DNA of 64,000 bases from Maribacter aquivivus (GTDB lineage Bacteria; Bacteroidota; Bacteroidia; Flavobacteriales; Flavobacteriaceae), in assembly GCF_900142175.1 (NCBI RefSeq), contig NZ_FQZX01000004.1:106998-170997 (forward strand), read 5' to 3'. The first letter of the stretch is position 1. Each line of letters opens with the position of its first letter. A model generated the notes under the pieces. That model was not told where the DNA came from. It searched no databases and saw only the letters and a program-made list of their open reading frames with translations. The translations under genes were made by a program, and so were the position numbers. Below, piece by piece: positions 1 to 64,000 of this stretch.

Positions 1-2
1 CT

Positions 3-377
3 ATTTATGAGGATGCACATATTTTTGCACCCAATTTACATGCTATGGGTCTTATGACCAATAGAGATTTTCAAAACTATTCTAGTTTATTTGATTTGAT
101 GGAGACCTTAGTTGACCCGCCAGATCTTTTAATTTACTTACGTAGCTCTATCCCTAATTTAGTGAAGCAAATTCATAAGAGAGGTAGAGAATATGAAAAT
201 ACGATTTCAATTGACTATTTAAGCCGATTGAATGAACGTTACGAAGCTTGGATTCATGGATATGAAAAAGGAAACTTATTGATCATAGATGTAGACGATT
301 TAGATTTTGTAGACAACCCTGAAGATTTAGGTAGTATACTTAACAAAATTGACGCTCAAATTAACGGTCTATTTTAG
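3..377 (+). CDS. Deoxynucleoside kinase, 3' part (gene runs off the left edge)
   Basis: The reading frame is open from base 3, so the first in-window ATG at 45 is internal and the true start lies outside. About 124 C-terminal residues are present. They begin with IYEDAHIFA, which follows the catalytic ERS-type motif in dNK-family kinases. Next come the DLLIYLRSS strand and an arginine-rich lid (KRGREYE), and then the C-terminal helices. The family phosphorylates deoxyadenosine, deoxyguanosine or deoxycytidine in the cytosol for nucleotide salvage. The P-loop is off-window, so substrate class cannot be judged. The stop is followed 26 bases later by pabB on the same strand. Confidence 0.85.
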   Translation: MYEDAHIFAPNLHAMGLMTNRDFQNYSSLFDLMETLVDPPDLLIYLRSSIPNLVKQIHKRGREYENTISIDYLSRLNERYEAWIHGYEKGNLLIIDVDDLDFVDNPEDLGSILNKIDAQINGLF

Positions 378-403
378 GTTCACTTTCGAAAAGCCCGAAA
401 CCA

Positions 404-1378
404 ATGGAAAATTTTGAAAAAAAAGCGACTCGCTTTCTTCAAGATGGAATTCCGTTTTTATTCATCATCGATTTTGAAAAATCAATAAAACAGGTTTTTA
501 CGTTTGAAGAAGCTGCAAACCAAAATATCTTCTTCAATATCAAAGGCAACGGTAATGATGAAAATTTTGCTAAAACTAATCTTGAAGGTGTCGATTTTAA
601 TTTAAAACCAACAATGGTTTCTAAAGAAATTTATGAGAATGCCTTCAACACCGTTAAACAAGAACTAAATAATGGCAATAGCTTTTTGCTAAATCTTACT
701 TTCCCTACCGCACTTAACACAACGGTAGATTTAAATGAGATCTATCAAAAAGCCCATGCGCCATATAAGCTTCTTTACAAAGATAAATTCGTTGTTTTTT
801 CACCAGAATGTTATCTCAAAATTAAAGACGGAAGCATCTTCTCTTACCCAATGAAAGGCACTATCAACAGCAATGTGCCAAATGCAGAAGACCTACTATT
901 ATCGAATAAAAAAGAACTGTACGAGCATAACACTATAGTAGACCTTATACGAAATGACCTTTCCATGATTGCCAAAAAAGTAAGGGTCAATAAATTTAGG
1001 TTCGTAGATAAAATTAAAAAAGGAAATCAAGAATTATTACAGACTAGTACTGAAATTCAAGGAGAATTACCTGAGAACTGGAAAGATAATTTCGCTTCTT
1101 TATTGCTAAAAACATTACCGGCAGGATCTATAAGCGGAGCACCTAAAAAGAAAACTTTAGAAATTATATCTACCGCAGAAATTGAACCACGTGGTTTCTA
1201 TACAGGAATCTTTGGCGTATTTGACGGAGAGCAAATAGATAGTGCCGTAAGCATACGGTTTATAGAAAAAATTAATAAAAAGCTTTTTTACAAAAGTGGC
1301 GGTGGCATTACTCACTTGAGCGAGATGGAAGAGGAATACCAAGAACTTTTAGAAAAAATATATGTACCCATTATTTGA
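404..1378 (+). CDS. pabB: Aminodeoxychorismate synthase component I
   Basis: This chorismate-binding enzyme (324 aa) makes 4-amino-4-deoxychorismate for folate synthesis, using ammonia from a glutamine amidotransferase partner. Visible motifs are SPECYLKI (133-140), PMKGTI (149-154), the EHNTIVDLIRND block (174-185) and GSISGAPKKK (241-250). Lysine 151 in PMKGT marks PabB, whereas anthranilate synthase normally has Ala there. The protein is shorter than E. coli PabB because the N-terminal subdomain is reduced, which is common in Bacteroidota. The stop overlaps the pabC start by 17 bases, so the two genes are probably translationally coupled. No amidotransferase (PabA) gene is nearby. Confidence 0.93.
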   Translation: MENFEKKATRFLQDGIPFLFIIDFEKSIKQVFTFEEAANQNIFFNIKGNGNDENFAKTNLEGVDFNLKPTMVSKEIYENAFNTVKQELNNGNSFLLNLTFPTALNTTVDLNEIYQKAHAPYKLLYKDKFVVFSPECYLKIKDGSIFSYPMKGTINSNVPNAEDLLLSNKKELYEHNTIVDLIRNDLSMIAKKVRVNKFRFVDKIKKGNQELLQTSTEIQGELPENWKDNFASLLLKTLPAGSISGAPKKKTLEIISTAEIEPRGFYTGIFGVFDGEQIDSAVSIRFIEKINKKLFYKSGGGITHLSEMEEEYQELLEKIYVPII

Positions 1379-1964
1379 ATCTGTTTGTATTGAAAATAGC
1401 CAAATTAAGAATGAAGAATACCATGAAGCTAGATTCAATAAGTCTTATATTCAACAATATAAAACCCACCCAACCTACACCTTGTTCGATGGCATACATC
1501 TAACTAATTTAGACAACAACTTTAAATATAAGTTGCGTATTGGTTACAAACAACATGGTACTCGCTATTCTATTTCCTTATATGAAAACAGCATACCTAA
1601 ATCACTTAAGCTAGTAAATGATGATACTATAAGTTATTCCTTAAAAAGGAATAATCGTAAAAAACTAAATCAACTGTTTAATCAAAAAGGAAATTTTGAC
1701 GATGTGCTTATTCTAAAAAACGGATTGATTACCGATGCCTCATACTCAAATATTCTTTTTACAGATGGTAAGCTAATAACTACGCCTTCTACCCCATTGC
1801 TTCAAGGCACATGTAGAGCTAGACTTTTAGAAGAAAACAAAATTACCGAAGCTCACATTCTAGAAAGTGATATTCAAAATTTTAAAAGTTTTCAATTAGT
1901 AAATGCTTTAAATGATTTTGATGATACTAGATGGGTGCCAATTTCAAATATACAAAAAGGGTAA
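1362..1964 (+). CDS. pabC: Aminodeoxychorismate lyase-like class IV PLP enzyme
   Basis: A class IV aminotransferase-fold protein of 200 aa, expected to release pyruvate from aminodeoxychorismate and so give p-aminobenzoate. The PLP lysine is probably K95 in YSLKRNNR. The cofactor-side block is LITDASYSNILF, followed by TPSTPLLQGTCR near residue 150. The usual Glu of the V-x-E-x-x-x-N motif is Asp here. The protein is short for the family (usually 260-290 aa), with a reduced N-terminal domain. The 17-base overlap with pabB supports the assignment. The function rests mainly on that context, and a generic class IV lyase or aminotransferase cannot be excluded. Confidence 0.82.
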   Translation: MYPLFESVCIENSQIKNEEYHEARFNKSYIQQYKTHPTYTLFDGIHLTNLDNNFKYKLRIGYKQHGTRYSISLYENSIPKSLKLVNDDTISYSLKRNNRKKLNQLFNQKGNFDDVLILKNGLITDASYSNILFTDGKLITTPSTPLLQGTCRARLLEENKITEAHILESDIQNFKSFQLVNALNDFDDTRWVPISNIQKG

Positions 1965-1967
1965 TTT

Positions 1968-2969
1968 CTAAATAAATCCGTTTTTCTTAGCGTGTTCAAT
2001 GGCTTCCTCTGTTTTATTCACCATTAAAAAAGGAATATCCTTAAAGTCAGAAAATAGATTTTCAATTCGTTTCATTCGTTTAGAATGGTTAACGCTACGT
2101 AAATAAATAGCTTTGACCCTACCAGGAAACAATGTAGATACCTCTTGATAAATATCACCATCTTTTTCGCCGCTATCACCAATTAAAATAAACGGTAGAT
2201 TAGGATATGCTTTTAATAAATTATTTATTTCTTTTTGCTTTTGCGGCTTTTCATCGCTTTTGGACCTCCTTTTAAAACTTGCCATGCTTCGCAATAAAAT
2301 GGGTCCTTTAGGAAAATTATTGGTCTTTAAAAAAAGCTCAAGATATCTATATAAATTCCACGGACTATGACTAACATAAAATATGGGGTTAGCTTCTTGA
2401 CCACTTTTCCCTTGGTGAAGTTTAGTATAAAAATCAGACGCCCCTTCTAATTGTAAGCGCTTGGTAGCCCTTTTAAACATGGTATTAATAATTACCTTCC
2501 ATTTTAAAGAAGACACTACACCTGTATGTAAAATGGTATCATCTATATCACTAATTACTCCAAACTTGGCATTACTACTAGGTATTAACATTTCACCTGG
2601 AAAACGATTTTGAAGTAATATCTCTCTATTTAATTTGGTATTCGCAAAAGACAGCTCAAAATTCACCCAGCCCTCTTCATTTGCCAGACTTTGGAGTCCT
2701 TCTACATGCTCATCAATTAAATAATAACCATCATTATCGGTTGTACCTTGTACCGTATGACCATTGGAAAACGTAATCTTAACTGGGGAGTTTTTTATTT
2801 CATCAGTTTCAAACCGTTTCCATGTATTCTGCATTAAATTAAAAATACCTTTTTGGTCTAAATCGATATTTTCATCTTCAATAGCCCTACCTCTCGCATA
2901 CAGTCGAGTAGCATTACCGTATGATTGAAAGTTGATGATTTGAAGTTTATCTTTTTTAAAAATACCCAT
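1968..2969 (-). CDS. App1-like phosphatidate phosphatase (DUF2183)
   Basis: The catalytic core carries a HAD-type DxDxT motif (DIDDT, residues 141-145) followed by ILHTGVVSSLKWK and a YVSHSPWNLY block. These match the App1/DUF2183 family, whose yeast member dephosphorylates phosphatidic acid. The N-terminal 110 residues form a beta-rich accessory domain. I chose the ATG at 2969. The frame extends nine codons further to a TTG at 2996, but relatives begin close to the QIINFQSYG segment. There is no signal peptide, so the protein is probably cytosolic. It converges on pabC with only 3 bases between the stops. The physiological substrate in flavobacteria is not established. Confidence 0.8.
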   Translation of the reverse strand: MGIFKKDKLQIINFQSYGNATRLYARGRAIEDENIDLDQKGIFNLMQNTWKRFETDEIKNSPVKITFSNGHTVQGTTDNDGYYLIDEHVEGLQSLANEEGWVNFELSFANTKLNREILLQNRFPGEMLIPSSNAKFGVISDIDDTILHTGVVSSLKWKVIINTMFKRATKRLQLEGASDFYTKLHQGKSGQEANPIFYVSHSPWNLYRYLELFLKTNNFPKGPILLRSMASFKRRSKSDEKPQKQKEINNLLKAYPNLPFILIGDSGEKDGDIYQEVSTLFPGRVKAIYLRSVNHSKRMKRIENLFSDFKDIPFLMVNKTEEAIEHAKKNGFI

Positions 2970-3203
2970 GGCCTTAAAATTACGGTCTTTCAACAACCTT
3001 TAAAATTTTTATTTCAAGAATTATTGATTTTACCACCAACAAGCAATCATTCTCTGCGTCTGTTTTAAATGAATGTCTCTTTCACTCATTCAAAAGCAGC
3101 GTTAACTCATTACTCATTTCACAGCCTTTAGGTTTATTATAGTTTTAGATAAGCAAATAAATAATAACCCTACTTGTTTATGCAAGTCTAAAATTCAAAT
3201 ATT

Positions 3204-3908
3204 ATGAGACCAAAAAAAAATCCACAGAAAGACCTTAACAAAAAGAGCGGAATGTTCTTTGTAATCGGACTACTATTAGTATTAGGTATGGTGTACACCG
3301 CGTTAGAATGGAAATCATTTGAATCATTTAAGGAGTATGAAGTAGCTTTTAACAAAACTGACGAATCGATAGATGAAGAAATTCCGGTTTTCGAACTAGA
3401 AGTTACTCCTCCACCAAAACCACCAGTTCTACCAACTGAGATAGAAATTATTGAAGATGATGATCCTATTGAAGAAACTGAAGTTATCGCTATTGAGGTA
3501 AATACGGAAACCGAGGTTGTAGACGCATCAGATTTTGAGGTTATCGAAGAAGAGGAAGAGGTGAAAGTTATCTGGAGTACAATTGAAGAGGTGCCCGTAT
3601 TCCCAGGTTGTGAAAATGAAAAAGACAAAAGGGCTTGTTTTAATGAGATGATGCAAAAGCATATTCGCAAAAACTTTCGCTACCCAAAATTAGCCCAAGA
3701 AATGAACATTGAAGGTAGAGTCAATACTACATTTATGATCAACAATGATGGTACTATCGGTACTATTCGAAAAAGAGGTCCGCATGATGTACTAGAAAAA
3801 GAAGCCGTAAGAATTTTATCTAAATTACCAAAAATGACTCCTGGTAAACAAAGAGGTTCTGCTGTAAAAGTTTCATTTGCAATTCCAATTACATTCAAAC
3901 TACAATAG
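3204..3908 (+). CDS. Energy transducer TonB family protein
   Basis: A 234-aa inner-membrane-anchored protein that should carry proton-motive-force energy to outer-membrane receptors. One transmembrane helix lies at about residues 13-33. An acidic, proline-containing linker follows (about 50-120, with TPPPKPPVLP). The C-terminal TonB domain (about 125-234) contains EVPVFPGC, GRVNTTFMINNDG and an IPITFKLQ end. No exbB or exbD is adjacent; that set sits at 52-54 kb with another tonB. The C-terminal domain is clearly paralogous to the anchorless protein at 15760-16575. A strong hairpin terminator follows the stop. Confidence 0.88.
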   Translation: MRPKKNPQKDLNKKSGMFFVIGLLLVLGMVYTALEWKSFESFKEYEVAFNKTDESIDEEIPVFELEVTPPPKPPVLPTEIEIIEDDDPIEETEVIAIEVNTETEVVDASDFEVIEEEEEVKVIWSTIEEVPVFPGCENEKDKRACFNEMMQKHIRKNFRYPKLAQEMNIEGRVNTTFMINNDGTIGTIRKRGPHDVLEKEAVRILSKLPKMTPGKQRGSAVKVSFAIPITFKLQ

Positions 3909-3920
3909 TTCTAAAAACAA

Positions 3921-3950
3921 AAAACCATCAGCAAAGCTGATGGTTTTTAT
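3921..3950. terminator. Bidirectional intrinsic terminator between tonB-like gene and hppA
   Basis: A 12-bp perfect stem (AAAACCATCAGC pairing with GCTGATGGTTTT) has an AAA loop and flanking A and T runs. It lies between two convergent genes, so it can end transcripts from both sides. Confidence 0.88.
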
Positions 3951-3965
3951 ATTTCAAGTGAAAAA

Positions 3966-6392
3966 TTACTGTTTATTAATCTCCACTTTTTCTATAGTAA
4001 TTTCCGTAGCAGTTCCTTTCTTTTCAATTGTAGCATTCTCAAATGCTTGCAATTGTGCCTCTACCTCTGCTTTGGTACCATTATAAATTACTTCTTTAGT
4101 AATAGATTCACCATTTACCGTTGTAGAATACGTAACAATAGCTTCCGCCAAATCTGCACTTTCTACATTCATTTCTATAGTAACCTCTTTTGTATCATTT
4201 AACAATGCAACACCTTCTTCTGCATGACCTCCTAATATTGGTGCAATTACCAACCCTATCAAACATGTCAATTTAATTAAAATGTTCATTGAAGGACCTG
4301 AAGTATCTTTAAAAGGATCACCAACAGTGTCACCAGTTACAGCTGCCTTATGAGCTTCTGAACCTTTATACGTCATTTCACCATTAATTTCAACACCAGC
4401 TTCAAATGATTTCTTGGCATTATCCCAAGCACCACCTGCATTGTTTTGGAAAATTGCCCATAACACACCAGATACCGTTACACCAGCCATATAACCACCT
4501 AGCATTTCTGCGATTGCCAATTTATTCATTCCGAATAACATAGGAACGAATGCAATTACCAACGGAAAACCAATAGTCAATAAACCAGGTAACATCATTT
4601 CTTTTAAAGAAGCTTTTGTAGAAATTGCCACACATTTATCATATTCTGGCTTGCCTGTACCTTCCATAATACCAGGTATCTCTTTAAACTGACGTCTAAC
4701 TTCCTGAACCATTTCCATAGCTGCTTTACCTACAGCATTCATTGCCAATGCAGAGAATACTACCGGCACCATACCCCCAACAAATAACATTGCCAATACC
4801 GGAGCTTTAAATATGTTAATGCCATCAATACCTGTGAAAGTGACATAGGCGGCAAATAATGCCAAAGAAGTTAATGCTGCAGAGGCAATAGCAAAACCTT
4901 TACCTGTAGCTGCAGTTGTGTTACCTACAGAATCTAATATATCCGTTCTTTCTCTTACAATAGGTTCTTGCTCACTCATTTCGGCAATACCACCTGCATT
5001 ATCAGAAATTGGTCCGAAGGCATCAATTGCCAATTGCATAGCTGTAGTTGCCATCATTGCAGAAGCTGCTAAAGCAACACCATAAAATCCTGCAAATGCA
5101 TAAGACGCCCAGATAGCACCTGCAAACAATAAAACGGATGGGAATGTAGAAATCATACCAGTTGCTAAACCTGCAATAATATTTGTACCTGCACCTGTTG
5201 AAGATTGTTGTACAATTTTTAAAATTGGAGATTTCCCTAATCCTGTATAATATTCTGTTACTGAAGAAATAACTGCACCTACTACTAAACCTACCAAGGT
5301 GGCATAGAATACGCGCATAGAAGATATTTCTAATAAACCTTCACCAAAGAATTCCATTTTCATGGTTTCAGGCAACATCCAAGTAACTAATCCAAAACAT
5401 GAGATTGCAACCAAAACAATTGATGTCCAGTTACCAATATTCAGAGCACCCATTACCTCAGTTTCTTTAGCATCGTTGCTTTTTATTTTCACCAACATGG
5501 TACCTATAATAGATATAATTATACCTGCACCGGCAATTGCCATTGGCAATAATATAGGTCCAATTCCACCAAAGGCATCAGTAATATTACCACCCATATC
5601 TTTAATTACATAGTTACCCAAAACCATAGCCGCAAGAACTGTTGCTACATAAGAACCAAATAAATCCGCTCCCATACCTGCAACATCACCTACATTATCA
5701 CCAACATTATCTGCAATTGTAGCTGGGTTACGAGGATCATCTTCTGGTATACCTGCCTCTACCTTACCTACCAAATCTGCACCTACATCTGCCGCTTTGG
5801 TATAAATACCACCACCTACACGAGCAAATAGTGCAATAGACTCAGCACCTAAAGAGAAACCTGCAAGGGTTTCTAAAACTATTGTCATATCCATAGTCGA
5901 TGTCCAAACACCGCCCATAAAAAATTGAAAGAACACTATAAAGAAGATAGTAAGTCCTAATACTGCTAAACCAGCAACACCAAGTCCCATTACCGTACCG
6001 CCACCAAAAGAGATTTTCAATGCATTAGGTAAACTGGTACGAGCTGCCTGCGTAGTTCTTACATTGGTTTTGGTAGCAATTTTCATACCTATATTACCTG
6101 CGTAGGCAGAAAATACCGCACCAAAAATAAATGCTACTACAATTAGCCAATGTGTTGTTGGCACTACGAAAGAAACGATTGCAAGTAAAATACTTACAAC
6201 GACTACGAATATAGCCAGAAGCCTATATTCTGCACTTAAGAAGGCAAGGGCGCCTTCATAAATGTGATCTGATATTTCTTTCATTTTCCCATCCCCGGCA
6301 TCCTGTTTTAATACCCAAGATCTTTTAATGCCCATATAAATTAGGCCTAATACTGCCATAAGAATTGGCATGTAAATCATCATTGACTCCAT
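3966..6392 (-). CDS. hppA: Membrane-bound K+-dependent pyrophosphatase (H+ or Na+ pump)
   Basis: A 16-helix membrane pump that couples PPi hydrolysis to H+ or Na+ export. The substrate motif DVGADLVGK, the [12 protein letters not shown] block and the second acidic cluster ([10 protein letters not shown] near the C-terminus) are all present. [10 protein letters not shown] has Ala where K+-independent enzymes have Lys, so this is a K+-dependent type. Whether it pumps H+, Na+ or both cannot be read with certainty. After the usual last helix ([17 protein letters not shown]) there is an extra tail of roughly 80 residues, rich in Glu, Thr and Val. The soluble pyrophosphatase gene is immediately upstream on the same strand, with a terminator between them. 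Confidence 0.93.
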
Positions 6393-6450
6393 TTAATCTA
6401 TTGTTAGTTGTTAGTTCGACTAATGTAGTAAATTAGAATAGAATAAAAAA

Positions 6451-6477
6451 AGCCACTTTTTATTAAAAAAAGTGGCT
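6451..6477 (-). terminator. Intrinsic terminator after ppa
   Basis: The stem AGCCACTTTTT pairs with AAAAAGTGGCT and is followed on the minus strand by a run of seven T. It separates ppa from the downstream hppA. Confidence 0.85.
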
Positions 6478-6497
6478 CAAATGATGTAAAATATTAT

Positions 6498-7025
6498 TTA
6501 TATGACAAAAGTGCCCTTTGCTTTGTGCTCACTATCATCATATCTCTTAACACATTCATGGTAAATTTCGACTGCTTTAGCAGCATCGCTCCACCCACCT
6601 GTATCAACTTTCTTCTCTTCTAAATCTTTATATACTTGAAAGAAATGTTCGATTTCTTTTAATCTATGCGGATTCAAATCACTTATATCATTGTTATTGC
6701 TCCAAATTGGATCTGAAACTGGCACACAGATAATTTTCTCATCCGGACCTTTCTCATCTGTCATATGAAATACACCTATAGGTTTCACTTCCATCACCGT
6801 CATTGGGTACGTTGGTTCTGTTCCCATTACTAAAACGTCTAATGGATCCTTATCCAACGCTAAAGTTTCAGGTATGAATCCGTAATCACCAGGATACATC
6901 ATTGAAGAAAATAACATACGGTCAAAACGAATTTTATGTAAATCAAAATCGTATTCGTACTTGTTTCTGCTTCCTTTCGGAATTTCTATTAAAACATCAA
7001 AGGTTAAGCCATTTGCTGCTGCCAT
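6498..7025 (-). CDS. ppa: Soluble inorganic pyrophosphatase, family I
   Basis: A cytosolic 175-aa enzyme that hydrolyses PPi to phosphate and pulls biosynthetic reactions forward. The family I signature DKDPLD (residues 58-63), preceded by GDYGFIPETLAL, supplies the metal-binding aspartates. The length matches prokaryotic PpaA enzymes. It lies directly upstream of the membrane pyrophosphatase hppA. A cell with both can either discard PPi energy as heat or store it as an ion gradient. The terminator at 6451-6477 suggests the two are at least partly expressed separately. Confidence 0.96.
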   Translation of the reverse strand: MAAANGLTFDVLIEIPKGSRNKYEYDFDLHKIRFDRMLFSSMMYPGDYGFIPETLALDKDPLDVLVMGTEPTYPMTVMEVKPIGVFHMTDEKGPDEKIICVPVSDPIWSNNNDISDLNPHRLKEIEHFFQVYKDLEEKKVDTGGWSDAAKAVEIYHECVKRYDDSEHKAKGTFVI

Positions 7026-7097
7026 ATTAAAAATTGTTTAATTTATAGTTTCTTATGAAACGTTACTAAGTTGTTATAATTGTAAAAATTAATCGAA

Positions 7098-9599
7098 TTA
7101 AAAAACAAATCCAAACGTACCGGTTACACCGAACTTTCTCGCATCTGGATTCTCTAAATAATTTCCTCTAAAATTAAAATCTAATCTGAATACCTTAAAG
7201 ATATTTCCTATTCCAAAAGAATATTCATAGTATATTTTTTCTGATGGTGCACGTAACGGTGTATTTACTGTTGCTGGTGCACTTAGGGCTATATTCTCAT
7301 CAGACAAATCTCCCCATACTCCGCGCAAAGCTACGATTTCCCTTAAATTATATTTCCTTAGAAAAGGAATTCTTGAGAAAAACCGTCCATTAAAATTATG
7401 TTGCAAATGAACTGCAGCATAAGTATCGGTAACAAATTCATAAAAATCTAAATTTGGAAAGGTACCATAGTTAGAGAAAAATGTTTGATTACCAGGCACT
7501 ACGCTTAAAAGTCCTAAAGGTACTTCACCAAATGTTTTACCCAATTCTACAGTACTTAACAACCTACCAAAACCACCTAATTGCCATGGTTGGCTATATG
7601 AAAATTGGAGCTTGCTATAGTCAAAATCACTATTCATTACACCCTTAGTCCCCTTTGTATAATTTAATAATATAGTACTGTAAGTATCATTGACATCTCT
7701 ACGCTCTACCCCAAAACCAATAGTTTTTTTACCAGGAGTATACAGCACCAATGCATTAAAATCGAATTGACGTATTTCTGACGAAACTCCTGTTGGAGAT
7801 TCTGGATTTACATAATCTAAACTAAAATCACCGGGCAATGCAGAACTCAAGGTTCTAAACGTACCACCCACAGATAATTTTAAATTGGTTATCGGTTCAA
7901 TTTCAAAATTAAGCGCACTAAGATTGATATTCGTTAATCTATTATTAGCACCTACCGTTAATAAAGAAGAAGAGGCAATACTTCTACCCAAGACATCATT
8001 AGTTGCGGTTAAACTAACGCCAAGCTGCTCTATATCTCTACGGTTACCACCAGAAACGATTAATCTGCTATTTTTATCTAATAGCATTTTACCCGACAAG
8101 CCGTGTTTAAATTTATGATCTTTGAATCCGTACGCAGTGTATCCTTCTATTCTCCAAAGATCATTTTGCCCATAGTAGGTTCTTGCTCCAAGTCGCACTC
8201 GCGCCCCTTCTGCAGTATTGTATCCAAAGAAATCATAAACAGAGCCTAAGTCTAAATTCCATTTATCTACCTCTACATAACCAGATCCTAAAATACTTAC
8301 AAAATTATAATAGGTTTTAAATTTTGGTACGGTTTTAAGAGTGTCTAGCAACTTATAAATACCCTTTTCATCTTTATTTAAACTTTCTAACCTGTTCTGT
8401 TCCCAAAAGGCATCATCTTTAATAATCTGGGTAACGTCTAAAGGGTTTCTATCTTTTTTATAGACCTCTCTTGGCTTAACCTTATTGAACTCGTAATTAT
8501 CATAAACACTTGTTCGCTTTCCGTATAACCCTTTTGATTCTTCTTTTTTGTTAAAACTAAAATCACTCAACATATAATCGCGTTTCAAAAGAAACACAGA
8601 ATCATTCATTACTTCAAAATCTTGCTCTATGTAGATTTCTTTTACCCAGTTGATATTAGCACTTTTGGTAACCTGAAGATTAATATTTTTCACCGCCCAC
8701 GTAGAATCATTTACCCAAAAATCCCCTTTAAAGGTCAATTCATTTTTACGCCGTGGATAGTATACAATATTATAACACCACTTATTATCTATAAAAGCAC
8801 TATCTCGAAGCGCATAATTATACACATCTACTCCGGTTTTTGATAGCGGACTAGTGAAACTTTTATCGAAAAATTTCAGGTAATTATTATAGACATCATA
8901 TTCTTGATATAAGTCTTGTACGAAAGCTATAATAGCTTGATTGTTTTCGAATCCGGAATTCTTATTCCCTAAAACTTCCTCTTTTTCCTCTTTGATTTTA
9001 TTATCACCGTAAACTTTAGAAAAAGTCTCGTTTAAAAAAATTGGCAAGTATGTTTTACCTGTTATACGAGAAGTATCTAAATCTTGAAAAACAAATTCGA
9101 GTCCTTTAAAAACCTTACTTTTTATAAGCGAACTATCTATCGTATTTAAATCGAACTCTACCTTTTCATACTTATCAAAAGCGTATTGATTAAACTGCCT
9201 AACACCGTTCTGGCGTTTCTTAGACCAAATTTTTCTAAGTATATCTACCGCAGGATTATTCTTTTTAGATTGCTTGCCAGCTATCAACACCACTTCGTTT
9301 AACTGCTCTGCAGCTTCAACCATGGTTATTTTTAAATCATAAACAACTTTAGAATCTAATTGAAGTTCGTAATCTGTATAACCTATAAAAGATATAATTA
9401 CTGTAGGGTATTCATTTTCAGACTCTAAATAAAACCGTCCATCATCATTTGTAATGGTACCTTCTGTAGAATTTTTAAAGAATACGTTAGCGAAGGATAC
9501 AGGCTCACCCTGCTCATCAATGACAATACCACCAATTTTAGTCTGGCCTTGAGCTATGAACACACATAGACTTAAGAATATGAAAATTATCCCTCTCAT
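7098..9599 (-). CDS. DUF5686 outer-membrane protein with carboxypeptidase-like N-terminal domain
   Basis: I chose the ATG at 9599 because it starts a clean signal peptide (MRGIIFIFLSLCVFIAQGQ). An ATG 14 codons upstream would put a poor leader in front of it. Residues 20-100 form a CarboxypepD_reg-like domain (GGIVIDEQGEPVSFANVFF) like that of SusC-type receptors. The remaining roughly 730 residues are beta-strand-rich and end in a FGVTGTFGFVF-type aromatic C-terminus, as expected for an outer-membrane barrel. This fits the DUF5686 family, whose function is unknown. No TonB plug domain is visible, so it is not a typical TonB-dependent receptor. No operon partner is evident. Confidence 0.75.
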   Translation of the reverse strand: MRGIIFIFLSLCVFIAQGQTKIGGIVIDEQGEPVSFANVFFKNSTEGTITNDDGRFYLESENEYPTVIISFIGYTDYELQLDSKVVYDLKITMVEAAEQLNEVVLIAGKQSKKNNPAVDILRKIWSKKRQNGVRQFNQYAFDKYEKVEFDLNTIDSSLIKSKVFKGLEFVFQDLDTSRITGKTYLPIFLNETFSKVYGDNKIKEEKEEVLGNKNSGFENNQAIIAFVQDLYQEYDVYNNYLKFFDKSFTSPLSKTGVDVYNYALRDSAFIDNKWCYNIVYYPRRKNELTFKGDFWVNDSTWAVKNINLQVTKSANINWVKEIYIEQDFEVMNDSVFLLKRDYMLSDFSFNKKEESKGLYGKRTSVYDNYEFNKVKPREVYKKDRNPLDVTQIIKDDAFWEQNRLESLNKDEKGIYKLLDTLKTVPKFKTYYNFVSILGSGYVEVDKWNLDLGSVYDFFGYNTAEGARVRLGARTYYGQNDLWRIEGYTAYGFKDHKFKHGLSGKMLLDKNSRLIVSGGNRRDIEQLGVSLTATNDVLGRSIASSSLLTVGANNRLTNINLSALNFEIEPITNLKLSVGGTFRTLSSALPGDFSLDYVNPESPTGVSSEIRQFDFNALVLYTPGKKTIGFGVERRDVNDTYSTILLNYTKGTKGVMNSDFDYSKLQFSYSQPWQLGGFGRLLSTVELGKTFGEVPLGLLSVVPGNQTFFSNYGTFPNLDFYEFVTDTYAAVHLQHNFNGRFFSRIPFLRKYNLREIVALRGVWGDLSDENIALSAPATVNTPLRAPSEKIYYEYSFGIGNIFKVFRLDFNFRGNYLENPDARKFGVTGTFGFVF

Positions 9600-9650
9600 T
9601 AGAATTCGTTGTTCAATAAAAAAATTTGTTGCAAATAACATACTAATAAA

Positions 9651-9681
9651 AAAAGCTTCTCCAGACTTGGTCGGAGAAGCT
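9651..9681 (-). terminator. Intrinsic terminator after pdhB
   Basis: The stem AGCTTCTCC pairs with GGAGAAGCT and is followed on the minus strand by seven T. It lies just past the pdhB stop codon. Confidence 0.85.
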
Positions 9682-9706
9682 AAAGTACTTTACAAAAGTA
9701 AATCTT

Positions 9707-10684
9707 TTATTTGTATAAAACTCTTTTAACAGCTTCAACCACATCTTTATGATTAGGTAACCACTCTGCCAATAGTACTGGAGAATATGGTGCTGGTGTA
9801 TCTGCAGTGTTTATTTTAACAACTGGTGCATCTAAATAATCAAATGCATGCGCTTGTATATGATATGTAATTTCTGTTGCTACATTGCCAAATGGCCAAG
9901 CTTCTTCTAAAATCACTAAACGGTTTGTCTTTTTAACAGATTTTAAAATAGCTTCGTAATCTAAAGGTTTTACTGTACGTAAATCTATAATCTCACAGCT
10001 AATACCTTCTTTTTCTAATTCATCGGCAGCTTTATCTGCTTCCTTAATAATCTTTCCAAAAGAAACAATAGTTACGTCTTTACCTTCTCTACGAATATCT
10101 GCAACACCTAATGGAATAGTGTAATCACCTTCTGGCACTTCACCTTTATCACCATACATTTGCTCAGACTCCATAAATATTACAGGGTCATTATCGCGAA
10201 TTGCAGCTTTCAATAATCCTTTTGCATCTGCTGGGTTAGATGGCACTACTACTTTTAAACCCGGACAGTTGGCATACCAACTCTCAAAAGCCTGTGAGTG
10301 CGTCGCCGCCAATTGGCCTGCTGAACCTGTAGGACCTCTAAATACTATAGGACAAGGAAATTGACCTCCAGACATTTGTCTGATCTTAGCCGCGTTATTT
10401 ATAATTTGATCAATACCTACCAACGCAAAGTTGAAGGTCATGAACTCTATAATAGGTCTATTACCGGTCATAGTCGAACCAACGCCTATACCTGCAAATC
10501 CAAGTTCTGATATTGGAGTATCAATAACCCTCTTTGGGCCAAACTCATCCAACATACCCTTGGAAGCCTTATATGCGCCATTATATTCAGCTACCTCTTC
10601 ACCCATTAAATAGATAGATTCATCCTTCCTCATTTCTTCGGACATGGCCTCGGCTATTGCTTGCCTAAATTGTAGTGTTTTCAT
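9707..10684 (-). CDS. pdhB: Pyruvate dehydrogenase E1 component, beta subunit
   Basis: The beta chain (325 aa) of the thiamine-diphosphate E1 heterotetramer converts pyruvate to acetyl-lipoyl-E2 together with PdhA. Conserved blocks are GEEVAEYNGAYK, RVIDTPISELGFAGIGVG, the GPTGSAGQLAATHSQ segment and the C-terminal EEAWPFGNVATEI. The E1 alpha and E2 genes are about 20 kb away at 30407-33053, so the complex is encoded at two loci. This is common in Flavobacteriia. The gene is transcribed divergently from etfB. A TATTTTTG -7 element upstream resembles that of pdhA, which could help balance expression. Confidence 0.95.
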   Translation of the reverse strand: MKTLQFRQAIAEAMSEEMRKDESIYLMGEEVAEYNGAYKASKGMLDEFGPKRVIDTPISELGFAGIGVGSTMTGNRPIIEFMTFNFALVGIDQIINNAAKIRQMSGGQFPCPIVFRGPTGSAGQLAATHSQAFESWYANCPGLKVVVPSNPADAKGLLKAAIRDNDPVIFMESEQMYGDKGEVPEGDYTIPLGVADIRREGKDVTIVSFGKIIKEADKAADELEKEGISCEIIDLRTVKPLDYEAILKSVKKTNRLVILEEAWPFGNVATEITYHIQAHAFDYLDAPVVKINTADTPAPYSPVLLAEWLPNHKDVVEAVKRVLYK

Positions 10685-10725
10685 GTATGGTAAATATTAT
10701 TCTTTGTTATATGCTAGAAAGCAAG

Positions 10726-10733
10726 CAAAAATA
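10726..10733 (-). promoter_or_regulatory. Putative -7 element of pdhB
   Basis: On the minus strand this reads TATTTTTG, a full match to the Bacteroidota TAnnTTTG consensus. It lies about 42 bases upstream of the pdhB ATG. No convincing -33 TTTG was seen. Confidence 0.5.
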
Positions 10734-10782
10734 TGAAATATAATATCAAAAAATAGAATGCCAGATTTAAAAAAAGTTATAA

Positions 10783-10808
10783 AATTTACTATGCATGCAT
10801 AGTAAATT
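10783..10808. promoter_or_regulatory. Perfect 26-bp palindrome upstream of etfB (candidate operator)
   Basis: The left arm AATTTACTATGCA and its exact complement meet at a central ATGCATGCAT, with no mismatch over 26 bp. The palindrome ends 15 bases before a TATCTTCG -7-like element. It therefore covers the position expected for the -33 box of the etfB promoter, which fits a repressor site. The binding protein is unknown, and no regulator gene is adjacent. Confidence 0.7.
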
Positions 10809-10822
10809 AGGATTTAAATAGC

Positions 10823-10830
10823 TATCTTCG
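10823..10830 (+). promoter_or_regulatory. Putative -7 element of etfBA
   Basis: TATCTTCG differs from TAnnTTTG at one position and lies 28 bases upstream of the etfB ATG. The 26-bp palindrome occupies the -33 region. Confidence 0.45.
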
Positions 10831-10857
10831 TCTTCATTGATATAAAGTTTTTTAAAC

Positions 10858-11598
10858 ATGAAGATATTAGTTTGCATAAGTAATGTTCCAGACACTACGT
10901 CTAAGATAAATTTCACAGATGGCGATACCAAATTTGACACCAACGGTGTACAGTTTGTAATTAACCCGAATGATGAATTCGGTTTAACTAGAGCTATGTG
11001 GTTTAAAGAAAAACAAGGCGCTACAGTGCATATTGCTACTGTTGGCGGACCTACTGTTGAACCTACAATGCGCAAGGCACTTGCCATAGGCGCAGATGAA
11101 GCTTTTAGAATCAATACAGAACCTACTGACGGGTTTTCTGTTGCTCAACAACTTGCAGAAGTTGTTAAGAACGGAGGTTACGATTTGGTAATAGGCGGTA
11201 GAGAATCTATTGATTATAATGGCGGTATGGTACCTGGTATTTTGGCTTCTTTAACCAATATGAATTTCATCAATTCTTGTATTAGTCTTGAAATTGACGG
11301 AAACAATGTTACTGCTGTTAGAGAAATCGATGGTGGAAAAGAAAAATTAAGTAGCTCTCTACCTTTAGTAGTAGGCGGGCAAAAAGGTCTTGTTGAAGAA
11401 AGTGATTTACGTATACCTAATATGCGTGGTATTATGATGGCAAGAAAGAAAGCATTAACTGTTGTTGAACCTGTAGATGCAATCAAAGCTACCGAAGACA
11501 AAAAATTCGACAAACCAGCTCCAAAAGGTCAAGTTAAACTTGTCGATAGTGTAGATCAATTGATTGATCTTTTACATAATGAAGCCAAAGTCATTTAA
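10858..11598 (+). CDS. etfB: Electron transfer flavoprotein subunit beta
   Basis: The beta subunit (246 aa) binds AMP and pairs with EtfA to accept electrons from acyl-CoA dehydrogenases and related flavoproteins. Electrons pass on to ETF:quinone oxidoreductase. The N-terminus MKILVCISNVPDT and the GGRESIDYNGGMVPG segment are family hallmarks. DLRIPNMRGIMMARKK is the recognition-loop region near residues 180-195. etfA follows after 38 bases on the same strand. The gene sits behind the 26-bp palindrome, suggesting regulated expression. A likely electron donor, an acyl-CoA dehydrogenase, is encoded at 55874-57013. Confidence 0.95.
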   Translation: MKILVCISNVPDTTSKINFTDGDTKFDTNGVQFVINPNDEFGLTRAMWFKEKQGATVHIATVGGPTVEPTMRKALAIGADEAFRINTEPTDGFSVAQQLAEVVKNGGYDLVIGGRESIDYNGGMVPGILASLTNMNFINSCISLEIDGNNVTAVREIDGGKEKLSSSLPLVVGGQKGLVEESDLRIPNMRGIMMARKKALTVVEPVDAIKATEDKKFDKPAPKGQVKLVDSVDQLIDLLHNEAKVI

Positions 11599-11636
11599 TA
11601 ACCTATATAGATAGGTAATCATTAAAAACAAAAAAG

Positions 11637-12605
11637 ATGTCAGTTTTAGTATATACAGAATCAGAACAAGGAAAATTTAAAAAGAATGCATTCGAGGTTG
11701 CCTCTTACGCTTCTGCAGTTGCCAAAATGATGGGCACAACTGTTACCGCAATAGCTTTCAACACTACCGAGGGAGAATCTCTTGGTGAATACGGAGTTTC
11801 TAAAGTAATGAACGTTAAAGACGGTTCATTAGAAACTTTTAACGCTGGTGGCTTCGCAGCATCTATTGCTGAAGCAGTAAAAAGTACAGACGCAAAGGTT
11901 GTTATTTTGAGCTCAAGTACAGATACAAAGTATTTAGCTCCCTTATTAGCTGCCAAACTATCTGCTGGCTACGCACCAAATGTAGTTCAGGCGCCAGATA
12001 GCACTTCGCCGTTTGTGGTTAAAAGAACCGCTTTCAGTAATAAAGGTTTTGCACACACTCAAATAGATACCGATATTAAAATAGTAGGTGTATCTAATAA
12101 TGCTTTTGGTGCTCACGAAAACAAAACAGAAATTTCTGTTGAAGAAATAAGTGGTGCTGCCGATGCTGCTACAAATGACACCAAATCTGTTGAAATAGAT
12201 AAAGTTGTTGGTAAAGCTACTATAGCAGATGCCGATATTGTTGTTTCTGCAGGTAGAGGGATGAAAGGACCGGAAAACTGGGGAATGATAGAAGAACTAG
12301 CAGATATTTTAGGAGCCGCAACGGCTTGTTCCAAACCTGTATCTGATCTTGGCTGGAGACCTCACGGCGAGCACGTTGGACAAACAGGAAAGCCCGTAGC
12401 AAGTAATCTTTACATTGCCATCGGTATTTCTGGAGCGATTCAACATTTAGCAGGAGTAAGCTCTTCTAAAACAAAAGTTGTAATCAATAATGACCCTGAA
12501 GCACCTTTCTTTAAAGCTGCTGATTACGGTATTGTTGGAGACGCCTTTGAAGTAGTTCCTCAATTGATTGAAAAATTAAAGGATTTTAAAGCACAAAACG
12601 CGTAA
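11637..12605 (+). CDS. etfA: Electron transfer flavoprotein subunit alpha
   Basis: The FAD-binding subunit (322 aa) of ETF. The C-terminal domain carries the FAD motif in order: SAGRGMKGPENW, GWRPHGEHVGQTGK, then IAIGISGAIQHLAG and INNDPEAPFFKAADYG. It is co-directional with etfB and only 38 bases downstream, so the two form one operon. A hairpin terminator ends the operon. The arrangement etfB-etfA without fix-type genes points to the housekeeping ETF of fatty-acid and amino-acid oxidation rather than a bifurcating ETF. Confidence 0.95.
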   Translation: MSVLVYTESEQGKFKKNAFEVASYASAVAKMMGTTVTAIAFNTTEGESLGEYGVSKVMNVKDGSLETFNAGGFAASIAEAVKSTDAKVVILSSSTDTKYLAPLLAAKLSAGYAPNVVQAPDSTSPFVVKRTAFSNKGFAHTQIDTDIKIVGVSNNAFGAHENKTEISVEEISGAADAATNDTKSVEIDKVVGKATIADADIVVSAGRGMKGPENWGMIEELADILGAATACSKPVSDLGWRPHGEHVGQTGKPVASNLYIAIGISGAIQHLAGVSSSKTKVVINNDPEAPFFKAADYGIVGDAFEVVPQLIEKLKDFKAQNA

Positions 12606-12632
12606 TTTTTTGTTATTTTGTGCCCCTTAAAG

Positions 12633-12678
12633 GGCTGTTCGTATAGTTGGAACCCCAAGTATTCGAACAGCCTTTTTT
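12633..12678 (+). terminator. Intrinsic terminator of etfBA
   Basis: GGCTGTTCG pairs perfectly with CGAACAGCC across a 22-base loop and is followed by six T. The large loop is unusual, but the stem and T tract are clear. Confidence 0.8.
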
Positions 12679-12690
12679 AGTTAAAAACCT

Positions 12691-13320
12691 ATGAGTCTAG
12701 TACGATTAAAAATAAAAGGTATCTCTTACAGCCAAACTCAGAACGGAGCTTATGCTCTTATTTTGAACGAAGTTGAAGGCGATAGAAAATTACCTATAGT
12801 CATTGGCGCTTTTGAAGCTCAATCCATAGCAATTGCTTTGGAAAAAGAGATAAAGCCCCCAAGACCACTTACTCACGACCTATTTAAAAATTTCTCAGAC
12901 AGGTTTGATATCGTTATCAAACAGGTGATTATACATAAATTGGTTGATGGCGTATTTTACTCTAGCATCATTTGCGAAAGAGACGGTATTGAAGAAATCA
13001 TTGACGCAAGAACTAGTGATGCAATTGCCTTGGCATTGCGTTTCAATGCTCCTATATTCACCTATAAGACTATATTGGACAAAGCTGGTATTTTCTTGAA
13101 ATTCTCATCTAAAGAGAAAGATCAAAAAGATAACGACGATAGTATTATGGTCGATGAAATTTTGCAAGAAGGGGAAACTATAGAAATAGAATCTGGTGCA
13201 AGCGATGGCTACACAGAACTTACTATAGATGAATTAGAAGCAGAATTAAAAAAGGCAGTCACCAACGAAGACTACGAAAAGGCGGCAAAACTGAGAGATG
13301 AAATCTCTAAACGCAACTAA
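12691..13320 (+). CDS. Bifunctional nuclease family protein (DUF151) with UVR motif
   Basis: Residues 1-135 form the BFN/DUF151 domain (GISYSQTQNGAYALIL, GAFEAQSIAIALE, RTSDAIALALRF). The C-terminal 35 residues (ELEAELKKAVTNEDYEKAAK) form a UvrB/UvrC-type UVR interaction motif. Members with this layout are widespread in Bacteroidota. Some plant members have reported nuclease activity, but the bacterial role is not settled. It starts right after the etf terminator and is followed 17 bases later by the nucleoside transporter, so those two may be cotranscribed. Confidence 0.85.
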   Translation: MSLVRLKIKGISYSQTQNGAYALILNEVEGDRKLPIVIGAFEAQSIAIALEKEIKPPRPLTHDLFKNFSDRFDIVIKQVIIHKLVDGVFYSSIICERDGIEEIIDARTSDAIALALRFNAPIFTYKTILDKAGIFLKFSSKEKDQKDNDDSIMVDEILQEGETIEIESGASDGYTELTIDELEAELKKAVTNEDYEKAAKLRDEISKRN

Positions 13321-13337
13321 ACATTAAATTATAGTTT

Positions 13338-14798
13338 ATGAAAAAGGGCAAATGGTTGCTATTTTTTGCACTGATTCTTACCACAATTACTTTTGCTCAA
13401 GACGTAGACGTAACTCAACCTTTACAAAGTACAACTGACACCACTTTGGCTGAAGATGTTGCTACTGCTGGTGTTATGGGAATGGAAATCAATGAAGGAT
13501 TTTCTTTCAACAGTCTCGGCAGAGGAGTTTTAGGCATGGTAGTCTTATTATTTTTAGCCTTTTTATTCAGCTCTAACAGGAGAGCCATTAATTGGAAAAC
13601 TGTAGGTATAGGTCTGGCTCTTCAATTGGTTATTGCCGTTGGCGTACTAAAAATACCTTTCGTACAATTAGTTTTTGAACAAATAGGAAGAATCTTTGTC
13701 AGCATACTAGAATTTACACGTGCGGGCAGTAAATTCCTTTTTGAAGGTTTAGTCGTTGATACTGGTACTTTTGGATACATTTTTGCTTTTCAAGTACTAC
13801 CAACAATCATATTTTTCTCAGCTCTTACATCCTTACTATTTTATTTAGGATTAATACAAAAAGTAGTAAAATGGCTTGCTTGGGCACTTTCTAAAACCTT
13901 GGGTATTTCAGGACCTGAAAGTCTTTCTGTTGCCGGAAACATCTTTCTTGGGCAGACAGAAGCACCTCTTTTAATAAAAGCATACCTAGAAAAAATGACC
14001 AAATCAGAGATTCTGCTGGTTATGATTGGTGGTATGGCAACCGTTGCCGGTGCTGTTTTAGCTGCCTACATTGGGTTTTTAGGTGGTGAAGATGAATTGC
14101 TACAGTTGGTATTTGCGAAACATTTATTAGCTGCCTCCGTTATGGCTGCTCCTGGAGCGATTGTAATTTCTAAAATACTATATCCACAGACAGAAGAAGT
14201 AAATACTGAAGTTCATGTCTCTTCTGAAAAGATTGGCGCCAACGTATTAGATGCTATAGCAAATGGTACTACAGAAGGACTAAGGCTAGCTGTTAATGTA
14301 GGTGCTATGCTTTTAGTTTTCGTAGCCATTATTGCGATGGTCAACGGTATTCTAGAATGGACCGGAGATTTTACTCACTTAAATAGCTGGATAGCTGAAA
14401 ATACCTCGTATTCTAAATTCTCTCTCGAAGCAATTCTAGGCACTATATTTGCCCCTTTAATGTGGTTAATCGGGGTAGCCAATGAAGACATCATGCTTAT
14501 GGGTCAATTGCTAGGCATTAAATTAGTGGCAAGTGAATTTGTAGGCTATATACAATTAGCAGAACTTAAAGATCTTAGCACCTTACCACATTTAAAGTTT
14601 AACAAGTCTGTTATTATGGCTACCTATATGTTATGTGGCTTTGCAAACTTTGCATCTATTGGTATTCAAATAGGTGGTATTGGATCACTAGCACCAGGAC
14701 AAAGAAAGACGCTATCTGAATTTGGAATGAAAGCTGTTCTTGGTGGTTCTTTAGCATCATTACTTTCTGCAACTATTGCAGGTATGATTTTAGGGTAA
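13338..14798 (+). CDS. Concentrative nucleoside transporter (NupC/CNT family)
   Basis: A multi-helix inner-membrane symporter importing nucleosides with Na+ or H+. After a signal-peptide-like start (WLLFFALILTTITFAQ) there is a roughly 40-residue extracytoplasmic segment, then the CNT fold. Family blocks include GNIFLGQTEAPLLIKAYL (nucleoside-binding HP1 region), GGMATVAGAVLAAY and a C-terminal GFANFASIGIQIGGIGSLAP segment. The cleavable N-terminal extension is typical of Bacteroidota members. It fits with thyA and cdd in the window as part of pyrimidine salvage. The coupling ion is not determined. Confidence 0.92.
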   Translation: MKKGKWLLFFALILTTITFAQDVDVTQPLQSTTDTTLAEDVATAGVMGMEINEGFSFNSLGRGVLGMVVLLFLAFLFSSNRRAINWKTVGIGLALQLVIAVGVLKIPFVQLVFEQIGRIFVSILEFTRAGSKFLFEGLVVDTGTFGYIFAFQVLPTIIFFSALTSLLFYLGLIQKVVKWLAWALSKTLGISGPESLSVAGNIFLGQTEAPLLIKAYLEKMTKSEILLVMIGGMATVAGAVLAAYIGFLGGEDELLQLVFAKHLLAASVMAAPGAIVISKILYPQTEEVNTEVHVSSEKIGANVLDAIANGTTEGLRLAVNVGAMLLVFVAIIAMVNGILEWTGDFTHLNSWIAENTSYSKFSLEAILGTIFAPLMWLIGVANEDIMLMGQLLGIKLVASEFVGYIQLAELKDLSTLPHLKFNKSVIMATYMLCGFANFASIGIQIGGIGSLAPGQRKTLSEFGMKAVLGGSLASLLSATIAGMILG

Positions 14799-14878
14799 CT
14801 TATATTTTCAACTTTAATTTAGTTAATAAGATCTTTATAACCCTTAATTTAATTTCGTTCAAAAATTCATCGAAATAG

Positions 14879-14912
14879 TATTTTTGTAATCTGCCAACAA
14901 GTTAGTTTGGCA
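14879..14912 (+). promoter_or_regulatory. Putative thyA promoter with inverted repeat at the start site
   Basis: TATTTTTG (14879-14886) matches TAnnTTTG. Six bases later begins the inverted repeat TGCCAA-N9-TTGGCA (14892-14912), which would sit on the predicted start site and in the leader. thyA starts at 14932. The repeat could be an operator or a short leader hairpin. Confidence 0.5.
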
Positions 14913-14931
14913 TTTATATAATTCTATTGCT

Positions 14932-15756
14932 ATGAAACAATACCACGACCTTTTAAAACATGTTCTTAATGAAGGAAACCAAAAAGGCGACCGTACAGGA
15001 ACCGGAACTAAAAGTGTTTTTGGGTATCAGATGAGATTTGACCTCAGCGAAGGTTTCCCTATGGTTACCACCAAAAAATTACATTTAAAATCTATTGTAT
15101 ATGAACTACTTTGGTTTTTAAAAGGTGATACCAACATCAAGTATTTACAAGAAAACGGTGTTCGTATTTGGAACGAATGGGCTGATGAAAATGGAGATCT
15201 AGGTCCTGTTTATGGTCATCAATGGCGTAATTGGAATGATGATGAAATTGATCAAATTAAAGAAGTAGTTCATTCTTTAAAAACCAACCCAAACAGCAGA
15301 AGAATGTTAGTATCTGCTTGGAACCCTAGCGTATTGCCAGATACTTCTAAATCATTTTCTGAGAATGTTTCTGATGGTAAAGCTGCATTACCGCCTTGCC
15401 ATGCCTTCTTTCAGTTTTATGTTGCCGACGGTAAATTATCTTGTCAATTGTACCAGCGTAGTGCAGATATCTTTTTAGGTGTACCATTCAATATTGCATC
15501 TTACGCATTATTTACCATGATGATGGCTCAGGTATGTGGCTATGAAGCTGGTGATTTTATCCACACTTTCGGTGACGCCCACATATATAATAACCATATG
15601 GAGCAGGTTGAATTACAACTAAGCAGAGAGCCTAGAGCTTTACCTAAAATGAAAATGAATCCGGAAGTGAAAGATATTTTTGATTTCAAATTCGAAGATT
15701 TTGAATTGGTAGATTACAACCCACATCCTCATATAAAAGGGAAAGTAGCTATCTAA
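14932..15756 (+). CDS. thyA: Thymidylate synthase
   Basis: Converts dUMP and methylene-THF to dTMP and DHF. The catalytic Cys is C156 in [11 protein letters not shown]. The N-terminal [13 protein letters not shown] loop, the phosphate-binding [11 protein letters not shown] and the dUMP-binding [18 protein letters not shown] block are all intact. Compared with E. coli ThyA (Cys146) there is an insertion of about 10 residues just before the active-site loop (around 136-150), as in some other bacteria. Dihydrofolate reductase, needed to recycle DHF, is at 20855. The next gene starts 4 bases after the stop. Confidence 0.97.
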
Positions 15757-15759
15757 ACT

Positions 15760-16575
15760 ATGAAAATAAAAGCATCAATTTTACTTATCGTTTGCACCTT
15801 CATTTCAATGAACTGTTTTTCGCAAGACGATTCTATTTACTTTCCGCAAGAGGAAATCGTTATTGATCAGTGTGCCGATGCTTTAGATAAAAATGACTGC
15901 TTAAGTTATAAAATTGAAGACGAAGTACTTGATATTCTAGAGGGTTTATTTAAAAAAAGGAACCAGGAAATTGATACGTTAAAAGCAAGAATCACTTTTG
16001 AATTAAATGATTTAAATCAGATTAATGATGAAAGAACTCATACTTACATCAATGATAAAAAACTGAATAAAAAATTCACTAAAGAGCTCAATCAAAGAAT
16101 TGCTGAATTGCATGTTTTAAGAGTCGATAATAAAAAGCCCGATATTTACAGACCAAAATACTTTTTGAATTACGATTATTTAACTAGCAATAATCAATTA
16201 AACAAAATTCCCTTAGATAGTAATTTCATTTTCAAAGGCGGTGTTATTGAAGAAGTTCCTTTATTTCCAAATCAGACAAGGGTAAATGCCCAAACAGATA
16301 GAAAAACGTTTAATACTCTAATGCAACTTCATATTGGTTCTAATTTTGTTTATCCAAAAGAAGCTATTGCAAAAAAGGTCAGTGGCAGAGTAAGTATTAT
16401 GTTTTTGGTTGATAAAGAAGGAAATGTTGGCAACATTAAAACAAAAGGTCCTGCACCTATTTTAGAAAATGAAGCTAGAAGAATTATTTCCCTATTACCA
16501 AAGCTTCAACCTGGCCGTCAAAATGGTCTTCCCGTAAAGATTCCGTATTCTATCCCTATTAACTTCAAGCTTTAA
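15760..16575 (+). CDS. Secreted TonB C-terminal domain protein without membrane anchor
   Basis: A signal peptide (LLIVCTFISMNCFSQ, residues 7-21) is followed by a coiled-coil-prone charged segment (about 55-130). A TonB C-terminal domain occupies about 165-271 (EEVPLFPNQT, GRVSIMFLVDKEGN, IPINFKL). That domain aligns well with the anchored TonB at 3204-3908. No helix remains after signal cleavage, so the protein should be periplasmic or attached elsewhere and could not transduce proton-motive force alone. Cys19 is not in a good lipobox. It lies 4 bases after thyA, probably cotranscribed. The role is unknown. Confidence 0.75.
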   Translation: MKIKASILLIVCTFISMNCFSQDDSIYFPQEEIVIDQCADALDKNDCLSYKIEDEVLDILEGLFKKRNQEIDTLKARITFELNDLNQINDERTHTYINDKKLNKKFTKELNQRIAELHVLRVDNKKPDIYRPKYFLNYDYLTSNNQLNKIPLDSNFIFKGGVIEEVPLFPNQTRVNAQTDRKTFNTLMQLHIGSNFVYPKEAIAKKVSGRVSIMFLVDKEGNVGNIKTKGPAPILENEARRIISLLPKLQPGRQNGLPVKIPYSIPINFKL

Positions 16576-16650
16576 TAGTATCAATTTCTTAATTTATCAG
16601 GTTAAACTCAATTGAGCATTTTTATTTAACTTTCCATAAAAATTGTTTTC

Positions 16651-17811
16651 ATGGTTAGTACTGATACGTTCTTAGATTTCTTTTTAGAAACCAGAGAACA
16701 CACCGAGGCTATTTGCAAGCCTCTAGAAATTGAAGATTATGTGGTACAACCTATCATAGACGTCTCTCCACCAAAATGGCATCTAGGTCATACAACTTGG
16801 TTTTTTGAAGAATTTATCCTTAAATCATACGATACATCTTATACCGTTTTTGATGAAGATTTTTCATTTGTATTTAACAGCTACTACGAAACCGTAGGCA
16901 AACGTGTTGTTCGTGCCGATCGAGGTAATTTGTCTAGACCTTCAGTAAAGAAGGTGTATGAATACAGACAATATGTAACTCAAGCAATGAAGAGCCTACT
17001 AGAATCTAATGAAGACAGCACATTATTAGCTGTTCTTGAAATTGGTATACATCACGAAAAGCAGCATCAAGAATTGTTGCTTACAGATATTAAATATATT
17101 CTCGGAAACAACCCGCTATTACCTAAATACTCAGATACTTTTCTAGAATTTACCATTGAGAAAGGTACTCAAAGCTGGATTTCTATGACCGAAGGCGTTT
17201 ATGAAATAGGTCATAATTCTACTGACTTCTGTTTTGATAATGAACTAGGTAGACACAAAGTATATCTACATGATTATCAAATATCAAACAAACTTGTTAC
17301 TAACGCCGAATATATAGAATTCATACAGGCAGGCGGGTATAAACGTTTCGACCTTTGGCATGCCGCTGGATGGGATTGGGTACAACAAAACCAAATAACA
17401 TCACCATTATATTGGTACGAGATTGATGGAGTATGGCATTACTATAGCCTTAACGGATTAGCTGAAGTTGATTTAGACGCACCTGTTACCCATATTTCTT
17501 ATTTTGAAGCATTTGCCTTTGCCCAATATAAAGAATGTCGCCTACCTACTGAATTTGAGTGGGAAGCTGCGCAGGAACAATTTAATTGGGGACAACGTTG
17601 GGAATGGACAGAAAGCGCCTACCTACCCTACCCTAATTACAAAAAAGTTGATGGCGCTTTAGGTGAATACAACGGCAAGTTTATGGTGAACCAGAAGGTA
17701 CTTAGGGGCAGCTCAATAGCAACACCTACCAAACACGCAAGACACACCTATCGCAACTTTTTTCCAACTGATTTAAAATGGCAGTTTACCGGAATAAGGT
17801 TAGCTAAATAA
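16651..17811 (+). CDS. egtB: Ergothioneine biosynthesis sulfoxide synthase EgtB
   Basis: A non-haem iron enzyme joining a thiol donor to trimethylhistidine (hercynine). The N-terminal DinB-like domain supplies the iron ligands: H47 in KWHLGHT, and H135 and H139 in the HEKQHQE motif. The C-terminal FGE-like domain (about 175-386) contains LPTEFEWEAA, WEWTESAY, LRGSS and a RNFFPTDLKWQFTGIRLA end. The length (386 aa) is typical of compact bacterial EgtB. The C-terminal block resembles the cysteine-using type and OvoA more than the mycobacterial gamma-Glu-Cys type. That is an inference. egtD follows after 16 bases. Confidence 0.88.
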   Translation: MVSTDTFLDFFLETREHTEAICKPLEIEDYVVQPIIDVSPPKWHLGHTTWFFEEFILKSYDTSYTVFDEDFSFVFNSYYETVGKRVVRADRGNLSRPSVKKVYEYRQYVTQAMKSLLESNEDSTLLAVLEIGIHHEKQHQELLLTDIKYILGNNPLLPKYSDTFLEFTIEKGTQSWISMTEGVYEIGHNSTDFCFDNELGRHKVYLHDYQISNKLVTNAEYIEFIQAGGYKRFDLWHAAGWDWVQQNQITSPLYWYEIDGVWHYYSLNGLAEVDLDAPVTHISYFEAFAFAQYKECRLPTEFEWEAAQEQFNWGQRWEWTESAYLPYPNYKKVDGALGEYNGKFMVNQKVLRGSSIATPTKHARHTYRNFFPTDLKWQFTGIRLAK

Positions 17812-17827
17812 ATACGACAGATTACGT

Positions 17828-18796
17828 ATGCAAGACACAAAAACTACGCTTACCAATACTAGTGAATTTGAAAAAGAAGTTTCTCAAGGCTTGACCAACA
17901 ACCCTAAGCACTTATCTTCAATGTATTTTTACGACAAAAAAGGAGATAAGCTTTTTCAAGATATTATGGCAATGCCTACTTATTATCTAACTGATTCTGA
18001 ATACGAAATTCTTGAAAGCAATAAAGAAGAAATCTCAAATCTGTTTACCGGTTTTGGATCATTTGACTTAATTGAACTTGGTGCTGGAGATGGTAAAAAG
18101 ACTAAAATTCTATTAAAAGAATTCAGCGACAAAAAAATCGACTTCACTTATGTACCTATCGATATTAGTGACAACGCATTAAATCAATTACAGAATTCTA
18201 TTGAAAAAGAACTGCCAGAAGTACAGGTTCAACCTTTTCAAGGAACATATTTTGAAGCTCTTAAAGAAATAAACAATCGCGAGAACAGAAAAATAATTTT
18301 GTTTTTAGGTTCTAATATTGGCAACTTAGAGCATGAACAGGCAGTTGTTTTTATGAATAAGATTCAAAAGCTAATGCAACCAGAAGACTTATTGTTCATG
18401 GGGTTTGACCAAAAGAAAAATCCGCAGACCATATTAGATGCCTATAATGATAAAGAAGGTGTTACCGCAGCATTCAATAAAAATGTTCTTGCTAGAATAA
18501 ATACTGAACTAAATGCAAATTTTGACTTAGAACAGTTTTTACATTGGGAAGTCTACGACCCCGAAACAGGAACCGCAAAGAGTTATTTAGTTTCGAAAAT
18601 TGAACAGACTGTACAAATTGAAAATTTAGACCTAACCGTCCACTTTAAGCAATGGGAAACTATACATACCGAAATTTCACAGAAGTACGATGATGAAATA
18701 ATTACTTGGCTTGCGAAAGAATCTGGGTTAAAAATGACCACTTCGTATGAATCAACAGCATATGGTTATAAAAACTGTGTCTTTAAAAAAGCTTAG
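17828..18796 (+). CDS. egtD: L-histidine N-alpha-methyltransferase EgtD
   Basis: Trimethylates histidine to hercynine using S-adenosylmethionine, the first step to ergothioneine. Family blocks are SSMYFYDKKGDKLFQDI (30-46), the PTYYLTDSEYEIL segment, the SAM-binding LIELGAGDGKKT (81-92), PIDISDNAL, and FLGSNIGNLEH. The length (322 aa) matches known EgtD. It is directly downstream of egtB, and the pair defines the pathway core. No EgtA or EgtC homologue is present nearby. A bidirectional terminator follows. Confidence 0.93.
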   Translation: MQDTKTTLTNTSEFEKEVSQGLTNNPKHLSSMYFYDKKGDKLFQDIMAMPTYYLTDSEYEILESNKEEISNLFTGFGSFDLIELGAGDGKKTKILLKEFSDKKIDFTYVPIDISDNALNQLQNSIEKELPEVQVQPFQGTYFEALKEINNRENRKIILFLGSNIGNLEHEQAVVFMNKIQKLMQPEDLLFMGFDQKKNPQTILDAYNDKEGVTAAFNKNVLARINTELNANFDLEQFLHWEVYDPETGTAKSYLVSKIEQTVQIENLDLTVHFKQWETIHTEISQKYDDEIITWLAKESGLKMTTSYESTAYGYKNCVFKKA

Positions 18797-18824
18797 ATTC
18801 TATTACTAAATAGAATAAAAAAAA

Positions 18825-18849
18825 AGCCTGCTATTTTTAATAGCAGGCT
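18825..18849. terminator. Bidirectional terminator between egtD and CBM48 gene
   Basis: AGCCTGCTATT pairs with AATAGCAGGCT around a TTT loop, with A and T runs outside. The two flanking genes converge on it. Confidence 0.9.
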
Positions 18850-18871
18850 TTCTATATTTCAGTGTTATTTT

Positions 18872-19168
18872 TTACAATTCTAATACAGCATTCTCAGAAC
18901 CAGCAAAATCATTCCATTGGTAACGATCAGCCTCACCATCGTTTACATATTCTCCATCAACAATGTATTTGAATTCAAATGAGTTCTCTTTTGGAAGATC
19001 AAAAGTCCCTTTAAAAGAGCCATTTTTTTGTTTCTTCAATTCGCTCTTTTTTGCGTTCCAGTTATTGAAATCGCCTACAACAGCTACTTTTTTTGCATCG
19101 TCTGTAGGTACCGTAAAAGTAACCTTACATACTGGCTTAGTTTTTAAATATTTTTTTGCAATTGCCAT
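18872..19168 (-). CDS. Isoamylase early-set / CBM48-like glycogen-binding domain protein
   Basis: A small 98-aa protein made of one immunoglobulin-like domain: VCKVTFTVPTDDAKKVAVVG, then DFNNWN, LPKENSFEFKYIVDGEYV and a YQWNDFAGSENAVL end. The DFNNW and EFKYIVDG motifs are typical of CBM48/AMPK-beta glycogen-binding modules. No catalytic domain is attached and there is no signal peptide. Stand-alone copies occur widely in Bacteroidota with unknown function. The upstream neighbour on the same strand is the PLP enzyme, 148 bases away. Confidence 0.85.
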   Translation of the reverse strand: MAIAKKYLKTKPVCKVTFTVPTDDAKKVAVVGDFNNWNAKKSELKKQKNGSFKGTFDLPKENSFEFKYIVDGEYVNDGEADRYQWNDFAGSENAVLEL

Positions 19169-19316
19169 GATATTAGATTTAATATTTAAAGCAAAACTAG
19201 TACAATAAAATACTCATTTACAACACTTAAGAGATTTTTATCAAATCCTTAATATTTATGCTTTTTATAGATGTACAACGGAATTTAACCCTACAAAAAT
19301 ACTTTATTATGAATAG

Positions 19317-20402
19317 CTACTTTCCTGTTTTTAAGATTTTTACAATTGCGTCTATTTCTGCCTCGGTATTATAGAAATGAAAACTTAAACGCACACCGTC
19401 GCCTCTTTGAGCACAAAACACATCATTGTCTATTAGTTTTTGATAAGTAGCTTCATTTGCTTTTATATTAAAAATAGTGCTATGCTGCTTTCTTCCCAAA
19501 ACTTCATCAGATAATAGTCCTAGTTTTTGAAATTCTGCCTTTGCCTTCTCTGATAACTTGCGGTTATGTGCTGTTATTTTATCCATCCCTATTCTTTCAA
19601 AAAAATCTAGAGAAAACTTTAAACTCCCAAAAATCAGCGATGACAGATGACCTGGCTCAAATTTCTTAGCGAATCTAATTTCATCTTTTTTATTAAAATC
19701 TCCGTCAGCAGCATTAAAACCAATATTATTTATCGCAAACTCATTTTTTACTTGATCTGAAAACAACATAAATCCATTACCATAACCAGCCAATAACCAC
19801 TTATAGGCACTAGCTCCTAAAACATCAATTCCAGAATTATCAAAATCAAAGCTAGCACTACCACAAAATTGAGTACCATCTACCATGATAATCAAACTAG
19901 GATGTTGTTTTTTTAAATCTTTCAAAAATCCTAAATCAATAGCAAAACCATCTAACCACTGTACCAAACTCAAAGCAAGCACATCGATTTTCTGACTTGA
20001 TATTGTTTCTTGAATACGCTCTTCTAAATTGGCTGTCATAGACATATAGAAAACCTCAAAATCTCTATTCTCAAAACTCCAATTAAGAGAAGGATAATCA
20101 TTCTCAACAAGTAACACCTTTTTCTTGGAATTCAACCCCTCTAACAACACATTAAGTCCTGATGAAAAATTGCTCACTAAAGCTACGTTCTCTCGTTTAC
20201 AATTAAAAAACCTACCAACGCTAGTGCGCGTATTTGAAATTACCTTTAACGATTGCTCCCGCATATCGCTACCATCTATTAAAAAGTCTAGATCATGTTC
20301 TTGCCGCCATTCTAACAAAGAATCATACAGCAACCCATACACTGCAGTGTTCACATAAATACCTTTTCTTAAAACTGGGAATTCTTTTCTAAATTTTTCC
20401 AT
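19317..20402 (-). CDS. Class V PLP-dependent aminotransferase/lyase (EgtE candidate)
   Basis: A fold-type I class V enzyme of 361 aa in the cysteine desulfurase/EgtE/kynureninase group. The cofactor site shows D175 and Q178 (MVDGTQ) and the PLP lysine K201 in SAYKW. An Arg-rich C-terminal segment (QRGDGVRLSFHFYN) probably binds the substrate carboxylate. No desulfurase-type catalytic Cys loop is evident. It lies two genes from egtB-egtD on the opposite strand, with only the CBM48 gene between. Ergothioneine synthesis needs a PLP C-S lyase (EgtE), so this is a reasonable candidate, but sequence alone does not prove it. Confidence 0.72.
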   Translation of the reverse strand: MEKFRKEFPVLRKGIYVNTAVYGLLYDSLLEWRQEHDLDFLIDGSDMREQSLKVISNTRTSVGRFFNCKRENVALVSNFSSGLNVLLEGLNSKKKVLLVENDYPSLNWSFENRDFEVFYMSMTANLEERIQETISSQKIDVLALSLVQWLDGFAIDLGFLKDLKKQHPSLIIMVDGTQFCGSASFDFDNSGIDVLGASAYKWLLAGYGNGFMLFSDQVKNEFAINNIGFNAADGDFNKKDEIRFAKKFEPGHLSSLIFGSLKFSLDFFERIGMDKITAHNRKLSEKAKAEFQKLGLLSDEVLGRKQHSTIFNIKANEATYQKLIDNDVFCAQRGDGVRLSFHFYNTEAEIDAIVKILKTGK

Positions 20403-20456
20403 TGATTATAGCGTATAATACATTTCCTGTATCTTTATACCAAAGATAGGAAGAGT

Positions 20457-20858
20457 ATGTTTTCTAGAAATAAAAATACCTCCAAATTAGATTTAGAGCA
20501 GCATGAGCTATTAGAGAATGCTCAAAAAAGGGTTAAACAAAAAAAACGCCTTTACACGCATTTCGTAGTATTTTTAGTTGGTAGTGTTTTCTTGGTGCTT
20601 ATTAATAAAATATTAAAATACCGACAAGAATATAATTGGTTTGTTTGGGCAATTACCTTTTGGGGATTTCTGTTTGTGCTACATATTTTTAATGTCTTTA
20701 TTACCAATAAATTCATGGGTAATGACTGGGAACGCGCACAAAGAGAAAAATTAGTAGCGAAGCAAAAGCAACGTATTGCTGAAATGGAAAAAGAAATTGA
20801 ACAGGAAATAAAACAACCCATCTCAATTGAACCCGAACCTAAAAAAAAACTACTTTGA
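20457..20858 (+). CDS. 2TM domain protein
   Basis: A 133-aa membrane protein with two hydrophobic helices (about residues 37-55 and 63-84). They are separated by a short loop with EYNWF and preceded by a basic coiled segment. The helix-2 end (NVFITNKFMGNDWERAQ) and the following charged tail match the 2TM domain common in Bacteroidota. The function is unknown. Its stop codon overlaps the TTG start of folA, suggesting coupled translation. Confidence 0.82.
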   Translation: MFSRNKNTSKLDLEQHELLENAQKRVKQKKRLYTHFVVFLVGSVFLVLINKILKYRQEYNWFVWAITFWGFLFVLHIFNVFITNKFMGNDWERAQREKLVAKQKQRIAEMEKEIEQEIKQPISIEPEPKKKLL

Positions 20859-21370
20859 GTACACTCATAATGATTGCTGCGGCAGCAGAAAACAACGCGC
20901 TTGGCAAAGACAACGATTTACTTTGGCATTTGCCAGATGATTTTAAAAGATTCAAGAAATTAACGTCTGGTCATAAAATTATCATGGGTAGAAAAACATA
21001 TGAAAGTTTCCCTAAGCCTTTACCAAATAGAACTCACATTATCATTACCAGAGATAAAAATTACTTGGTAGACTATGATGAATGTATTGTTGTGCACTCT
21101 TTAGATGAAGCAATAGATTTAATAGACAATGAAATTGCCTTTATAATTGGTGGCGGAGAAATTTATAAGCAAGGTGAAAAACGTTCTGACAAAATAGAAC
21201 TAACCCGTGTGCATGCCACTTTTGAAGATGCGGATACCTTTTTTCCAGAAATTGACGAGAACTATTGGGTGCTAACAAACCAAGAGTTTCACCCAACAGA
21301 CGAAAAACACAAGTTATCATTCACTTATTTAACCTACGTTAAAAAAGAAAACACCCTTAAAAGTCTTTAA
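20855..21370 (+). CDS. folA: Dihydrofolate reductase (TTG start)
   Basis: Reduces dihydrofolate to tetrahydrofolate with NADPH. Motifs: AAAENNALGKDNDLLWHLPDDF (active-site Asp in LPDDF), GRKTYESF, LPNRTHIIITRD and FIIGGGEIY. I use the TTG at 20855, which overlaps the previous gene's TGA. It restores the first beta strand (STLIMIAAAAEN), which the first ATG at 20870 would cut. The length of 171 aa is normal. It functions with ThyA (14932) in the dTMP cycle. The 3' end overlaps the convergent murI gene by 14 bases. Confidence 0.94.
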   Translation: MSTLIMIAAAAENNALGKDNDLLWHLPDDFKRFKKLTSGHKIIMGRKTYESFPKPLPNRTHIIITRDKNYLVDYDECIVVHSLDEAIDLIDNEIAFIIGGGEIYKQGEKRSDKIELTRVHATFEDADTFFPEIDENYWVLTNQEFHPTDEKHKLSFTYLTYVKKENTLKSL

Positions 21371-22145
21371 AAGATACTGTGTATTTAGGTTTAGCCAATT
21401 CTAAAATCGAAGCAAGTACTTTTACATCACCATTTGTATAAAATTGATGAATGCCAACATTTGTAGAATTGGTCAATAACTCGTTTTTGACTAAAACTGT
21501 TCTTGTCTGCCGAGCTACTGCTTGACCAGAGTCTATTATAGTTACATTTTCTGGCAACATTTTTTTCAGTAGCGGAATTAGATATGGGTAATGCGTACAG
21601 CCCAAAACAAGGTAATCCATTCCCTTTTCAAGCATAGGTCGTATATAACCCTCTAACAACTGGTATAATTCATCGCTTTGAAGGTTTCCGTTTTCAATCA
21701 TTTCAACTAAACCGGTGCCTCGTTGTTCTAAAACAGTTATACCGGCAGCATGATTTTTTGAAGTGCTATGAAACAGACTACTAGATAAGGTCCCCTTTGT
21801 AGCTAAAACACCCACAATCTTAGATTTAGTATTTATAGCCGCAGGTTTTAATGCTGGCTCAATACCTATAAAAGGAACAGTGTAGTTTGCCCTTAAATAA
21901 TCAATGGCGTTTGTCGTTGCTGTATTACAAGCAACGACTATAATTTTACAACCTTGGCTTAATAAATATTCAGTATTCTTTATACTCAGCTCTAGAATTC
22001 GTTCTTCAGATTTTTCACCATATGGTGCATTCTTACTATCTGCCAAATAAATACAATCTTCATTAGGTAAAAGCTCTTGTATTTCACCCCAGATAGATGT
22101 GCCGCCAATACCAGAATCAAAAATACCTATTTGCCTATTGTCCAT
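21357..22145 (-). CDS. murI: Glutamate racemase
   Basis: Interconverts L- and D-glutamate for peptidoglycan. The two catalytic cysteines are in VACNTATTNA and LGCTHYPYL, and the N-terminal GIFDSGIGGTSIW and DSKNAPYGEKS blocks are intact. The length of 262 aa is standard. It starts 1 base after the stop of the upstream phosphatase gene, so the two probably form an operon. Its 3' end overlaps folA on the other strand by 14 bases, so no terminator fits between the two. Confidence 0.96.
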   Translation of the reverse strand: MDNRQIGIFDSGIGGTSIWGEIQELLPNEDCIYLADSKNAPYGEKSEERILELSIKNTEYLLSQGCKIIVVACNTATTNAIDYLRANYTVPFIGIEPALKPAAINTKSKIVGVLATKGTLSSSLFHSTSKNHAAGITVLEQRGTGLVEMIENGNLQSDELYQLLEGYIRPMLEKGMDYLVLGCTHYPYLIPLLKKMLPENVTIIDSGQAVARQTRTVLVKNELLTNSTNVGIHQFYTNGDVKVLASILELAKPKYTVSFKDF

Positions 22146-22146
22146 A

Positions 22147-23820
22147 TTATTTAAATACTTCTGTTATAGGCTTACCAGTTGCTCCGTTTGGAAAAGATAT
22201 ACCTAACAACGCCGAAATGGTTGGTGCAATATCAGGAATCTCAGTTCTGTTAACTGTGGAACCTGGCTTTACACCCATACCATAAAACAATAGTGGCGCA
22301 TGTGTATCATAAATTTGTGGTGAGCCATGTGTAGATCCCGTAGTATTATAAGAAATAAATCCTGGTTTTAATACTACCAATACATCACCCGATCTTTTTT
22401 GGTTATAGCCATTCTGTAAGATATAAGGAATACCATGGGTGTAATTATAACTCCACATTTGATTCGCTGTATACACTCTATCTATTGCATCGTAACCTAA
22501 AACTTCTTGAGCTATTTCAACTTGCACGTCAGCCAAGCTAAGGTCTAGGTTTTTAACAATTTTATGATCCAAAAATATTTGATCATTAGAATAGTTTTTA
22601 ATAATATCTTCTGTACCATACTTATACTGTAAAAACTCGGTCAACCTTTTTTTGTTCGCCGCTGTGTCAATATAACCTGACGGTATTTTTTCACTTTTTA
22701 AATACGTTGGCACTTCAACTGCTCCATGATCTGCAGTTAAGAACAACGTATACTCTCCTTCTCCTACGATCTTATCCAAAGCTTTAAAAAATCTTTCTAA
22801 ATCTGCATCTAACCTTAAATAAGTATCTTGAACTTCTTTAGAATTTACGCCATACATATGCCCAACATAATCAGTACTTGAAAAACTTACTGCTAAAAAA
22901 TCTGTTATATCGTCTTTACCCAAACCCTCTTGCTTTAATGCCTCTATAGCAAAATCTGCAGTCAATGAATTACCAAATGGTGTTGCCTTTATAATATCAA
23001 AATCTTTTGTTTTATCTAGTAATGCAGGAGTATTGTGAGGAAATGAAGTTGTTGACTCCCCTTCAAATTTTCCTTCAAAAATGTTATTATCAGTTCCACT
23101 CTCTTTATACTCCTTAATATCTTTTAACGTATTCCATTCTCTTTTATAAGATTGTGCCTTACCTGATGAGTTAAAATCATTAACCCATTTTGGAAGTTGA
23201 TTCATGTAATAAGAACTTGTAATCCATTTAGCTTCATTTGCACCATGAAACCAATAAGCAGCATTAGCTGTATGCCCACCAGGTAAAACCGCACCTCTAT
23301 CCTTTAAAGCGATGGCGATGGTCTTGCCTTGCATTTGGCTACTTAAACGCACTTCGTCTGTTATCGTGGTAACGCCCATACGGTGTGGTGACATTTTTCC
23401 TGCATCTGCCGTAGTTCCTACAGATGTATAGGTATCATCACTGGCACAATACACACTTGCATCAATCTCTTTATCATACCAATTATTACCAATTATACCG
23501 TGCACTGCAGGTGTAGTACCAGTATATACAGAAGTGTGCCCAGGTCCCGTACTTGTAGGTGCATAGTTAAAATGGTTGTTTTTACAATTGAACCCCTGTT
23601 CTACAAGTCTTTTGAAACCATCATTTCCAAAATGATCGTAAAAACGTGTTATATAATCATAACGCATTTGGTCTACTACAATACCTACCACCAATTTTGG
23701 TTTTACCCTTAAAAGGTCATCATTTGTATTTTCCTTATTTTTCTTTTGTGCGTTTAAGGCGTTCACCAATAACATCGTGCTTACAAATAAAGAAGCAACA
23801 AAATATTTTTTCATTTTCAT
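22147..23820 (-). CDS. PafA-like alkaline phosphatase, exported
   Basis: An alkaline phosphatase superfamily protein of about 557 aa. I chose the ATG at 23820; the frame extends to a TTG at 23841. A signal peptide follows (YFVASLFVSTMLLVNALNAQ). The first metal ligand is in VVDQMRYD. The nucleophile is a threonine in TSTGPGH, and GIIGNNW and ALKDRGAVLPGG supply the Asn, Lys and Arg known from PafA-type monoesterases. Metal-binding TADHGA and the late HGSP/THAPL blocks are present. It should release phosphate from extracytoplasmic monoesters. A phosphodiesterase role is possible but less likely given the K-x-R pair. Confidence 0.85.
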   Translation of the reverse strand: MKMKKYFVASLFVSTMLLVNALNAQKKNKENTNDDLLRVKPKLVVGIVVDQMRYDYITRFYDHFGNDGFKRLVEQGFNCKNNHFNYAPTSTGPGHTSVYTGTTPAVHGIIGNNWYDKEIDASVYCASDDTYTSVGTTADAGKMSPHRMGVTTITDEVRLSSQMQGKTIAIALKDRGAVLPGGHTANAAYWFHGANEAKWITSSYYMNQLPKWVNDFNSSGKAQSYKREWNTLKDIKEYKESGTDNNIFEGKFEGESTTSFPHNTPALLDKTKDFDIIKATPFGNSLTADFAIEALKQEGLGKDDITDFLAVSFSSTDYVGHMYGVNSKEVQDTYLRLDADLERFFKALDKIVGEGEYTLFLTADHGAVEVPTYLKSEKIPSGYIDTAANKKRLTEFLQYKYGTEDIIKNYSNDQIFLDHKIVKNLDLSLADVQVEIAQEVLGYDAIDRVYTANQMWSYNYTHGIPYILQNGYNQKRSGDVLVVLKPGFISYNTTGSTHGSPQIYDTHAPLLFYGMGVKPGSTVNRTEIPDIAPTISALLGISFPNGATGKPITEVFK

Positions 23821-23932
23821 ACGGATAGGATTGTAACACAAATGTAAAATAATTTACATCTTTAAAGATTAAACGGAGGTTAAATCAGGTCCTTTATTGT
23901 TATTTTTACGGTAAGAAATATATTTTCAATCA

Positions 23933-24670
23933 ATGAACTATTTAGCATCTGTAGGGAGCTATGCAATTATGATCCGCGAGGTTTTTAAAAAACCTACGAA
24001 ATGGAGAATAATGAAGTCCCTTATATTCAAGGAAATAGATGAGTTGATTTTTAGCTCATTGGGTATAATCATATTCATTTCCTTTTTTATCGGTGCCGTT
24101 GTAGCCATACAAACAGCACTTAACCTCACCAACCCATTAATACCCCGAAATCTAATTGGTTTTGCAACTCGCCAGTCTGTAATATTAGAATTTGCACCTA
24201 CTTTCGTATCTATTATAATGGCTGGTAAAGTAGGATCTTACATTACATCTAGTATTGGCACCATGCGTGTAACCGAGCAAATAGATGCCTTAGAAGTAAT
24301 GGGCGTAAATTCATTAAATTACTTAGTTTTTCCTAAGATTATTGCAATGCTTTTTTACCCTTTCGCAATTGCAATTTCTATGTATGTTGGAATATTCGGT
24401 GGATGGATGGCCGGAGTTTTTGGTGGATTTTTAACCAGTGAAGATTTTATTACAGGATTACAATCAGATTTTGTTCCTTTTCATATTGCATATGCATTTG
24501 TGAAAACCTTGATTTTTGCTTTTGTAATTGCGACTATACCTTCATTTCATGGATTTTATATGCGCGGCGGAGCTTTAGAGGTTGGTAAGGCAAGTACGAC
24601 AGCGTTCGTTTGGACAAGTGTTGTAATTATCATACTCAACTACATATTAACCCAACTTTTGCTAGGATAA
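23933..24670 (+). CDS. mlaE: MlaE-type lipid ABC transporter permease
   Basis: An integral permease (245 aa, five to six helices) of the MCE/Mla phospholipid transport system. FFIGAVVAIQTALNL, ATRQSVILEFAPTFVSIIMAGKVGS and TEQIDALEVMGVNSLNYLVFPK are signature blocks. The stop overlaps the ATP-binding subunit start (TAATG). The MCE-domain protein (MlaD) normally partnering this permease is not in the window. The gene is divergent from the phosphatase gene, with about 110 bases between. Confidence 0.93.
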   Translation: MNYLASVGSYAIMIREVFKKPTKWRIMKSLIFKEIDELIFSSLGIIIFISFFIGAVVAIQTALNLTNPLIPRNLIGFATRQSVILEFAPTFVSIIMAGKVGSYITSSIGTMRVTEQIDALEVMGVNSLNYLVFPKIIAMLFYPFAIAISMYVGIFGGWMAGVFGGFLTSEDFITGLQSDFVPFHIAYAFVKTLIFAFVIATIPSFHGFYMRGGALEVGKASTTAFVWTSVVIIILNYILTQLLLG

Positions 24671-25437
24671 TGATAGAAGTACGAGACATACATAAATCTT
24701 TTGGCGATGCTCATATCCTTAAAGGGGTTACGACTACTTTCGAAAAAGGAAAAACTAATTTAATCATTGGACAAAGTGGATCAGGTAAAACTGTTTTTCT
24801 TAAATGTCTTTTAGGATTATTTATCCCAGAAGAAGGCGGTATTGTCTATGACGGAAAACTATATGCTAACCTTACCGATAACGAGAAACGCGATTTAAGA
24901 CAAGAAATGGGCATGGTATTTCAAGGTAGCGCCCTTTTTGATAGTATGACGGTAGAAGGTAATGTCATGTTCCCTCTAGAAATGTTTACCAAACAGCCTA
25001 AATCTGAAATGAAAGACCGTGTAGATGCGGTGCTAAAAAGAGTAAATTTAATTGATGCTCATCATAAATTTCCTTCTGAGATTTCTGGGGGTATGCAAAA
25101 ACGTGTGGCTATTGCTCGTGCTATAGTTATGAATCCGAAATATCTTTTTTGCGATGAACCAAACTCTGGTTTAGATCCTAAGACGGCTATTCTTATTGAT
25201 GACCTTATCAAAGAAATTACCGAAGAGTATAATATTACTACCGTAATAAATACTCATGATATGAACTCGGTAATGCAAATTGGGGAAAAAATAATTTTTC
25301 TTAAAGACGGACTTCTAGAATGGGAAGGGACTAAAAACGAAATCTTTAAAACCGATAATGAAGCCGTAACTAATTTTGTGTATTCATCTGACCTTTTCAA
25401 GAAGGTACGCCAAATGTATATACAAGAACAAAATTAG
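24670..25437 (+). CDS. mlaF: MlaF-type ABC transporter ATP-binding protein
   Basis: The ATPase of the MlaE permease, 255 aa from the ATG at 24670. The frame is open 20 codons further upstream, but that would run into mlaE. Walker A is GQSGSGKT, the signature is ISGGMQKR, Walker B is YLFCDEPNSGLDP, and the H-loop is in NTHDMNSV. PNSGLDP is typical of the MCE-associated subfamily. Its last 4 bases overlap the end of the convergent DUF389 gene. Confidence 0.94.
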   Translation: MIEVRDIHKSFGDAHILKGVTTTFEKGKTNLIIGQSGSGKTVFLKCLLGLFIPEEGGIVYDGKLYANLTDNEKRDLRQEMGMVFQGSALFDSMTVEGNVMFPLEMFTKQPKSEMKDRVDAVLKRVNLIDAHHKFPSEISGGMQKRVAIARAIVMNPKYLFCDEPNSGLDPKTAILIDDLIKEITEEYNITTVINTHDMNSVMQIGEKIIFLKDGLLEWEGTKNEIFKTDNEAVTNFVYSSDLFKKVRQMYIQEQN

Positions 25438-26903
25438 TCTTTAGGCATTTCCTTTATTTGAATTTTCTCATTATTCAATCTAAGTCTCAGCCATTCTTGT
25501 AGTTTAGCCATATCCTTAACGGTTTCGGCTCTCTTAGCTTCCTTTTTCCAGGTTACTTCAAATAATGGAATACTATCTGTTTTTGTAAAATCTGTTGAAA
25601 TTAAATATGCATAACCTATTCGATCCAAATTTTCGTAATTGGTTTTTGCTTCAAGACTAATTTCTTTGAAAGGAATTTGATTTGATGAAATCTGATTCAA
25701 CCTTACCAATTCACTTTCTAAAAGCTGAATTTTCTCATCTTTAGTGGTAAGAATACTTTTCTGTGACTCATAAAGCTCATTAACATATTTCAGCTCATTT
25801 GCTTCGTCACTTTTAGATCCCTGAACAACGCTAAGTTCAGTTCCTTGTAGTTGTTTGTACTCTGCCATCTGGGCACGCCAAGTAGCAATTACATTATCAG
25901 GTATACCATCATTACCCATAAACACCAATTCAATTTTAGACTTACCTTCAGCATCGTAGTCTACCTCACTAAAATCTTTTAAAAACTTGCCTTCACCCGC
26001 AAATTGATAAGGTGCTATTTTCTCTGTAATAAAAGACTCTGCATCCCTATTAAATAATGACTTTTTAAATACGCTATAGAATGTAAAACCTGCAGGTATC
26101 ATAACCAAAACAGCCAATAAAGAAGCTAGCCTAGCTATTAATTTTCTTCGTTGCGAATTCACGTAACGAACCATCGGAAATTTCAAGAGCTTTATTACCA
26201 AGAAAGTTGCTAAGGCTATGAAAATAGTATTAATAATGAACAGGTACATTGCACCCGTCGCATACTCCCAGTTTCCGATTGCCAAGCCAAAACCTACGGT
26301 ACACAAAGGTGGCATTAACGCTGTGGCAATTGCAACACCAAAAATTACACTTGCAATTGTACCTTTCTTAGCACGCGCAATCACCAATGCCAAACCACCA
26401 AAAAATGCTATTAAAACATCTCTAATATCTGGTTCAGTTCTAGCCAAAAGCTCCGAAGATTCATCCCTAAGTGGAAAAAAACGATAGAACAAGTACGCTG
26501 TTATCACACTTAAAACTACCATTACGGCAAAGTTCTTCAATGATCGTTTTAAGGTATCAATGTCATTTATAGCCACAGACATGCCTATACCTAAAATAGG
26601 ACCCATTAGAGGCGAAATTAACATCGCACCGATTACTACAGCAGTAGAATTGGCATTAAGACCAATAGACGCAATAAAAATAGAACAAATCAAAATCCAA
26701 GAAGTATGCCCCTTAAAAGGAATATCAGCAATAATAGCTTCTTTCGTCGCCTGCTGATCTGTATTGGTTCTAATATCCAACAGCTCAGAAAGAAACGTTT
26801 TAACACTACCTAAAAGACCCTGAAAATCTTTTTTCACTTCTTCACTACCACTACCCTCATTACTGTTAGGGGTAATGTTATCTTGATTAAGATTGTTCTC
26901 CAT
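25434..26903 (-). CDS. DUF389 membrane protein
   Basis: A 489-aa protein with an N-terminal cytoplasmic segment. It is followed by 7-8 membrane helices containing GLNANSTAVVIGAMLISPLM and GTIASVIFGVAIATALMPPL, the hallmark repeats of DUF389. The C-terminal roughly 200 residues form an extracytoplasmic or cytoplasmic domain with a coiled-coil segment (about 385-410). The biochemical function of DUF389 proteins is unknown. It is the last gene of a five-gene minus-strand operon, 2 bases after the mannose-1-phosphate guanylyltransferase gene. Confidence 0.85.
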   Translation of the reverse strand: MENNLNQDNITPNSNEGSGSEEVKKDFQGLLGSVKTFLSELLDIRTNTDQQATKEAIIADIPFKGHTSWILICSIFIASIGLNANSTAVVIGAMLISPLMGPILGIGMSVAINDIDTLKRSLKNFAVMVVLSVITAYLFYRFFPLRDESSELLARTEPDIRDVLIAFFGGLALVIARAKKGTIASVIFGVAIATALMPPLCTVGFGLAIGNWEYATGAMYLFIINTIFIALATFLVIKLLKFPMVRYVNSQRRKLIARLASLLAVLVMIPAGFTFYSVFKKSLFNRDAESFITEKIAPYQFAGEGKFLKDFSEVDYDAEGKSKIELVFMGNDGIPDNVIATWRAQMAEYKQLQGTELSVVQGSKSDEANELKYVNELYESQKSILTTKDEKIQLLESELVRLNQISSNQIPFKEISLEAKTNYENLDRIGYAYLISTDFTKTDSIPLFEVTWKKEAKRAETVKDMAKLQEWLRLRLNNEKIQIKEMPKD

Positions 26904-26905
26904 AT

Positions 26906-27985
26906 TTAAGCGAATTCATCACCAAAGGTATCCTTTACCTTATTTAAAACTTGTTTAATATCTTGTTCTTTGGTCTTAGGATAAATCAAAAGTACTTCAT
27001 CCTTATCAACAATAATATAATCGTTAAGTCCGTCTACCACGACTACTTTACCTGCTTTAGACCTAATCATATTACCATTAGCGTCTTCTGTCAATACTTT
27101 AGCATTTACTATAGCATTTTTATTCTCATCTTTATCTAGCTTGTCGTACAACGAACCCCAAGTACCTAAATCATTCCAATCAAAAGTAGCTTCTTTCACA
27201 TAGATTGCTTTTGAATTTTCCAAAATAGCGTAATCGATAGATATATTTTCAGCTTTTGGATAGTTCTCAGAAATAAATTTCTTTTCATCGTCTGTATTAT
27301 AACATACTAAACCATCTCTAAACAACGCATATTGTTTTGGCTGAAAATTTTGGAACGCGTTTACAATAGTTTTTGCACTCCACATAAATATACCTGCGTT
27401 CCACAAAAAGTTACCTTGCGCTAGAAAGTCTTTAGCAGTTTCATAGTCTGGCTTCTCTCTGAACTGATTTACTTTTTTAATTGGTGCTTTATCTGCCTTA
27501 TTATATTCTATATACCCAAAACCTGTATTAGGGAAAGAAGGTTTTATACCCAAAGTACATAAAACATCTTCAGTCTCGCACTTTGTAAAACACGCTGTAA
27601 CATCTTTTGCAAATGCATCTTCATCTTCTATCCAATGGTCACTTGGGGCAACAATCATTACCGCATCTTCATTCATCTTCTGAATCTTCATTGCGGCATA
27701 TAAAATACATGGTGCTGTATTTCTCATTGCAGGTTCAAGAACTACCTGTTCTTGTTTTACCATTGGTAATTGCTCCAAGACCAAATCATTATAACGTTCA
27801 TTGGTAAGAATCAAAATATTCTCAGTAGGTACGAATTTGTTTAATCTTTGAAACGTTTTCTGAATTAGGGTATCACCTGTACCCAACATATCATGAAATT
27901 GCTTCGGATTCTCACTTGTGCTTATTGGCCAGAACCTAGATCCTACTCCACCCGCCATTAAAACGGCATAATAATTTTTGTTCAT
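26906..27985 (-). CDS. Mannose-1-phosphate guanylyltransferase
   Basis: Makes GDP-mannose from mannose-1-phosphate and GTP for glycan synthesis. The N-terminal nucleotidyltransferase signature LMAGGVGSRFWPIS, the NTAPCILYAA block, APSDHWI and the GFGYIEYNK segment are present. At 359 aa it lacks the C-terminal isomerase domain of bifunctional ManC/AlgA, so it is monofunctional. Spacing to both neighbours is 1-2 bases. The neighbours (protease-like, SDR, DUF389) give no pathway hint, so its use in surface polysaccharide or protein glycosylation is open. Confidence 0.92.
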   Translation of the reverse strand: MNKNYYAVLMAGGVGSRFWPISTSENPKQFHDMLGTGDTLIQKTFQRLNKFVPTENILILTNERYNDLVLEQLPMVKQEQVVLEPAMRNTAPCILYAAMKIQKMNEDAVMIVAPSDHWIEDEDAFAKDVTACFTKCETEDVLCTLGIKPSFPNTGFGYIEYNKADKAPIKKVNQFREKPDYETAKDFLAQGNFLWNAGIFMWSAKTIVNAFQNFQPKQYALFRDGLVCYNTDDEKKFISENYPKAENISIDYAILENSKAIYVKEATFDWNDLGTWGSLYDKLDKDENKNAIVNAKVLTEDANGNMIRSKAGKVVVVDGLNDYIIVDKDEVLLIYPKTKEQDIKQVLNKVKDTFGDEFA

Positions 27986-27986
27986 G

Positions 27987-28589
27987 TTAGCTTTTTATTA
28001 ATTCTACTTCAGCATTTGGTTGAAAAAGAAACATCCTTCCTGAGGATAATTCTACACACTCATAACGCTTAGTTCGTTTATTTCCTTTTTTAAATAATTT
28101 GCCATTATAGATGCGAAACACACACCCTATTGGTAATTCGTAAACGTAAGTTTTATCTGATTGTTGTTCATCGAATTGTTTTAAGGCAATTGATAATTGT
28201 GCATCTGTACTACTGCTCGCCTTCGGATTCTTAAAATGCCTAGCCAATAAAGGTAAAAGCTGTGAAGGAAATATCTCTGGACGTATAAATGGTAACATTA
28301 AGTATTGAAACGTTTTTTTCCATTCTACACCATGCGGCTTAATAGTACGCCCATATTTTTCAAATGCTATTAAGTGCGCAATTTCATGAATTAACGTAAT
28401 TAAGAACCTATACTTATTTAAAGATGCATTAACCGTAATCTGATGATTACCATCTTTTCGCATTCGATAATCACCATGCCTAGTAACACGTTCATTCACG
28501 ATTTTTAAATGCACCTGACTATCTTTAATTAGTGCATAACATGGACCAACCGCTAATTCAGGAAGATATTTAGCTAACGTTTCTTGCAT
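27987..28589 (-). CDS. SprT-like zinc metallopeptidase domain protein
   Basis: A 200-aa cytosolic protein with the zinc motif HEIAH inside TLIHEIAHLIAF, then a downstream KPHGVEWKKTFQYL that supplies the third ligand. This is the layout of SprT-like proteins, related to the DNA-protein crosslink protease SPRTN. The C-terminal 60 residues form a small beta domain (GCVFRIYNGKLFKKGNKR, YECVELSSGRMFLF), typical of the Bacteroidota version. Peptidase activity is likely, but the substrate is unknown. It lies 2 bases after the SDR gene in the operon. Confidence 0.85.
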   Translation of the reverse strand: MQETLAKYLPELAVGPCYALIKDSQVHLKIVNERVTRHGDYRMRKDGNHQITVNASLNKYRFLITLIHEIAHLIAFEKYGRTIKPHGVEWKKTFQYLMLPFIRPEIFPSQLLPLLARHFKNPKASSSTDAQLSIALKQFDEQQSDKTYVYELPIGCVFRIYNGKLFKKGNKRTKRYECVELSSGRMFLFQPNAEVELIKS

Positions 28590-28591
28590 TC

Positions 28592-29272
28592 TTAAGGTGT
28601 ACTACTACTTACTTGTAAAATTTTACCATTATACATTTTTTGCCCCTTTAAAGCAAAGTCCATTATATATTCTGCCATCTCTTTGGCACTAACAGGAGCC
28701 TCATAACCCGGAAACGCTTCTTCTAACATTTCTGTTTGAACCGCACCTAAAGCAAGTGCATTAAATGCCGGACCTGTTTCTTTAAACTCCTCCGCTAATA
28801 ATTCTGTGAGCGTAAGTACTGCTCCTTTACTGGAACTATATGCAGAAAGACCCGGAAATTTAGCACTACCTTGAATACCGCCCATTGAGCTAATGGTAAG
28901 CACATGAGCATTTTTATCCATAAATGGAATAATGAGTCTGGTCATAGCCGCAACCCCAAAAACATTCACTTCATAAACCGCCATAAACTCTTCTTCTGTT
29001 AACTCTAAAAAAGGTTTATTTATCAACTTGCCGGCATTATTTATAAGCGCTATAACATTACCTTTTTTATCTTTTAAATAATTAGATAAGTCATCTCTAT
29101 CTTCTACCGAGGATACATCAAAAGAAAATGCTTCAATATTTTTATGGTTAAGACTTTTAATAGGCTTTTCATTTCTAGATAACGCCAAGACCTTATAGCC
29201 GGCATCGGCTAATAACTTGCTTAACTCAAAGCCAATTCCTCTACTGGTACCTGTTACAATTACGTATTCCAT
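28592..29272 (-). CDS. Short-chain dehydrogenase/reductase
   Basis: A Rossmann-fold oxidoreductase of 226 aa. The cofactor motif is TGTSRGIGFEL. Next come NNAG (about residues 78-81), the catalytic Ser in ISSMGG, and YxxxK in SAYSSSKGA. Note that the Tyr is followed by SSSK, which keeps the Y-x3-K spacing. The arginine after the glycine motif (LSRN) suggests NADP(H). The substrate is unknown. The start overlaps the stop of the M28 peptidase gene (TAATG), so translation is coupled. Confidence 0.87.
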   Translation of the reverse strand: MEYVIVTGTSRGIGFELSKLLADAGYKVLALSRNEKPIKSLNHKNIEAFSFDVSSVEDRDDLSNYLKDKKGNVIALINNAGKLINKPFLELTEEEFMAVYEVNVFGVAAMTRLIIPFMDKNAHVLTISSMGGIQGSAKFPGLSAYSSSKGAVLTLTELLAEEFKETGPAFNALALGAVQTEMLEEAFPGYEAPVSAKEMAEYIMDFALKGQKMYNGKILQVSSSTP

Positions 29273-30321
29273 TAATTATACTTTACTTCTTTTACCGGTG
29301 AATTAATAATACCTTTTAACATAGGTACTGATTCATTTACTATTGTTGCCATAAATTCATAATCCATCAACGATGCTTCATCACCTACTTTATGGTATTC
29401 ACCAAAATTTGTAAAATCGAAAGAGCTATATGTCTGAGACGGCACATTAAACTCATCATGAAAAGGAGCATTATCTGATCGTCTGAACAAATTAAACTCT
29501 TTTGCTTTAGGTAAAAAACCTACTAAATTTTTATGCGCATAGCCATTACTAACTTCTGCCAAATTCGATAGTTCATACCCTGTTAAATAAAGACTATGGT
29601 CTTTATCGACCATTGGCACTCCTACCATTTCAAAGTTCAACATTGCGTACAAATCAATATTTTCAGTCTTTAATTTTTTCGCTAAATGCTTTGACCCAAC
29701 CAATCCTTTTTCTTCTGCCGTAAATAGAGCAAAAATTATACTCCGTTTGTTGTTTTTATGTTTACCAAAGTATTTGGCAAATTCTAGAACAGTTGTGGTA
29801 CCTGAAGCATTATCATTGGCTCCATTCGCAATTTTATCGTTACTATCCCCACTAATCAAACCTATATGATCATAATGTGCTCCTATGAGAACAAACTCAT
29901 TTTTTAATTTGTCATCAGTCCCTGGTAAAAAACCTACTACGTTATAAGCTACCCCATCACTATAATTTTCTAAAGTATCTCTGTATGATAAAAAATAAGG
30001 CGCTATATCATTGTTCTCAAACACATTCTGAATATAATCAGCTGCCATTGCTATACCTTCGCCACCTGTATCTCGCCCCTGTAATTTATCTGAGGTCAAA
30101 AACGTCATTATTTTTTCGACATCTTCCGGCAAAGTATTTCCCTTCAATTTTGAAGCTGTTACACCTACTTTATCTTCGGTCTCTACAACTGTAGTTTCAG
30201 GTAAAACCGACCCCTTTACTCCTTTCGGGTTTGTAGGGTTCAAAACTGTAGATTGGTCAACTTTCGCGCCACCACAACTAAGAATCAAAGTACTTAGAAG
30301 TACAATACTTATATATTTCAT
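29272..30321 (-). CDS. M28-family metallopeptidase, lipoprotein
   Basis: A lipoprotein signal (ISIVLLSTLILSCGG, lipidated Cys at about residue 16) is followed by an M28 di-zinc aminopeptidase domain. Zinc ligands are visible in GAHYDHIG, ANGANDNASG, FTAEEKGLVGS and LNFEMVG. A final His is expected in the GEYHKVGD segment. It should trim peptides in the periplasm or at the outer membrane. It is the first gene of the minus-strand operon that continues with SDR, SprT-like, guanylyltransferase and DUF389 genes. Confidence 0.9.
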   Translation of the reverse strand: MKYISIVLLSTLILSCGGAKVDQSTVLNPTNPKGVKGSVLPETTVVETEDKVGVTASKLKGNTLPEDVEKIMTFLTSDKLQGRDTGGEGIAMAADYIQNVFENNDIAPYFLSYRDTLENYSDGVAYNVVGFLPGTDDKLKNEFVLIGAHYDHIGLISGDSNDKIANGANDNASGTTTVLEFAKYFGKHKNNKRSIIFALFTAEEKGLVGSKHLAKKLKTENIDLYAMLNFEMVGVPMVDKDHSLYLTGYELSNLAEVSNGYAHKNLVGFLPKAKEFNLFRRSDNAPFHDEFNVPSQTYSSFDFTNFGEYHKVGDEASLMDYEFMATIVNESVPMLKGIINSPVKEVKYN

Positions 30322-30350
30322 AACAACATCAAATTTAGAATATAAAGATA

Positions 30351-30380
30351 AAAAAAAGCATCCCGATGAAAGGATGCTTT
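30351..30380 (-). terminator. Intrinsic terminator after pdhC
   Basis: AAAGCATCC pairs with GGATGCTTT, and a T run of about seven follows on the minus strand. It separates pdhC from the M28 operon. Confidence 0.88.
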
Positions 30381-30406
30381 AACAATTCTATTTTAGAATC
30401 AATTTT

Positions 30407-32050
30407 CTATGCTAACATAGTAACAGGATTCTCTACAAAATATCTTAATGTCTGAAGGAACTGAGCTCCTACAGCACCATCAACAGTTCTATGATCACAA
30501 GCAAGTGTTAACTTCATTGTATTACCTACAACTATTTCTCCGTTTTTAACAACTGGTTTTTCAACAATTGCACCAACTGAAAGTATAGCTGAGTTTGGTT
30601 GATTGATAATACTTGTAAATTCAAGTATACCGAACATTCCTAAATTTGATACGGTAAAAGTACTGCCTTCCATCTCTGAAGGGGCAATTTTCTTGTTACG
30701 TGCCTTACCTGCTAAATCTTTAACAGTGCTACCTATTTGTGTTAATCCTAATAAATCTGCATGTTTTACAACCGGTACAACTAAACCTTCATCAACAGCT
30801 ACAGCAACACCCATATGAATATGCTTATGATATTTTGTAGCCTCTGCGCTCCATGAAGTATTTACTTGCGGATGCTTTCTAAGTGCCATTGCACAAGCCT
30901 TTAAAACCATATCATTAAATGACACTTTGGTATCTGGCAAACTATTGATCTGAGCACGAGACGCTTTAGCATTATCCATATCAACTTCAATAGTTAAATA
31001 GAAATGTGGCGCGTTAAATTTAGAATTACCTAATGCTTTAGCAATTGCCTTACGCATATTAGAATTCTTAACTTCTTCTGTACCCTCTTCACCAGATGGC
31101 AATGCCATAGAAACTGGTTGAGCTGCAATTGCGTTATCTACCTTTGTACTTGGGGCTGCAACCGGCGCAGCCGTTTTACTTGGCGTATAATTCTCTATAT
31201 CTTTCTTAGTAATTCTACCGTTATCACCAGAACCCGAAACATTTGCTAAATCTACACCTTTATCTGCAGCAATTTTCTTAGCTAAAGGAGATGCAAAAAT
31301 TCTTGCTCCATCGGCAACTGGCTTAGAAACTTCTGTATTACCAGATGAATCTGAAGATTTCGGTGCTTCTTTTTTGGTTTCTGTTGCAGTACTTTTTTTA
31401 CCACTACCAGACCCGCTATTTAAAACAGCATCTACATCTGTACCTTCTGGTCCAATAACCGCCAATACAGCATCTACAGGAGAAGATTCTCCTTCTTGTA
31501 TACCAACATATAATAACTTACCATTATAGAAAGACTCGAATTCCATAGTAGCCTTATCGGTTTCGATTTCCGCTAATATGTCACCTTCCTCAACATCATC
31601 ACCAACTTTCTTTAACCATGTAGCTACAGTACCTTCTTCCATGGTATCACTTAAACGAGGCATTTTTATGATTTCAACTCCCTCAGGAATTTCACCACCG
31701 CCTTGCGCTTCTTCTCCTTCCGAAGCATCTTCAGCAACAGGACTTTCCTCAGACGACTCCTCTGTTGAAGCTGCTGTACTACCTCCACTTATTAAAGCAG
31801 AAATATCCTCACCTTCATCACCAATAATAGCCAAAAGACTATCTACTGGTGCAGCATCACCTTCCTGAATACCTATATACAATAAAGTTCCTTCATTAAA
31901 TGATTCGAACTCCATTGTCGCCTTATCTGTTTCGATTTCGGCTAATATATCTCCTTCTTCAATTTTATCTCCAACGCTTTTCAACCATTTAGCTACGGTA
32001 CCCTCTTCCATGGTATCGCTTAAACGGGGCATATTTACTACTATAGCCAT
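30407..32050 (-). CDS. pdhC: Pyruvate dehydrogenase E2, dihydrolipoamide acetyltransferase
   Basis: The core of the PDH complex, 547 aa. Two lipoyl domains (about 1-78 and 128-205) each carry the lipoylated lysine in ETDKATMEFES. Acidic or Ser-rich linkers follow each. An E3-binding domain comes next (about 252-290, ASPLAKKIAADKGVDL). The catalytic acyltransferase domain has the active-site His in CDHRTVDGA near the C-terminus. It starts 4 bases after the pdhA stop, so the two form an operon. E1 beta is at 9707-10684. No E3 (lipoamide dehydrogenase) gene is in the window. Confidence 0.95.
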   Translation of the reverse strand: MAIVVNMPRLSDTMEEGTVAKWLKSVGDKIEEGDILAEIETDKATMEFESFNEGTLLYIGIQEGDAAPVDSLLAIIGDEGEDISALISGGSTAASTEESSEESPVAEDASEGEEAQGGGEIPEGVEIIKMPRLSDTMEEGTVATWLKKVGDDVEEGDILAEIETDKATMEFESFYNGKLLYVGIQEGESSPVDAVLAVIGPEGTDVDAVLNSGSGSGKKSTATETKKEAPKSSDSSGNTEVSKPVADGARIFASPLAKKIAADKGVDLANVSGSGDNGRITKKDIENYTPSKTAAPVAAPSTKVDNAIAAQPVSMALPSGEEGTEEVKNSNMRKAIAKALGNSKFNAPHFYLTIEVDMDNAKASRAQINSLPDTKVSFNDMVLKACAMALRKHPQVNTSWSAEATKYHKHIHMGVAVAVDEGLVVPVVKHADLLGLTQIGSTVKDLAGKARNKKIAPSEMEGSTFTVSNLGMFGILEFTSIINQPNSAILSVGAIVEKPVVKNGEIVVGNTMKLTLACDHRTVDGAVGAQFLQTLRYFVENPVTMLA

Positions 32051-32054
32051 CTAA

Positions 32055-33053
32055 TTAAAATTTATGTTCAACAAATGGAAAATCCTCTTGTTCGTAAACC
32101 ATATCATACAATTGGTTTATTGGTGGATAATCTGATTCTTCTGCGAACTTTTCACATTCCTTAACCATGACCTTAACATTCTTGTCAATATCTTTGATTT
32201 CAGCGTCAGTTGCGTAATTGTTTTCTTTGATAATATCCAACACCTGGGTAATTGGATCTATTTTCTTATACTCTTCAACTTCATCTTTAGTTCTATAATG
32301 CTGAGCATCTGACATTGAATGACCTCTATATCTATAGGTCTTCATTTCAAGAAAAGTTGGTCCACCGCCACTACGTGCTCTTTCTATTGCCTTACTCATT
32401 TCTTGAGCAACCGTTACAGGATTCATACCATCAACAGGTCCACATGGCATTTCATAACCTAAACCTAACTTCCAGATTTCTGTAGAAAAAGATGTTCTCG
32501 CTACAGAAGTTCCCATTGCATAGCCATTATTTTCACAAATAAAGACAACAGGTAACTGCCATAACATAGCCAAGTTGAAAGTTTCATGCAGAGATCCTTG
32601 CCTTACAGCTCCATCACCCATATAACATAAGGTAACATTATCTCTACCAGCATACTTATCGCCAAAAGCCATACCTGCACCTAGTGGAATTTGACCACCA
32701 ACGATACCATGACCGCCATGAAAACGATGTTCTTTTGAAAATATGTGCATTGAACCACCCATACCTTTAGAGGTACCGGTTACTTTACCGAATAATTCAG
32801 CCATAACCATTTTAGGATCAACACCCATGCCAATTGGCTGAACGTGATTTCTATAAGCAGTTATCATACGGTCTTTAGAAAGATCCATTGCATGAAGTGC
32901 ACCAGCCAAAACGGCTTCTTGCCCATTATACAAATGTAAAAACCCTCTTACTTTTTGCTGAATGTAAACAGCAGCTAATTTATCCTCAAATTTTCTCCAA
33001 AATAGCATGTCTGCATACCACTTTAAATACGTTTCCTTGGTGATTTTTTTCAT
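32055..33053 (-). CDS. pdhA: Pyruvate dehydrogenase E1 component, alpha subunit
   Basis: The thiamine-diphosphate-binding subunit (332 aa) of E1. The ThDP motif is GDGAVRQGSLHETFN ending in CENNGYAMGT. The phosphorylation-loop-like segment RYRGHSMSDAQHYR and the N-terminal HLYNGQEAVLAG are typical. I start at the ATG at 33053; a TTG precedes it. It heads the pdhA-pdhC operon, and its partner pdhB is about 20 kb away. A TATTTTTG element lies about 70 bases upstream. Confidence 0.95.
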   Translation of the reverse strand: MKKITKETYLKWYADMLFWRKFEDKLAAVYIQQKVRGFLHLYNGQEAVLAGALHAMDLSKDRMITAYRNHVQPIGMGVDPKMVMAELFGKVTGTSKGMGGSMHIFSKEHRFHGGHGIVGGQIPLGAGMAFGDKYAGRDNVTLCYMGDGAVRQGSLHETFNLAMLWQLPVVFICENNGYAMGTSVARTSFSTEIWKLGLGYEMPCGPVDGMNPVTVAQEMSKAIERARSGGGPTFLEMKTYRYRGHSMSDAQHYRTKDEVEEYKKIDPITQVLDIIKENNYATDAEIKDIDKNVKVMVKECEKFAEESDYPPINQLYDMVYEQEDFPFVEHKF

Positions 33054-33123
33054 CAATTTTAACTAAAGGTTTAAAATTCTTTATAGATAATCGAGATAGA
33101 ATAACCTAGATATCTCAAAAGAG

Positions 33124-33131
33124 CAAAAATA
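33124..33131 (-). promoter_or_regulatory. Putative -7 element of pdhA-pdhC
   Basis: On the minus strand it reads TATTTTTG, identical to the element upstream of pdhB. No clear -33 box was found. Confidence 0.45.
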
Positions 33132-33241
33132 CACATATAAATGAATCGATAAAAATAATAAAAGCAAATCCATTCAGAAATTACATGCTTAACAAATAAA
33201 GCATATAACGTGTTTATTTACAATACTTTTTGCAGATTTTC

Positions 33242-33730
33242 TTAATTAAGAAAACTACTATTAAAGCCAAGTGGCAATAAATCTGCCAGAGAATTGCATT
33301 CAATAACACTACCCGTTTCACCCATTAATAGAATTCTTATAGGTTCTTGCTGTCTAAATTCATATTCAGAAATTGCCTGTCTACAGTTACCGCAAGGTGC
33401 AGCTGGCTCACTAACTTCATGATTTAAGGATGCTGCCGTTATTGCAATCGCTTTTATTTTAATACCAGGATATTTTGCACCCGCATAAAAAACAGCAACC
33501 CGTTCTGCACATAACCCAGAAGGATATGATGCATTTTCTTGATTATTACCTTCTATAATTTCACCGTTTTCCAATAAAACGGAAGCCCCAACATTAAAAC
33601 TAGAATAGGGAGCATAAGCTCTTTGCCTAGCTTTCACAGCTACTGACATTAGATTTTGATCATCATTTTTAAGTTCGTTTACCGAATCATACACCGTAAT
33701 GTCAAAGCTTATTTTCTTTTGGCTGACCAT
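33242..33730 (-). CDS. cdd: Cytidine deaminase
   Basis: Deaminates cytidine and deoxycytidine in pyrimidine salvage. The zinc site is formed by CAERVAVF (with the catalytic Glu) and PCGNCRQAI. APYSSFNVGASVL is the usual substrate loop. The length of 162 aa is normal for the tetrameric form. It sits between porV and pdhA on the same strand, a gene neighbourhood I associate with other Flavobacteriaceae. It works alongside the nucleoside transporter at 13338. Confidence 0.95.
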   Translation of the reverse strand: MVSQKKISFDITVYDSVNELKNDDQNLMSVAVKARQRAYAPYSSFNVGASVLLENGEIIEGNNQENASYPSGLCAERVAVFYAGAKYPGIKIKAIAITAASLNHEVSEPAAPCGNCRQAISEYEFRQQEPIRILLMGETGSVIECNSLADLLPLGFNSSFLN

Positions 33731-33804
33731 AATTTTGTTTTGTTTTTCAATCTACAAATATAAACCTGATGCCAATAGTAATTGAAGATAAAAAATAAGG
33801 ACAT

Positions 33805-33833
33805 AAAAAAACCTGCTTTATGCAGGTTTTTTT
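33805..33833. terminator. Intrinsic terminator after porV
   Basis: A 12-bp stem (AAAAAAACCTGC pairing with GCAGGTTTTTTT) has a TTTAT loop. It can serve the minus-strand porV transcript. Confidence 0.87.
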
Positions 33834-33856
33834 ATTTATATAAATCTATAATTCAA

Positions 33857-35005
33857 TTAATCGTTATAAAATTCTTCACCTAGGTTAAACGTAAGAGAAA
33901 AACGTAACGTATTCTCTAGTGGATTTCTTACCTGAGATGTAGAAAACAAGTAAGATAGATCAACTTGCGCCGCTTTGAACTTAAAACCGGCACCTAACGT
34001 AAAGAACTTTCTAGATCCTTTCTCTTCACTTTCATTGAAATAACCTGTTCTTAGCATAAAGGCATCTTGATACACATATTCAGCACCTAAAGCCCAGGTA
34101 AATTCTTTTAACTCTTCACTAAAACCATCTGGTGCATCAGAGAATGAATTAAAAATACCGCTAAAGCCACTTTCGTTCTGGTATATATCATTATCTGCTG
34201 CATCAACATCTCCATCATTATCATAATCTTGAGGTGTTGGAACTAATAATTTTGTAAACTCAGTTGTTATACCTATAACATTATCTTGATCCAAAATAAA
34301 ATCAAAACCACCACCAAAGCTTAACTTACTTGGCAAAAAGTTTTCTTGACCTCCGGCATCATACTGAATTTTCCCTCCAATGTTAGAAAGATTGAAACCA
34401 GCTCTCCATCGACCATCAAAGTTATTATAAGCAATCTCGTTAGATCTATAATAACCAGCTACATCTACTGCAAAAGAACTTGCGGCTTGAGAATCTTCTG
34501 TACCGTTTTGTGGTAATTTCAAGTTCGACCTAATATATCTACCACCAACTGCCATTGAGAAAGTCGGACTCAACTTTAAAGAATACGAACCATCTAACGC
34601 TAATTCATTTGGCTTAGCAATTGTACCGGGATCATTTGCAAACTGTCTTAGTTCTATCTCACCCAATGTAAAATATCTTAAACTTACCGCAAAAGCACTT
34701 TGGTCGTCTAGTTTATTATAATAACTAGCATTCAACAAAGAAATATCAGTAATAATACTTTCTAAATAGGGAGTATAACTAACTCCTATACCCATTTTAC
34801 GTTCTGCAAAAGCAAATTTAGCAGGATTCCATTGTTGAGAAAAAGCATCTGTTGAAGTTGCAACACCCATATCACCCATACCTGCAGACCTTGCATCTGC
34901 GGCAATAGTTAGAAATGGCACTGCCGTTGTAATTACACGTTGGTTGTCTTGCGCAAAGACATTACCGACAATCAATACAAAGAAAATTATTAAAATTTTT
35001 CTCAT
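33857..35005 (-). CDS. porV: Type IX secretion outer-membrane protein PorV
   Basis: A 14-stranded outer-membrane barrel (382 aa) that binds T9SS cargo and delivers it from the SprA translocon to the PorU attachment machinery. A signal peptide (ILIIFFVLIVGNVFAQ) is followed by TTAVPFLTIAADARSAGMGD and VATSTDAFSQQWNPAKFAF, the PorV/LptO signature. The C-terminus is aromatic and barrel-like (LRFSLTFNLGEEFYND). The neighbouring gldJ-murF pair and cdd-pdh genes match the locus in Flavobacterium johnsoniae as I recall it. porU, normally beside porV, is missing here. Confidence 0.92.
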   Translation of the reverse strand: MRKILIIFFVLIVGNVFAQDNQRVITTAVPFLTIAADARSAGMGDMGVATSTDAFSQQWNPAKFAFAERKMGIGVSYTPYLESIITDISLLNASYYNKLDDQSAFAVSLRYFTLGEIELRQFANDPGTIAKPNELALDGSYSLKLSPTFSMAVGGRYIRSNLKLPQNGTEDSQAASSFAVDVAGYYRSNEIAYNNFDGRWRAGFNLSNIGGKIQYDAGGQENFLPSKLSFGGGFDFILDQDNVIGITTEFTKLLVPTPQDYDNDGDVDAADNDIYQNESGFSGIFNSFSDAPDGFSEELKEFTWALGAEYVYQDAFMLRTGYFNESEEKGSRKFFTLGAGFKFKAAQVDLSYLFSTSQVRNPLENTLRFSLTFNLGEEFYND

Positions 35006-35445
35006 CTTAGAATAGTTCTTTAAATTTTTAAAGGTGAAATATAGTGAATACCCTATTCCACACTCTAATATTTTACATGTAAACGCACATTTTCCCGTTA
35101 TCTTGCATGAATATTAAGTTTTTTAGCAGAATTTATTTTTTCAATATAACACTAGTCATATAACATCATAGTTAAGTTCATTTTTTAGCTACCATATATT
35201 CTTTCAAAAAGAAATATTTAAAACCATACTAATTAGTTGTTTTAAGCGTTTACCTATTAAAGCGAGCCTAAATTTATTGACAGTTCGTCATGAGATTTTT
35301 AAAATTATTTTCAATTGTAAAATAATCTCATAAAAACACCGTTCTATTGAGCGAAAGTGACAAACAAATTAAAAGAAATTATAGTATCATATTCTGTAGC
35401 TACCAAACTACTATAGCATATGTAAATTGAACTCAAGTCCTAATT
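35006..35445. other. 440-bp AT-rich intergenic region between divergent porV and gldJ
   Basis: No open reading frame or RNA gene is evident on either strand. It should hold the porV and gldJ promoters. A short AT-only hairpin (ATTATTTT pairing with AAAATAAT near 35308-35330) is the only structure I can see. In F. johnsoniae the porU gene occupies this position, and no remnant of it is recognisable here. Confidence 0.6.
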
Positions 35446-37113
35446 ATGAAGAAACATTTAATAAAAGTTGTACTCTCATGCACTGTATTAGTAGGAGGTT
35501 TTACAGTAAGTAGCTGTTCTAAATCCTCATCTGGAAAAAATACGTCTAGAGCTACAGGTTGGAAGATAAATGCCAAGGAAGGCGGATTTCAATACAATAC
35601 TGACTTTAAAGAGCAAGAAACTGCTCCTGGATTAGTATTTGTTGAAGGTGGTACATTTACGAAAGGTAAAGTACAAGATGATGTAATGCATGATTGGAAC
35701 AACACTCCTACTTCACAACATGTACAGTCTTTTTACATGGATGAGACCGAGGTAACTAACGTAATGTACTTAGAATACCTAGATTATCTAAAAAGTGTTT
35801 ATCCACCAGAAAATCCTAAATACACTAATATATATGTAGGTGCATTGCCAGATACTTTGGTATGGAGAAATAGATTAGGCTTCAACGAAACAATGACAAA
35901 TAATTACCTGAGACACCCAGCATATGCAGAATACCCTGTGGTAGGTGTAAACTGGATTCAGGCAACGCAATTTGCAGAATGGAGAACCGACCGTGTAAAT
36001 GAAGTAATGCTAGAAAGAGAAGGTTACTTATCTGAAGATGCAAAATACCAAGCAGCTACAGGTGAAGTTCAAGGCACCTTTAGTACTGAAGCTTACTTAA
36101 ACAGACCAGAATCTGTTTACAACGGACAAATTGATTCTTTGCAAGGAAAGCAGAAAAAAGATAGTACATCTACTTTCGCAAAAAGAAGTAGCGGTGTTAT
36201 TATGCCAGAATATAGACTACCTACTGAAACTGAATGGGAATATGCTGCTCAGGCTCAAGTTGGACAGAGAGAATACAATAACTACAGAGGTAGAAAAAAG
36301 TATCCTTGGGAAGGAGATTACACTCGTAACGGACAACGTGTAGGTAGAGGTGATCAATTAGCTAACTTCAAACAAGGTAAAGGTGATTATGGCGGAATTG
36401 CAGGATGGTCTGATGATGGTGCCGATATTACCGCACAAGTAATGTCTTATAAGCCTAACGATTTAGGTCTTTATGATATGGCTGGTAATGTTGCCGAATG
36501 GACAGCTGATGTTTACCGACCAATAGTTGATGACGAAGTAAGTGATTTTAACTACTACAGAGGTAACATTTACATGAAAAGCGCTATAGGTGAAGATGGT
36601 AAAGTAAAAATATTAAGAGATTCTATTGTTTATGACACTTTACCGAACGGAAAGGTAGTTGCAGTAAACTTACCAGGTGAAATTAAAATGGTACCTGTTG
36701 ATGAGGAAGAAACATATTTAAGAACAAACTTCTCTTCTAGTGATAACAGAGGCTATAGAGATGGTGATTCTGGTTCTTCAAGATTTTACGACAGATTTAA
36801 TGACGGTGAAGAAGAAGATCCAAACAAGAAAATGTACAACTCTCCTAAGCATTCTGTTGAAAGAGATTCATTAGGAAACCTTGTTAAAGGCTATGATGCA
36901 TCAAACAACAGAACTACATTAATTAATGATGAAGTTAGAGTATACAAAGGTGGTTCTTGGAGAGATAGAGCATACTGGTTAGATCCTGCACAAAGAAGAT
37001 ATTTGCCACAATATATGGCTACTGATAATATTGGTTTCAGATGTGCAATGTCTAGAGTTGGTTCTAAATCAAAAACAAAAAACAAAACAGTTAGAGGAAA
37101 AAAAGCTAAATAA
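35446..37113 (+). CDS. gldJ: Gliding motility lipoprotein GldJ
   Basis: An outer-membrane-associated lipoprotein (555 aa) needed for gliding and for T9SS stability. A lipoprotein signal ends in TVSSCSKS (Cys24). The region after about residue 60 is an FGE/sulfatase-modifying-like fold: LVFVEGGTFTKG, SFYMDETEVTNVMYLEYLDYL, PVVGVNWIQATQFAEW, YRLPTETEWEYAA, DMAGNVAEWTADVY, VYKGGSWRDRAYWLDPAQRR and GFRCAMSR. GldK shares this fold, but the GWKINAKEGGFQYNTDFK start and the murF neighbour indicate GldJ. It has a very basic C-terminal tail. Confidence 0.92.
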   Translation: MKKHLIKVVLSCTVLVGGFTVSSCSKSSSGKNTSRATGWKINAKEGGFQYNTDFKEQETAPGLVFVEGGTFTKGKVQDDVMHDWNNTPTSQHVQSFYMDETEVTNVMYLEYLDYLKSVYPPENPKYTNIYVGALPDTLVWRNRLGFNETMTNNYLRHPAYAEYPVVGVNWIQATQFAEWRTDRVNEVMLEREGYLSEDAKYQAATGEVQGTFSTEAYLNRPESVYNGQIDSLQGKQKKDSTSTFAKRSSGVIMPEYRLPTETEWEYAAQAQVGQREYNNYRGRKKYPWEGDYTRNGQRVGRGDQLANFKQGKGDYGGIAGWSDDGADITAQVMSYKPNDLGLYDMAGNVAEWTADVYRPIVDDEVSDFNYYRGNIYMKSAIGEDGKVKILRDSIVYDTLPNGKVVAVNLPGEIKMVPVDEEETYLRTNFSSSDNRGYRDGDSGSSRFYDRFNDGEEEDPNKKMYNSPKHSVERDSLGNLVKGYDASNNRTTLINDEVRVYKGGSWRDRAYWLDPAQRRYLPQYMATDNIGFRCAMSRVGSKSKTKNKTVRGKKAK

Positions 37114-37133
37114 TTTTTCTTTTTACGAACTAA

Positions 37134-37165
37134 AAAAAGCTCCTTTCTTAAGGGGCTTTTTTTTA
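37134..37165 (+). terminator. Intrinsic terminator after gldJ, abutting murF promoter
   Basis: AAAAAGCTCCTT pairs with AAGGGGCTTTTT (one G-T wobble) around a TCTT loop, then T. It ends only 12 bases before the murF ATG. Confidence 0.87.
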
Positions 37166-37171
37166 TCTTCG
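37164..37171 (+). promoter_or_regulatory. Putative -7 element of murF, fused to the gldJ terminator
   Basis: TATCTTCG, the same octamer as upstream of etfB, begins at the end of the terminator T run. The ATG is 6 bases past it, so a transcript starting the usual 5-8 bases downstream would be leaderless. Short motif, modest support. Confidence 0.35.
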
Positions 37172-37176
37172 ATTTT

Positions 37177-38454
37177 ATGAAAATTCAAGATTTACACTCG
37201 GCTTTTTTAGCCCACCCTTCTATCAGTACTGATACCAGAAAAATTAAAGAAAATGATATTTTCTTTGCACTAAAAGGAGACAATTTTAATGGTAACACCT
37301 ATGCTCAAAAAGCTTTAGACAATGGAGCTAGCCTAGTGATTATTGATGAAGAGAAATATCTTATTGATGACAGAACAATACTAGTTAAAGATGTTTTAAC
37401 AACATTACAACAATTAGCTAATTTTCATAGAAGACAATCTAAAGCGCAGGTTATAAGTCTAACTGGTAGTAATGGTAAAACAACTACTAAAGAATTAATT
37501 AACGCTGTACTTCGCAAAACTTATAGAACAATAGCGACCAAAGGAAACCTCAACAATCATATTGGTGTGCCGTTAACCTTATTAACCATTCAACCTGACA
37601 CTGAAATCGCCATTGTTGAAATGGGTGCTAATCACCTAAAGGAAATTGAGTTTTTATGTGAAATTGCAGAGCCAGATTTTGGCTATATCACTAATTTTGG
37701 AAAGGCCCACTTAGAAGGCTTTGGTGGAATTGAAGGTGTTAAAAAAGGAAAAAGCGAATTATATGATTACCTGATTTCTCACAAAAAATCGATTTTCTTA
37801 AATGCCGACGACCCAATTCAAAAAGACAAACTAAGTACGTACACTAAAAAATTCGGTTTTAGTTCTGAAGATTCTAAATACTATACCATTAAATTACTAG
37901 AGGCTCAACCCTTTGTTAATCTAATTGTAGAAAATATTAATATAGAAACGAATTTAATTGGTGCCTATAATTTTCCTAACTGCTGTGCAGCAATTATTAT
38001 GGCAAAATATTTCAATGTTGAGTTAAGCGAAATAAAAAAGGCACTTGAGGAATATACTCCAGACAATAATAGATCTCAGATATTAGATAATAACGGACAC
38101 TATATTATCCTAGATGCTTATAACGCCAACCCTTCGAGCATGAAAGTGGCATTAGAAAATTTTAATTCGTTAAAAAAAGATCGAAAAATATTGATTCTAG
38201 GCGACATGTTCGAATTAGGAGAATCTGCAAAAGAAGAACATCAAAATATTTCAGATCTAGCAACGAGTTTAAATTTTGAACAAGTGCTATTGGTTGGAGA
38301 GAATTTTTACGCTACTAACTCTACTGCTGTTAGACTAAAGAGTTTTGAAGAATTAAAAGTCTACTTAGTTAACAAACCTACGCAAACGAAATCTTCATTC
38401 TTGATTAAAGGTTCTAGAGGTATGGCTTTAGAACGGGTTTTAGATTTGATTTAA
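37177..38454 (+). CDS. murF: UDP-N-acetylmuramoyl-tripeptide--D-alanyl-D-alanine ligase
   Basis: Adds D-Ala-D-Ala to UDP-MurNAc-tripeptide in the last cytosolic step of the peptidoglycan precursor. The N-terminal substrate domain has STDTRKIKENDIFFALKG. The ATP loop is LTGSNGKTTTKE (about residues 97-108), followed by ATKGNLNNHIGVPLT and EMGANHLKEI. The C-terminal ligase domain has ILDAYNANPSSMKVAL and LGDMFELGE. The length of 425 aa is normal. A strong terminator stands between it and gldJ, so it needs its own promoter or read-through. Confidence 0.96.
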   Translation: MKIQDLHSAFLAHPSISTDTRKIKENDIFFALKGDNFNGNTYAQKALDNGASLVIIDEEKYLIDDRTILVKDVLTTLQQLANFHRRQSKAQVISLTGSNGKTTTKELINAVLRKTYRTIATKGNLNNHIGVPLTLLTIQPDTEIAIVEMGANHLKEIEFLCEIAEPDFGYITNFGKAHLEGFGGIEGVKKGKSELYDYLISHKKSIFLNADDPIQKDKLSTYTKKFGFSSEDSKYYTIKLLEAQPFVNLIVENINIETNLIGAYNFPNCCAAIIMAKYFNVELSEIKKALEEYTPDNNRSQILDNNGHYIILDAYNANPSSMKVALENFNSLKKDRKILILGDMFELGESAKEEHQNISDLATSLNFEQVLLVGENFYATNSTAVRLKSFEELKVYLVNKPTQTKSSFLIKGSRGMALERVLDLI

Positions 38455-38471
38455 AAAGTTTAATATTATTG

Positions 38472-38546
38472 TGGGATATACTGGATTCGAACCGGTGACC
38501 TCTGCCCTGTCAAGGCAGCGCTCTAAACCAACTGAGCTAATATCCC
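38472..38546 (-). tRNA. tRNA-Val (anticodon GAC)
   Basis: A 75-nt cloverleaf on the minus strand. The acceptor stem GGGATAT pairs fully with ATATCCC, the D arm is GCTC/GAGC, and the anticodon loop TTGACAG gives GAC. The T loop is TTCGAAT. The T stem is ACCGG against CCAGT, leaving one C-A mismatch at the middle pair. CCA is not encoded. It forms the left boundary of the alginate locus. Confidence 0.93.
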
Positions 38547-38624
38547 GTTAAAACTCTAAACAAGTCAACAAAGATACTAATTATCACATTTTAATTAGAA
38601 GCAAGACTATAAGATTGTTTTGAA

Positions 38625-39896
38625 CTAGAAATAATCTAGCAATGCTACAACGCCATTATAAGAAATTACGCAAGAAAAGAAAAGTGCAGCAAAAAGTCCT
38701 AAATTAAGCCAAACTCCCGCCTTATACTTAGTCATTAAATTCTTGTTATTTATAAGAAGTATTATTCCTAATATCACCAATGGCAAAACAAACACATTAA
38801 ACACTTGAGATAGTATTTGCATTTGAATGGGATTAGCTCCATATACAGGAACTATCAGCGCAAATAATGAGGCTATTGCCGTAATTATTCTAAATTGTTT
38901 TGAACTAGTATCTAACTCCCCTGATTGATAATCTGCCAATAATATTGGAGCAATTAGTAAACATGGAAAAATTGATGATAAGCCAGCACTTAAAGTTCCA
39001 AAAAAGAAAAGTGTAAGGGCAAATTTACCAGCAACGGGTTCTAATGTATTCACCATATCCAATACTTGGGTTACTGGTTTCCCTTGATGAAATAAAGCCC
39101 CACAAGCTACAGCCATTACAGATGCACTTATAAAAAAAACAAGCGAAGCTGCAATTATTGCATCTTTCTTTTGTTGCGAACGATTTTTTATTGTCCAACC
39201 TTTTCCCTTCACAAAAAGTGGCCTTGAAAGAAACGTAGCTGCAGCCATGGTTGTACCAACAAAAGCAGCAACCATCATCTGACCCCCTTCAACTTTTGGT
39301 ATTGTCGGTATCAAACCTTTTACAACCTCAACAGGTAATGGGTACACCATAAACAAAGAAATTATGAATGAAAGCCCCATGATAGTTACAAAAATGACCA
39401 ATATTTTTTCAAAAAAAGCATACTTACCCACCATTAACAATCCATAAAATATAACAATAACAGTTATTGCTATTATTAAAACAGACTCATATTTGAAATC
39501 TACCAAATTTGGGAAGTAAATTAAAAATATCTCATAGATGACATTAGCCGAAATACCAAGAATTCCCATTAATGAATTCCACTGACCAAAAGAAATTCCA
39601 AGAATTATAAGAATAGCAATTAACTTACCCCACTTCAAATGTTTTTTAAAAGCGTAAAGTGCAGTTTCACCCGTGACTAAAGCGAAATTACCGTAAGCAT
39701 ACATTAACAAACCTGAAAAAATACAACTTAAAAGCAGCACCCATAATAGTTGCATACCATATGTGCTACCTGCCACAATCATTGACGTAACACTACCGGT
39801 GCCAATAGTATAGCCAATAGCGAATATTCCAGGACCAAATGCCAAAACTAAAGCCAATATTTTTTTCCAAATTGATAGTTTGCCTGAATTACTCAT
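38625..39896 (-). CDS. Nramp-fold transporter lacking the metal-binding motifs
   Basis: A 423-aa membrane protein with about 11 helices and the overall Nramp/SLC11 pattern (FGPGIFAIGY in TM1, then ALVTGETALYAF and GISFGQWNSLMG). The two motifs that bind the metal are gone. DPGN in TM1 reads GTGS (residues 32-35), and MPHN in TM6 reads MAAA (217-220). It should therefore not carry Mn2+ or Fe2+ by the known mechanism. It lies 76 bases downstream of the PUL's GntR gene on the same strand. A uronate, unsaturated oligoalginate or another alginate-linked solute is a possible substrate, but this is inference. Confidence 0.75.
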   Translation of the reverse strand: MSNSGKLSIWKKILALVLAFGPGIFAIGYTIGTGSVTSMIVAGSTYGMQLLWVLLLSCIFSGLLMYAYGNFALVTGETALYAFKKHLKWGKLIAILIILGISFGQWNSLMGILGISANVIYEIFLIYFPNLVDFKYESVLIIAITVIVIFYGLLMVGKYAFFEKILVIFVTIMGLSFIISLFMVYPLPVEVVKGLIPTIPKVEGGQMMVAAFVGTTMAAATFLSRPLFVKGKGWTIKNRSQQKKDAIIAASLVFFISASVMAVACGALFHQGKPVTQVLDMVNTLEPVAGKFALTLFFFGTLSAGLSSIFPCLLIAPILLADYQSGELDTSSKQFRIITAIASLFALIVPVYGANPIQMQILSQVFNVFVLPLVILGIILLINNKNLMTKYKAGVWLNLGLFAALFFSCVISYNGVVALLDYF

Positions 39897-39972
39897 TTTA
39901 TATGTTCTTTAGGTAGGTTATTATTAAAATGATTTCGAAGTTTAGTAAGCAATAACTATTGGATTTATTCTT

Positions 39973-40674
39973 CTAAATGTTATAGCAAAATTGATATAGG
40001 TTCTTAAAATGAACTTTCATTTTTGCTTTCGCCAATTGCGGATTCTGTTCCTTTATAGCATCAAAAATATCTTGATGCTCTTCTATGCCTCTAAATGCCA
40101 TATTCTTATCGCAAACATGGTACTTCTCAAAATTTGTAAGTATTTCTGGTGTAATAATAAGCATGAAAGTGTTCATAGTACTATTTCCGCTAGCTTTTGC
40201 GATTGCCAAATGAAATAGCAAATCTTCCTGTACTGCATCTTCACCTTTCTCGACCTTTTCACGATAAGCATCCAAAGCACTTTTCAATTGCTTTAAATCT
40301 GCATCTGTTCTTCTTCTAGCAGCAAGCCTTACGGTTTTTAGTTCTAAAAGAATTCTCGTTTCTACTAATGATTTAAAATCTGGCTCTTCTAGGCGAAGAA
40401 TATCATTCACCATACCGTTCATAGCAATCTGACCTATATCTGCTACAAAGGTTCCACTTTGAGGCTTTGAGATTAAAATTCCATAAAATTCTAATTTTTG
40501 AATCGCCTCTCGAACATTGCTTCGACTAACGTCGAATTTATCTGACAGCATTCTTTCTGATGGTAATTTATCACCAGGCTCAAGATTTTTATTATTCATT
40601 AAATCTCTAAGCTGTATTATAATCTCATTTTGTATTTCCTGATTTTCTGTCCTTGTGAGGATTTCTAATTTCAT
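39973..40674 (-). CDS. GntR-family regulator, FadR subfamily (FCD domain)
   Basis: An N-terminal winged helix (about 10-75) has GDKLPSERMLSDKFDVSRSN and REAIQKLEFYGILISKPQSG. The C-terminal FCD all-helical effector domain (about 90-233) has VETRILLELKTVRLAARR, DLLFHLAIAKASGN and EEHQDIFDAI with candidate metal-binding Asp/His residues. Subfamily members such as UxuR and ExuR bind TGGT-nn-ACCA-type palindromes and respond to uronate derivatives. Three such palindromes precede susC and a weaker one precedes this gene. It is therefore the likely PUL regulator, probably sensing an alginate breakdown product. Confidence 0.9.
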   Translation of the reverse strand: MKLEILTRTENQEIQNEIIIQLRDLMNNKNLEPGDKLPSERMLSDKFDVSRSNVREAIQKLEFYGILISKPQSGTFVADIGQIAMNGMVNDILRLEEPDFKSLVETRILLELKTVRLAARRRTDADLKQLKSALDAYREKVEKGEDAVQEDLLFHLAIAKASGNSTMNTFMLIITPEILTNFEKYHVCDKNMAFRGIEEHQDIFDAIKEQNPQLAKAKMKVHFKNLYQFCYNI

Positions 40675-40710
40675 ATATATCTTGCTTTAAAGGAAAAATG
40701 ATTGCCAAAT

Positions 40711-40720
40711 TCGTTCACCT
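40711..40720. promoter_or_regulatory. Operator-like site upstream of the GntR gene
   Basis: TCGTTCACCT sits in the context CCAAATTCGTTCA, nearly the same as CCAAATTGGTTCA around the middle susC operator. It lies 37 bases upstream of the GntR ATG, between a GTTG and an ATTTG that resemble minus-strand -33 and -7 boxes. Possible autoregulation. Confidence 0.4.
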
Positions 40721-40803
40721 AAACCGTAATAACAACTTGCTAAAATAATAAGCTTTATTTTCAACGATAATTACATTCTCCAAAACAGCGAATGTTAATG
40801 AAA

Positions 40804-40831
40804 TTTACCAGTCTTAAAAAAGACCGGTAAA
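40804..40831. terminator. Hairpin after the PL7 genes, possible PUL operon terminator
   Basis: TTTACCAGTCTT pairs with AAGACCGGTAAA with one A-C mismatch around a short A loop. It lies 60-90 bases past the last lyase stop on the minus strand. The downstream T tract is weak, so termination is uncertain. Confidence 0.45.
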
Positions 40832-40893
40832 CTCATTTCAACAAATCTAACTCAAACAACTTTCTTATTTATACTAGGTATATTTATCTTATA

Positions 40894-41874
40894 TCACTCA
40901 TGCGTGACTTCTAATTCGTAATATTTAACTTTGGCAGATGCACCTGCATCTAGGGTTTGTAAATAGTTACCCGCTTTAAAATAGTTTTCAAAAACGCTCC
41001 ACTTTTGCATATGGATATCTTCATAGACAACGGAATCGGTTTCATTTAAAATCACTTCCAACCTTCCGTCTGAGGCAATAATCTCTAGAGTAAATGTATT
41101 ATTTCCTATATTCTCTGAGAACGTATGTCCTTCATTATCTTCCCATGCATCTGTATGTAAAATCTCTTCGTCTGTAGCATCAAGATCTTTAAGCTTTTTA
41201 GTAAGTACTCTTACTTTGCCTTTCTGCCAATAAATTTTTAACATTGGAGGAGCATTATTATCGTCTTCCCCTATTAAATCTCTTTGGGCATTTGTTAATC
41301 TACCATGAATTTGCATAACCAAAGTTCTATGAAAATCACCACCAGCATCTGTAGTAATTTCCGGAACTGATAAAGTCCCTTTCATTCGACCACCTTCTGT
41401 AAAAGTCCAATTAGTACTATTACTACCAGGCACCATTTGCTCTCTTAGCTCTGTTCTTGAATATGATGAATTAGCTGTAGACGAACCTGGTGATGTATAA
41501 AACACCAAAGAGCCATCTAAGGAATCATTGTACATGTATGGCAACAATCTTTCATCTGTAGCATAATCTACAATCTCCGGTGGCTCAACCTCATCTGGAC
41601 TACCAATTGGTAGTGTTACTTTCCAATTACTCAAATTTATATTTGGTAAAAAAAAGTCCACCCCTTCTACCTGTTCTTCTTCAACAACTACTTCTTCATC
41701 TGGTTCAGGAACTTCTTCTGTTTCTTCCTCAACCACTTCTTCTTCCTGAACAATCTCCTCTTCAGCTACTTCTGCATCGTTACTACAACTAGAAACGGTA
41801 AATACCATTACAAAGGCAAAAAAGCAATGTACTATCGTTGATTTACAAAAACGTAAAATATTATTTATAATCAT
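40894..41874 (-). CDS. PL7 alginate lyase, surface lipoprotein with acidic linker
   Basis: A lipoprotein signal ends at TVSSCSND. A strongly acidic Glu/Asp/Val linker of about 35 residues follows (about 33-67), then a PL7 jelly-roll lyase domain starting at LSNWKVTLPIG. The three PL7 motifs are present: SRTELREQ, QIH in VMQIHGRL, and YFKAGNYLQ. QIH (rather than QVH) is associated with cleavage at guluronate-containing sites. Acidic residues just after the lipid Cys fit export to the cell surface. The next-upstream gene is a second PL7 lyase, only 10 bases away. Confidence 0.92.
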   Translation of the reverse strand: MIINNILRFCKSTIVHCFFAFVMVFTVSSCSNDAEVAEEEIVQEEEVVEEETEEVPEPDEEVVVEEEQVEGVDFFLPNINLSNWKVTLPIGSPDEVEPPEIVDYATDERLLPYMYNDSLDGSLVFYTSPGSSTANSSYSRTELREQMVPGSNSTNWTFTEGGRMKGTLSVPEITTDAGGDFHRTLVMQIHGRLTNAQRDLIGEDDNNAPPMLKIYWQKGKVRVLTKKLKDLDATDEEILHTDAWEDNEGHTFSENIGNNTFTLEIIASDGRLEVILNETDSVVYEDIHMQKWSVFENYFKAGNYLQTLDAGASAKVKYYELEVTHE

Positions 41875-41884
41875 ATAATTCTTA

Positions 41885-42796
41885 TTAATGCTTCACCTCA
41901 AGTTCATAAAAACTGACCTTGGCAAATGAACCTTCATCTCTGCTTTGAAAATAATTACCTGCTTTAAAGTAATTTTCAAATACTCCCCATCTTTTCATAT
42001 TGAAATCGTTATAAACGGCATATTCAGTTTTATTTAATGAGACCACCATTTTACCATCTGTAACTTTTACTTCAATTTGAAATTTACCGAAGCCAACCTC
42101 TTCTTGAAAATTAAAGCCTTCGTCATCTGTCCAAGCTTCTTCATGTAATATGCCAGTAGAATTTACATCGGCATATTTTAATTTTTTTGTTTTGACTCTA
42201 ATTTTACCATTCTGCCAATATATCTTTAATACAGGCGGTGCATTATTGTCTTTTTGTTTTATTAATTCTTTTTGATCGTTAGTCAATCGACCATGTATTT
42301 GCAAAATAATCACTTTATGATATCTTCCATTCGTATCTCGAGAAACATCATCAACTGAAAGTTTTGCTTTTAAAGTACCACCTTGCTTAAATGTCCAATT
42401 GACATTATCATCTCCTGGAACCATTTGCTCCCTTAATTCTGACCTAGAATATTTAGTATTTGCTGTGGTCGCTGTAGTTGGATAAGCATAAAACGTTAAT
42501 GCTCTTTTAGTAGAATCATTATACATATAAGGCTTCAATATGTCATTTGTAGCGTAGTTCAAAATTTCTGGTGGCTCTACACTAATTGCCCCTCCTTTAC
42601 CACCACCTTCTGGAATAGTAACCTTCCAGTTACTTAAATCAATTTCTGGAAGCTTAACCTTCTTTTTCTTCTTCTTAGATTTTTTGATATTTACATCCGA
42701 TTCTGAAACGCTACTTTTCTGATTTTGAGAAGTAGCGTTTACAGATAGAAATAGTAATACCATAAATACCAATATTCCTTTTCGGGTGTTTTGCAT
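41885..42796 (-). CDS. PL7 alginate lyase, secreted, with lysine-rich linker
   Basis: A signal peptide (ILVFMVLLFLSVNATSQ) without a lipobox is followed by a short basic linker (NIKKSKKKKKKVKL, about 36-49) and a PL7 domain starting at LSNWKVTIPEG. Motifs are SRSELREQ, QIH in ILQIHGRL, and YFKAGNYFQ. The domain is clearly paralogous to the neighbouring lipoprotein lyase. This copy should be periplasmic or released, because no lipid anchor and no T9SS C-terminal domain are visible. The opposite linker charges of the pair are notable. The substrate is alginate, probably G-containing blocks. Confidence 0.92.
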   Translation of the reverse strand: MQNTRKGILVFMVLLFLSVNATSQNQKSSVSESDVNIKKSKKKKKKVKLPEIDLSNWKVTIPEGGGKGGAISVEPPEILNYATNDILKPYMYNDSTKRALTFYAYPTTATTANTKYSRSELREQMVPGDDNVNWTFKQGGTLKAKLSVDDVSRDTNGRYHKVIILQIHGRLTNDQKELIKQKDNNAPPVLKIYWQNGKIRVKTKKLKYADVNSTGILHEEAWTDDEGFNFQEEVGFGKFQIEVKVTDGKMVVSLNKTEYAVYNDFNMKRWGVFENYFKAGNYFQSRDEGSFAKVSFYELEVKH

Positions 42797-42806
42797 AAAT
42801 TACAAA

Positions 42807-44249
42807 TTATGGATTCACTGAACGAACCTTCACATTATCTATAAATGCGTCTTTAGGAGTTACTGCATAAAACATTATAGCCACTTCACCACTATCATTA
42901 GCAGTAAATGGAATTTGTACTAATGTACCAGCACCGTCTGTTGTATCTGAGAATTTACCCTCTGCTACGAAACCTTCGTTAAACCCTAAGTTATCACCAA
43001 GATTATCTACGGCATCTGCGCCATCATCGTACTGACCATCTAAAATTAAACCAACTATTTTTCTTCCTCCAATAGGATCTGTTCCGCTATCATCTTTAAT
43101 AGCATATTGATACTCTAAAATATAATCTGCACCAGGTACTAGATTTAACTCTTGATAAGCATACCTTGAACTAGAAGATCCAAATTCTCCACCAGATTGA
43201 CTTGATGACCATTTAGCTCCTCTTGTCTTACTACCGGTATCAACACCATCATAATCTTGATTAGAACCATCAGAACTTGAACCGAACGGGTTTGTTTCTC
43301 CATCTGTAAACGTTGACCATTTCCAGAAATCTTGACCATCTTCAAAATCACCATTCAAAATGGTTGACCCTGTCATTCTTGACATATAGATATTATCTAC
43401 TGTAATTGTTGCATGATCATTTGCAGTACCGCTAGAACCTAATTCAAAGAGAATTGTTTCAAATTGAGAAACAGGTGATGAAAAATCTGTAGCTAAATCA
43501 AAATCAAGCCCAGTCCACTCGCCATCCATCAAATCTATTTCATCAATAACATGACTAGTACCATTTGTACTATCTACCAACGTAATTTTTAATTTATCGA
43601 TACCAGTAGCAAATTCAGAATACACATCAAAATGAATATCGTTAGAACCAACACCGCTGTAAAAAGCATCTGCTGCAACAACTTCATCACTCAATGCGAA
43701 AACTCCTGTATCACTATGTAATCTAGAAAACTCTACCAAATTATTTCCTGATTCCAAAACAACTGCTTTACCACCAGTACCTGCTGAACCAACAGAACCT
43801 GCATCGGTAAATATATTTAACAAATTATATCTTTTTACGTCTGGTGAAGAAGGAGCATTGTCAATAGACTGTACTGTATGCTCTACCGTGATATCTTCTG
43901 ATTTTGTTAAATCTGATTGACCAGCTGCCTTTGTTGTAACCGTTATAGTATAATCTGTAGATGCATCAACGTTAGAATAGTCATATGTAGCAGATTCTCC
44001 TTGAAGTGCGTTTAGAGGAGTTGACCTATCACCAAAATCAATAACATATGAATCTACACCAACAGTTAATGGTGTAACGGTAACAATGGTACCATCTCCA
44101 CTTGATGACACTTCGAAACTTGAAAATACACTTTCTATTGAACCACCTGACGAAGCGACTGGTTCAATTGGAGTATAGTCATCCTCATCACATGACATAA
44201 TAAGGCCCGTTATTAACAAGGCACTTATTCCTTTTTTTATTAAACTCAT
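42807..44249 (-). CDS. PUL surface lipoprotein with PKD-like and two carbohydrate-binding-like domains
   Basis: A lipoprotein signal ends at GLIMSCDEDDY. The acidic residues after Cys suggest surface export. Residues about 38-125 form a PKD-like domain (SYVIDFGDRSTP, YTITVTTKAAG). A CBM-like beta-sandwich follows (about 140-300, KAVVLESGNNLVEFSRL, ITVDNIYMSR). A second one runs from 300 to 480 (LNGDFEDGQDFWKWSTF, YAYQELNLVPGADYILEYQY, AFIDNVKVRSVNP). No catalytic motif is visible. It fits the SusE/F-like surface glycan-binding position, downstream of susCD and upstream of the lyases. The ligand is presumably alginate. Confidence 0.8.
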   Translation of the reverse strand: MSLIKKGISALLITGLIMSCDEDDYTPIEPVASSGGSIESVFSSFEVSSSGDGTIVTVTPLTVGVDSYVIDFGDRSTPLNALQGESATYDYSNVDASTDYTITVTTKAAGQSDLTKSEDITVEHTVQSIDNAPSSPDVKRYNLLNIFTDAGSVGSAGTGGKAVVLESGNNLVEFSRLHSDTGVFALSDEVVAADAFYSGVGSNDIHFDVYSEFATGIDKLKITLVDSTNGTSHVIDEIDLMDGEWTGLDFDLATDFSSPVSQFETILFELGSSGTANDHATITVDNIYMSRMTGSTILNGDFEDGQDFWKWSTFTDGETNPFGSSSDGSNQDYDGVDTGSKTRGAKWSSSQSGGEFGSSSSRYAYQELNLVPGADYILEYQYAIKDDSGTDPIGGRKIVGLILDGQYDDGADAVDNLGDNLGFNEGFVAEGKFSDTTDGAGTLVQIPFTANDSGEVAIMFYAVTPKDAFIDNVKVRSVNP

Positions 44250-44341
44250 AATTTATTTTTTTATATTTTATTAGTTTATGCTTAAAAGTGAATGGTTATA
44301 AAACCTTTTTATTAAAAGCATATACATGATTGTCTTGAAGC

Positions 44342-44390
44342 GTAATTTAAAAATGAAACTACCAAAAGAGTAATAACATTTTTAAATTAC
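44342..44390. repeat. Perfect 14-bp inverted repeat between the two PUL lipoprotein genes
   Basis: GTAATTTAAAAATG (44342-44355) and its exact complement (44377-44390) enclose a 21-base loop. It lies in the 158-base gap of the minus-strand operon and is all but GC-free. It could be an mRNA processing or stability hairpin, or a protein site. Confidence 0.65.
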
Positions 44391-44407
44391 CATTTCAAGG
44401 GTTTTGA

Positions 44408-45229
44408 TTAATTAAGTCTATCGATACTAATTTTAGAAAATCTGCATTCAGTACCTGCATATTCGATATTAAACCTCATGTTTTCTGTTTCATCACCTGT
44501 TGTAAAAGAGAATGATGTTTGCACGTAAGACGAAGCTTGATCGGTTAATGGAATTTCTTGGTTAAGAAAAACAGCTTGAGTATCAGCGTCTTCTATTAAA
44601 AGTGTACCGGCAGAACTACCAGTTGTTTTACTTACATACCAAAAAGTTACTTCATATGTTGCACCAGCAACCACACGAATACTTTGATCAAGAAAATTAG
44701 AACTACTACTTAATTTAGCTGCTCCATTATCTTCTGGTGGTGATGGTGAAGAACTAGCGGAATAAGAACTTGTGGTTCCTCTATCTACCCCAGCCCATGG
44801 TGTTCTTGGACTACATAAGAAATCTGGACATTGAAAGGCCGCTACCAATTCATCTACAACTACAACATCAATTGTAACAGTGGATGTTACACCGTTACCA
44901 TCACTGGAAACCAAAGTAACAGGAAAAGTACCTTCACCAGAAAATTGAAAAGAAGGATCACGATCTGTTGAAGATTCCCCCCCACCAAAATCCCATAAAT
45001 ATGAGGATGCTTCTGTTGAAAGATCTGTAAAATTAATTACTGTAAAATCTTCTTGATCTGCTGTATAGTCAAAATTTGCCTCTGGAAATATAGTATCTGC
45101 TTTAGAGTTAGAGTCCGGCAGATCATCTCTAAATGTATCAGAACCAACACAACCAACAAAAGAACTTGTAAACACTACACTAAAGAGCAACAAGGTTGTT
45201 TTTCGGAAAATATTTTGTTTAATTTTCAT
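44408..45229 (-). CDS. PKD-domain surface lipoprotein of the PUL
   Basis: A lipoprotein signal ends at SFVGCVGSD. Residues about 48-130 form a PKD domain (PEANFDYTADQEDFTVINF, SSYLWDFGGG, GEGTFPVTLVSSD). Residues about 135-273 form a galactose-binding-like beta-sandwich (LDQSIRVVAGATYEVTFWYV, MRFNIEYAGTECRFSKISID). It has no enzymatic signature. It follows susD by 20 bases and is probably a surface glycan-binding accessory protein of the SusCD complex. A structural spacer role is also possible. Confidence 0.8.
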   Translation of the reverse strand: MKIKQNIFRKTTLLLFSVVFTSSFVGCVGSDTFRDDLPDSNSKADTIFPEANFDYTADQEDFTVINFTDLSTEASSYLWDFGGGESSTDRDPSFQFSGEGTFPVTLVSSDGNGVTSTVTIDVVVVDELVAAFQCPDFLCSPRTPWAGVDRGTTSSYSASSSPSPPEDNGAAKLSSSSNFLDQSIRVVAGATYEVTFWYVSKTTGSSAGTLLIEDADTQAVFLNQEIPLTDQASSYVQTSFSFTTGDETENMRFNIEYAGTECRFSKISIDRLN

Positions 45230-45249
45230 AGTTTAAAAGTTTTTAAAAT

Positions 45250-46692
45250 TTAATATCCCGGGTTTTGTGTTAATAGTCCGCCGCTTATATTTATTTCTCT
45301 TGCAGGAATAGGTAATAACAATTTTCTTGCATCAAATACATATCCCATTTCAGCAGAATGAGCACTTAACACAGCTTCAGCTACACCGAATCTAAGAAGA
45401 TCGAACCAACGTTGATTTTCAAATGCCAATTCTACTCTTCTTTCAACTAACAAATCTTCTTTAGTAATTGTGGAAACAGTTGCTGTTAACCCAGCTCTAT
45501 CTCTTACCGCTTGAAAAGAAGCTATCGCAGCAGAACTTGTAGTTGATGCACCGCCTGCCATAATTGCCTCTACATGCATTAAAAGAACATCTGCATAACG
45601 TAATGCTATGTAATCGTTACCTGCATCTCTAGCACTTGCCCCGTAAGAAGGTGGAGTAGTCGTAATATCAGACCCTTCAGGTAAAAACTTAATTACTTCG
45701 TTCGATGTGCCAAAAGTAATATACGATTCAGCTGTTCTATTACCGCCATAGGCAGCAAAGTCTAAAACTAAATTTTCGTTTACAATATTTTGACCATCTT
45801 CAGAACCTGCGCGAGTTGAAGAAGTAAATTCAGATGAAAAACTTTGACTTTCAGAACTATTACCAGTTTGGTACTGAATTGCAAAAATGATTTCATCGTT
45901 CAATTCACTATAAAAGACATCATGAAAGTTACTTTCTAAACTAAAATTACCACTATTAACAATAGACTCACATAGTTGTTGTGCAGCACTGTAATCTGGA
46001 GATTCAAGAGAAAGATAAACTTTCGCCAAGATACCTTGAGCCGCAGCTTTTGATGCTCTTGATTTAGATGAATTATCCAAAACACTTACCGCCTCTTCTA
46101 AATCGGCAATAATTTGATCATAAACCTGAGCTTCTGCTATTCTAGTAAAAAGTGCCTCATTATCTGTAGGTCCTACCACTGAAGTTACTAAAGGCACTGC
46201 ACCAAACATTCTAACTAACTTAAAGTATGCATATGCTCTTAAAAATTTAGCTTCAGCAGTATATCTTGCTTGATTGCTTTCATCTGCAACATCAACAAAA
46301 TCTAAAATGTTGTTAGCTCTAAATATTACTTCGTACATAGACGCATAATAATCTTCTGACTCTACATTATTAGCATTAACAACATATCTATGAAAATCGG
46401 CTTTAGAACCCTCTAGTGTTGCATTTCTTGTATTATCTGTACGATGCTCAGTTAAAAGGTGTTCAAATTGAACTCCTCTGTTGAAGTCACCAATATTAGA
46501 TTCGGTATTACTATTTACACCTTGTAATGCATCGTAAATTCCATAAACCCCAGACAATACGTCTGCATCCGATTGAAAGAACCCATCTACAGCAACTGCC
46601 GTATCTGGTAATGGATTTAAAAATTCCTCAGTATCACAGGAAACAAAAACGGACACTGTTACGGCAAAAATTATATATTTTATATGTTTCAT
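45250..46692 (-). CDS. susD: SusD/RagB-family glycan-binding lipoprotein
   Basis: An outer-membrane surface lipoprotein (480 aa) that caps the SusC channel and captures oligosaccharides. The lipobox is VFVSCDTEEFL. The TPR-like helical core shows LSGVYGIYDALQG, YEVIFRANNILDFVD, AKFLRAYAYFKLVRMFGAVPLV and QGILAKVYLSL. The C-terminal RagB/SusD block has YIALRYADVLLMHVEA, FQAVRDRAGL, LLVERRVELAFENQRWFDLLRF and the LPIPAREINISGGLLTQNPGY end. It starts 17 bases after the susC stop. The ligand is presumably alginate oligosaccharides. Confidence 0.95.
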   Translation of the reverse strand: MKHIKYIIFAVTVSVFVSCDTEEFLNPLPDTAVAVDGFFQSDADVLSGVYGIYDALQGVNSNTESNIGDFNRGVQFEHLLTEHRTDNTRNATLEGSKADFHRYVVNANNVESEDYYASMYEVIFRANNILDFVDVADESNQARYTAEAKFLRAYAYFKLVRMFGAVPLVTSVVGPTDNEALFTRIAEAQVYDQIIADLEEAVSVLDNSSKSRASKAAAQGILAKVYLSLESPDYSAAQQLCESIVNSGNFSLESNFHDVFYSELNDEIIFAIQYQTGNSSESQSFSSEFTSSTRAGSEDGQNIVNENLVLDFAAYGGNRTAESYITFGTSNEVIKFLPEGSDITTTPPSYGASARDAGNDYIALRYADVLLMHVEAIMAGGASTTSSAAIASFQAVRDRAGLTATVSTITKEDLLVERRVELAFENQRWFDLLRFGVAEAVLSAHSAEMGYVFDARKLLLPIPAREINISGGLLTQNPGY

Positions 46693-46709
46693 TGTTTGTT
46701 TTTTTTAGA

Positions 46710-49700
46710 TTAAAAGTCAACGTTAAGACCAAATGTTACCGTTCTAAAGATTGGCGTACCTGCTCTTTGAGAACCATAAGCTCTTGGATTGCTACCATCT
46801 ATATGTTCTGGATTAAAACCATGGTAATCATCTGCTGTAATGTAAAGCAAATTCTGAGCTGTAGCATAAACTCTTAAGCCACTTACCCCTATACGTTCTG
46901 CCACATCCTTTGAGAAATTATAACCAAGATTTACATTACGTAAAGAGAAGTAATCTGCACTTGCAATAACATCACTAGTCAGTACCTTTTCTTGAATGAA
47001 TGAAACATCAGATACCAAACCATTAGCCACTGCTTCTAATTCTCCACCACTTCTTGTTCTATTACCGAACCAGTTGTAGAAATATTGATCACCAATATTA
47101 TTAACCTGAGCACCTAAGCTACCCTGAACCATAAATGAAAAATCAACATTTCCAAATTTGAATTCATTGGTAAAACTGTAAACTAAATCTGGATAAGGAC
47201 TACCTAAGATAGTTTTGTCTTCTTCAGTTATCAATCCATCACCATTTAAATCTTTAACGATGGTATCATCAGATTGACCATTGATTCTGTTCCAAGGACT
47301 ATCAACATATGTTGTTCTAAAAGAAGTTTCATCAAAAGCTTCTTCATCTACAACGTACCCCCAGAAAGAAGATATTGGTTCTCCTATTCTATTAATCCAT
47401 TGAGAATTTCTGCCATAATCATCTTCAATTAAAGCATTGTTAGAATCTCCGAAGCTTAATAATTCATTTTTATTCGTAGAAGCGATAAATGTTGAATTCC
47501 AAGAGAAATTTTCATTTGAAACATTTTTAGTTCTCAACTCAAGCTCAACACCTTTGTTTTGCACTTCACCTAAATTAACAATACCACTATTAAACCCAGA
47601 TATGTAAGAAACAGGATTGTTTAATAGCAACTCATCACTTGTTCTTTCATAATAATCAATAGAACCAGAAATTCTATTATTGAAAAAACCGTAGTCTAAA
47701 CCAACAGTAAATTCTTTAGAAGCTTCCCATTGCAATAAAGTGTTTGCAATATTAAGCGGTGAAACACCAGCGGCAATATTACCGCCATCAATTGCATTAG
47801 AATTCTGTAATAACGCTAAATAAGGCCATGAGTTAACAATATCATCACCTACATTAAAATTCTCTGCCCCGGTAAGACCGTAACTAGCTCTGAATTTTAA
47901 GGTATTAACTGCGTCGCTATTTAACAAGAAATTTTCTTTAGCAACATTCCAACCTACCGATACAGCAGGGAAGTTACCCCATTTAGAATCTATACCAAAT
48001 ACCGAACTACCATCTCGTCTAAAAGAAGCGTTTACTAAGTATTTACCTTTGTATGCGTAATTAACCCTAGCAAAGTAACCTAACTTTTTAAGCTCAGTAT
48101 TAATTTCTGTAGGAAGGTCAACTAAAGTAGCTCCTTGAAAGTTTTTAAGTAAATCATTTGAAAAACCACTACCTGTAGTAATACTTTCTTCAGATTTTCT
48201 TTTCTGAATTGTTGCACCTACCAACAAGTTTAAATCATGATCATCACCAAATGTTTTGGTATAGTTTAATGTGTTATCAGAAATAATTCTAGTTCTGAAT
48301 CTATTCGCTAAATAATAAGAAGCTCTAGAATTACCACTTGCATGATTTAATACACCGTCATATCTGGTTCTTTTTCTTTGCTCAAGAGTTACACCCAATG
48401 ATGTTTTAGCGGTAAGACCGTCTAAAAGCTCATAACTTAAGTATGTAGAACCGAATAATTTAGTATTATATTCAAAATGCTCTCTTTCTACATACTGTGC
48501 GTATGGGTTAGAATCACCAGAAGTACGTGGTCTACTATCGTTACCATCTCCATTTACATCTAATTCAACAAGATGATTTTCGTAGAAATAATCCCCTACA
48601 CCAACATCTGGATAGTTATCTCTATTAATAAACTGAAGTGATTCTTCTGTGTGATAAATAGGTAACCAAGGAGATTGCCGTGTAGGATTGTGAATAGAAG
48701 TTGGCAATCTTCTTTGTTTTGTGTAAGAAGGTGTAGCTCTAATTCCAAATCTTGCTCTTTCGCCAATTTTAGAATCTACTTTCATATTAGCTGAGAACAA
48801 TTTATAGTCATCAGTAATTACAACACCCTCATCATGAAGATATCTTAAAGATGTACTAAACTTAGTATCTTCAGAACCACCTCTTGCAGATAAAGAATGA
48901 CTGGTTATAGCGCCTCCGTCAAAGAAAACATCTTGCCAATCTCTATCAACACCAGTTGCTCTAACTAATAATTGAGCATATTGTGTTTCATTAGAAAGAG
49001 TACCTGTAGCTGCTTGCTCTATTTTAGCCCATTCAGACACACTCTTTCTATAATCGTCACTACCATGAGCACCTTTAAGACCTGTATATGTTTGATAGCT
49101 AAATTTAGTTTTCCCAGCCTTACCACTTTTCGTAGTAATTAAAATTACACCGTTAGAACCTTCACTACCATAAATGGCAGCAGAAGCAGCATCTTTCAAT
49201 ACTTCAAAAGATTCTACATCGTTCATATCAAGATTTCCAAGAAAGTCAGAACTTACAACCACACCATCAATTACTAACGCAGGACCTGAATCAGCAGTTA
49301 CAGAACCAATACCCCTAATAGTAATGGTCGGTGCCCCACCAGCTTCAGCGTTTGTTGCTTGAATGTTCACCCCAGATACCTGACCTATTAAAGCGTCATC
49401 AACCCTTGATACTGCTATTTGATCTAAAGTTTCGTTAGTCACTTTAGAAATAGAACCTGTAACGGTAGATTTCTTCTGAGTACCATACCCAACCACTACT
49501 ACTTCATCAAGCTGACTTGCATCTTCTTTCAAAGTAACGCTAACAGTTTTCTGAGCAACAATTGCTACTGTTTCTGTTGTATACCCTATATATGAGAAAC
49601 GTAAAATGTCACCACTAGTTACCTGAATGGTAAAATTTCCGTCAAAATCACTTTGAGTACCTCTTGTTGTATTTGCAACAACAATATTTGCGCCAGGTAT

Positions 49701-49814
49701 CGGCACATTGTTTGCATCTGTTACCGTACCTGATAGATCATAGGTGTCTTGTGCAAATAATTGAATGTTGACAAGCAACATTACAACCATAAAAAGTTTT
49801 AATTTAAAATTCAT
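46710..49814 (-). CDS. susC: SusC/RagA-family TonB-dependent outer-membrane receptor
   Basis: A 1034-aa importer barrel. Signal peptide 1-21. A carboxypeptidase-like N-terminal domain spans about 25-100 (LSGTVTDANNVPIPGANIVV, GYTTETV). The SusC-type box is LDEVVVVGYGTQKK. The plug has RVDDALIGQVSGVNIQ, ITIRGIGSV, VIDGVVV and DAASAAIYGSEGSNGVILIT. The barrel follows and ends in FRTVTFGLNVDF. It works with SusD, and needs TonB-ExbB-ExbD, a set of which is at 52-54 kb. It is the first gene of the PUL operon, with a predicted leader of about 350 bases. Confidence 0.95.
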   Translation of the reverse strand: MNFKLKLFMVVMLLVNIQLFAQDTYDLSGTVTDANNVPIPGANIVVANTTRGTQSDFDGNFTIQVTSGDILRFSYIGYTTETVAIVAQKTVSVTLKEDASQLDEVVVVGYGTQKKSTVTGSISKVTNETLDQIAVSRVDDALIGQVSGVNIQATNAEAGGAPTITIRGIGSVTADSGPALVIDGVVVSSDFLGNLDMNDVESFEVLKDAASAAIYGSEGSNGVILITTKSGKAGKTKFSYQTYTGLKGAHGSDDYRKSVSEWAKIEQAATGTLSNETQYAQLLVRATGVDRDWQDVFFDGGAITSHSLSARGGSEDTKFSTSLRYLHDEGVVITDDYKLFSANMKVDSKIGERARFGIRATPSYTKQRRLPTSIHNPTRQSPWLPIYHTEESLQFINRDNYPDVGVGDYFYENHLVELDVNGDGNDSRPRTSGDSNPYAQYVEREHFEYNTKLFGSTYLSYELLDGLTAKTSLGVTLEQRKRTRYDGVLNHASGNSRASYYLANRFRTRIISDNTLNYTKTFGDDHDLNLLVGATIQKRKSEESITTGSGFSNDLLKNFQGATLVDLPTEINTELKKLGYFARVNYAYKGKYLVNASFRRDGSSVFGIDSKWGNFPAVSVGWNVAKENFLLNSDAVNTLKFRASYGLTGAENFNVGDDIVNSWPYLALLQNSNAIDGGNIAAGVSPLNIANTLLQWEASKEFTVGLDYGFFNNRISGSIDYYERTSDELLLNNPVSYISGFNSGIVNLGEVQNKGVELELRTKNVSNENFSWNSTFIASTNKNELLSFGDSNNALIEDDYGRNSQWINRIGEPISSFWGYVVDEEAFDETSFRTTYVDSPWNRINGQSDDTIVKDLNGDGLITEEDKTILGSPYPDLVYSFTNEFKFGNVDFSFMVQGSLGAQVNNIGDQYFYNWFGNRTRSGGELEAVANGLVSDVSFIQEKVLTSDVIASADYFSLRNVNLGYNFSKDVAERIGVSGLRVYATAQNLLYITADDYHGFNPEHIDGSNPRAYGSQRAGTPIFRTVTFGLNVDF

Positions 49815-49875
49815 CTGTGTTATATTAAGTTAGTTCTATTGAATTGGCTTGTACCATCTTTTTGATCTACTTAAA

Positions 49876-49896
49876 ATGCGATTACATATCTCGCAT
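49876..49896. repeat. Inverted repeat in the susC leader
   Basis: ATGCGA and TCGCAT are separated by 9 bases, about 62-82 bases upstream of the susC ATG. It may be a small hairpin in the leader or a protein-binding site. Confidence 0.4.
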
Positions 49897-49998
49897 CATA
49901 ATCTTCAATATGCCTACACACACACTTTCATCTTAAATCAATGAAAATTCCTATTTTTACCAGGAAATGTGTTTATAGTAATATTTACATGTTTGTGT

Positions 49999-50068
49999 AT
50001 TACTTCCCTTCGAAATGAAGTAATTTTTTTTTACTAAAAGGATGGGCGAGCACCCGTCCTTTTTTTAT
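49999..50068. terminator. Two consecutive hairpins in the susC upstream region
   Basis: First, ATTACTTC pairs with GAAGTAAT (49999-50024), followed by about nine T on the plus strand. Second, AAAAGGATGGG pairs with CCCGTCCTTTT (50036-50063, one wobble), also followed by T on the plus strand. Both look like plus-strand terminators, yet no plus-strand gene precedes them. On the minus strand they would fold in the susC leader, and the second keeps a short T tail. Confidence 0.6.
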
Positions 50069-50137
50069 GCAATTCTCTCTAAAGTTTCACGTCATTTTTT
50101 TTAGGTTATAAAGGTTCTTTAATTTTAATATTTTAAC

Positions 50138-50173
50138 TGGTTTACCAAATTGGTTCATCAAACTGGTTTACCA
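50138..50173. promoter_or_regulatory. Triple GntR-type operator upstream of susC
   Basis: Three 10-bp palindromes lie at 50138-50147 (TGGTTTACCA), 50151-50160 (TGGTTCATCA) and 50164-50173 (TGGTTTACCA), each separated by 3 bases. The period is exactly 13 bp. The 16-mer AACTGGTTTACCAAAT occurs twice. The core resembles the UxuR/ExuR site known from enterobacteria (TTGGTATACCAA). The last copy overlaps the susC -7 element. Confidence 0.75.
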
Positions 50174-50179
50174 AATATA
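50172..50179 (-). promoter_or_regulatory. Putative -7 element of the susC operon
   Basis: On the minus strand it reads TATATTTG, a full TAnnTTTG match. The operator array begins within it and extends over the predicted start site, as expected for repression. The -33 region is only T-rich. Confidence 0.6.
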
Positions 50180-50484
50180 TGTTATTATATTGTTAAAAAA
50201 AATTACTTTGACGATTTGAAGGCTATTTTATTGTGATTTTATGTATTTAAGCTAGCTTATATTGCGCAATTGACAATAATTAGAGTCTCATATCATAATT
50301 ATGCAAATCACGATCCAGCACCCTGTTTCATTACGATTCCACCAATTGAAATACATCAAACAGTCACTACAATCGTTAGATTATTAAGAAATAAGATAAA
50401 AGAATAGTATATTCTGTAATTGTTATCACTTTTACATATTAAAAGTAACATGCCGCTTCTTAAATACCTCTACACTAGAATAAT

Positions 50485-50514
50485 GGTCTTTTAAACTATT
50501 AAGTGTAAAAGACC
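50485..50514. repeat. Inverted repeat in the gene-free stretch beside tRNA-Val
   Basis: GGTCTTTTA pairs perfectly with TAAAAGACC over a 12-base loop. ACACT (50472-50476) could instead pair with AGTGT (50502-50506), giving an alternative fold. The remainder of 50180-50705 is AT-rich, and I see no gene in it. Confidence 0.45.
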
Positions 50515-50705
50515 TAATAATTACTCTACTACGAATACTAATAATAAAATAACCAAGTCACTTTATAATATCGATTAAAGGATGATTGATGTATCTATAA
50601 TTTTGAAATATATCATAGAAAGAGAGCATACAAGAAAAACAAAATCTGGACTGGTAGAAGTGTAAAAAATACCGAAGAAATTCTATGTTACGAAAGATAT
50701 AAAAA

Positions 50706-50740
50706 TAAAAAAAGGCTCTCATTTTCATGAAAGCCTTTTA
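50706..50740 (-). terminator. Intrinsic terminator after tRNA-Val (TAC)
   Basis: AAAAGGCT pairs with AGCCTTTT around a loop of about 14 bases, with a T run on the minus strand. It lies 6 bases past the tRNA 3' end. Confidence 0.8.
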
Positions 50741-50745
50741 ACCTG

Positions 50746-50820
50746 TGGGCCCTACTGGATTCGAACCAGTGACCCCCTGCTTGTAAGGCAGGTGCTCTGA
50801 ACCAACTGAGCTAAGAGCCC
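50746..50820 (-). tRNA. tRNA-Val (anticodon TAC)
   Basis: A 75-nt cloverleaf on the minus strand. The acceptor GGGCTCT pairs with AGGGCCC (one wobble). The anticodon stem is CCTGC/GCAGG with loop CTTACAA, giving TAC. The T stem ACTGG/CCAGT pairs fully. CCA is not encoded. It forms the right boundary of the alginate locus and shares its 3' T-arm sequence with the other tRNA-Val. Confidence 0.94.
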
Positions 50821-50879
50821 CAAAAGGAGTGCAAATATATAATACTTTTACATTCCACAAAAGAAAAATCAATAAAAAT

Positions 50880-52091
50880 TTAAAGAACTTCTGCTACCAC
50901 AAAATTACTGCCGCCAACATAAATGAAATCATTCTTTTTAGCTCGTTTTTTCGCAGCTTTAAAAGCCTTATTTACAGACTTATAAACATCACCTTTAAAA
51001 CCTGCATCAGAAAATACACGTACTAATTCTTTTTCATCTAGTCCCCTAAAATTTTTTGGCTTACAGTAATAATATGTTGCATTTTTTGGAAAAAGGGAAG
51101 ATATCCTACTTAAATCCTTATCCTTTACAAAGCCAATTACGATATGTAATTCTTCATATTTCTGCTTTTTCACTTGTTCCATGACAAGCGAAATACCTTC
51201 TTTATTATGTGCTGTATCACAAATAATAACAGGATCAGACCCAATTTGCTGCCAACGCCCCATAAGTTGCGTATTTTCTACGACACCTATCAACCCTTGA
51301 ACTATATTGCTTTCAGTTACTACAAAGCCAGATAACGCATTTAAAGTTGCAAGTACACCTTTTATATTTTTCTTCTGATAAGAACCTAACAAACCGATTT
51401 CATAATCAGAATAATCAGCATCTTCAGCAAAAATTATTTTAGCATTATTATCTTTTGCGACTAAATTAAATACCTGTGCTGTTTCAATATTATACTCACT
51501 TATTACCACTGGAACTCCCGACTTTATAATACCTGCTTTCTCGCCTGCAATTTTAACGATAGTATCGCCGAGCATATCAACATGGTCTAAACCAATATTT
51601 GTTATCAGACTAACCTCTGGCTTAATAATATTCGTAGAATCGAGCCTACCGCCCAAGCCCACTTCAATAATTGCTATATCAACCTTTTCTTGAGCAAAAT
51701 ATGAAAATGCCATACCAACAGTCATTTCAAAAAATGACAACTTGTTTTCAGAAAAATATGTTTGATTCTCATTAATAAAATCTACCACCCAATGCTTAGC
51801 TACCTTATTCCCATTAATACGAATACGCTCTCTAAAATCTTTTAAATGTGGTGAGGTGTATAAACCGACTTTATAACCCGCTTCTTGAAGAACCGAAGCT
51901 AATAAATGGCTACTTGAACCTTTTCCATTGGTACCAGCTACATGTATACTCTTAAACCGTGTGTGAGGGTTGTTTAAATGATTGGCAAATGATGTAATGC
52001 CATCAAGTTTTGAATTAAAGGCACTCTTACCTTTATTCTGATACATTGGAAGTTGTGCAAACATCCAATCTAATGTTTCTTTATAGGTCAC
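50880..52091 (-). CDS. folC: Bifunctional dihydrofolate/folylpolyglutamate synthase (GTG start)
   Basis: Adds glutamate to dihydropteroate and to folates. The ATP loop is HVAGTNGKGSSSHLLASVL. Further motifs are GLYTSPHLKDFRERIRING, EVGLGGRLDSTN, TNIGLDHVDMLGDT and CDTAHNKEG. The GTG at 52091 overlaps the tonB stop (GTGA). It gives the family's usual MTYKETLDWMF start, so it is preferred over the ATG nine codons later. It is the last gene of exbB-exbD-tonB-folC. It belongs functionally with pabB, pabC, folA and thyA. Confidence 0.94.
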   Translation of the reverse strand: MTYKETLDWMFAQLPMYQNKGKSAFNSKLDGITSFANHLNNPHTRFKSIHVAGTNGKGSSSHLLASVLQEAGYKVGLYTSPHLKDFRERIRINGNKVAKHWVVDFINENQTYFSENKLSFFEMTVGMAFSYFAQEKVDIAIIEVGLGGRLDSTNIIKPEVSLITNIGLDHVDMLGDTIVKIAGEKAGIIKSGVPVVISEYNIETAQVFNLVAKDNNAKIIFAEDADYSDYEIGLLGSYQKKNIKGVLATLNALSGFVVTESNIVQGLIGVVENTQLMGRWQQIGSDPVIICDTAHNKEGISLVMEQVKKQKYEELHIVIGFVKDKDLSRISSLFPKNATYYYCKPKNFRGLDEKELVRVFSDAGFKGDVYKSVNKAFKAAKKRAKKNDFIYVGGSNFVVAEVL

Positions 52092-53026
52092 TCTCCTAAT
52101 TTGAAGTTAACAACTACAAAACCAACTTGTTGGTTTGGAGCATTGCTATCTAAATTCCATTTATGCATGAATGCGGTTTTCTTAGCCGGCTCTAACAAAC
52201 ATGGATTATTATTGGTTGTACCTCTTACCCCTGGCTCGGCACTAATTACTTTACCATTCCGATCTACAATAATCTTTACCACTACCCTGCCAGACTCATT
52301 ACATTCTTGCTGCACTTGCCCTTTGTTTACTAATGATCTGCCATTTAAGCCATAACCACCAGTTCCACTGCCACTACCGGGACTTCCATAATAACTAGTC
52401 GCATATGGATCACCGTCTGGTTGACCTTTATCTCCTACCCTATTATCATCACCTTCACTACCAGATGCTGTACCGTCAGATTTGTTAAGACCACCCATCA
52501 TTGCGTCTAAAGCTTTCTTTTTAGCTTCTTGCTCTTGGCGCGCCTTGTCTTCAGCATCTTTCTTTTGCTTAGCAATTTTTGCTGCTTCAGCCTTTTTCTT
52601 ATTCTCTGCAGCTTCTGCTTTTCTTTTTGCATCTGCAGCTGCTTCATCAGCCTTTCTTTTAGCTTCTTTTGCCTGATTGATTTTTATAGCCTCTTCATTA
52701 TCTTGAGTCAATAACTTTTCCGCAGGGGCTTCTTTCTCAGCTGCAGCTTCCTCAACTTCTTCTACAGGTTCCTCAACAGTTTCTGCAACTTCTTGTATTG
52801 TTGGCTCAACAGGAGGAGTATCTAAAGGTTCTGACTGTATCTTTTCTTTTGGCTGCACTTTACCGCTACCAAATTCCATAGTGCCAAAATTGACAGAGAT
52901 TCCGTTTTCTTCTGGCGGATCCATATAGTTTAGACCGATATAAAATAAAACCAACAGCAACGCACTTAACAACAATGTGGTAAGTGTCAATGATTTCTTT
53001 TTATGTTTCGTATCTAAAAATGCCAT
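52088..53026 (-). CDS. tonB: Energy transducer TonB
   Basis: One N-terminal transmembrane helix (about 13-32, LTLTTLLLSALLLVLFYIGL). Next is a Pro/Glu stretch, then a long Lys/Ala/Glu-rich helical region (about 95-175) that could span part of the periplasm. A Gly-rich segment follows, and a TonB-type C-terminal domain (about 225-312) with ESGRVVVKIIVDRNGKVISA. The alanine/lysine region resembles TolA-type linkers. It is directly downstream of exbD with no gap, so it belongs to the same complex and probably energises receptors such as the SusC at 46710. Confidence 0.88.
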   Translation of the reverse strand: MAFLDTKHKKKSLTLTTLLLSALLLVLFYIGLNYMDPPEENGISVNFGTMEFGSGKVQPKEKIQSEPLDTPPVEPTIQEVAETVEEPVEEVEEAAAEKEAPAEKLLTQDNEEAIKINQAKEAKRKADEAAADAKRKAEAAENKKKAEAAKIAKQKKDAEDKARQEQEAKKKALDAMMGGLNKSDGTASGSEGDDNRVGDKGQPDGDPYATSYYGSPGSGSGTGGYGLNGRSLVNKGQVQQECNESGRVVVKIIVDRNGKVISAEPGVRGTTNNNPCLLEPAKKTAFMHKWNLDSNAPNQQVGFVVVNFKLGE

Positions 53027-53413
53027 TTAGTTTGGGCGTACTGCCAAAATAACCTTATAATTATTTCTATTTGCGATATCCATAACATATACAGCTTCTT
53101 TAATCGCAACACTTTCTTCTGTTCTAAGTATAATAGTAGGACTATCTTGACCAGCTAGAGCTTTTTTCAACTCTATCTCTATATATTCACCATTAATACG
53201 TTCATCATTAACAAAGTATTGAAGGTTCTTATCTATACTTACAGATACATTCTGAGTATTTGTAGATTTCCCTTTCGCTTTAGGAAGTAATAAATCTAAA
53301 GCGTTTGGAGAATTTGCGGTTAGCATGAAAAATACCAATAACAAGAATACGATATCTGTCATTGAAGACATGCTAAAGTCTGGACTGACTTTATTTCTTC
53401 CTTTTAATTTCAT
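53027..53413 (-). CDS. exbD: ExbD/TolR biopolymer transport protein
   Basis: A 128-aa protein with one N-terminal helix (MTDIVFLLLVFFMLTA, Asp19 at its start). That Asp is the conserved proton-coupling residue of ExbD. The periplasmic domain follows (VSVSIDKNLQYFVNDERI, SPTIILRTEESV). It lies between exbB (9 bases upstream) and tonB (adjacent). With ExbB it forms the proton-driven motor for TonB. Confidence 0.93.
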   Translation of the reverse strand: MKLKGRNKVSPDFSMSSMTDIVFLLLVFFMLTANSPNALDLLLPKAKGKSTNTQNVSVSIDKNLQYFVNDERINGEYIEIELKKALAGQDSPTIILRTEESVAIKEAVYVMDIANRNNYKVILAVRPN

Positions 53414-53422
53414 AGTATAAAA

Positions 53423-54112
53423 TTAAAGAGGTTCGTTTAATAGATCTAGAAAATCAACTGCATTAGCCTCCATTTTATGAACTACCTTATCAGTTCTGTT
53501 CACTAAATGGTTATACCCAACGTAAGCAATAATACCTACTATAAGACCCGCTACCGTAGTAGTCATCGCAGTATAAATACCTGAAGCCAAAGACCCCATC
53601 TCCGCTTGACCGCCACTACTGGCCATTTCATGAAAAGCAAGTATCATACCAATAACGGTACCTAAAAAACCAATCATTGGTGCCGCACCTGCTACTGTAG
53701 CAAGTATACTTACATTTTTTTCTAACTTATAGACCTCTAGGGTACCAGCATTTTCAATTGCCGTATTTATATCGTCTAATGGCTTACCAATTCTAGACAC
53801 ACCTTTTTCGGTCAATCTAGCTACTGGCGAATCTGTCTGGGCACATAAAAGCTTTGCGGCATCTAAATTACCTGTAGTAACATAGTCACGAATTTGATTC
53901 ATAAAATTCTTATCTATTTTAGATGCCGCATTTACAGCAAGTAAACGTTCAAAATAGATATATAGAGCTACTCCTAACATTATAAATAATACCGATATAA
54001 TAATGACACTACCTGTACCACCATTAAATATTAAATCTATAACCGAAAGAGTTTTCTCTTCAGACAATAATTCGTCGCTCGCATCTTGAGCCAAATCCTG
54101 GAATAATAACAT
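53423..54112 (-). CDS. exbB: ExbB/TolQ/MotA family proton channel protein
   Basis: A 229-aa membrane protein with three helices (about 35-55, 135-160 and 175-200). The conserved core is ATVAGAAPMIGFLGTVIGMI followed by ALGS/ASGIYTAMTTTVAGLIVGI. It forms the pentameric channel of the ExbBD motor. It heads exbB-exbD-tonB-folC, downstream of nhaD by about 50 bases, so all five genes may be on one transcript. Confidence 0.93.
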   Translation of the reverse strand: MLLFQDLAQDASDELLSEEKTLSVIDLIFNGGTGSVIIISVLFIMLGVALYIYFERLLAVNAASKIDKNFMNQIRDYVTTGNLDAAKLLCAQTDSPVARLTEKGVSRIGKPLDDINTAIENAGTLEVYKLEKNVSILATVAGAAPMIGFLGTVIGMILAFHEMASSGGQAEMGSLASGIYTAMTTTVAGLIVGIIAYVGYNHLVNRTDKVVHKMEANAVDFLDLLNEPL

Positions 54113-54164
54113 AGTATTCTTTAAGTATTGAATTTGCCTTTATAACGATGAATTGCGAATTAAA

Positions 54165-55535
54165 TTATGCGTTAAGTACAAAATCTCTTAATAGGATAAA
54201 AACAACAGCCCCACTAATAAAACCTGCAAAAGCCAACCATGCAATCTTTTTAAGATACCAGAAAAAATCAATTTTCTCCATACCCATTGCAACAACACCT
54301 GCGGCAGAACCAATTATTAGCATACTACCACCTGTACCAGCAGAATAAGCGATAAAATGCCATAACGGATTATCTAAAGGTTCGCTAAACATCCCCATAC
54401 TTGCAGCAACCAATGGCACATTATCAATAACCGCTGACCCCAAACCAAATAATAACACTACAACATCAGTATTAGGTATTGCTTCATTAAGTGCACCTGC
54501 AGCATTAAAAAGTATTCCTAACGATTCCATAGCAGCTACCGCTAATAAAATTCCTAAGAAGAACAATATACTTGGTAATTCTATTTTAGATAAAGAATGG
54601 TGAACAGGACTATGGTGACCTTCACTATCTTGACCTTCTTGATCTACTGAAGAAATGCTAAATTTCTTATTACTATATATTTCAGCGAAAGTTGCTACAA
54701 CAGCCAATGATAACATCATACCTACATAAGGTGGCAAATGCGTAACTGTCTTAAAAATAGGAACAAACAAAATAGCACCTAGACCTAAATACAACATTAC
54801 CCCACTATACTTAGACTTAGATTTTTCTTCTTCTAACTCCCCATCAATTAAACCTTTAAACACTTTAAATCTACTTGCAATTACAACAGGTACAATCATA
54901 CATACTAATGAAGGTAAAAGCACGTGAAGAACCAATTGACCAGCACTTACTCTATTAGCAATCCACAACATGGTAGTGGTAACATCACCAATAGGCGACC
55001 AAGCACCACCAGCGTTTGCCGTAATAACTATCATACCAGCAAACCACAATTTTGTTTCTCTATCCTTAATAACCTTTTGAAGTATAGTAATTAACACTAT
55101 AGTAGCCGTAAGGTTATCTATTATAGCAGATAATATGAATGCTAATATTGAAAACAACCAAAGTAATTTTCCCTTCTGCTTTGTTTTAATAAAGCCTTTA
55201 ATAGTTGCAAAACCATCGAAATAATCAATTATCTCTACAATGGTCATTGCCCCTAATAAGAAAAATAAGATTTCAGCAGTTTTACCTAAATGATGCAAAA
55301 GTGATTCCTCCATCATGTGCATTCGATCCAAATGACCAAACTTATCAAATCCTTCTACAAGACTTTGATGAGCAGAATCAAACCAGTTTTCATAGCCATC
55401 TATACCAAGAGCAATCAGTGCCCAAAGTATAGCCATCATAGCTAATGCTGGAATTAATTTATCTATTTTAAGATTGTGCTCTAAGGTAATGGCAAGGTAT
55501 CCTGCCAAAAAAACAATAACAATGATGGTTTCCAT
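54165..55535 (-). CDS. nhaD: NhaD-type Na+/H+ antiporter
   Basis: A 456-aa membrane antiporter of the ArsB/NhaD superfamily. Recognisable blocks are LDRMHMMEESLLHHLGKTAE, FFLLGAMTIVEIIDYFDGF, ILSAIIDNLTATIVLITIL, NAGGAWSPIGDVTTTMLWI and a late AVIDNVPLVAASMGMF with GTGGSMLIIGSAAG. The IDN repeats and SPIGDVTT are typical of NhaD. It should export Na+ in exchange for H+, as expected of a marine bacterium. It is followed by exbB on the same strand. Confidence 0.93.
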   Translation of the reverse strand: METIIVIVFLAGYLAITLEHNLKIDKLIPALAMMAILWALIALGIDGYENWFDSAHQSLVEGFDKFGHLDRMHMMEESLLHHLGKTAEILFFLLGAMTIVEIIDYFDGFATIKGFIKTKQKGKLLWLFSILAFILSAIIDNLTATIVLITILQKVIKDRETKLWFAGMIVITANAGGAWSPIGDVTTTMLWIANRVSAGQLVLHVLLPSLVCMIVPVVIASRFKVFKGLIDGELEEEKSKSKYSGVMLYLGLGAILFVPIFKTVTHLPPYVGMMLSLAVVATFAEIYSNKKFSISSVDQEGQDSEGHHSPVHHSLSKIELPSILFFLGILLAVAAMESLGILFNAAGALNEAIPNTDVVVLLFGLGSAVIDNVPLVAASMGMFSEPLDNPLWHFIAYSAGTGGSMLIIGSAAGVVAMGMEKIDFFWYLKKIAWLAFAGFISGAVVFILLRDFVLNA

Positions 55536-55873
55536 ATTCGTTGGTTTTTTTGAGTAACTAGTTAGTAGTTGTAAATATAGGTTCTAATTCTAAAAAATAA
55601 ATCTTCCAAATATATTTAAAATTGTCTTTGAATTCCTAATGAATTAACAATAATACCGAAGTTATTTGACTTCCAAATACTTAAACTGATACTATTATAA
55701 AATTAACAAGTTTTTAGTGACCACATTTTAACGCATAAGAAAATGTTAAATATGAACCGACCCCATATTTGGACGGTATTATTGTTACAAAATCGGTCAA
55801 AAGGAGGTGCTTAAGTGTAATATTTAACTACTATATCTTTATCTTTGATACGTTAACCTTTATATACAATTAG
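55536..55873. other. 338-bp divergent intergenic region nhaD / acyl-CoA dehydrogenase
   Basis: It holds a TATATTTG on the minus strand at 55617-55624 (candidate nhaD -7) and a TATCTTTG on the plus strand at 55840-55847. An imperfect repeat, ACCGACC-N8-GGACGGT, lies at 55756-55777. An AAGGAGGTG stretch at 55801-55809 resembles a perfect Shine-Dalgarno, but no reading frame follows it. Confidence 0.55.
55840..55847 (+). promoter_or_regulatory. Putative -7 element of the acyl-CoA dehydrogenase gene
   Basis: TATCTTTG is a full TAnnTTTG match, 27 bases before the ATG. No good -33 TTTG is at the expected distance. Confidence 0.5.
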
Positions 55874-57013
55874 ATGGATTTTTCATTAAATGAAGAACAA
55901 AAACTTATAAAACAAGCTGCACGTGATTTTGCTGAAACTGAACTGTTAGCAGAAGTAATTGAACGTGATGACGCCCAAAGATTCCCTACAGAAGAAATTA
56001 AAAAATTAGGAGAACTTGGATTCCTAGGAATGATGGTAGACCCAAAATATGGCGGAAGTGGTCTTGATACATTATCATATGTAATTGCCATGGAAGAAAT
56101 TTCTAAAATTGACGCTTCTACTTCAGTTGTCATGTCAGTAAATAATTCTCTTGTATGTTGGGGGTTAGAAAAATTTGGTTCCGAAGCTCAAAAGGAAAAA
56201 TATCTCACAAAGCTTTCTACAGGAGAGCAAATAGGCGCATTTTGCCTTTCTGAACCGGAAGCCGGTAGTGATGCTACATCTCAAAAAACAACCGCAATAG
56301 ATATGGGCGACCATTATATTGTTAACGGCACCAAAAACTGGATTACAAATGGTGGTACCGCAAGCACATATATTGTAATTGCACAAACCGATAAAGACAA
56401 AAAGCACAGAGGCATAAATGCATTGATCATAGAGAAAGGTGCTCCCGGATTCGAAATTGGTCCTAAAGAAAATAAATTAGGAATTAGAGGTAGTGACACC
56501 CATTCTTTAATATTTAACGATGTAAAAGTGCCAAAAGAAAATAGAATCGGTGAAGATGGCTTCGGCTTTAAATTTGCTATGAAAACTTTGGCAGGTGGTC
56601 GTATTGGTATTGCTGCGCAAGCGTTAGGTATTGCTGCAGGTGCTTATGAACTAGCTCTAAAATACTCTAAAGAACGTAAGGCTTTCGGTACCGAAATCAG
56701 CAACCACCAAGCTATCGCATTTAAACTTGCCGATATGCACACCGAAATTCAAGCTGCACGATTATTGGTATATCAATCTGCAATGGATAAGGATAATGGT
56801 AATGATTATGACCTTTCTGGTGCAATGGCAAAACTATACGCATCAAAAGTTGCAATGGAAACCACAGTTGAAGCCGTACAAATTCACGGTGGAAATGGTT
56901 TTGTAAAAGACTACCACGTAGAAAGATTAATGAGAGACGCAAAAATCACTCAGATATATGAAGGCACTTCTGAAATACAAAAAATAGTAATTTCAAGAAG
57001 TATTTTGAAGTAA
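55874..57013 (+). CDS. Acyl-CoA dehydrogenase
   Basis: An FAD enzyme (379 aa) oxidising acyl-CoA to enoyl-CoA. Motifs are the FAD/substrate block AFCLSEPEAGSDA, NGTKNWITNGG, KLGIRGSDTHSL, ERKAFG and QIHGGNGFVKDY. The catalytic Glu is in QIYEGTSEIQK near the C-terminus. Length and Glu position fit short-chain (butyryl-CoA-type) members, but chain length is not certain. Electrons should go to the ETF encoded at 10858-12605. It is a single-gene unit followed by a clear terminator. Confidence 0.93.
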   Translation: MDFSLNEEQKLIKQAARDFAETELLAEVIERDDAQRFPTEEIKKLGELGFLGMMVDPKYGGSGLDTLSYVIAMEEISKIDASTSVVMSVNNSLVCWGLEKFGSEAQKEKYLTKLSTGEQIGAFCLSEPEAGSDATSQKTTAIDMGDHYIVNGTKNWITNGGTASTYIVIAQTDKDKKHRGINALIIEKGAPGFEIGPKENKLGIRGSDTHSLIFNDVKVPKENRIGEDGFGFKFAMKTLAGGRIGIAAQALGIAAGAYELALKYSKERKAFGTEISNHQAIAFKLADMHTEIQAARLLVYQSAMDKDNGNDYDLSGAMAKLYASKVAMETTVEAVQIHGGNGFVKDYHVERLMRDAKITQIYEGTSEIQKIVISRSILK

Positions 57014-57032
57014 AAATATACTTTTCAAGTTT

Positions 57033-57062
57033 ACACCCCCATACATTATGGGGGTGTTTTTA
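57033..57062 (+). terminator. Intrinsic terminator after acyl-CoA dehydrogenase
   Basis: ACACCCCCATA pairs with TATGGGGGTGT around a CAT loop, followed by TTTTT. Confidence 0.92.
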
Positions 57063-57308
57063 TTTAAACAACTCATTAACTTTGTTACCCTCTCAATAAA
57101 GTTAGACTTAATTGTTAGAAAGTTGTAAAAACAAGAATTTACCCCCTACTTCACCCATTCTTTTCAATAATATTAACTTAATTTTATCAATCTGATAAAT
57201 TGAAGGTTTTAAAAATCCATAATTATCGATTTTTTAAGCTTTTATTTATTTCGTTGAATTTTTTACTTGAATTTGTTTTAATCATTGAATATAATTCAAT
57301 TAAATTGA

Positions 57309-57316
57309 TATTTTTG
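57309..57316 (+). promoter_or_regulatory. Putative -7 element of gltBD
   Basis: TATTTTTG matches TAnnTTTG, with an ATTG 21 bases upstream as a weak -33. The ATG is 17 bases downstream, implying a very short leader. Confidence 0.45.
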
Positions 57317-57333
57317 AAGAAATACCACAAAGG

Positions 57334-60300
57334 ATGACACTGAAGAAGCAAGGATTATATCTACCGGAATTTGAACATGATAACTGTGGGGCTGGATTTA
57401 TTTGTAGCCTTAAAGGAAAAAAATCTAACGACATTATACATAAAGCGTTAGAGATACTTGAACGTTTAGAACACAGGGGCGCAGTAAGTGCCGATGGTAA
57501 GACAGGAGATGGAGCAGGTATTTTAATAGATATACCTCATGATTTTTTTCAGGCTGTTTGTAGCTTTGAATTACCAAAGGCTGGCGATTATGCTGTTGGT
57601 AATATCTTTTTTCCTCGTAAAGAGAATCAACGTGATTTTTGCATCTCGGTTTTTGAGGAAAATATAAAAAAGCAAGGTTTAAAACTATTAGGATGGAGAG
57701 ATGTACCAGTCAACAGATCAATACCTGGTAGAATCGCTGCTGAAACAGAACCTTTTGTAAAACAAATATTCGTAGCCAAAGAGAACGAAAATCAAAATTA
57801 TTTTGATTTTAATCTGAAACTTTTTATTGCACGCAAAGTAACTGAGCATACTATAATAAAATCAAAATTATCTGAAAGCAAGTTCTTTTATGTACCTAGT
57901 TTATCTACCAAGATAATTATTTTCAAAGGTTTACTAATGCCATTAGACATTAGCCTGTATTACTCAGACTTAATGGATTCTAGAGTAGTAACTAGATTAG
58001 CATTGGTACACCAAAGATTCTCAACAAATACCTTCCCAACTTGGGATTTGGCACAACCATTTAGATACATGTGCCACAATGGTGAAATAAACACTCTTAG
58101 AGGTAATGTTACCCGTATGTTCTCTAGAGAAGAATTATTGAAGAGTGATGCCTTCGGTGAAGAAATCAAAAACATACTTCCTGTTATTTTACCTGGAAAA
58201 TCAGATTCTGCTACCATGGATATGGTTGTTGAATTATTATTAATGACAGGTAGATCTTTACCAGAAGTAATGATGATTTTAGTACCTGAAGCATGGGAGA
58301 AAAATGAAGAAATGTCTGAAGCTAAAAGAGCATTCTACGAGTATCACTCTTGCATGATGGAACCTTGGGACGGACCAGCATCCATACCTTTCACAGATGG
58401 TAACTTTATTGGTGCTGTTTTAGACAGAAACGGACTAAGACCTTCAAGATACACGGTAACAAAAGATGATTACGTGGTTATGTCATCTGAAACGGGTGTT
58501 GTTGATATCACTCCAGAGAATGTAGATTTTCATGGAAGATTACAACCAGGCAAGATGTTCTTGGTAAATATGGAAGAAGGTAGAATTATTAACGATGAAG
58601 AAATTAAAGAGAACATCGCTCAAAAATTTCCTTACAAGAAATGGCTAAATGATAACCTAGTTCATTTAAAAGACATTCCTTATAATGATTGCCCTTTATT
58701 TTTAGGTGAAGAATCTTTAGAAAAGAGAAAATCCGTTTTCGGCTATACATTAGAAGATATCAACACCATAGTACTTCCTATGGCAAAAGCAGGCAAAGAA
58801 CCAATTGGCTCAATGGGTTCAGATACTCCAATTGCTGTTTTATCTCAACGACCTCAATTAATTTACAACTATTTTAAGCAACTATTCGCCCAAGTAACGA
58901 ACCCGCCTTTAGATGGTATTCGTGAAGAATTGATTACAGATATCAGTTTAACTTTAGGTAGCGACCATAACATATTTGAATTTACAGAACTACACTGTAG
59001 AAAACTTAAAATTCAAAATCCTGTTATTTCTAAAGAGGATTTGGATAAAATTAAAAACTATGACGTAAGTCCAGATTACAAAGTAGTCTCTATTCCTATG
59101 TTATATTCCATCAAACAAGGACATAACGGATTAGAAGATGCTTTACAAGCACTGTTGGATCAAGCATCTAAATCAGTAGATGAAGGAGCTAACATTATTA
59201 TACTTTCAGATAGAAATGTTACAGAAGAAACGGCTCCTATTCCAGCACTTTTGGCTTGTTCATTTGTAAATAGTGGATTACAGAAACTAGGCAAACGTTC
59301 TAAGCTTAGTGTAATAATAGAATCTGCAGAGCCACGCGAAGTACATCATTTCGCTTTATTATTTGGTTTCGGAGCAAGTGCTATTAATCCATACTTGGTT
59401 AATGAAATTATTGCAGAGCAAATAGAGGAGCATGATATTACAGAAATATCATTTGATGATGCTATTAAAAATTACAATAAAGCTGTAGGTAAAGGTATTT
59501 TGAAAGTAATGAACAAAATTGGTATTTCAACATTGAATTCATACCGAGGTTCTCAACTTTTTGAATGTATCGGGATCAACACTAAGGTGGTTGATAAATA
59601 TTTTCCAAATACACCGACACGTATTCAAGGTATTGGTCTTTATCAAATTGAAAAAGAGATTGCACTGCGTCATCATAAAACATTTAGCAAAAAACATATT
59701 GATGCTAATTTAGACTTAGAAATTGGCGGAGAATACAGATGGAGAAGAGATGGTGAGAAACACATGTTCAATCCATTATCTATCGCAAAACTTCAAAAGT
59801 CTGTTCGTAATAATGAGCCAGACACATACAAGGAGTACTCGAGTATGGTTAATGAGCAATCTAAAAACCTTATGACGATTAGAGGTCTTTTTGAATTCTC
59901 TAATTATGATCCAATTCCATTAGAAGATGTTGAACCATGGACAGAAATTGTAAAAAGGTTTAAAACTGGTGCAATGTCTTATGGATCCATCAGTAAAGAA
60001 GCTCATGAGAATTTAGCAATTGCAATGAACCGTATTGGTGGCAAAAGTAACTCGGGCGAAGGGGGAGAAGATGAAAATAGATTCTATAAAAATTCAACAG
60101 GAGACTGGAGAAACAGTGCAATAAAACAAGTTGCCTCAGGTAGGTTCGGTGTTACTTCTAACTACTTGACCAACGCTAAAGAAATTCAAATAAAAATGGC
60201 ACAAGGTGCCAAACCAGGTGAGGGTGGTCAATTACCAGGACCAAAAGTAAATCCAGAAATTGCAAAAACAAGAAATTCTACTCCTTATGTAGGGTTAATT

Positions 60301-61842
60301 TCTCCACCACCGCATCACGATATTTATTCTATTGAAGATTTATCTCAACTTATTTATGATTTAAAATCCGCTAATAGAAAAGCTAGAATTAATGTGAAAT
60401 TAGTTTCTGAAGTTGGTGTAGGTACGGTTGCTGCCGGTGTTGCTAAAGCAAAAGCTGATGTAGTATTAGTCTCTGGGTTTGATGGCGGTACAGGAGCTTC
60501 TCCTTTAACCTCATTAAAGCATTGTGGTTTGCCATGGGAACTTGGTATTGCCGAAGCACAACAGACACTAGTATTAAATGATTTAAGAAATAGAATTGTT
60601 CTTGAATGTGACGGACAGTTAAAAACCGGTAGAGATGTTGCCATAGCTTGCCTATTAGGAGCTGAAGAATTCGGTTTCGCTACCGCACCACTTGTAGCAT
60701 CTGGTTGTATAATGATGCGTGTTTGCCATTTGAACACTTGCCCAGTAGGTATCGCAACTCAAAACCCTGAGTTAAGAAAGAAATTCAACGGTAAGCCAGA
60801 ACATGTTGTTAACTACATGTATTTTGTAGCACAAGAGTTACGTGAAATTATGGCACAATTAGGCTTTAAGACCATCAATGAAATGGTAGGTCAGGTTCAA
60901 AAACTAGATCGCAAAAAAGCAATTGACCACTATAAAGCAGCTGGGATTGATTTAACTCCTATTTTACATCAAGTAGATGTGCCTAAAGGAACTAAATTCT
61001 ACAACACAGAAAAGCAAAAGCACGATATAGATAAATCAATAGAGTTTGACATTATAGCAAAAGCTAATCCGTCATTATTCAGAAAAGAAAAATTAATTTT
61101 AGATTACCCAATTTGTAATACTGATCGTGCCGTTGGTGCAATCATCAGTAATGAGATTTCTAAAACTTATGGTGCAGAAGGATTACCAATAAATACACTA
61201 CGTCTAAATTTTACAGGGTCTGCAGGACAAAGTTTTGGAGCATTTGCGACAAGAGGACTGACAATGATCGTTAATGGAAACACTAATGATTATTTAGGTA
61301 AGGGACTTTCAGGGGCCAAACTAATTATCAAAGTTCCTGAGAAATCAACAATAGTACCAGAAGACAATGTAATTACTGGTAATGTTACATTATATGGAGC
61401 TACCGCTGGTAGAGCATATATTAACGGAAAAGCAGGTGAACGTTTTTGTGTTCGTAATTCTGGAGCGAAAGCTGTAGTGGAAGGTATTGGAGATCACGGT
61501 TGCGAATATATGACTGGTGGTGTTGCTGTTATTCTCGGTGAAGTTGGAAGAAACTTTGGTGCAGGTATGAGCGGCGGTATCGCATTCGTATTAGATAACA
61601 ACAAGACATTTAAAAAGCGATGCAGTACACAAGGTCTTAATCTTTTAGAAGTAACTGAGACCAATGATATCGAGCAATTAAAAGAATTAATTGAAAGCCA
61701 TTATAACTCTACATCAAGCCCATTAGCACAACGTATTTTAGAAAACTGGGAATCATATTTACCTAAATTCGTTAAGGTCTTACCTGAAGAATACAGACAA
61801 GCTTTAATTAGATTAGAGGAAGAAAATTTACAAACTATTTAA
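57334..61842 (+). CDS. gltB: Glutamate synthase, large subunit
   Basis: A 1502-aa amidotransferase/synthase that makes glutamate from 2-oxoglutarate and glutamine. A short propeptide precedes the nucleophile Cys in DNCGAGFI (residue 18). The glutaminase domain (to about 400) has LVHQRFSTNTFPTWDLAQPF and CHNGEINT. The FMN synthase domain shows GEGGEDENRF, KPGEGGQLPG, SPPPHHDIYSIEDL and GFDGGTGASP. The 3Fe-4S cysteines are in GCIMMRVCHLNTCPVG. The C-terminal GXGXG-type beta-helix (about 1245-1420) has GGVAVILG. gltD follows after 9 bases. Confidence 0.97.
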   Translation: MTLKKQGLYLPEFEHDNCGAGFICSLKGKKSNDIIHKALEILERLEHRGAVSADGKTGDGAGILIDIPHDFFQAVCSFELPKAGDYAVGNIFFPRKENQRDFCISVFEENIKKQGLKLLGWRDVPVNRSIPGRIAAETEPFVKQIFVAKENENQNYFDFNLKLFIARKVTEHTIIKSKLSESKFFYVPSLSTKIIIFKGLLMPLDISLYYSDLMDSRVVTRLALVHQRFSTNTFPTWDLAQPFRYMCHNGEINTLRGNVTRMFSREELLKSDAFGEEIKNILPVILPGKSDSATMDMVVELLLMTGRSLPEVMMILVPEAWEKNEEMSEAKRAFYEYHSCMMEPWDGPASIPFTDGNFIGAVLDRNGLRPSRYTVTKDDYVVMSSETGVVDITPENVDFHGRLQPGKMFLVNMEEGRIINDEEIKENIAQKFPYKKWLNDNLVHLKDIPYNDCPLFLGEESLEKRKSVFGYTLEDINTIVLPMAKAGKEPIGSMGSDTPIAVLSQRPQLIYNYFKQLFAQVTNPPLDGIREELITDISLTLGSDHNIFEFTELHCRKLKIQNPVISKEDLDKIKNYDVSPDYKVVSIPMLYSIKQGHNGLEDALQALLDQASKSVDEGANIIILSDRNVTEETAPIPALLACSFVNSGLQKLGKRSKLSVIIESAEPREVHHFALLFGFGASAINPYLVNEIIAEQIEEHDITEISFDDAIKNYNKAVGKGILKVMNKIGISTLNSYRGSQLFECIGINTKVVDKYFPNTPTRIQGIGLYQIEKEIALRHHKTFSKKHIDANLDLEIGGEYRWRRDGEKHMFNPLSIAKLQKSVRNNEPDTYKEYSSMVNEQSKNLMTIRGLFEFSNYDPIPLEDVEPWTEIVKRFKTGAMSYGSISKEAHENLAIAMNRIGGKSNSGEGGEDENRFYKNSTGDWRNSAIKQVASGRFGVTSNYLTNAKEIQIKMAQGAKPGEGGQLPGPKVNPEIAKTRNSTPYVGLISPPPHHDIYSIEDLSQLIYDLKSANRKARINVKLVSEVGVGTVAAGVAKAKADVVLVSGFDGGTGASPLTSLKHCGLPWELGIAEAQQTLVLNDLRNRIVLECDGQLKTGRDVAIACLLGAEEFGFATAPLVASGCIMMRVCHLNTCPVGIATQNPELRKKFNGKPEHVVNYMYFVAQELREIMAQLGFKTINEMVGQVQKLDRKKAIDHYKAAGIDLTPILHQVDVPKGTKFYNTEKQKHDIDKSIEFDIIAKANPSLFRKEKLILDYPICNTDRAVGAIISNEISKTYGAEGLPINTLRLNFTGSAGQSFGAFATRGLTMIVNGNTNDYLGKGLSGAKLIIKVPEKSTIVPEDNVITGNVTLYGATAGRAYINGKAGERFCVRNSGAKAVVEGIGDHGCEYMTGGVAVILGEVGRNFGAGMSGGIAFVLDNNKTFKKRCSTQGLNLLEVTETNDIEQLKELIESHYNSTSSPLAQRILENWESYLPKFVKVLPEEYRQALIRLEEENLQTI

Positions 61843-61851
61843 AATCGGAAT

Positions 61852-63318
61852 ATGGGAAAGATTACAGGATTTTTGGAATTCGATAGAAAAATTGAAGCAT
61901 ACGAACCGGTTGAGGAACGTTTAAAAGATTATAAAGAATTTACAATACCATTACCTGAAAAGGAAATGAAAGAGCAAGGTGCTCGTTGCATGGATTGTGG
62001 CATACCTTTTTGCCATAGTGGTTGCCCTTTAGGAAATTTAATTCCTGATTTCAATGATGCAGTATACCGCTCTAAATGGGAAAAAGCGAGTGAAATTTTA
62101 CATTCAACAAATAATTTTCCAGAATTTACAGGAAGATTATGCCCAGCACCATGCGAAGAAGCTTGTGTACTTGGTATTAATGAAGACCCAGTAACTATTG
62201 AAAATATTGAAAAAAATATTGTTGAAACTGCTTTCAAGAAAGGATGGATTACCCCGAAACTACCTTTGAACAAAACAGGTAAAAAAGTTGCTGTAATAGG
62301 TTCAGGACCTGCAGGTCTTGCAACTGCACAACAATTGAATAGAGCCGGTCATGATGTTACCGTATTTGAACGCGATCAGAAGCCTGGTGGATTAATGCGT
62401 TATGGTATTCCAGATTTTAAAATGGAGAAAAATGTTATTGACAGACGTTTAAATGTTCTTAAAGAAGAAGGTATAACTTTCAAATGCGGAGTTCATATAG
62501 GCGTAGATATTAAAGCGGATGCCCTTAAAAAAGAATATGATGCAATTGTTTTAACTGGTGGGGCAACTATTAGAAGAAATTTACCAATTGAAGGTTCAGA
62601 TTTAAAAGGTGTAGTTCAGGCAATGGACTTTCTAGCCCAAAATAATAGACGTGTTGACGGTATTAAAGATTTGGGAGAGGAAATTAAAGCTACAGGTAAA
62701 AATGTAGTTGTTATAGGTGGCGGTGATACCGGATCTGATTGTATAGGTACTTCTTTTCGTCATGGAGCAACTTCTGTATCCAATTTCGAAATTATGCCAA
62801 TGGCAACAACGGAAAGACCAGAAGGTCAACCTTGGCCATTTTGGCCTATGAGATTAAGAACAAGTTCTTCACATAAAGAAGGAGCTGAACGTTTCTTTAG
62901 TATATCTACAAAAAAATTTATTGGAGATGCCGATGGAAATTTAACAGGATTGATAACTTCAGAGGTAGAATGGATAAAAACTCCTGGACAACGTCCACAA
63001 CTTAAAGAAGTTCCTGGCACAGAAAAGGAATGGAAATGTGAATTAGCACTATTAGCTTTAGGTTTCACAGGTTCTGAAAATACTGTTGCAAGTCAATTAG
63101 GCTTAGAGATGGATGCTAGAACAAATATTAAAGCATCTGAAAATGATTATAAAACTAATGTAGCAGGCGTATTTGCTGCTGGTGATCAAAGAAGAGGTCA
63201 ATCTTTAATTGTTTGGGCTATATCTGAAGGTCGACAAGCTGCTCATCATGTAGATAAATACTTAATGGGCGAAACTGCTTTACCTCTTAAAGGTGAAGGT
63301 GATTTGCCAAGAGTATAG
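61852..63318 (+). CDS. gltD: Glutamate synthase, small subunit
   Basis: An NADPH-oxidising flavoprotein (488 aa) passing electrons to GltB. The N-terminal Fe-S segment has CMDCGIPFCHSGCPLGN and CPAPCEEACVLG. The FAD loop is VAVIGSGPAGLATAQQL, and the NADPH loop is VVVIGGGDTGSDCIG. The closing FAD motif is GVFAAGDQRRGQSLIVWA. The length is standard. It is in an operon with gltB, ended by a strong hairpin. Confidence 0.97.
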   Translation: MGKITGFLEFDRKIEAYEPVEERLKDYKEFTIPLPEKEMKEQGARCMDCGIPFCHSGCPLGNLIPDFNDAVYRSKWEKASEILHSTNNFPEFTGRLCPAPCEEACVLGINEDPVTIENIEKNIVETAFKKGWITPKLPLNKTGKKVAVIGSGPAGLATAQQLNRAGHDVTVFERDQKPGGLMRYGIPDFKMEKNVIDRRLNVLKEEGITFKCGVHIGVDIKADALKKEYDAIVLTGGATIRRNLPIEGSDLKGVVQAMDFLAQNNRRVDGIKDLGEEIKATGKNVVVIGGGDTGSDCIGTSFRHGATSVSNFEIMPMATTERPEGQPWPFWPMRLRTSSSHKEGAERFFSISTKKFIGDADGNLTGLITSEVEWIKTPGQRPQLKEVPGTEKEWKCELALLALGFTGSENTVASQLGLEMDARTNIKASENDYKTNVAGVFAAGDQRRGQSLIVWAISEGRQAAHHVDKYLMGETALPLKGEGDLPRV

Positions 63319-63340
63319 TACTCGTACAAATAGCATTAAT

Positions 63341-63375
63341 AGCCCCAACTATTCATTTAGTTGGGGCTTTCTTAT
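63341..63375 (+). terminator. Intrinsic terminator of gltBD
   Basis: AGCCCCAACTA pairs perfectly with TAGTTGGGGCT around a 6-base loop, followed by a T-rich tail. Confidence 0.9.
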
Positions 63376-63626
63376 TTATAACAAGAACTGGGTAACATCA
63401 CAAATCACCAGTTCTTTGATAGTTTAGTTTTGTTAACCCAATTAAATAGCTGGATGTGTTTAATTATATTCAAGATTCATAATCAACTAGCGAATTAAAT
63501 ACAAACAGATTTGTTATGAATACAAATTAAGTAAGCATGCTATTGCCCTATCTCAGTTATTAACTTTTTCTAAAGGTTTGTAGAAAAGGAAGCATTCTAA
63601 CAGAGTTATCTATAAAACCTATTATC

Positions 63627-63650
63627 TAGTAGTAGTAGTAGTAGTAGTAG
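63627..63650. repeat. (TAG)8 trinucleotide microsatellite
   Basis: Eight uninterrupted TAG units (24 bases) lie in non-coding DNA downstream of the rRNA operon. Slippage could make the length variable. Confidence 0.95.
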
Positions 63651-63693
63651 AAGTGAAATAATCTCTTGTTACCTAGCGTACTTTATGGTATAA

Positions 63694-63725
63694 AAAAAGC
63701 CCTTTACATTACTGTAAAGGGCTTT
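63694..63725 (-). terminator. Intrinsic terminator of the rRNA operon
   Basis: A 13-bp perfect stem (AAAGCCCTTTACA pairing with TGTAAAGGGCTTT) has a TTAC loop, with seven T on the minus strand. It lies a few bases past the 5S 3' end. Confidence 0.92.
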
Positions 63726-63730
63726 CGAAA

Positions 63731-63840
63731 AAGGCGGCTACCTACTCTCCCACTTGATATAGCAGTACCATCGGCGCAAACGGTCTTAACTTCCCTGTTC
63801 GGAATGGTAAGGGGTGGGCCCCGTCGCCATGGCCACCTAA
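63731..63840 (-). rRNA. rrf: 5S ribosomal RNA
   Basis: Minus-strand 5S rRNA of about 110 bases. Recognisable segments are CCATTCCGAACAGGGAAGTT, the GCGCCGATGGTACTGC block and GTGGGAGAGTAGGTAGCCGC. Helix I forms from GGTGGC at the 5' end and GCCGCC at the 3' end. The ends are approximate to a few bases. It closes an rRNA operon whose 23S gene lies beyond the right edge. Confidence 0.94.
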
Positions 63841-64000
63841 GTTTTAGATCGGGCATTCCCGATCGCGGCCTTCGCCGCAATATCGTTGACATGAATGGAA
63901 CAGGATCCTATAAAGGAAAGAAGCACTTATAGTATTAAGCAATTTTCGTAATAAAAAGAAAGAAGTAAAGATCGTCGTCCGCCCCGTTCCTAAGAACGGG
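63841..64000 (-). other. 23S-5S spacer with GC-rich palindromes
   Basis: Three tight hairpins stand out in AT-rich DNA: GATCGGG/CCCGATC (63847-63864), GCGGC/GCCGC (63865-63878) and CCCGTTC/GAACGGG (63983-64000). The 23S 3' end is not recognisable in the remaining bases. The hairpins may be processing stems or small mobile palindromes. Confidence 0.6.

Follow-up and report, generated by a model that had tools for sequence, protein, structure and literature searches.

An Nramp-related protein without the DPGN and MPH motifs in a Maribacter alginate locus, a candidate sugar-acid carrier

What does a member of the Nramp family carry when its gene is the last of an alginate PUL and the motifs of its metal site are gone? 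This question is raised by a locus in a 64,000-nucleotide stretch of the Maribacter aquivivus genome (contig NZ_FQZX01000004.1, hereafter the window), in which SusC, SusD, a PKD protein, a further PUL protein, PL7, PL7, GntR and Nramp genes follow each other in this order, all on the minus strand (Table 1). The Nramp gene comes after the PUL's GntR gene on the same strand, as an earlier note on this DNA had stated, with a gap of 76 bp. Directly beyond the Nramp gene, at 38471-38546, lies a tRNA-Val (gac) gene, and tRNA genes are common places for inserted blocks. Promoter and terminator scans gave about the same yield as shuffled sequences. The window PUL is the same kind of locus as AlgPUL2 of Maribacter dokdonensis 62-1, a small alginate PUL with two PL7 genes (PMC8072126), and from its layout and genus we infer that it matches this published locus. 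As far as the main text of that paper goes, the words transporter, metal, symporter and permease give no match.

Table 1. Positions in the window of the genes of the PUL and of the diagnostic codons in its last gene.
Feature	Position	Strand	Remark
Nramp-related membrane protein, 423 aa, last gene of the PUL	38625..39896	-	PF01566 3.5e-63
TM1 GTGS codons, residues 32-35, replacing DPGN	39792..39803	-	aligned with E. coli MntH
TM6 AAA codons, residues 218-220, replacing MPH	39237..39245	-	aligned with E. coli MntH
Arg225 codon	39222..39224	-	Arg in 27/27 family rows, 0/11 other Nramp-family rows
GntR/FCD regulator	39973..40674	-	76% identical to the GntR of the genome's main alginate locus
PL7-type alginate lyase	40894..41874	-	PF08787 4.5e-52
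PL7-type alginate lyase	41885..42796	-	PF08787 1.5e-52
Further PUL protein	42807..44249	-	no Pfam domain above its cut-off
PKD-domain protein	44408..45229	-	PF18911 2.2e-9
SusD-like lipoprotein	45250..46692	-	PF07980 1.1e-27
SusC-like TonB-dependent outer-membrane transporter	46710..49814	-	TIGR04056 779.6 bits

The ORF of the Nramp gene is complete, with an ATG start codon, and PF01566 (Nramp) is the sole Pfam family on its product (214.3 bits, cut-off 29.8). The match covers positions 1-355 of the 357 in the profile, which places the protein in SLC11/Nramp. It also passes the NF037982 model, labelled 'Nramp family divalent metal transporter' (80.5 bits, cut-off 50); the score against the MntH model is far below threshold (94, cut-off 430). 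The closest solved structure by sequence is PDB 7qia (E 2.2e-16, and 3.3e-53 in a profile search), which is the Mg2+ carrier EleNRMT (PMC8806188), and the MntH and Nramp entries of the PDB are lower-ranked sequence matches.

Alignment with E. coli MntH placed GTGS opposite the DPGN of TM1, in agreement with the earlier note, and A218-A219-A220 opposite the MPH of TM6. The note had read the second change as MPHN to MAAA; the metal-site residues are indeed replaced, but this register is one off, the Met of MAAA being M217, which stands one position before the MPH-aligned A218. Because M217 precedes the aligned position by one residue, the coordinating Met is an Ala in the window protein. Arg225 stands at the His of MPHVIYLHS in MntH. 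Acidic residues are absent from residues 98-120, the TM3 stretch opposite D131/E134 of DraNramp and the acidic pair of MntH; D131 and E134 are proton-pathway residues of DraNramp TM3. The TM3 register shifts by one between two alignments (S108 and G111 in one, L109 and I112 in the other). Canonical SLC11/Nramp proteins (E. coli MntH, DraNramp) are of the same family by sequence and of similar length, but the window protein has GTGS and AAA for their DPGN and MPH, a TM3 without acidic residues, and a gene in an alginate operon rather than in a metal-regulator context, and it is not of the canonical type. As judged from TM1, TM3 and TM6, it fits the general Nramp-related class, that is, a PF01566 protein without DPGN/MPH and without the proton-pathway residues of TM3. 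The description of the motifs as erased thus holds for the loss itself and overstates it as a peculiarity, since passages of a January 2026 preprint (PMC12873925) already describe a large set of Nramp-related proteins without DPGN/MPH, and call the groups beyond the NRMT-like and MntG-containing ones entirely uncharacterized.

G32, T33, G34, S35, A218, A220 and R225 are identical in 39/39 aligned rows (the window protein and 38 orthologues), position 219 is Ala in 36 and Ser in 3, and mean column identity over these rows is 84%. Since the same residues occur in all 39 rows, the metal-site change is no local accident. The alignment also bears on whether the gene could be a decayed, functionless remnant at the end of the PUL. 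The absence of the MFS-SDR-KdgK-KdgA block from this locus in the window lineage, while GntR-Nramp is present, would be in line with such decay; the intact ORF, the level of column identity, the unchanged GTGS, A218, A220 and R225, and the retention of the gene across many genera, with two Marinifilaceae among its carriers, speak against it. Decay was rejected on conservation in the 39 aligned rows, and we regard it as highly improbable.

Of 199 Flavobacteriaceae genomes sampled, 24 carried an orthologue, defined as a protein of at least 60% identity to the window protein, in one copy each. A second group, at 36-42% identity, had 15 full-length members spread over 12 genomes, not counting the partial relatives C153 and C123 of G037, and the remaining Nramps had about 31% identity or less. 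PL7 was present in 23/24 orthologue genomes and in 26/175 others (Fisher p 1.6e-15, which overstates independence because the genomes are related); the 49 PL7-positive genomes include one under the Pfam cut-off (G146). A PL6, PL7 or PL17 gene lay within 20 kb, measured from start to start, of 21/24 orthologues, 2/15 second-group copies and 1/24 other Nramps, the last being those of about 31% identity or less from the 32 genomes in which PL6, PL7 and PL17 had each been looked for. Fifteen of these other Nramps are in orthologue genomes, and one of the 15 has an alginate lyase within 20 kb. Seventeen lyase rows (three weak PL6 rows, and PF05426 rows not of PL17 type) were excluded, none of them within 20 kb of any counted Nramp. 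The orthologues without a lyase at this distance were those of G129, at a contig start with PFK and KdgA adjacent; G070, an orphan beside a DHFR gene in a genome with PL6, PL7 and PL17-type genes elsewhere; and G099, with an SDR adjacent. The earlier note had proposed a survey of motif-less members beside these lyases, and the counts support a recurrent tie to alginate loci: the orthologues are not equally common outside carbohydrate loci, which the note had named as a refutation.

The operon layout was read in named loci, which are the best 80 of 212 confirmed. These came from Maribacter, Zobellia, Cellulophaga, Arenibacter, Eudoraea, Flagellimonas, Winogradskyella and other genera, and also from Ancylomarina and Labilibaculum (Marinifilaceae). 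In the commonest layout the Nramp gene stands directly after kdgA, at the end of SusC-SusD-GntR-MFS-SDR-KdgK-PFK-KdgA. A same-strand upstream gene lay within 250 bp in 74 of the best 80 of 212 and within 100 bp in 69, and in the 74 it was KdgA (45), GntR (7), GntK-6PGD (6), PFK (5), SDR (4) or, more rarely, PL6 (2), gluconokinase (2), a second Nramp (2) or KdgK (1), the gene labels in these loci, in the main alginate locus of the window genome and around the wider relatives being BLASTP matches to clusters that were each typed by one representative. The exceptions were L085 and L099 (divergent TIM-barrel gene), L137 (divergent), and L100, L119 (ribonucleotide reductase) and L141, where the upstream gap exceeds 250 bp. 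The flank, counted up to 10 kb with many loci cut by contig ends, showed a lyase in 37 of the best 80 of 212 loci; with alginate-pathway labels counted as well, 77 loci were positive (76 without L085, which is counted on one opposite-strand SDR alone). Some copies were orphans (L046, L119 and L137). Two further observations were made in these loci. A fusion of about 627 aa, joining a shikimate/gluconate-kinase-like domain to 6-phosphogluconate dehydrogenase, is encoded near the Nramp gene within alginate loci (L043, L047-L050, L054, L056 and L057) and suggests a gluconate branch in alginate use. In L110 and L111 adjacent ORFs after KdgA are both of the Nramp family, either as a tandem pair or as a split gene.

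Part of the earlier case for an importer was that no MFS symporter is present. None is in the window PUL, and a whole-genome search with the MFS of alginate operons (PF07690; best model TIGR00893, a galactonate carrier, with a score below its cut-off) gave no match on the window's contig; the genome does have this MFS at G000:C1:176737, with one weak partial match on the same contig. The gene is in the main alginate locus, which runs PL6-PL7-PL6-PL17-KdgF-Nramp and then SusC-SusD-GntR-MFS-SDR-KdgK-PFK-KdgA. The argument that without an MFS the Nramp protein must be the importer was therefore rejected, and most relatives have the MFS and Nramp genes together in one locus: the two are within 20 kb, start to start, in 18/24 orthologue genomes and share a locus in 50 of the best 80 of 212 named loci. 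The MFS was found in 23/24 orthologue genomes, the window genome among them. At E 1e-60 it was present in 33/34 PL7-positive genomes tested (22/23 with an orthologue and 11/11 without), including all 10 picked from the 26 PL7-positive genomes without an orthologue and also G014, which has a second-group copy. The Nramp orthologue itself is in only 23/49 PL7-positive genomes, and because the 10 picked orthologue-less genomes keep the MFS, this Nramp is evidently not indispensable for alginate use. G129 has no MFS at E 1e-60 (best match 1.6e-42, 28% identity) and was not used as an MFS-less case, since its Nramp operon begins at a contig end. As the MFS occurs in nearly all orthologue genomes, the Nramp protein is an addition to the MFS and not its replacement. 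The two share loci and presumed substrate class, but they belong to unrelated families, and from these patterns the window Nramp probably serves as a further carrier of sugar acids beside the MFS.

The window genome holds three further Nramp-family genes above the Pfam cut-off, none with DPGN. One is in the main alginate locus, and its product is 37-38% identical to the window Nramp. Another, L001 (G000:C3, 1438-3372), has GPGT/VVPYN motifs and lies directly before two pxpA-/pxpB-like ORFs; these presumably encode 5-oxoprolinase proteins, which would make L001 a PxpT-type gene. L004 (G000:C1:1629835), the fourth Nramp-family gene of the genome, is very divergent and has GTSH in TM1.

A tree of 38 hand-chosen rows, 27 in the branch and 11 from elsewhere in the Nramp family, was built for the wider relationships. 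Seven alginate-A rows and 20 others formed one clade (support 100/99) that excludes MntH, L001 of the same genome, a hydantoinase-linked archaeal copy and others; the window protein, for which the note had proposed such a tree, is in this supported clade and apart from MntH. GTGS and R225 were present in 27/27 rows of the clade, and F25, G28, R225 and P311 in all 27 and in 0/11 other Nramp rows. The window protein has GTGS in TM1, Arg225, F25, G28 and P311, and so belongs to this GTGS/Arg branch. L170 is on a long branch and its placement is unsure; the L004 and L187 rows are long too. Subclades named alginate A (with the DGOK copy), alginate B, nag, GH20 and uxa each had 100% bootstrap. The TM6 residues after TT vary among the context groups and largely agree inside each, as would be expected if they read the substrate, which they may; because the context groups are clades, these differences are no independent evidence of such reading.

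The contexts of these relatives point to different sugars. Adjacent carbohydrate genes were found for 13/15 second-group copies (nagA and/or nagB 7, alginate locus 2, uxaC-uxuA 2, ManA-like 2); of the remaining copies, L075 lies at the start of a contig, and L070 has GH10 as its neighbour and an unclear context. In two genomes (G006 and G162) the Nramp gene, L072 and L073, is inside a uxaC-SDR-Nramp-uxuA operon, where an ExuT-type symporter is the transporter expected. The best matches to the alginate-operon MFS in these genomes reached only E 2e-7 and 2e-5, and each genome carries a second uxaC elsewhere. A 58%-identical relative directly precedes genes for 2-keto-3-deoxygalactonokinase (DGOK) and a KDPG-type aldolase. 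In a sample of the phylum, 20/296 genomes were positive and 17 copies were newly read, of which 13 had clear contexts (GH20-type 9, nag 1, DGOK 1, alginate lyase 2) and L156 and L169 weak ones; no sugar gene was among the typed neighbours of L168 and L170. A sample of the class (4/295 positive) added L176-L178, around which no clear sugar operon was found. Some GH20 operons with an Nramp gene also contain an SSF symporter. Beside the nag-type copy of L064 there is a different Nramp-related gene (8046-9296, GPGS in TM1), with a dihydrodipicolinate-synthase-like gene two genes away.

Outside Bacteroidota, a 40%-identical member is present in 546/5,426 complete E. coli genomes. It lies between dnaB and qorA (L184 6019-7248), with a CoA-transferase/enoyl-CoA hydratase pair on one side, an FAD oxidoreductase on the other and a LacI-type regulator adjacent. 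L179 (CP054241.1) carries the label of an E. coli plasmid of 834 kb; its Nramp region has the chromosomal genes alr, dnaB, tyrB and a quinone oxidoreductase gene. The Nramp reading frame is disrupted there, and other genomes have intact copies. With CoA-transferase genes in E. coli and without a clear sugar gene at L168, L170 and L176-L178, an exclusive sugar link of the wider branch was rejected. More distant Nramp-related proteins occur with CoA-transferase and thiolase genes or with hydantoinase/oxoprolinase genes, and at four more such loci no partner of this clarity was seen, except for one dihydrodipicolinate-synthase-family gene. An Nramp copy beside a metal regulator keeps DPGN and MPH. 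We would see small organic acids, and in Bacteroidota sugars, as the common thread of the Nramp-related contexts.

These contexts leave room for another cargo: the MFS might carry all of the monomer, and the window protein might move oligosaccharides, export an overflow acid or handle a small carboxylate of an unrelated kind. The presence of the MFS in so many of the loci and orthologue genomes, its retention in the 10 PL7-positive genomes picked without an orthologue, and the CoA-transferase, thiolase and hydantoinase/oxoprolinase genes beside relatives elsewhere are consistent with this. The KDPG aldolase gene as the commonest direct neighbour, and the uxaC and DGOK relatives, which point to C6 sugar acids, are not what it would lead one to expect, and we think another cargo rather unlikely.

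A second alternative is that the window protein still carries a divalent cation (Mg2+, Mn2+ or Ca2+), either to supply the induced kinases and phosphofructokinase with a cofactor or to handle Ca2+ freed from alginate gels. The nearest solved structure is after all that of an NRMT, a group whose motif is DxxG in TM1 and TxxA/T in TM6 (PMC8806188), and the T-x-x-A of TM6 is common to both. The window protein, however, reads GxxS in TM1, with Gly for the Asp that NRMTs keep, and has an invariant Arg five residues past the AAA of TM6 and a sugar-operon context; with TxxA in TM6 only, it is not an NRMT by motif. Passages of PMC10448178 report YcsG/MntG of B. subtilis as a Mn importer that raises cell Mn. 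PMC12873925 counts this protein with the Nramp-related groups, so motif loss is no proof of lost metal transport. This Mn role conflicts with the 5-oxoproline role of a 50%-identical homologue, PxpT of C. glutamicum, an Nramp-family protein described in passages of PMC13274462 as needed for growth on 5-oxoproline, and this precedent in the family makes a non-metal substrate plausible. L001, the only representative of the PxpT type in the tree, is likewise Nramp-related and without the TM1 Asp, and its gene is in an organic-acid catabolic operon, but it falls outside the 27-row clade, has GPGT/VVPYN rather than GTGS and the Arg, and is 25% identical to the window protein, which thus does not group with the PxpT/YcsG type. 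No metal regulator was among the typed neighbours in the sugar clade, and the sister subclades track different sugar pathways, which a general need for cations does not predict. We consider a remaining role in cation transport unlikely.

Published work on alginate loci contains one comparable gene. In full-text searches of open-licence PMC papers, the only Nramp found in an alginate-PUL context was that of Alteromonas 76-1, drawn in its alginolytic systems and named a metal-ion transporter in the one passage of PMC6431674 that has the word, the legend of Fig. S3; by that description it is in the same kind of locus as the window gene. The sugar-operon branch of Nramp was not found in print in the full text of open-licence PMC papers, where queries combining the Nramp family with hexuronate gave nothing relevant and those combining manganese transport protein with alginate lyase in Bacteroidetes gave no match. 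None of the matches listed (title and abstract start, open-licence PMC) tied a divalent metal cation transporter to alginate or KdgA, and nothing relevant on Nramp with sugar transport, the LeuT fold or GlcNAc in Bacteroidetes was among the matches listed for open-licence PMC. The passages seen of four alginate papers (PMC12323373, PMC5613140, PMC8073546 and PMC8072126) name no metal carrier.

The family of the window protein, the loss of its metal site, its membership of the operon and its family-wide context are observed. The lost metal-site residues and the seat in an alginate operon together make it probable that the cargo is a sugar acid and not a metal. The note's idea of a non-metal cargo, plausibly a uronate, is strengthened by the residue loss, the proximity of lyases and the operon context, and loses its argument from a missing MFS. 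In the LeuT fold the unwound segments of TM1 and TM6 hold the substrate between them, and since small residues replace the metal ligands at this site, a larger ligand would have room. We propose, with confidence that is about evenly balanced, that the protein is an inner-membrane SLC11/Nramp secondary carrier that would no longer bind transition metals and would import an alginate-derived C6 sugar acid; its transport direction, exact substrate and coupling ion are what we infer. SusC/SusD would bring oligo-alginate to the periplasm, where lyases would cut it, and the MFS symporter would take up the main monomer, unsaturated uronate/DEH. The Nramp-related protein would take up a second, similar acid; candidates are a saturated end residue (mannuronate or guluronate), some other hexonate, and DEH itself at different kinetics. 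The imported acid would feed SDR-KdgK-KdgA.

More tentatively, and with somewhat less than even confidence, the whole GTGS/Arg branch can be proposed as a carbohydrate-carrier branch of SLC11, in which small residues would have turned the metal site of the LeuT fold into a sugar pocket. Its subclades would each be specialised, for alginate uronates, for the hexuronates of Uxa/Uxu, for the amino sugars of nag/GH20 and for acids of the 2-keto-3-deoxygalactonate pathway, and databases would mislabel them as divalent metal transporters. The branch supplies a testable substrate class from operon context and diagnostic residues, with members in the cultured marine genera Zobellia, Maribacter and Cellulophaga. 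If the proposal is true, sugar acids would join the cargoes of the metal-carrier fold, the NF037982 label would need correcting for this branch, and models of algal-polysaccharide breakdown would gain an inner-membrane step.
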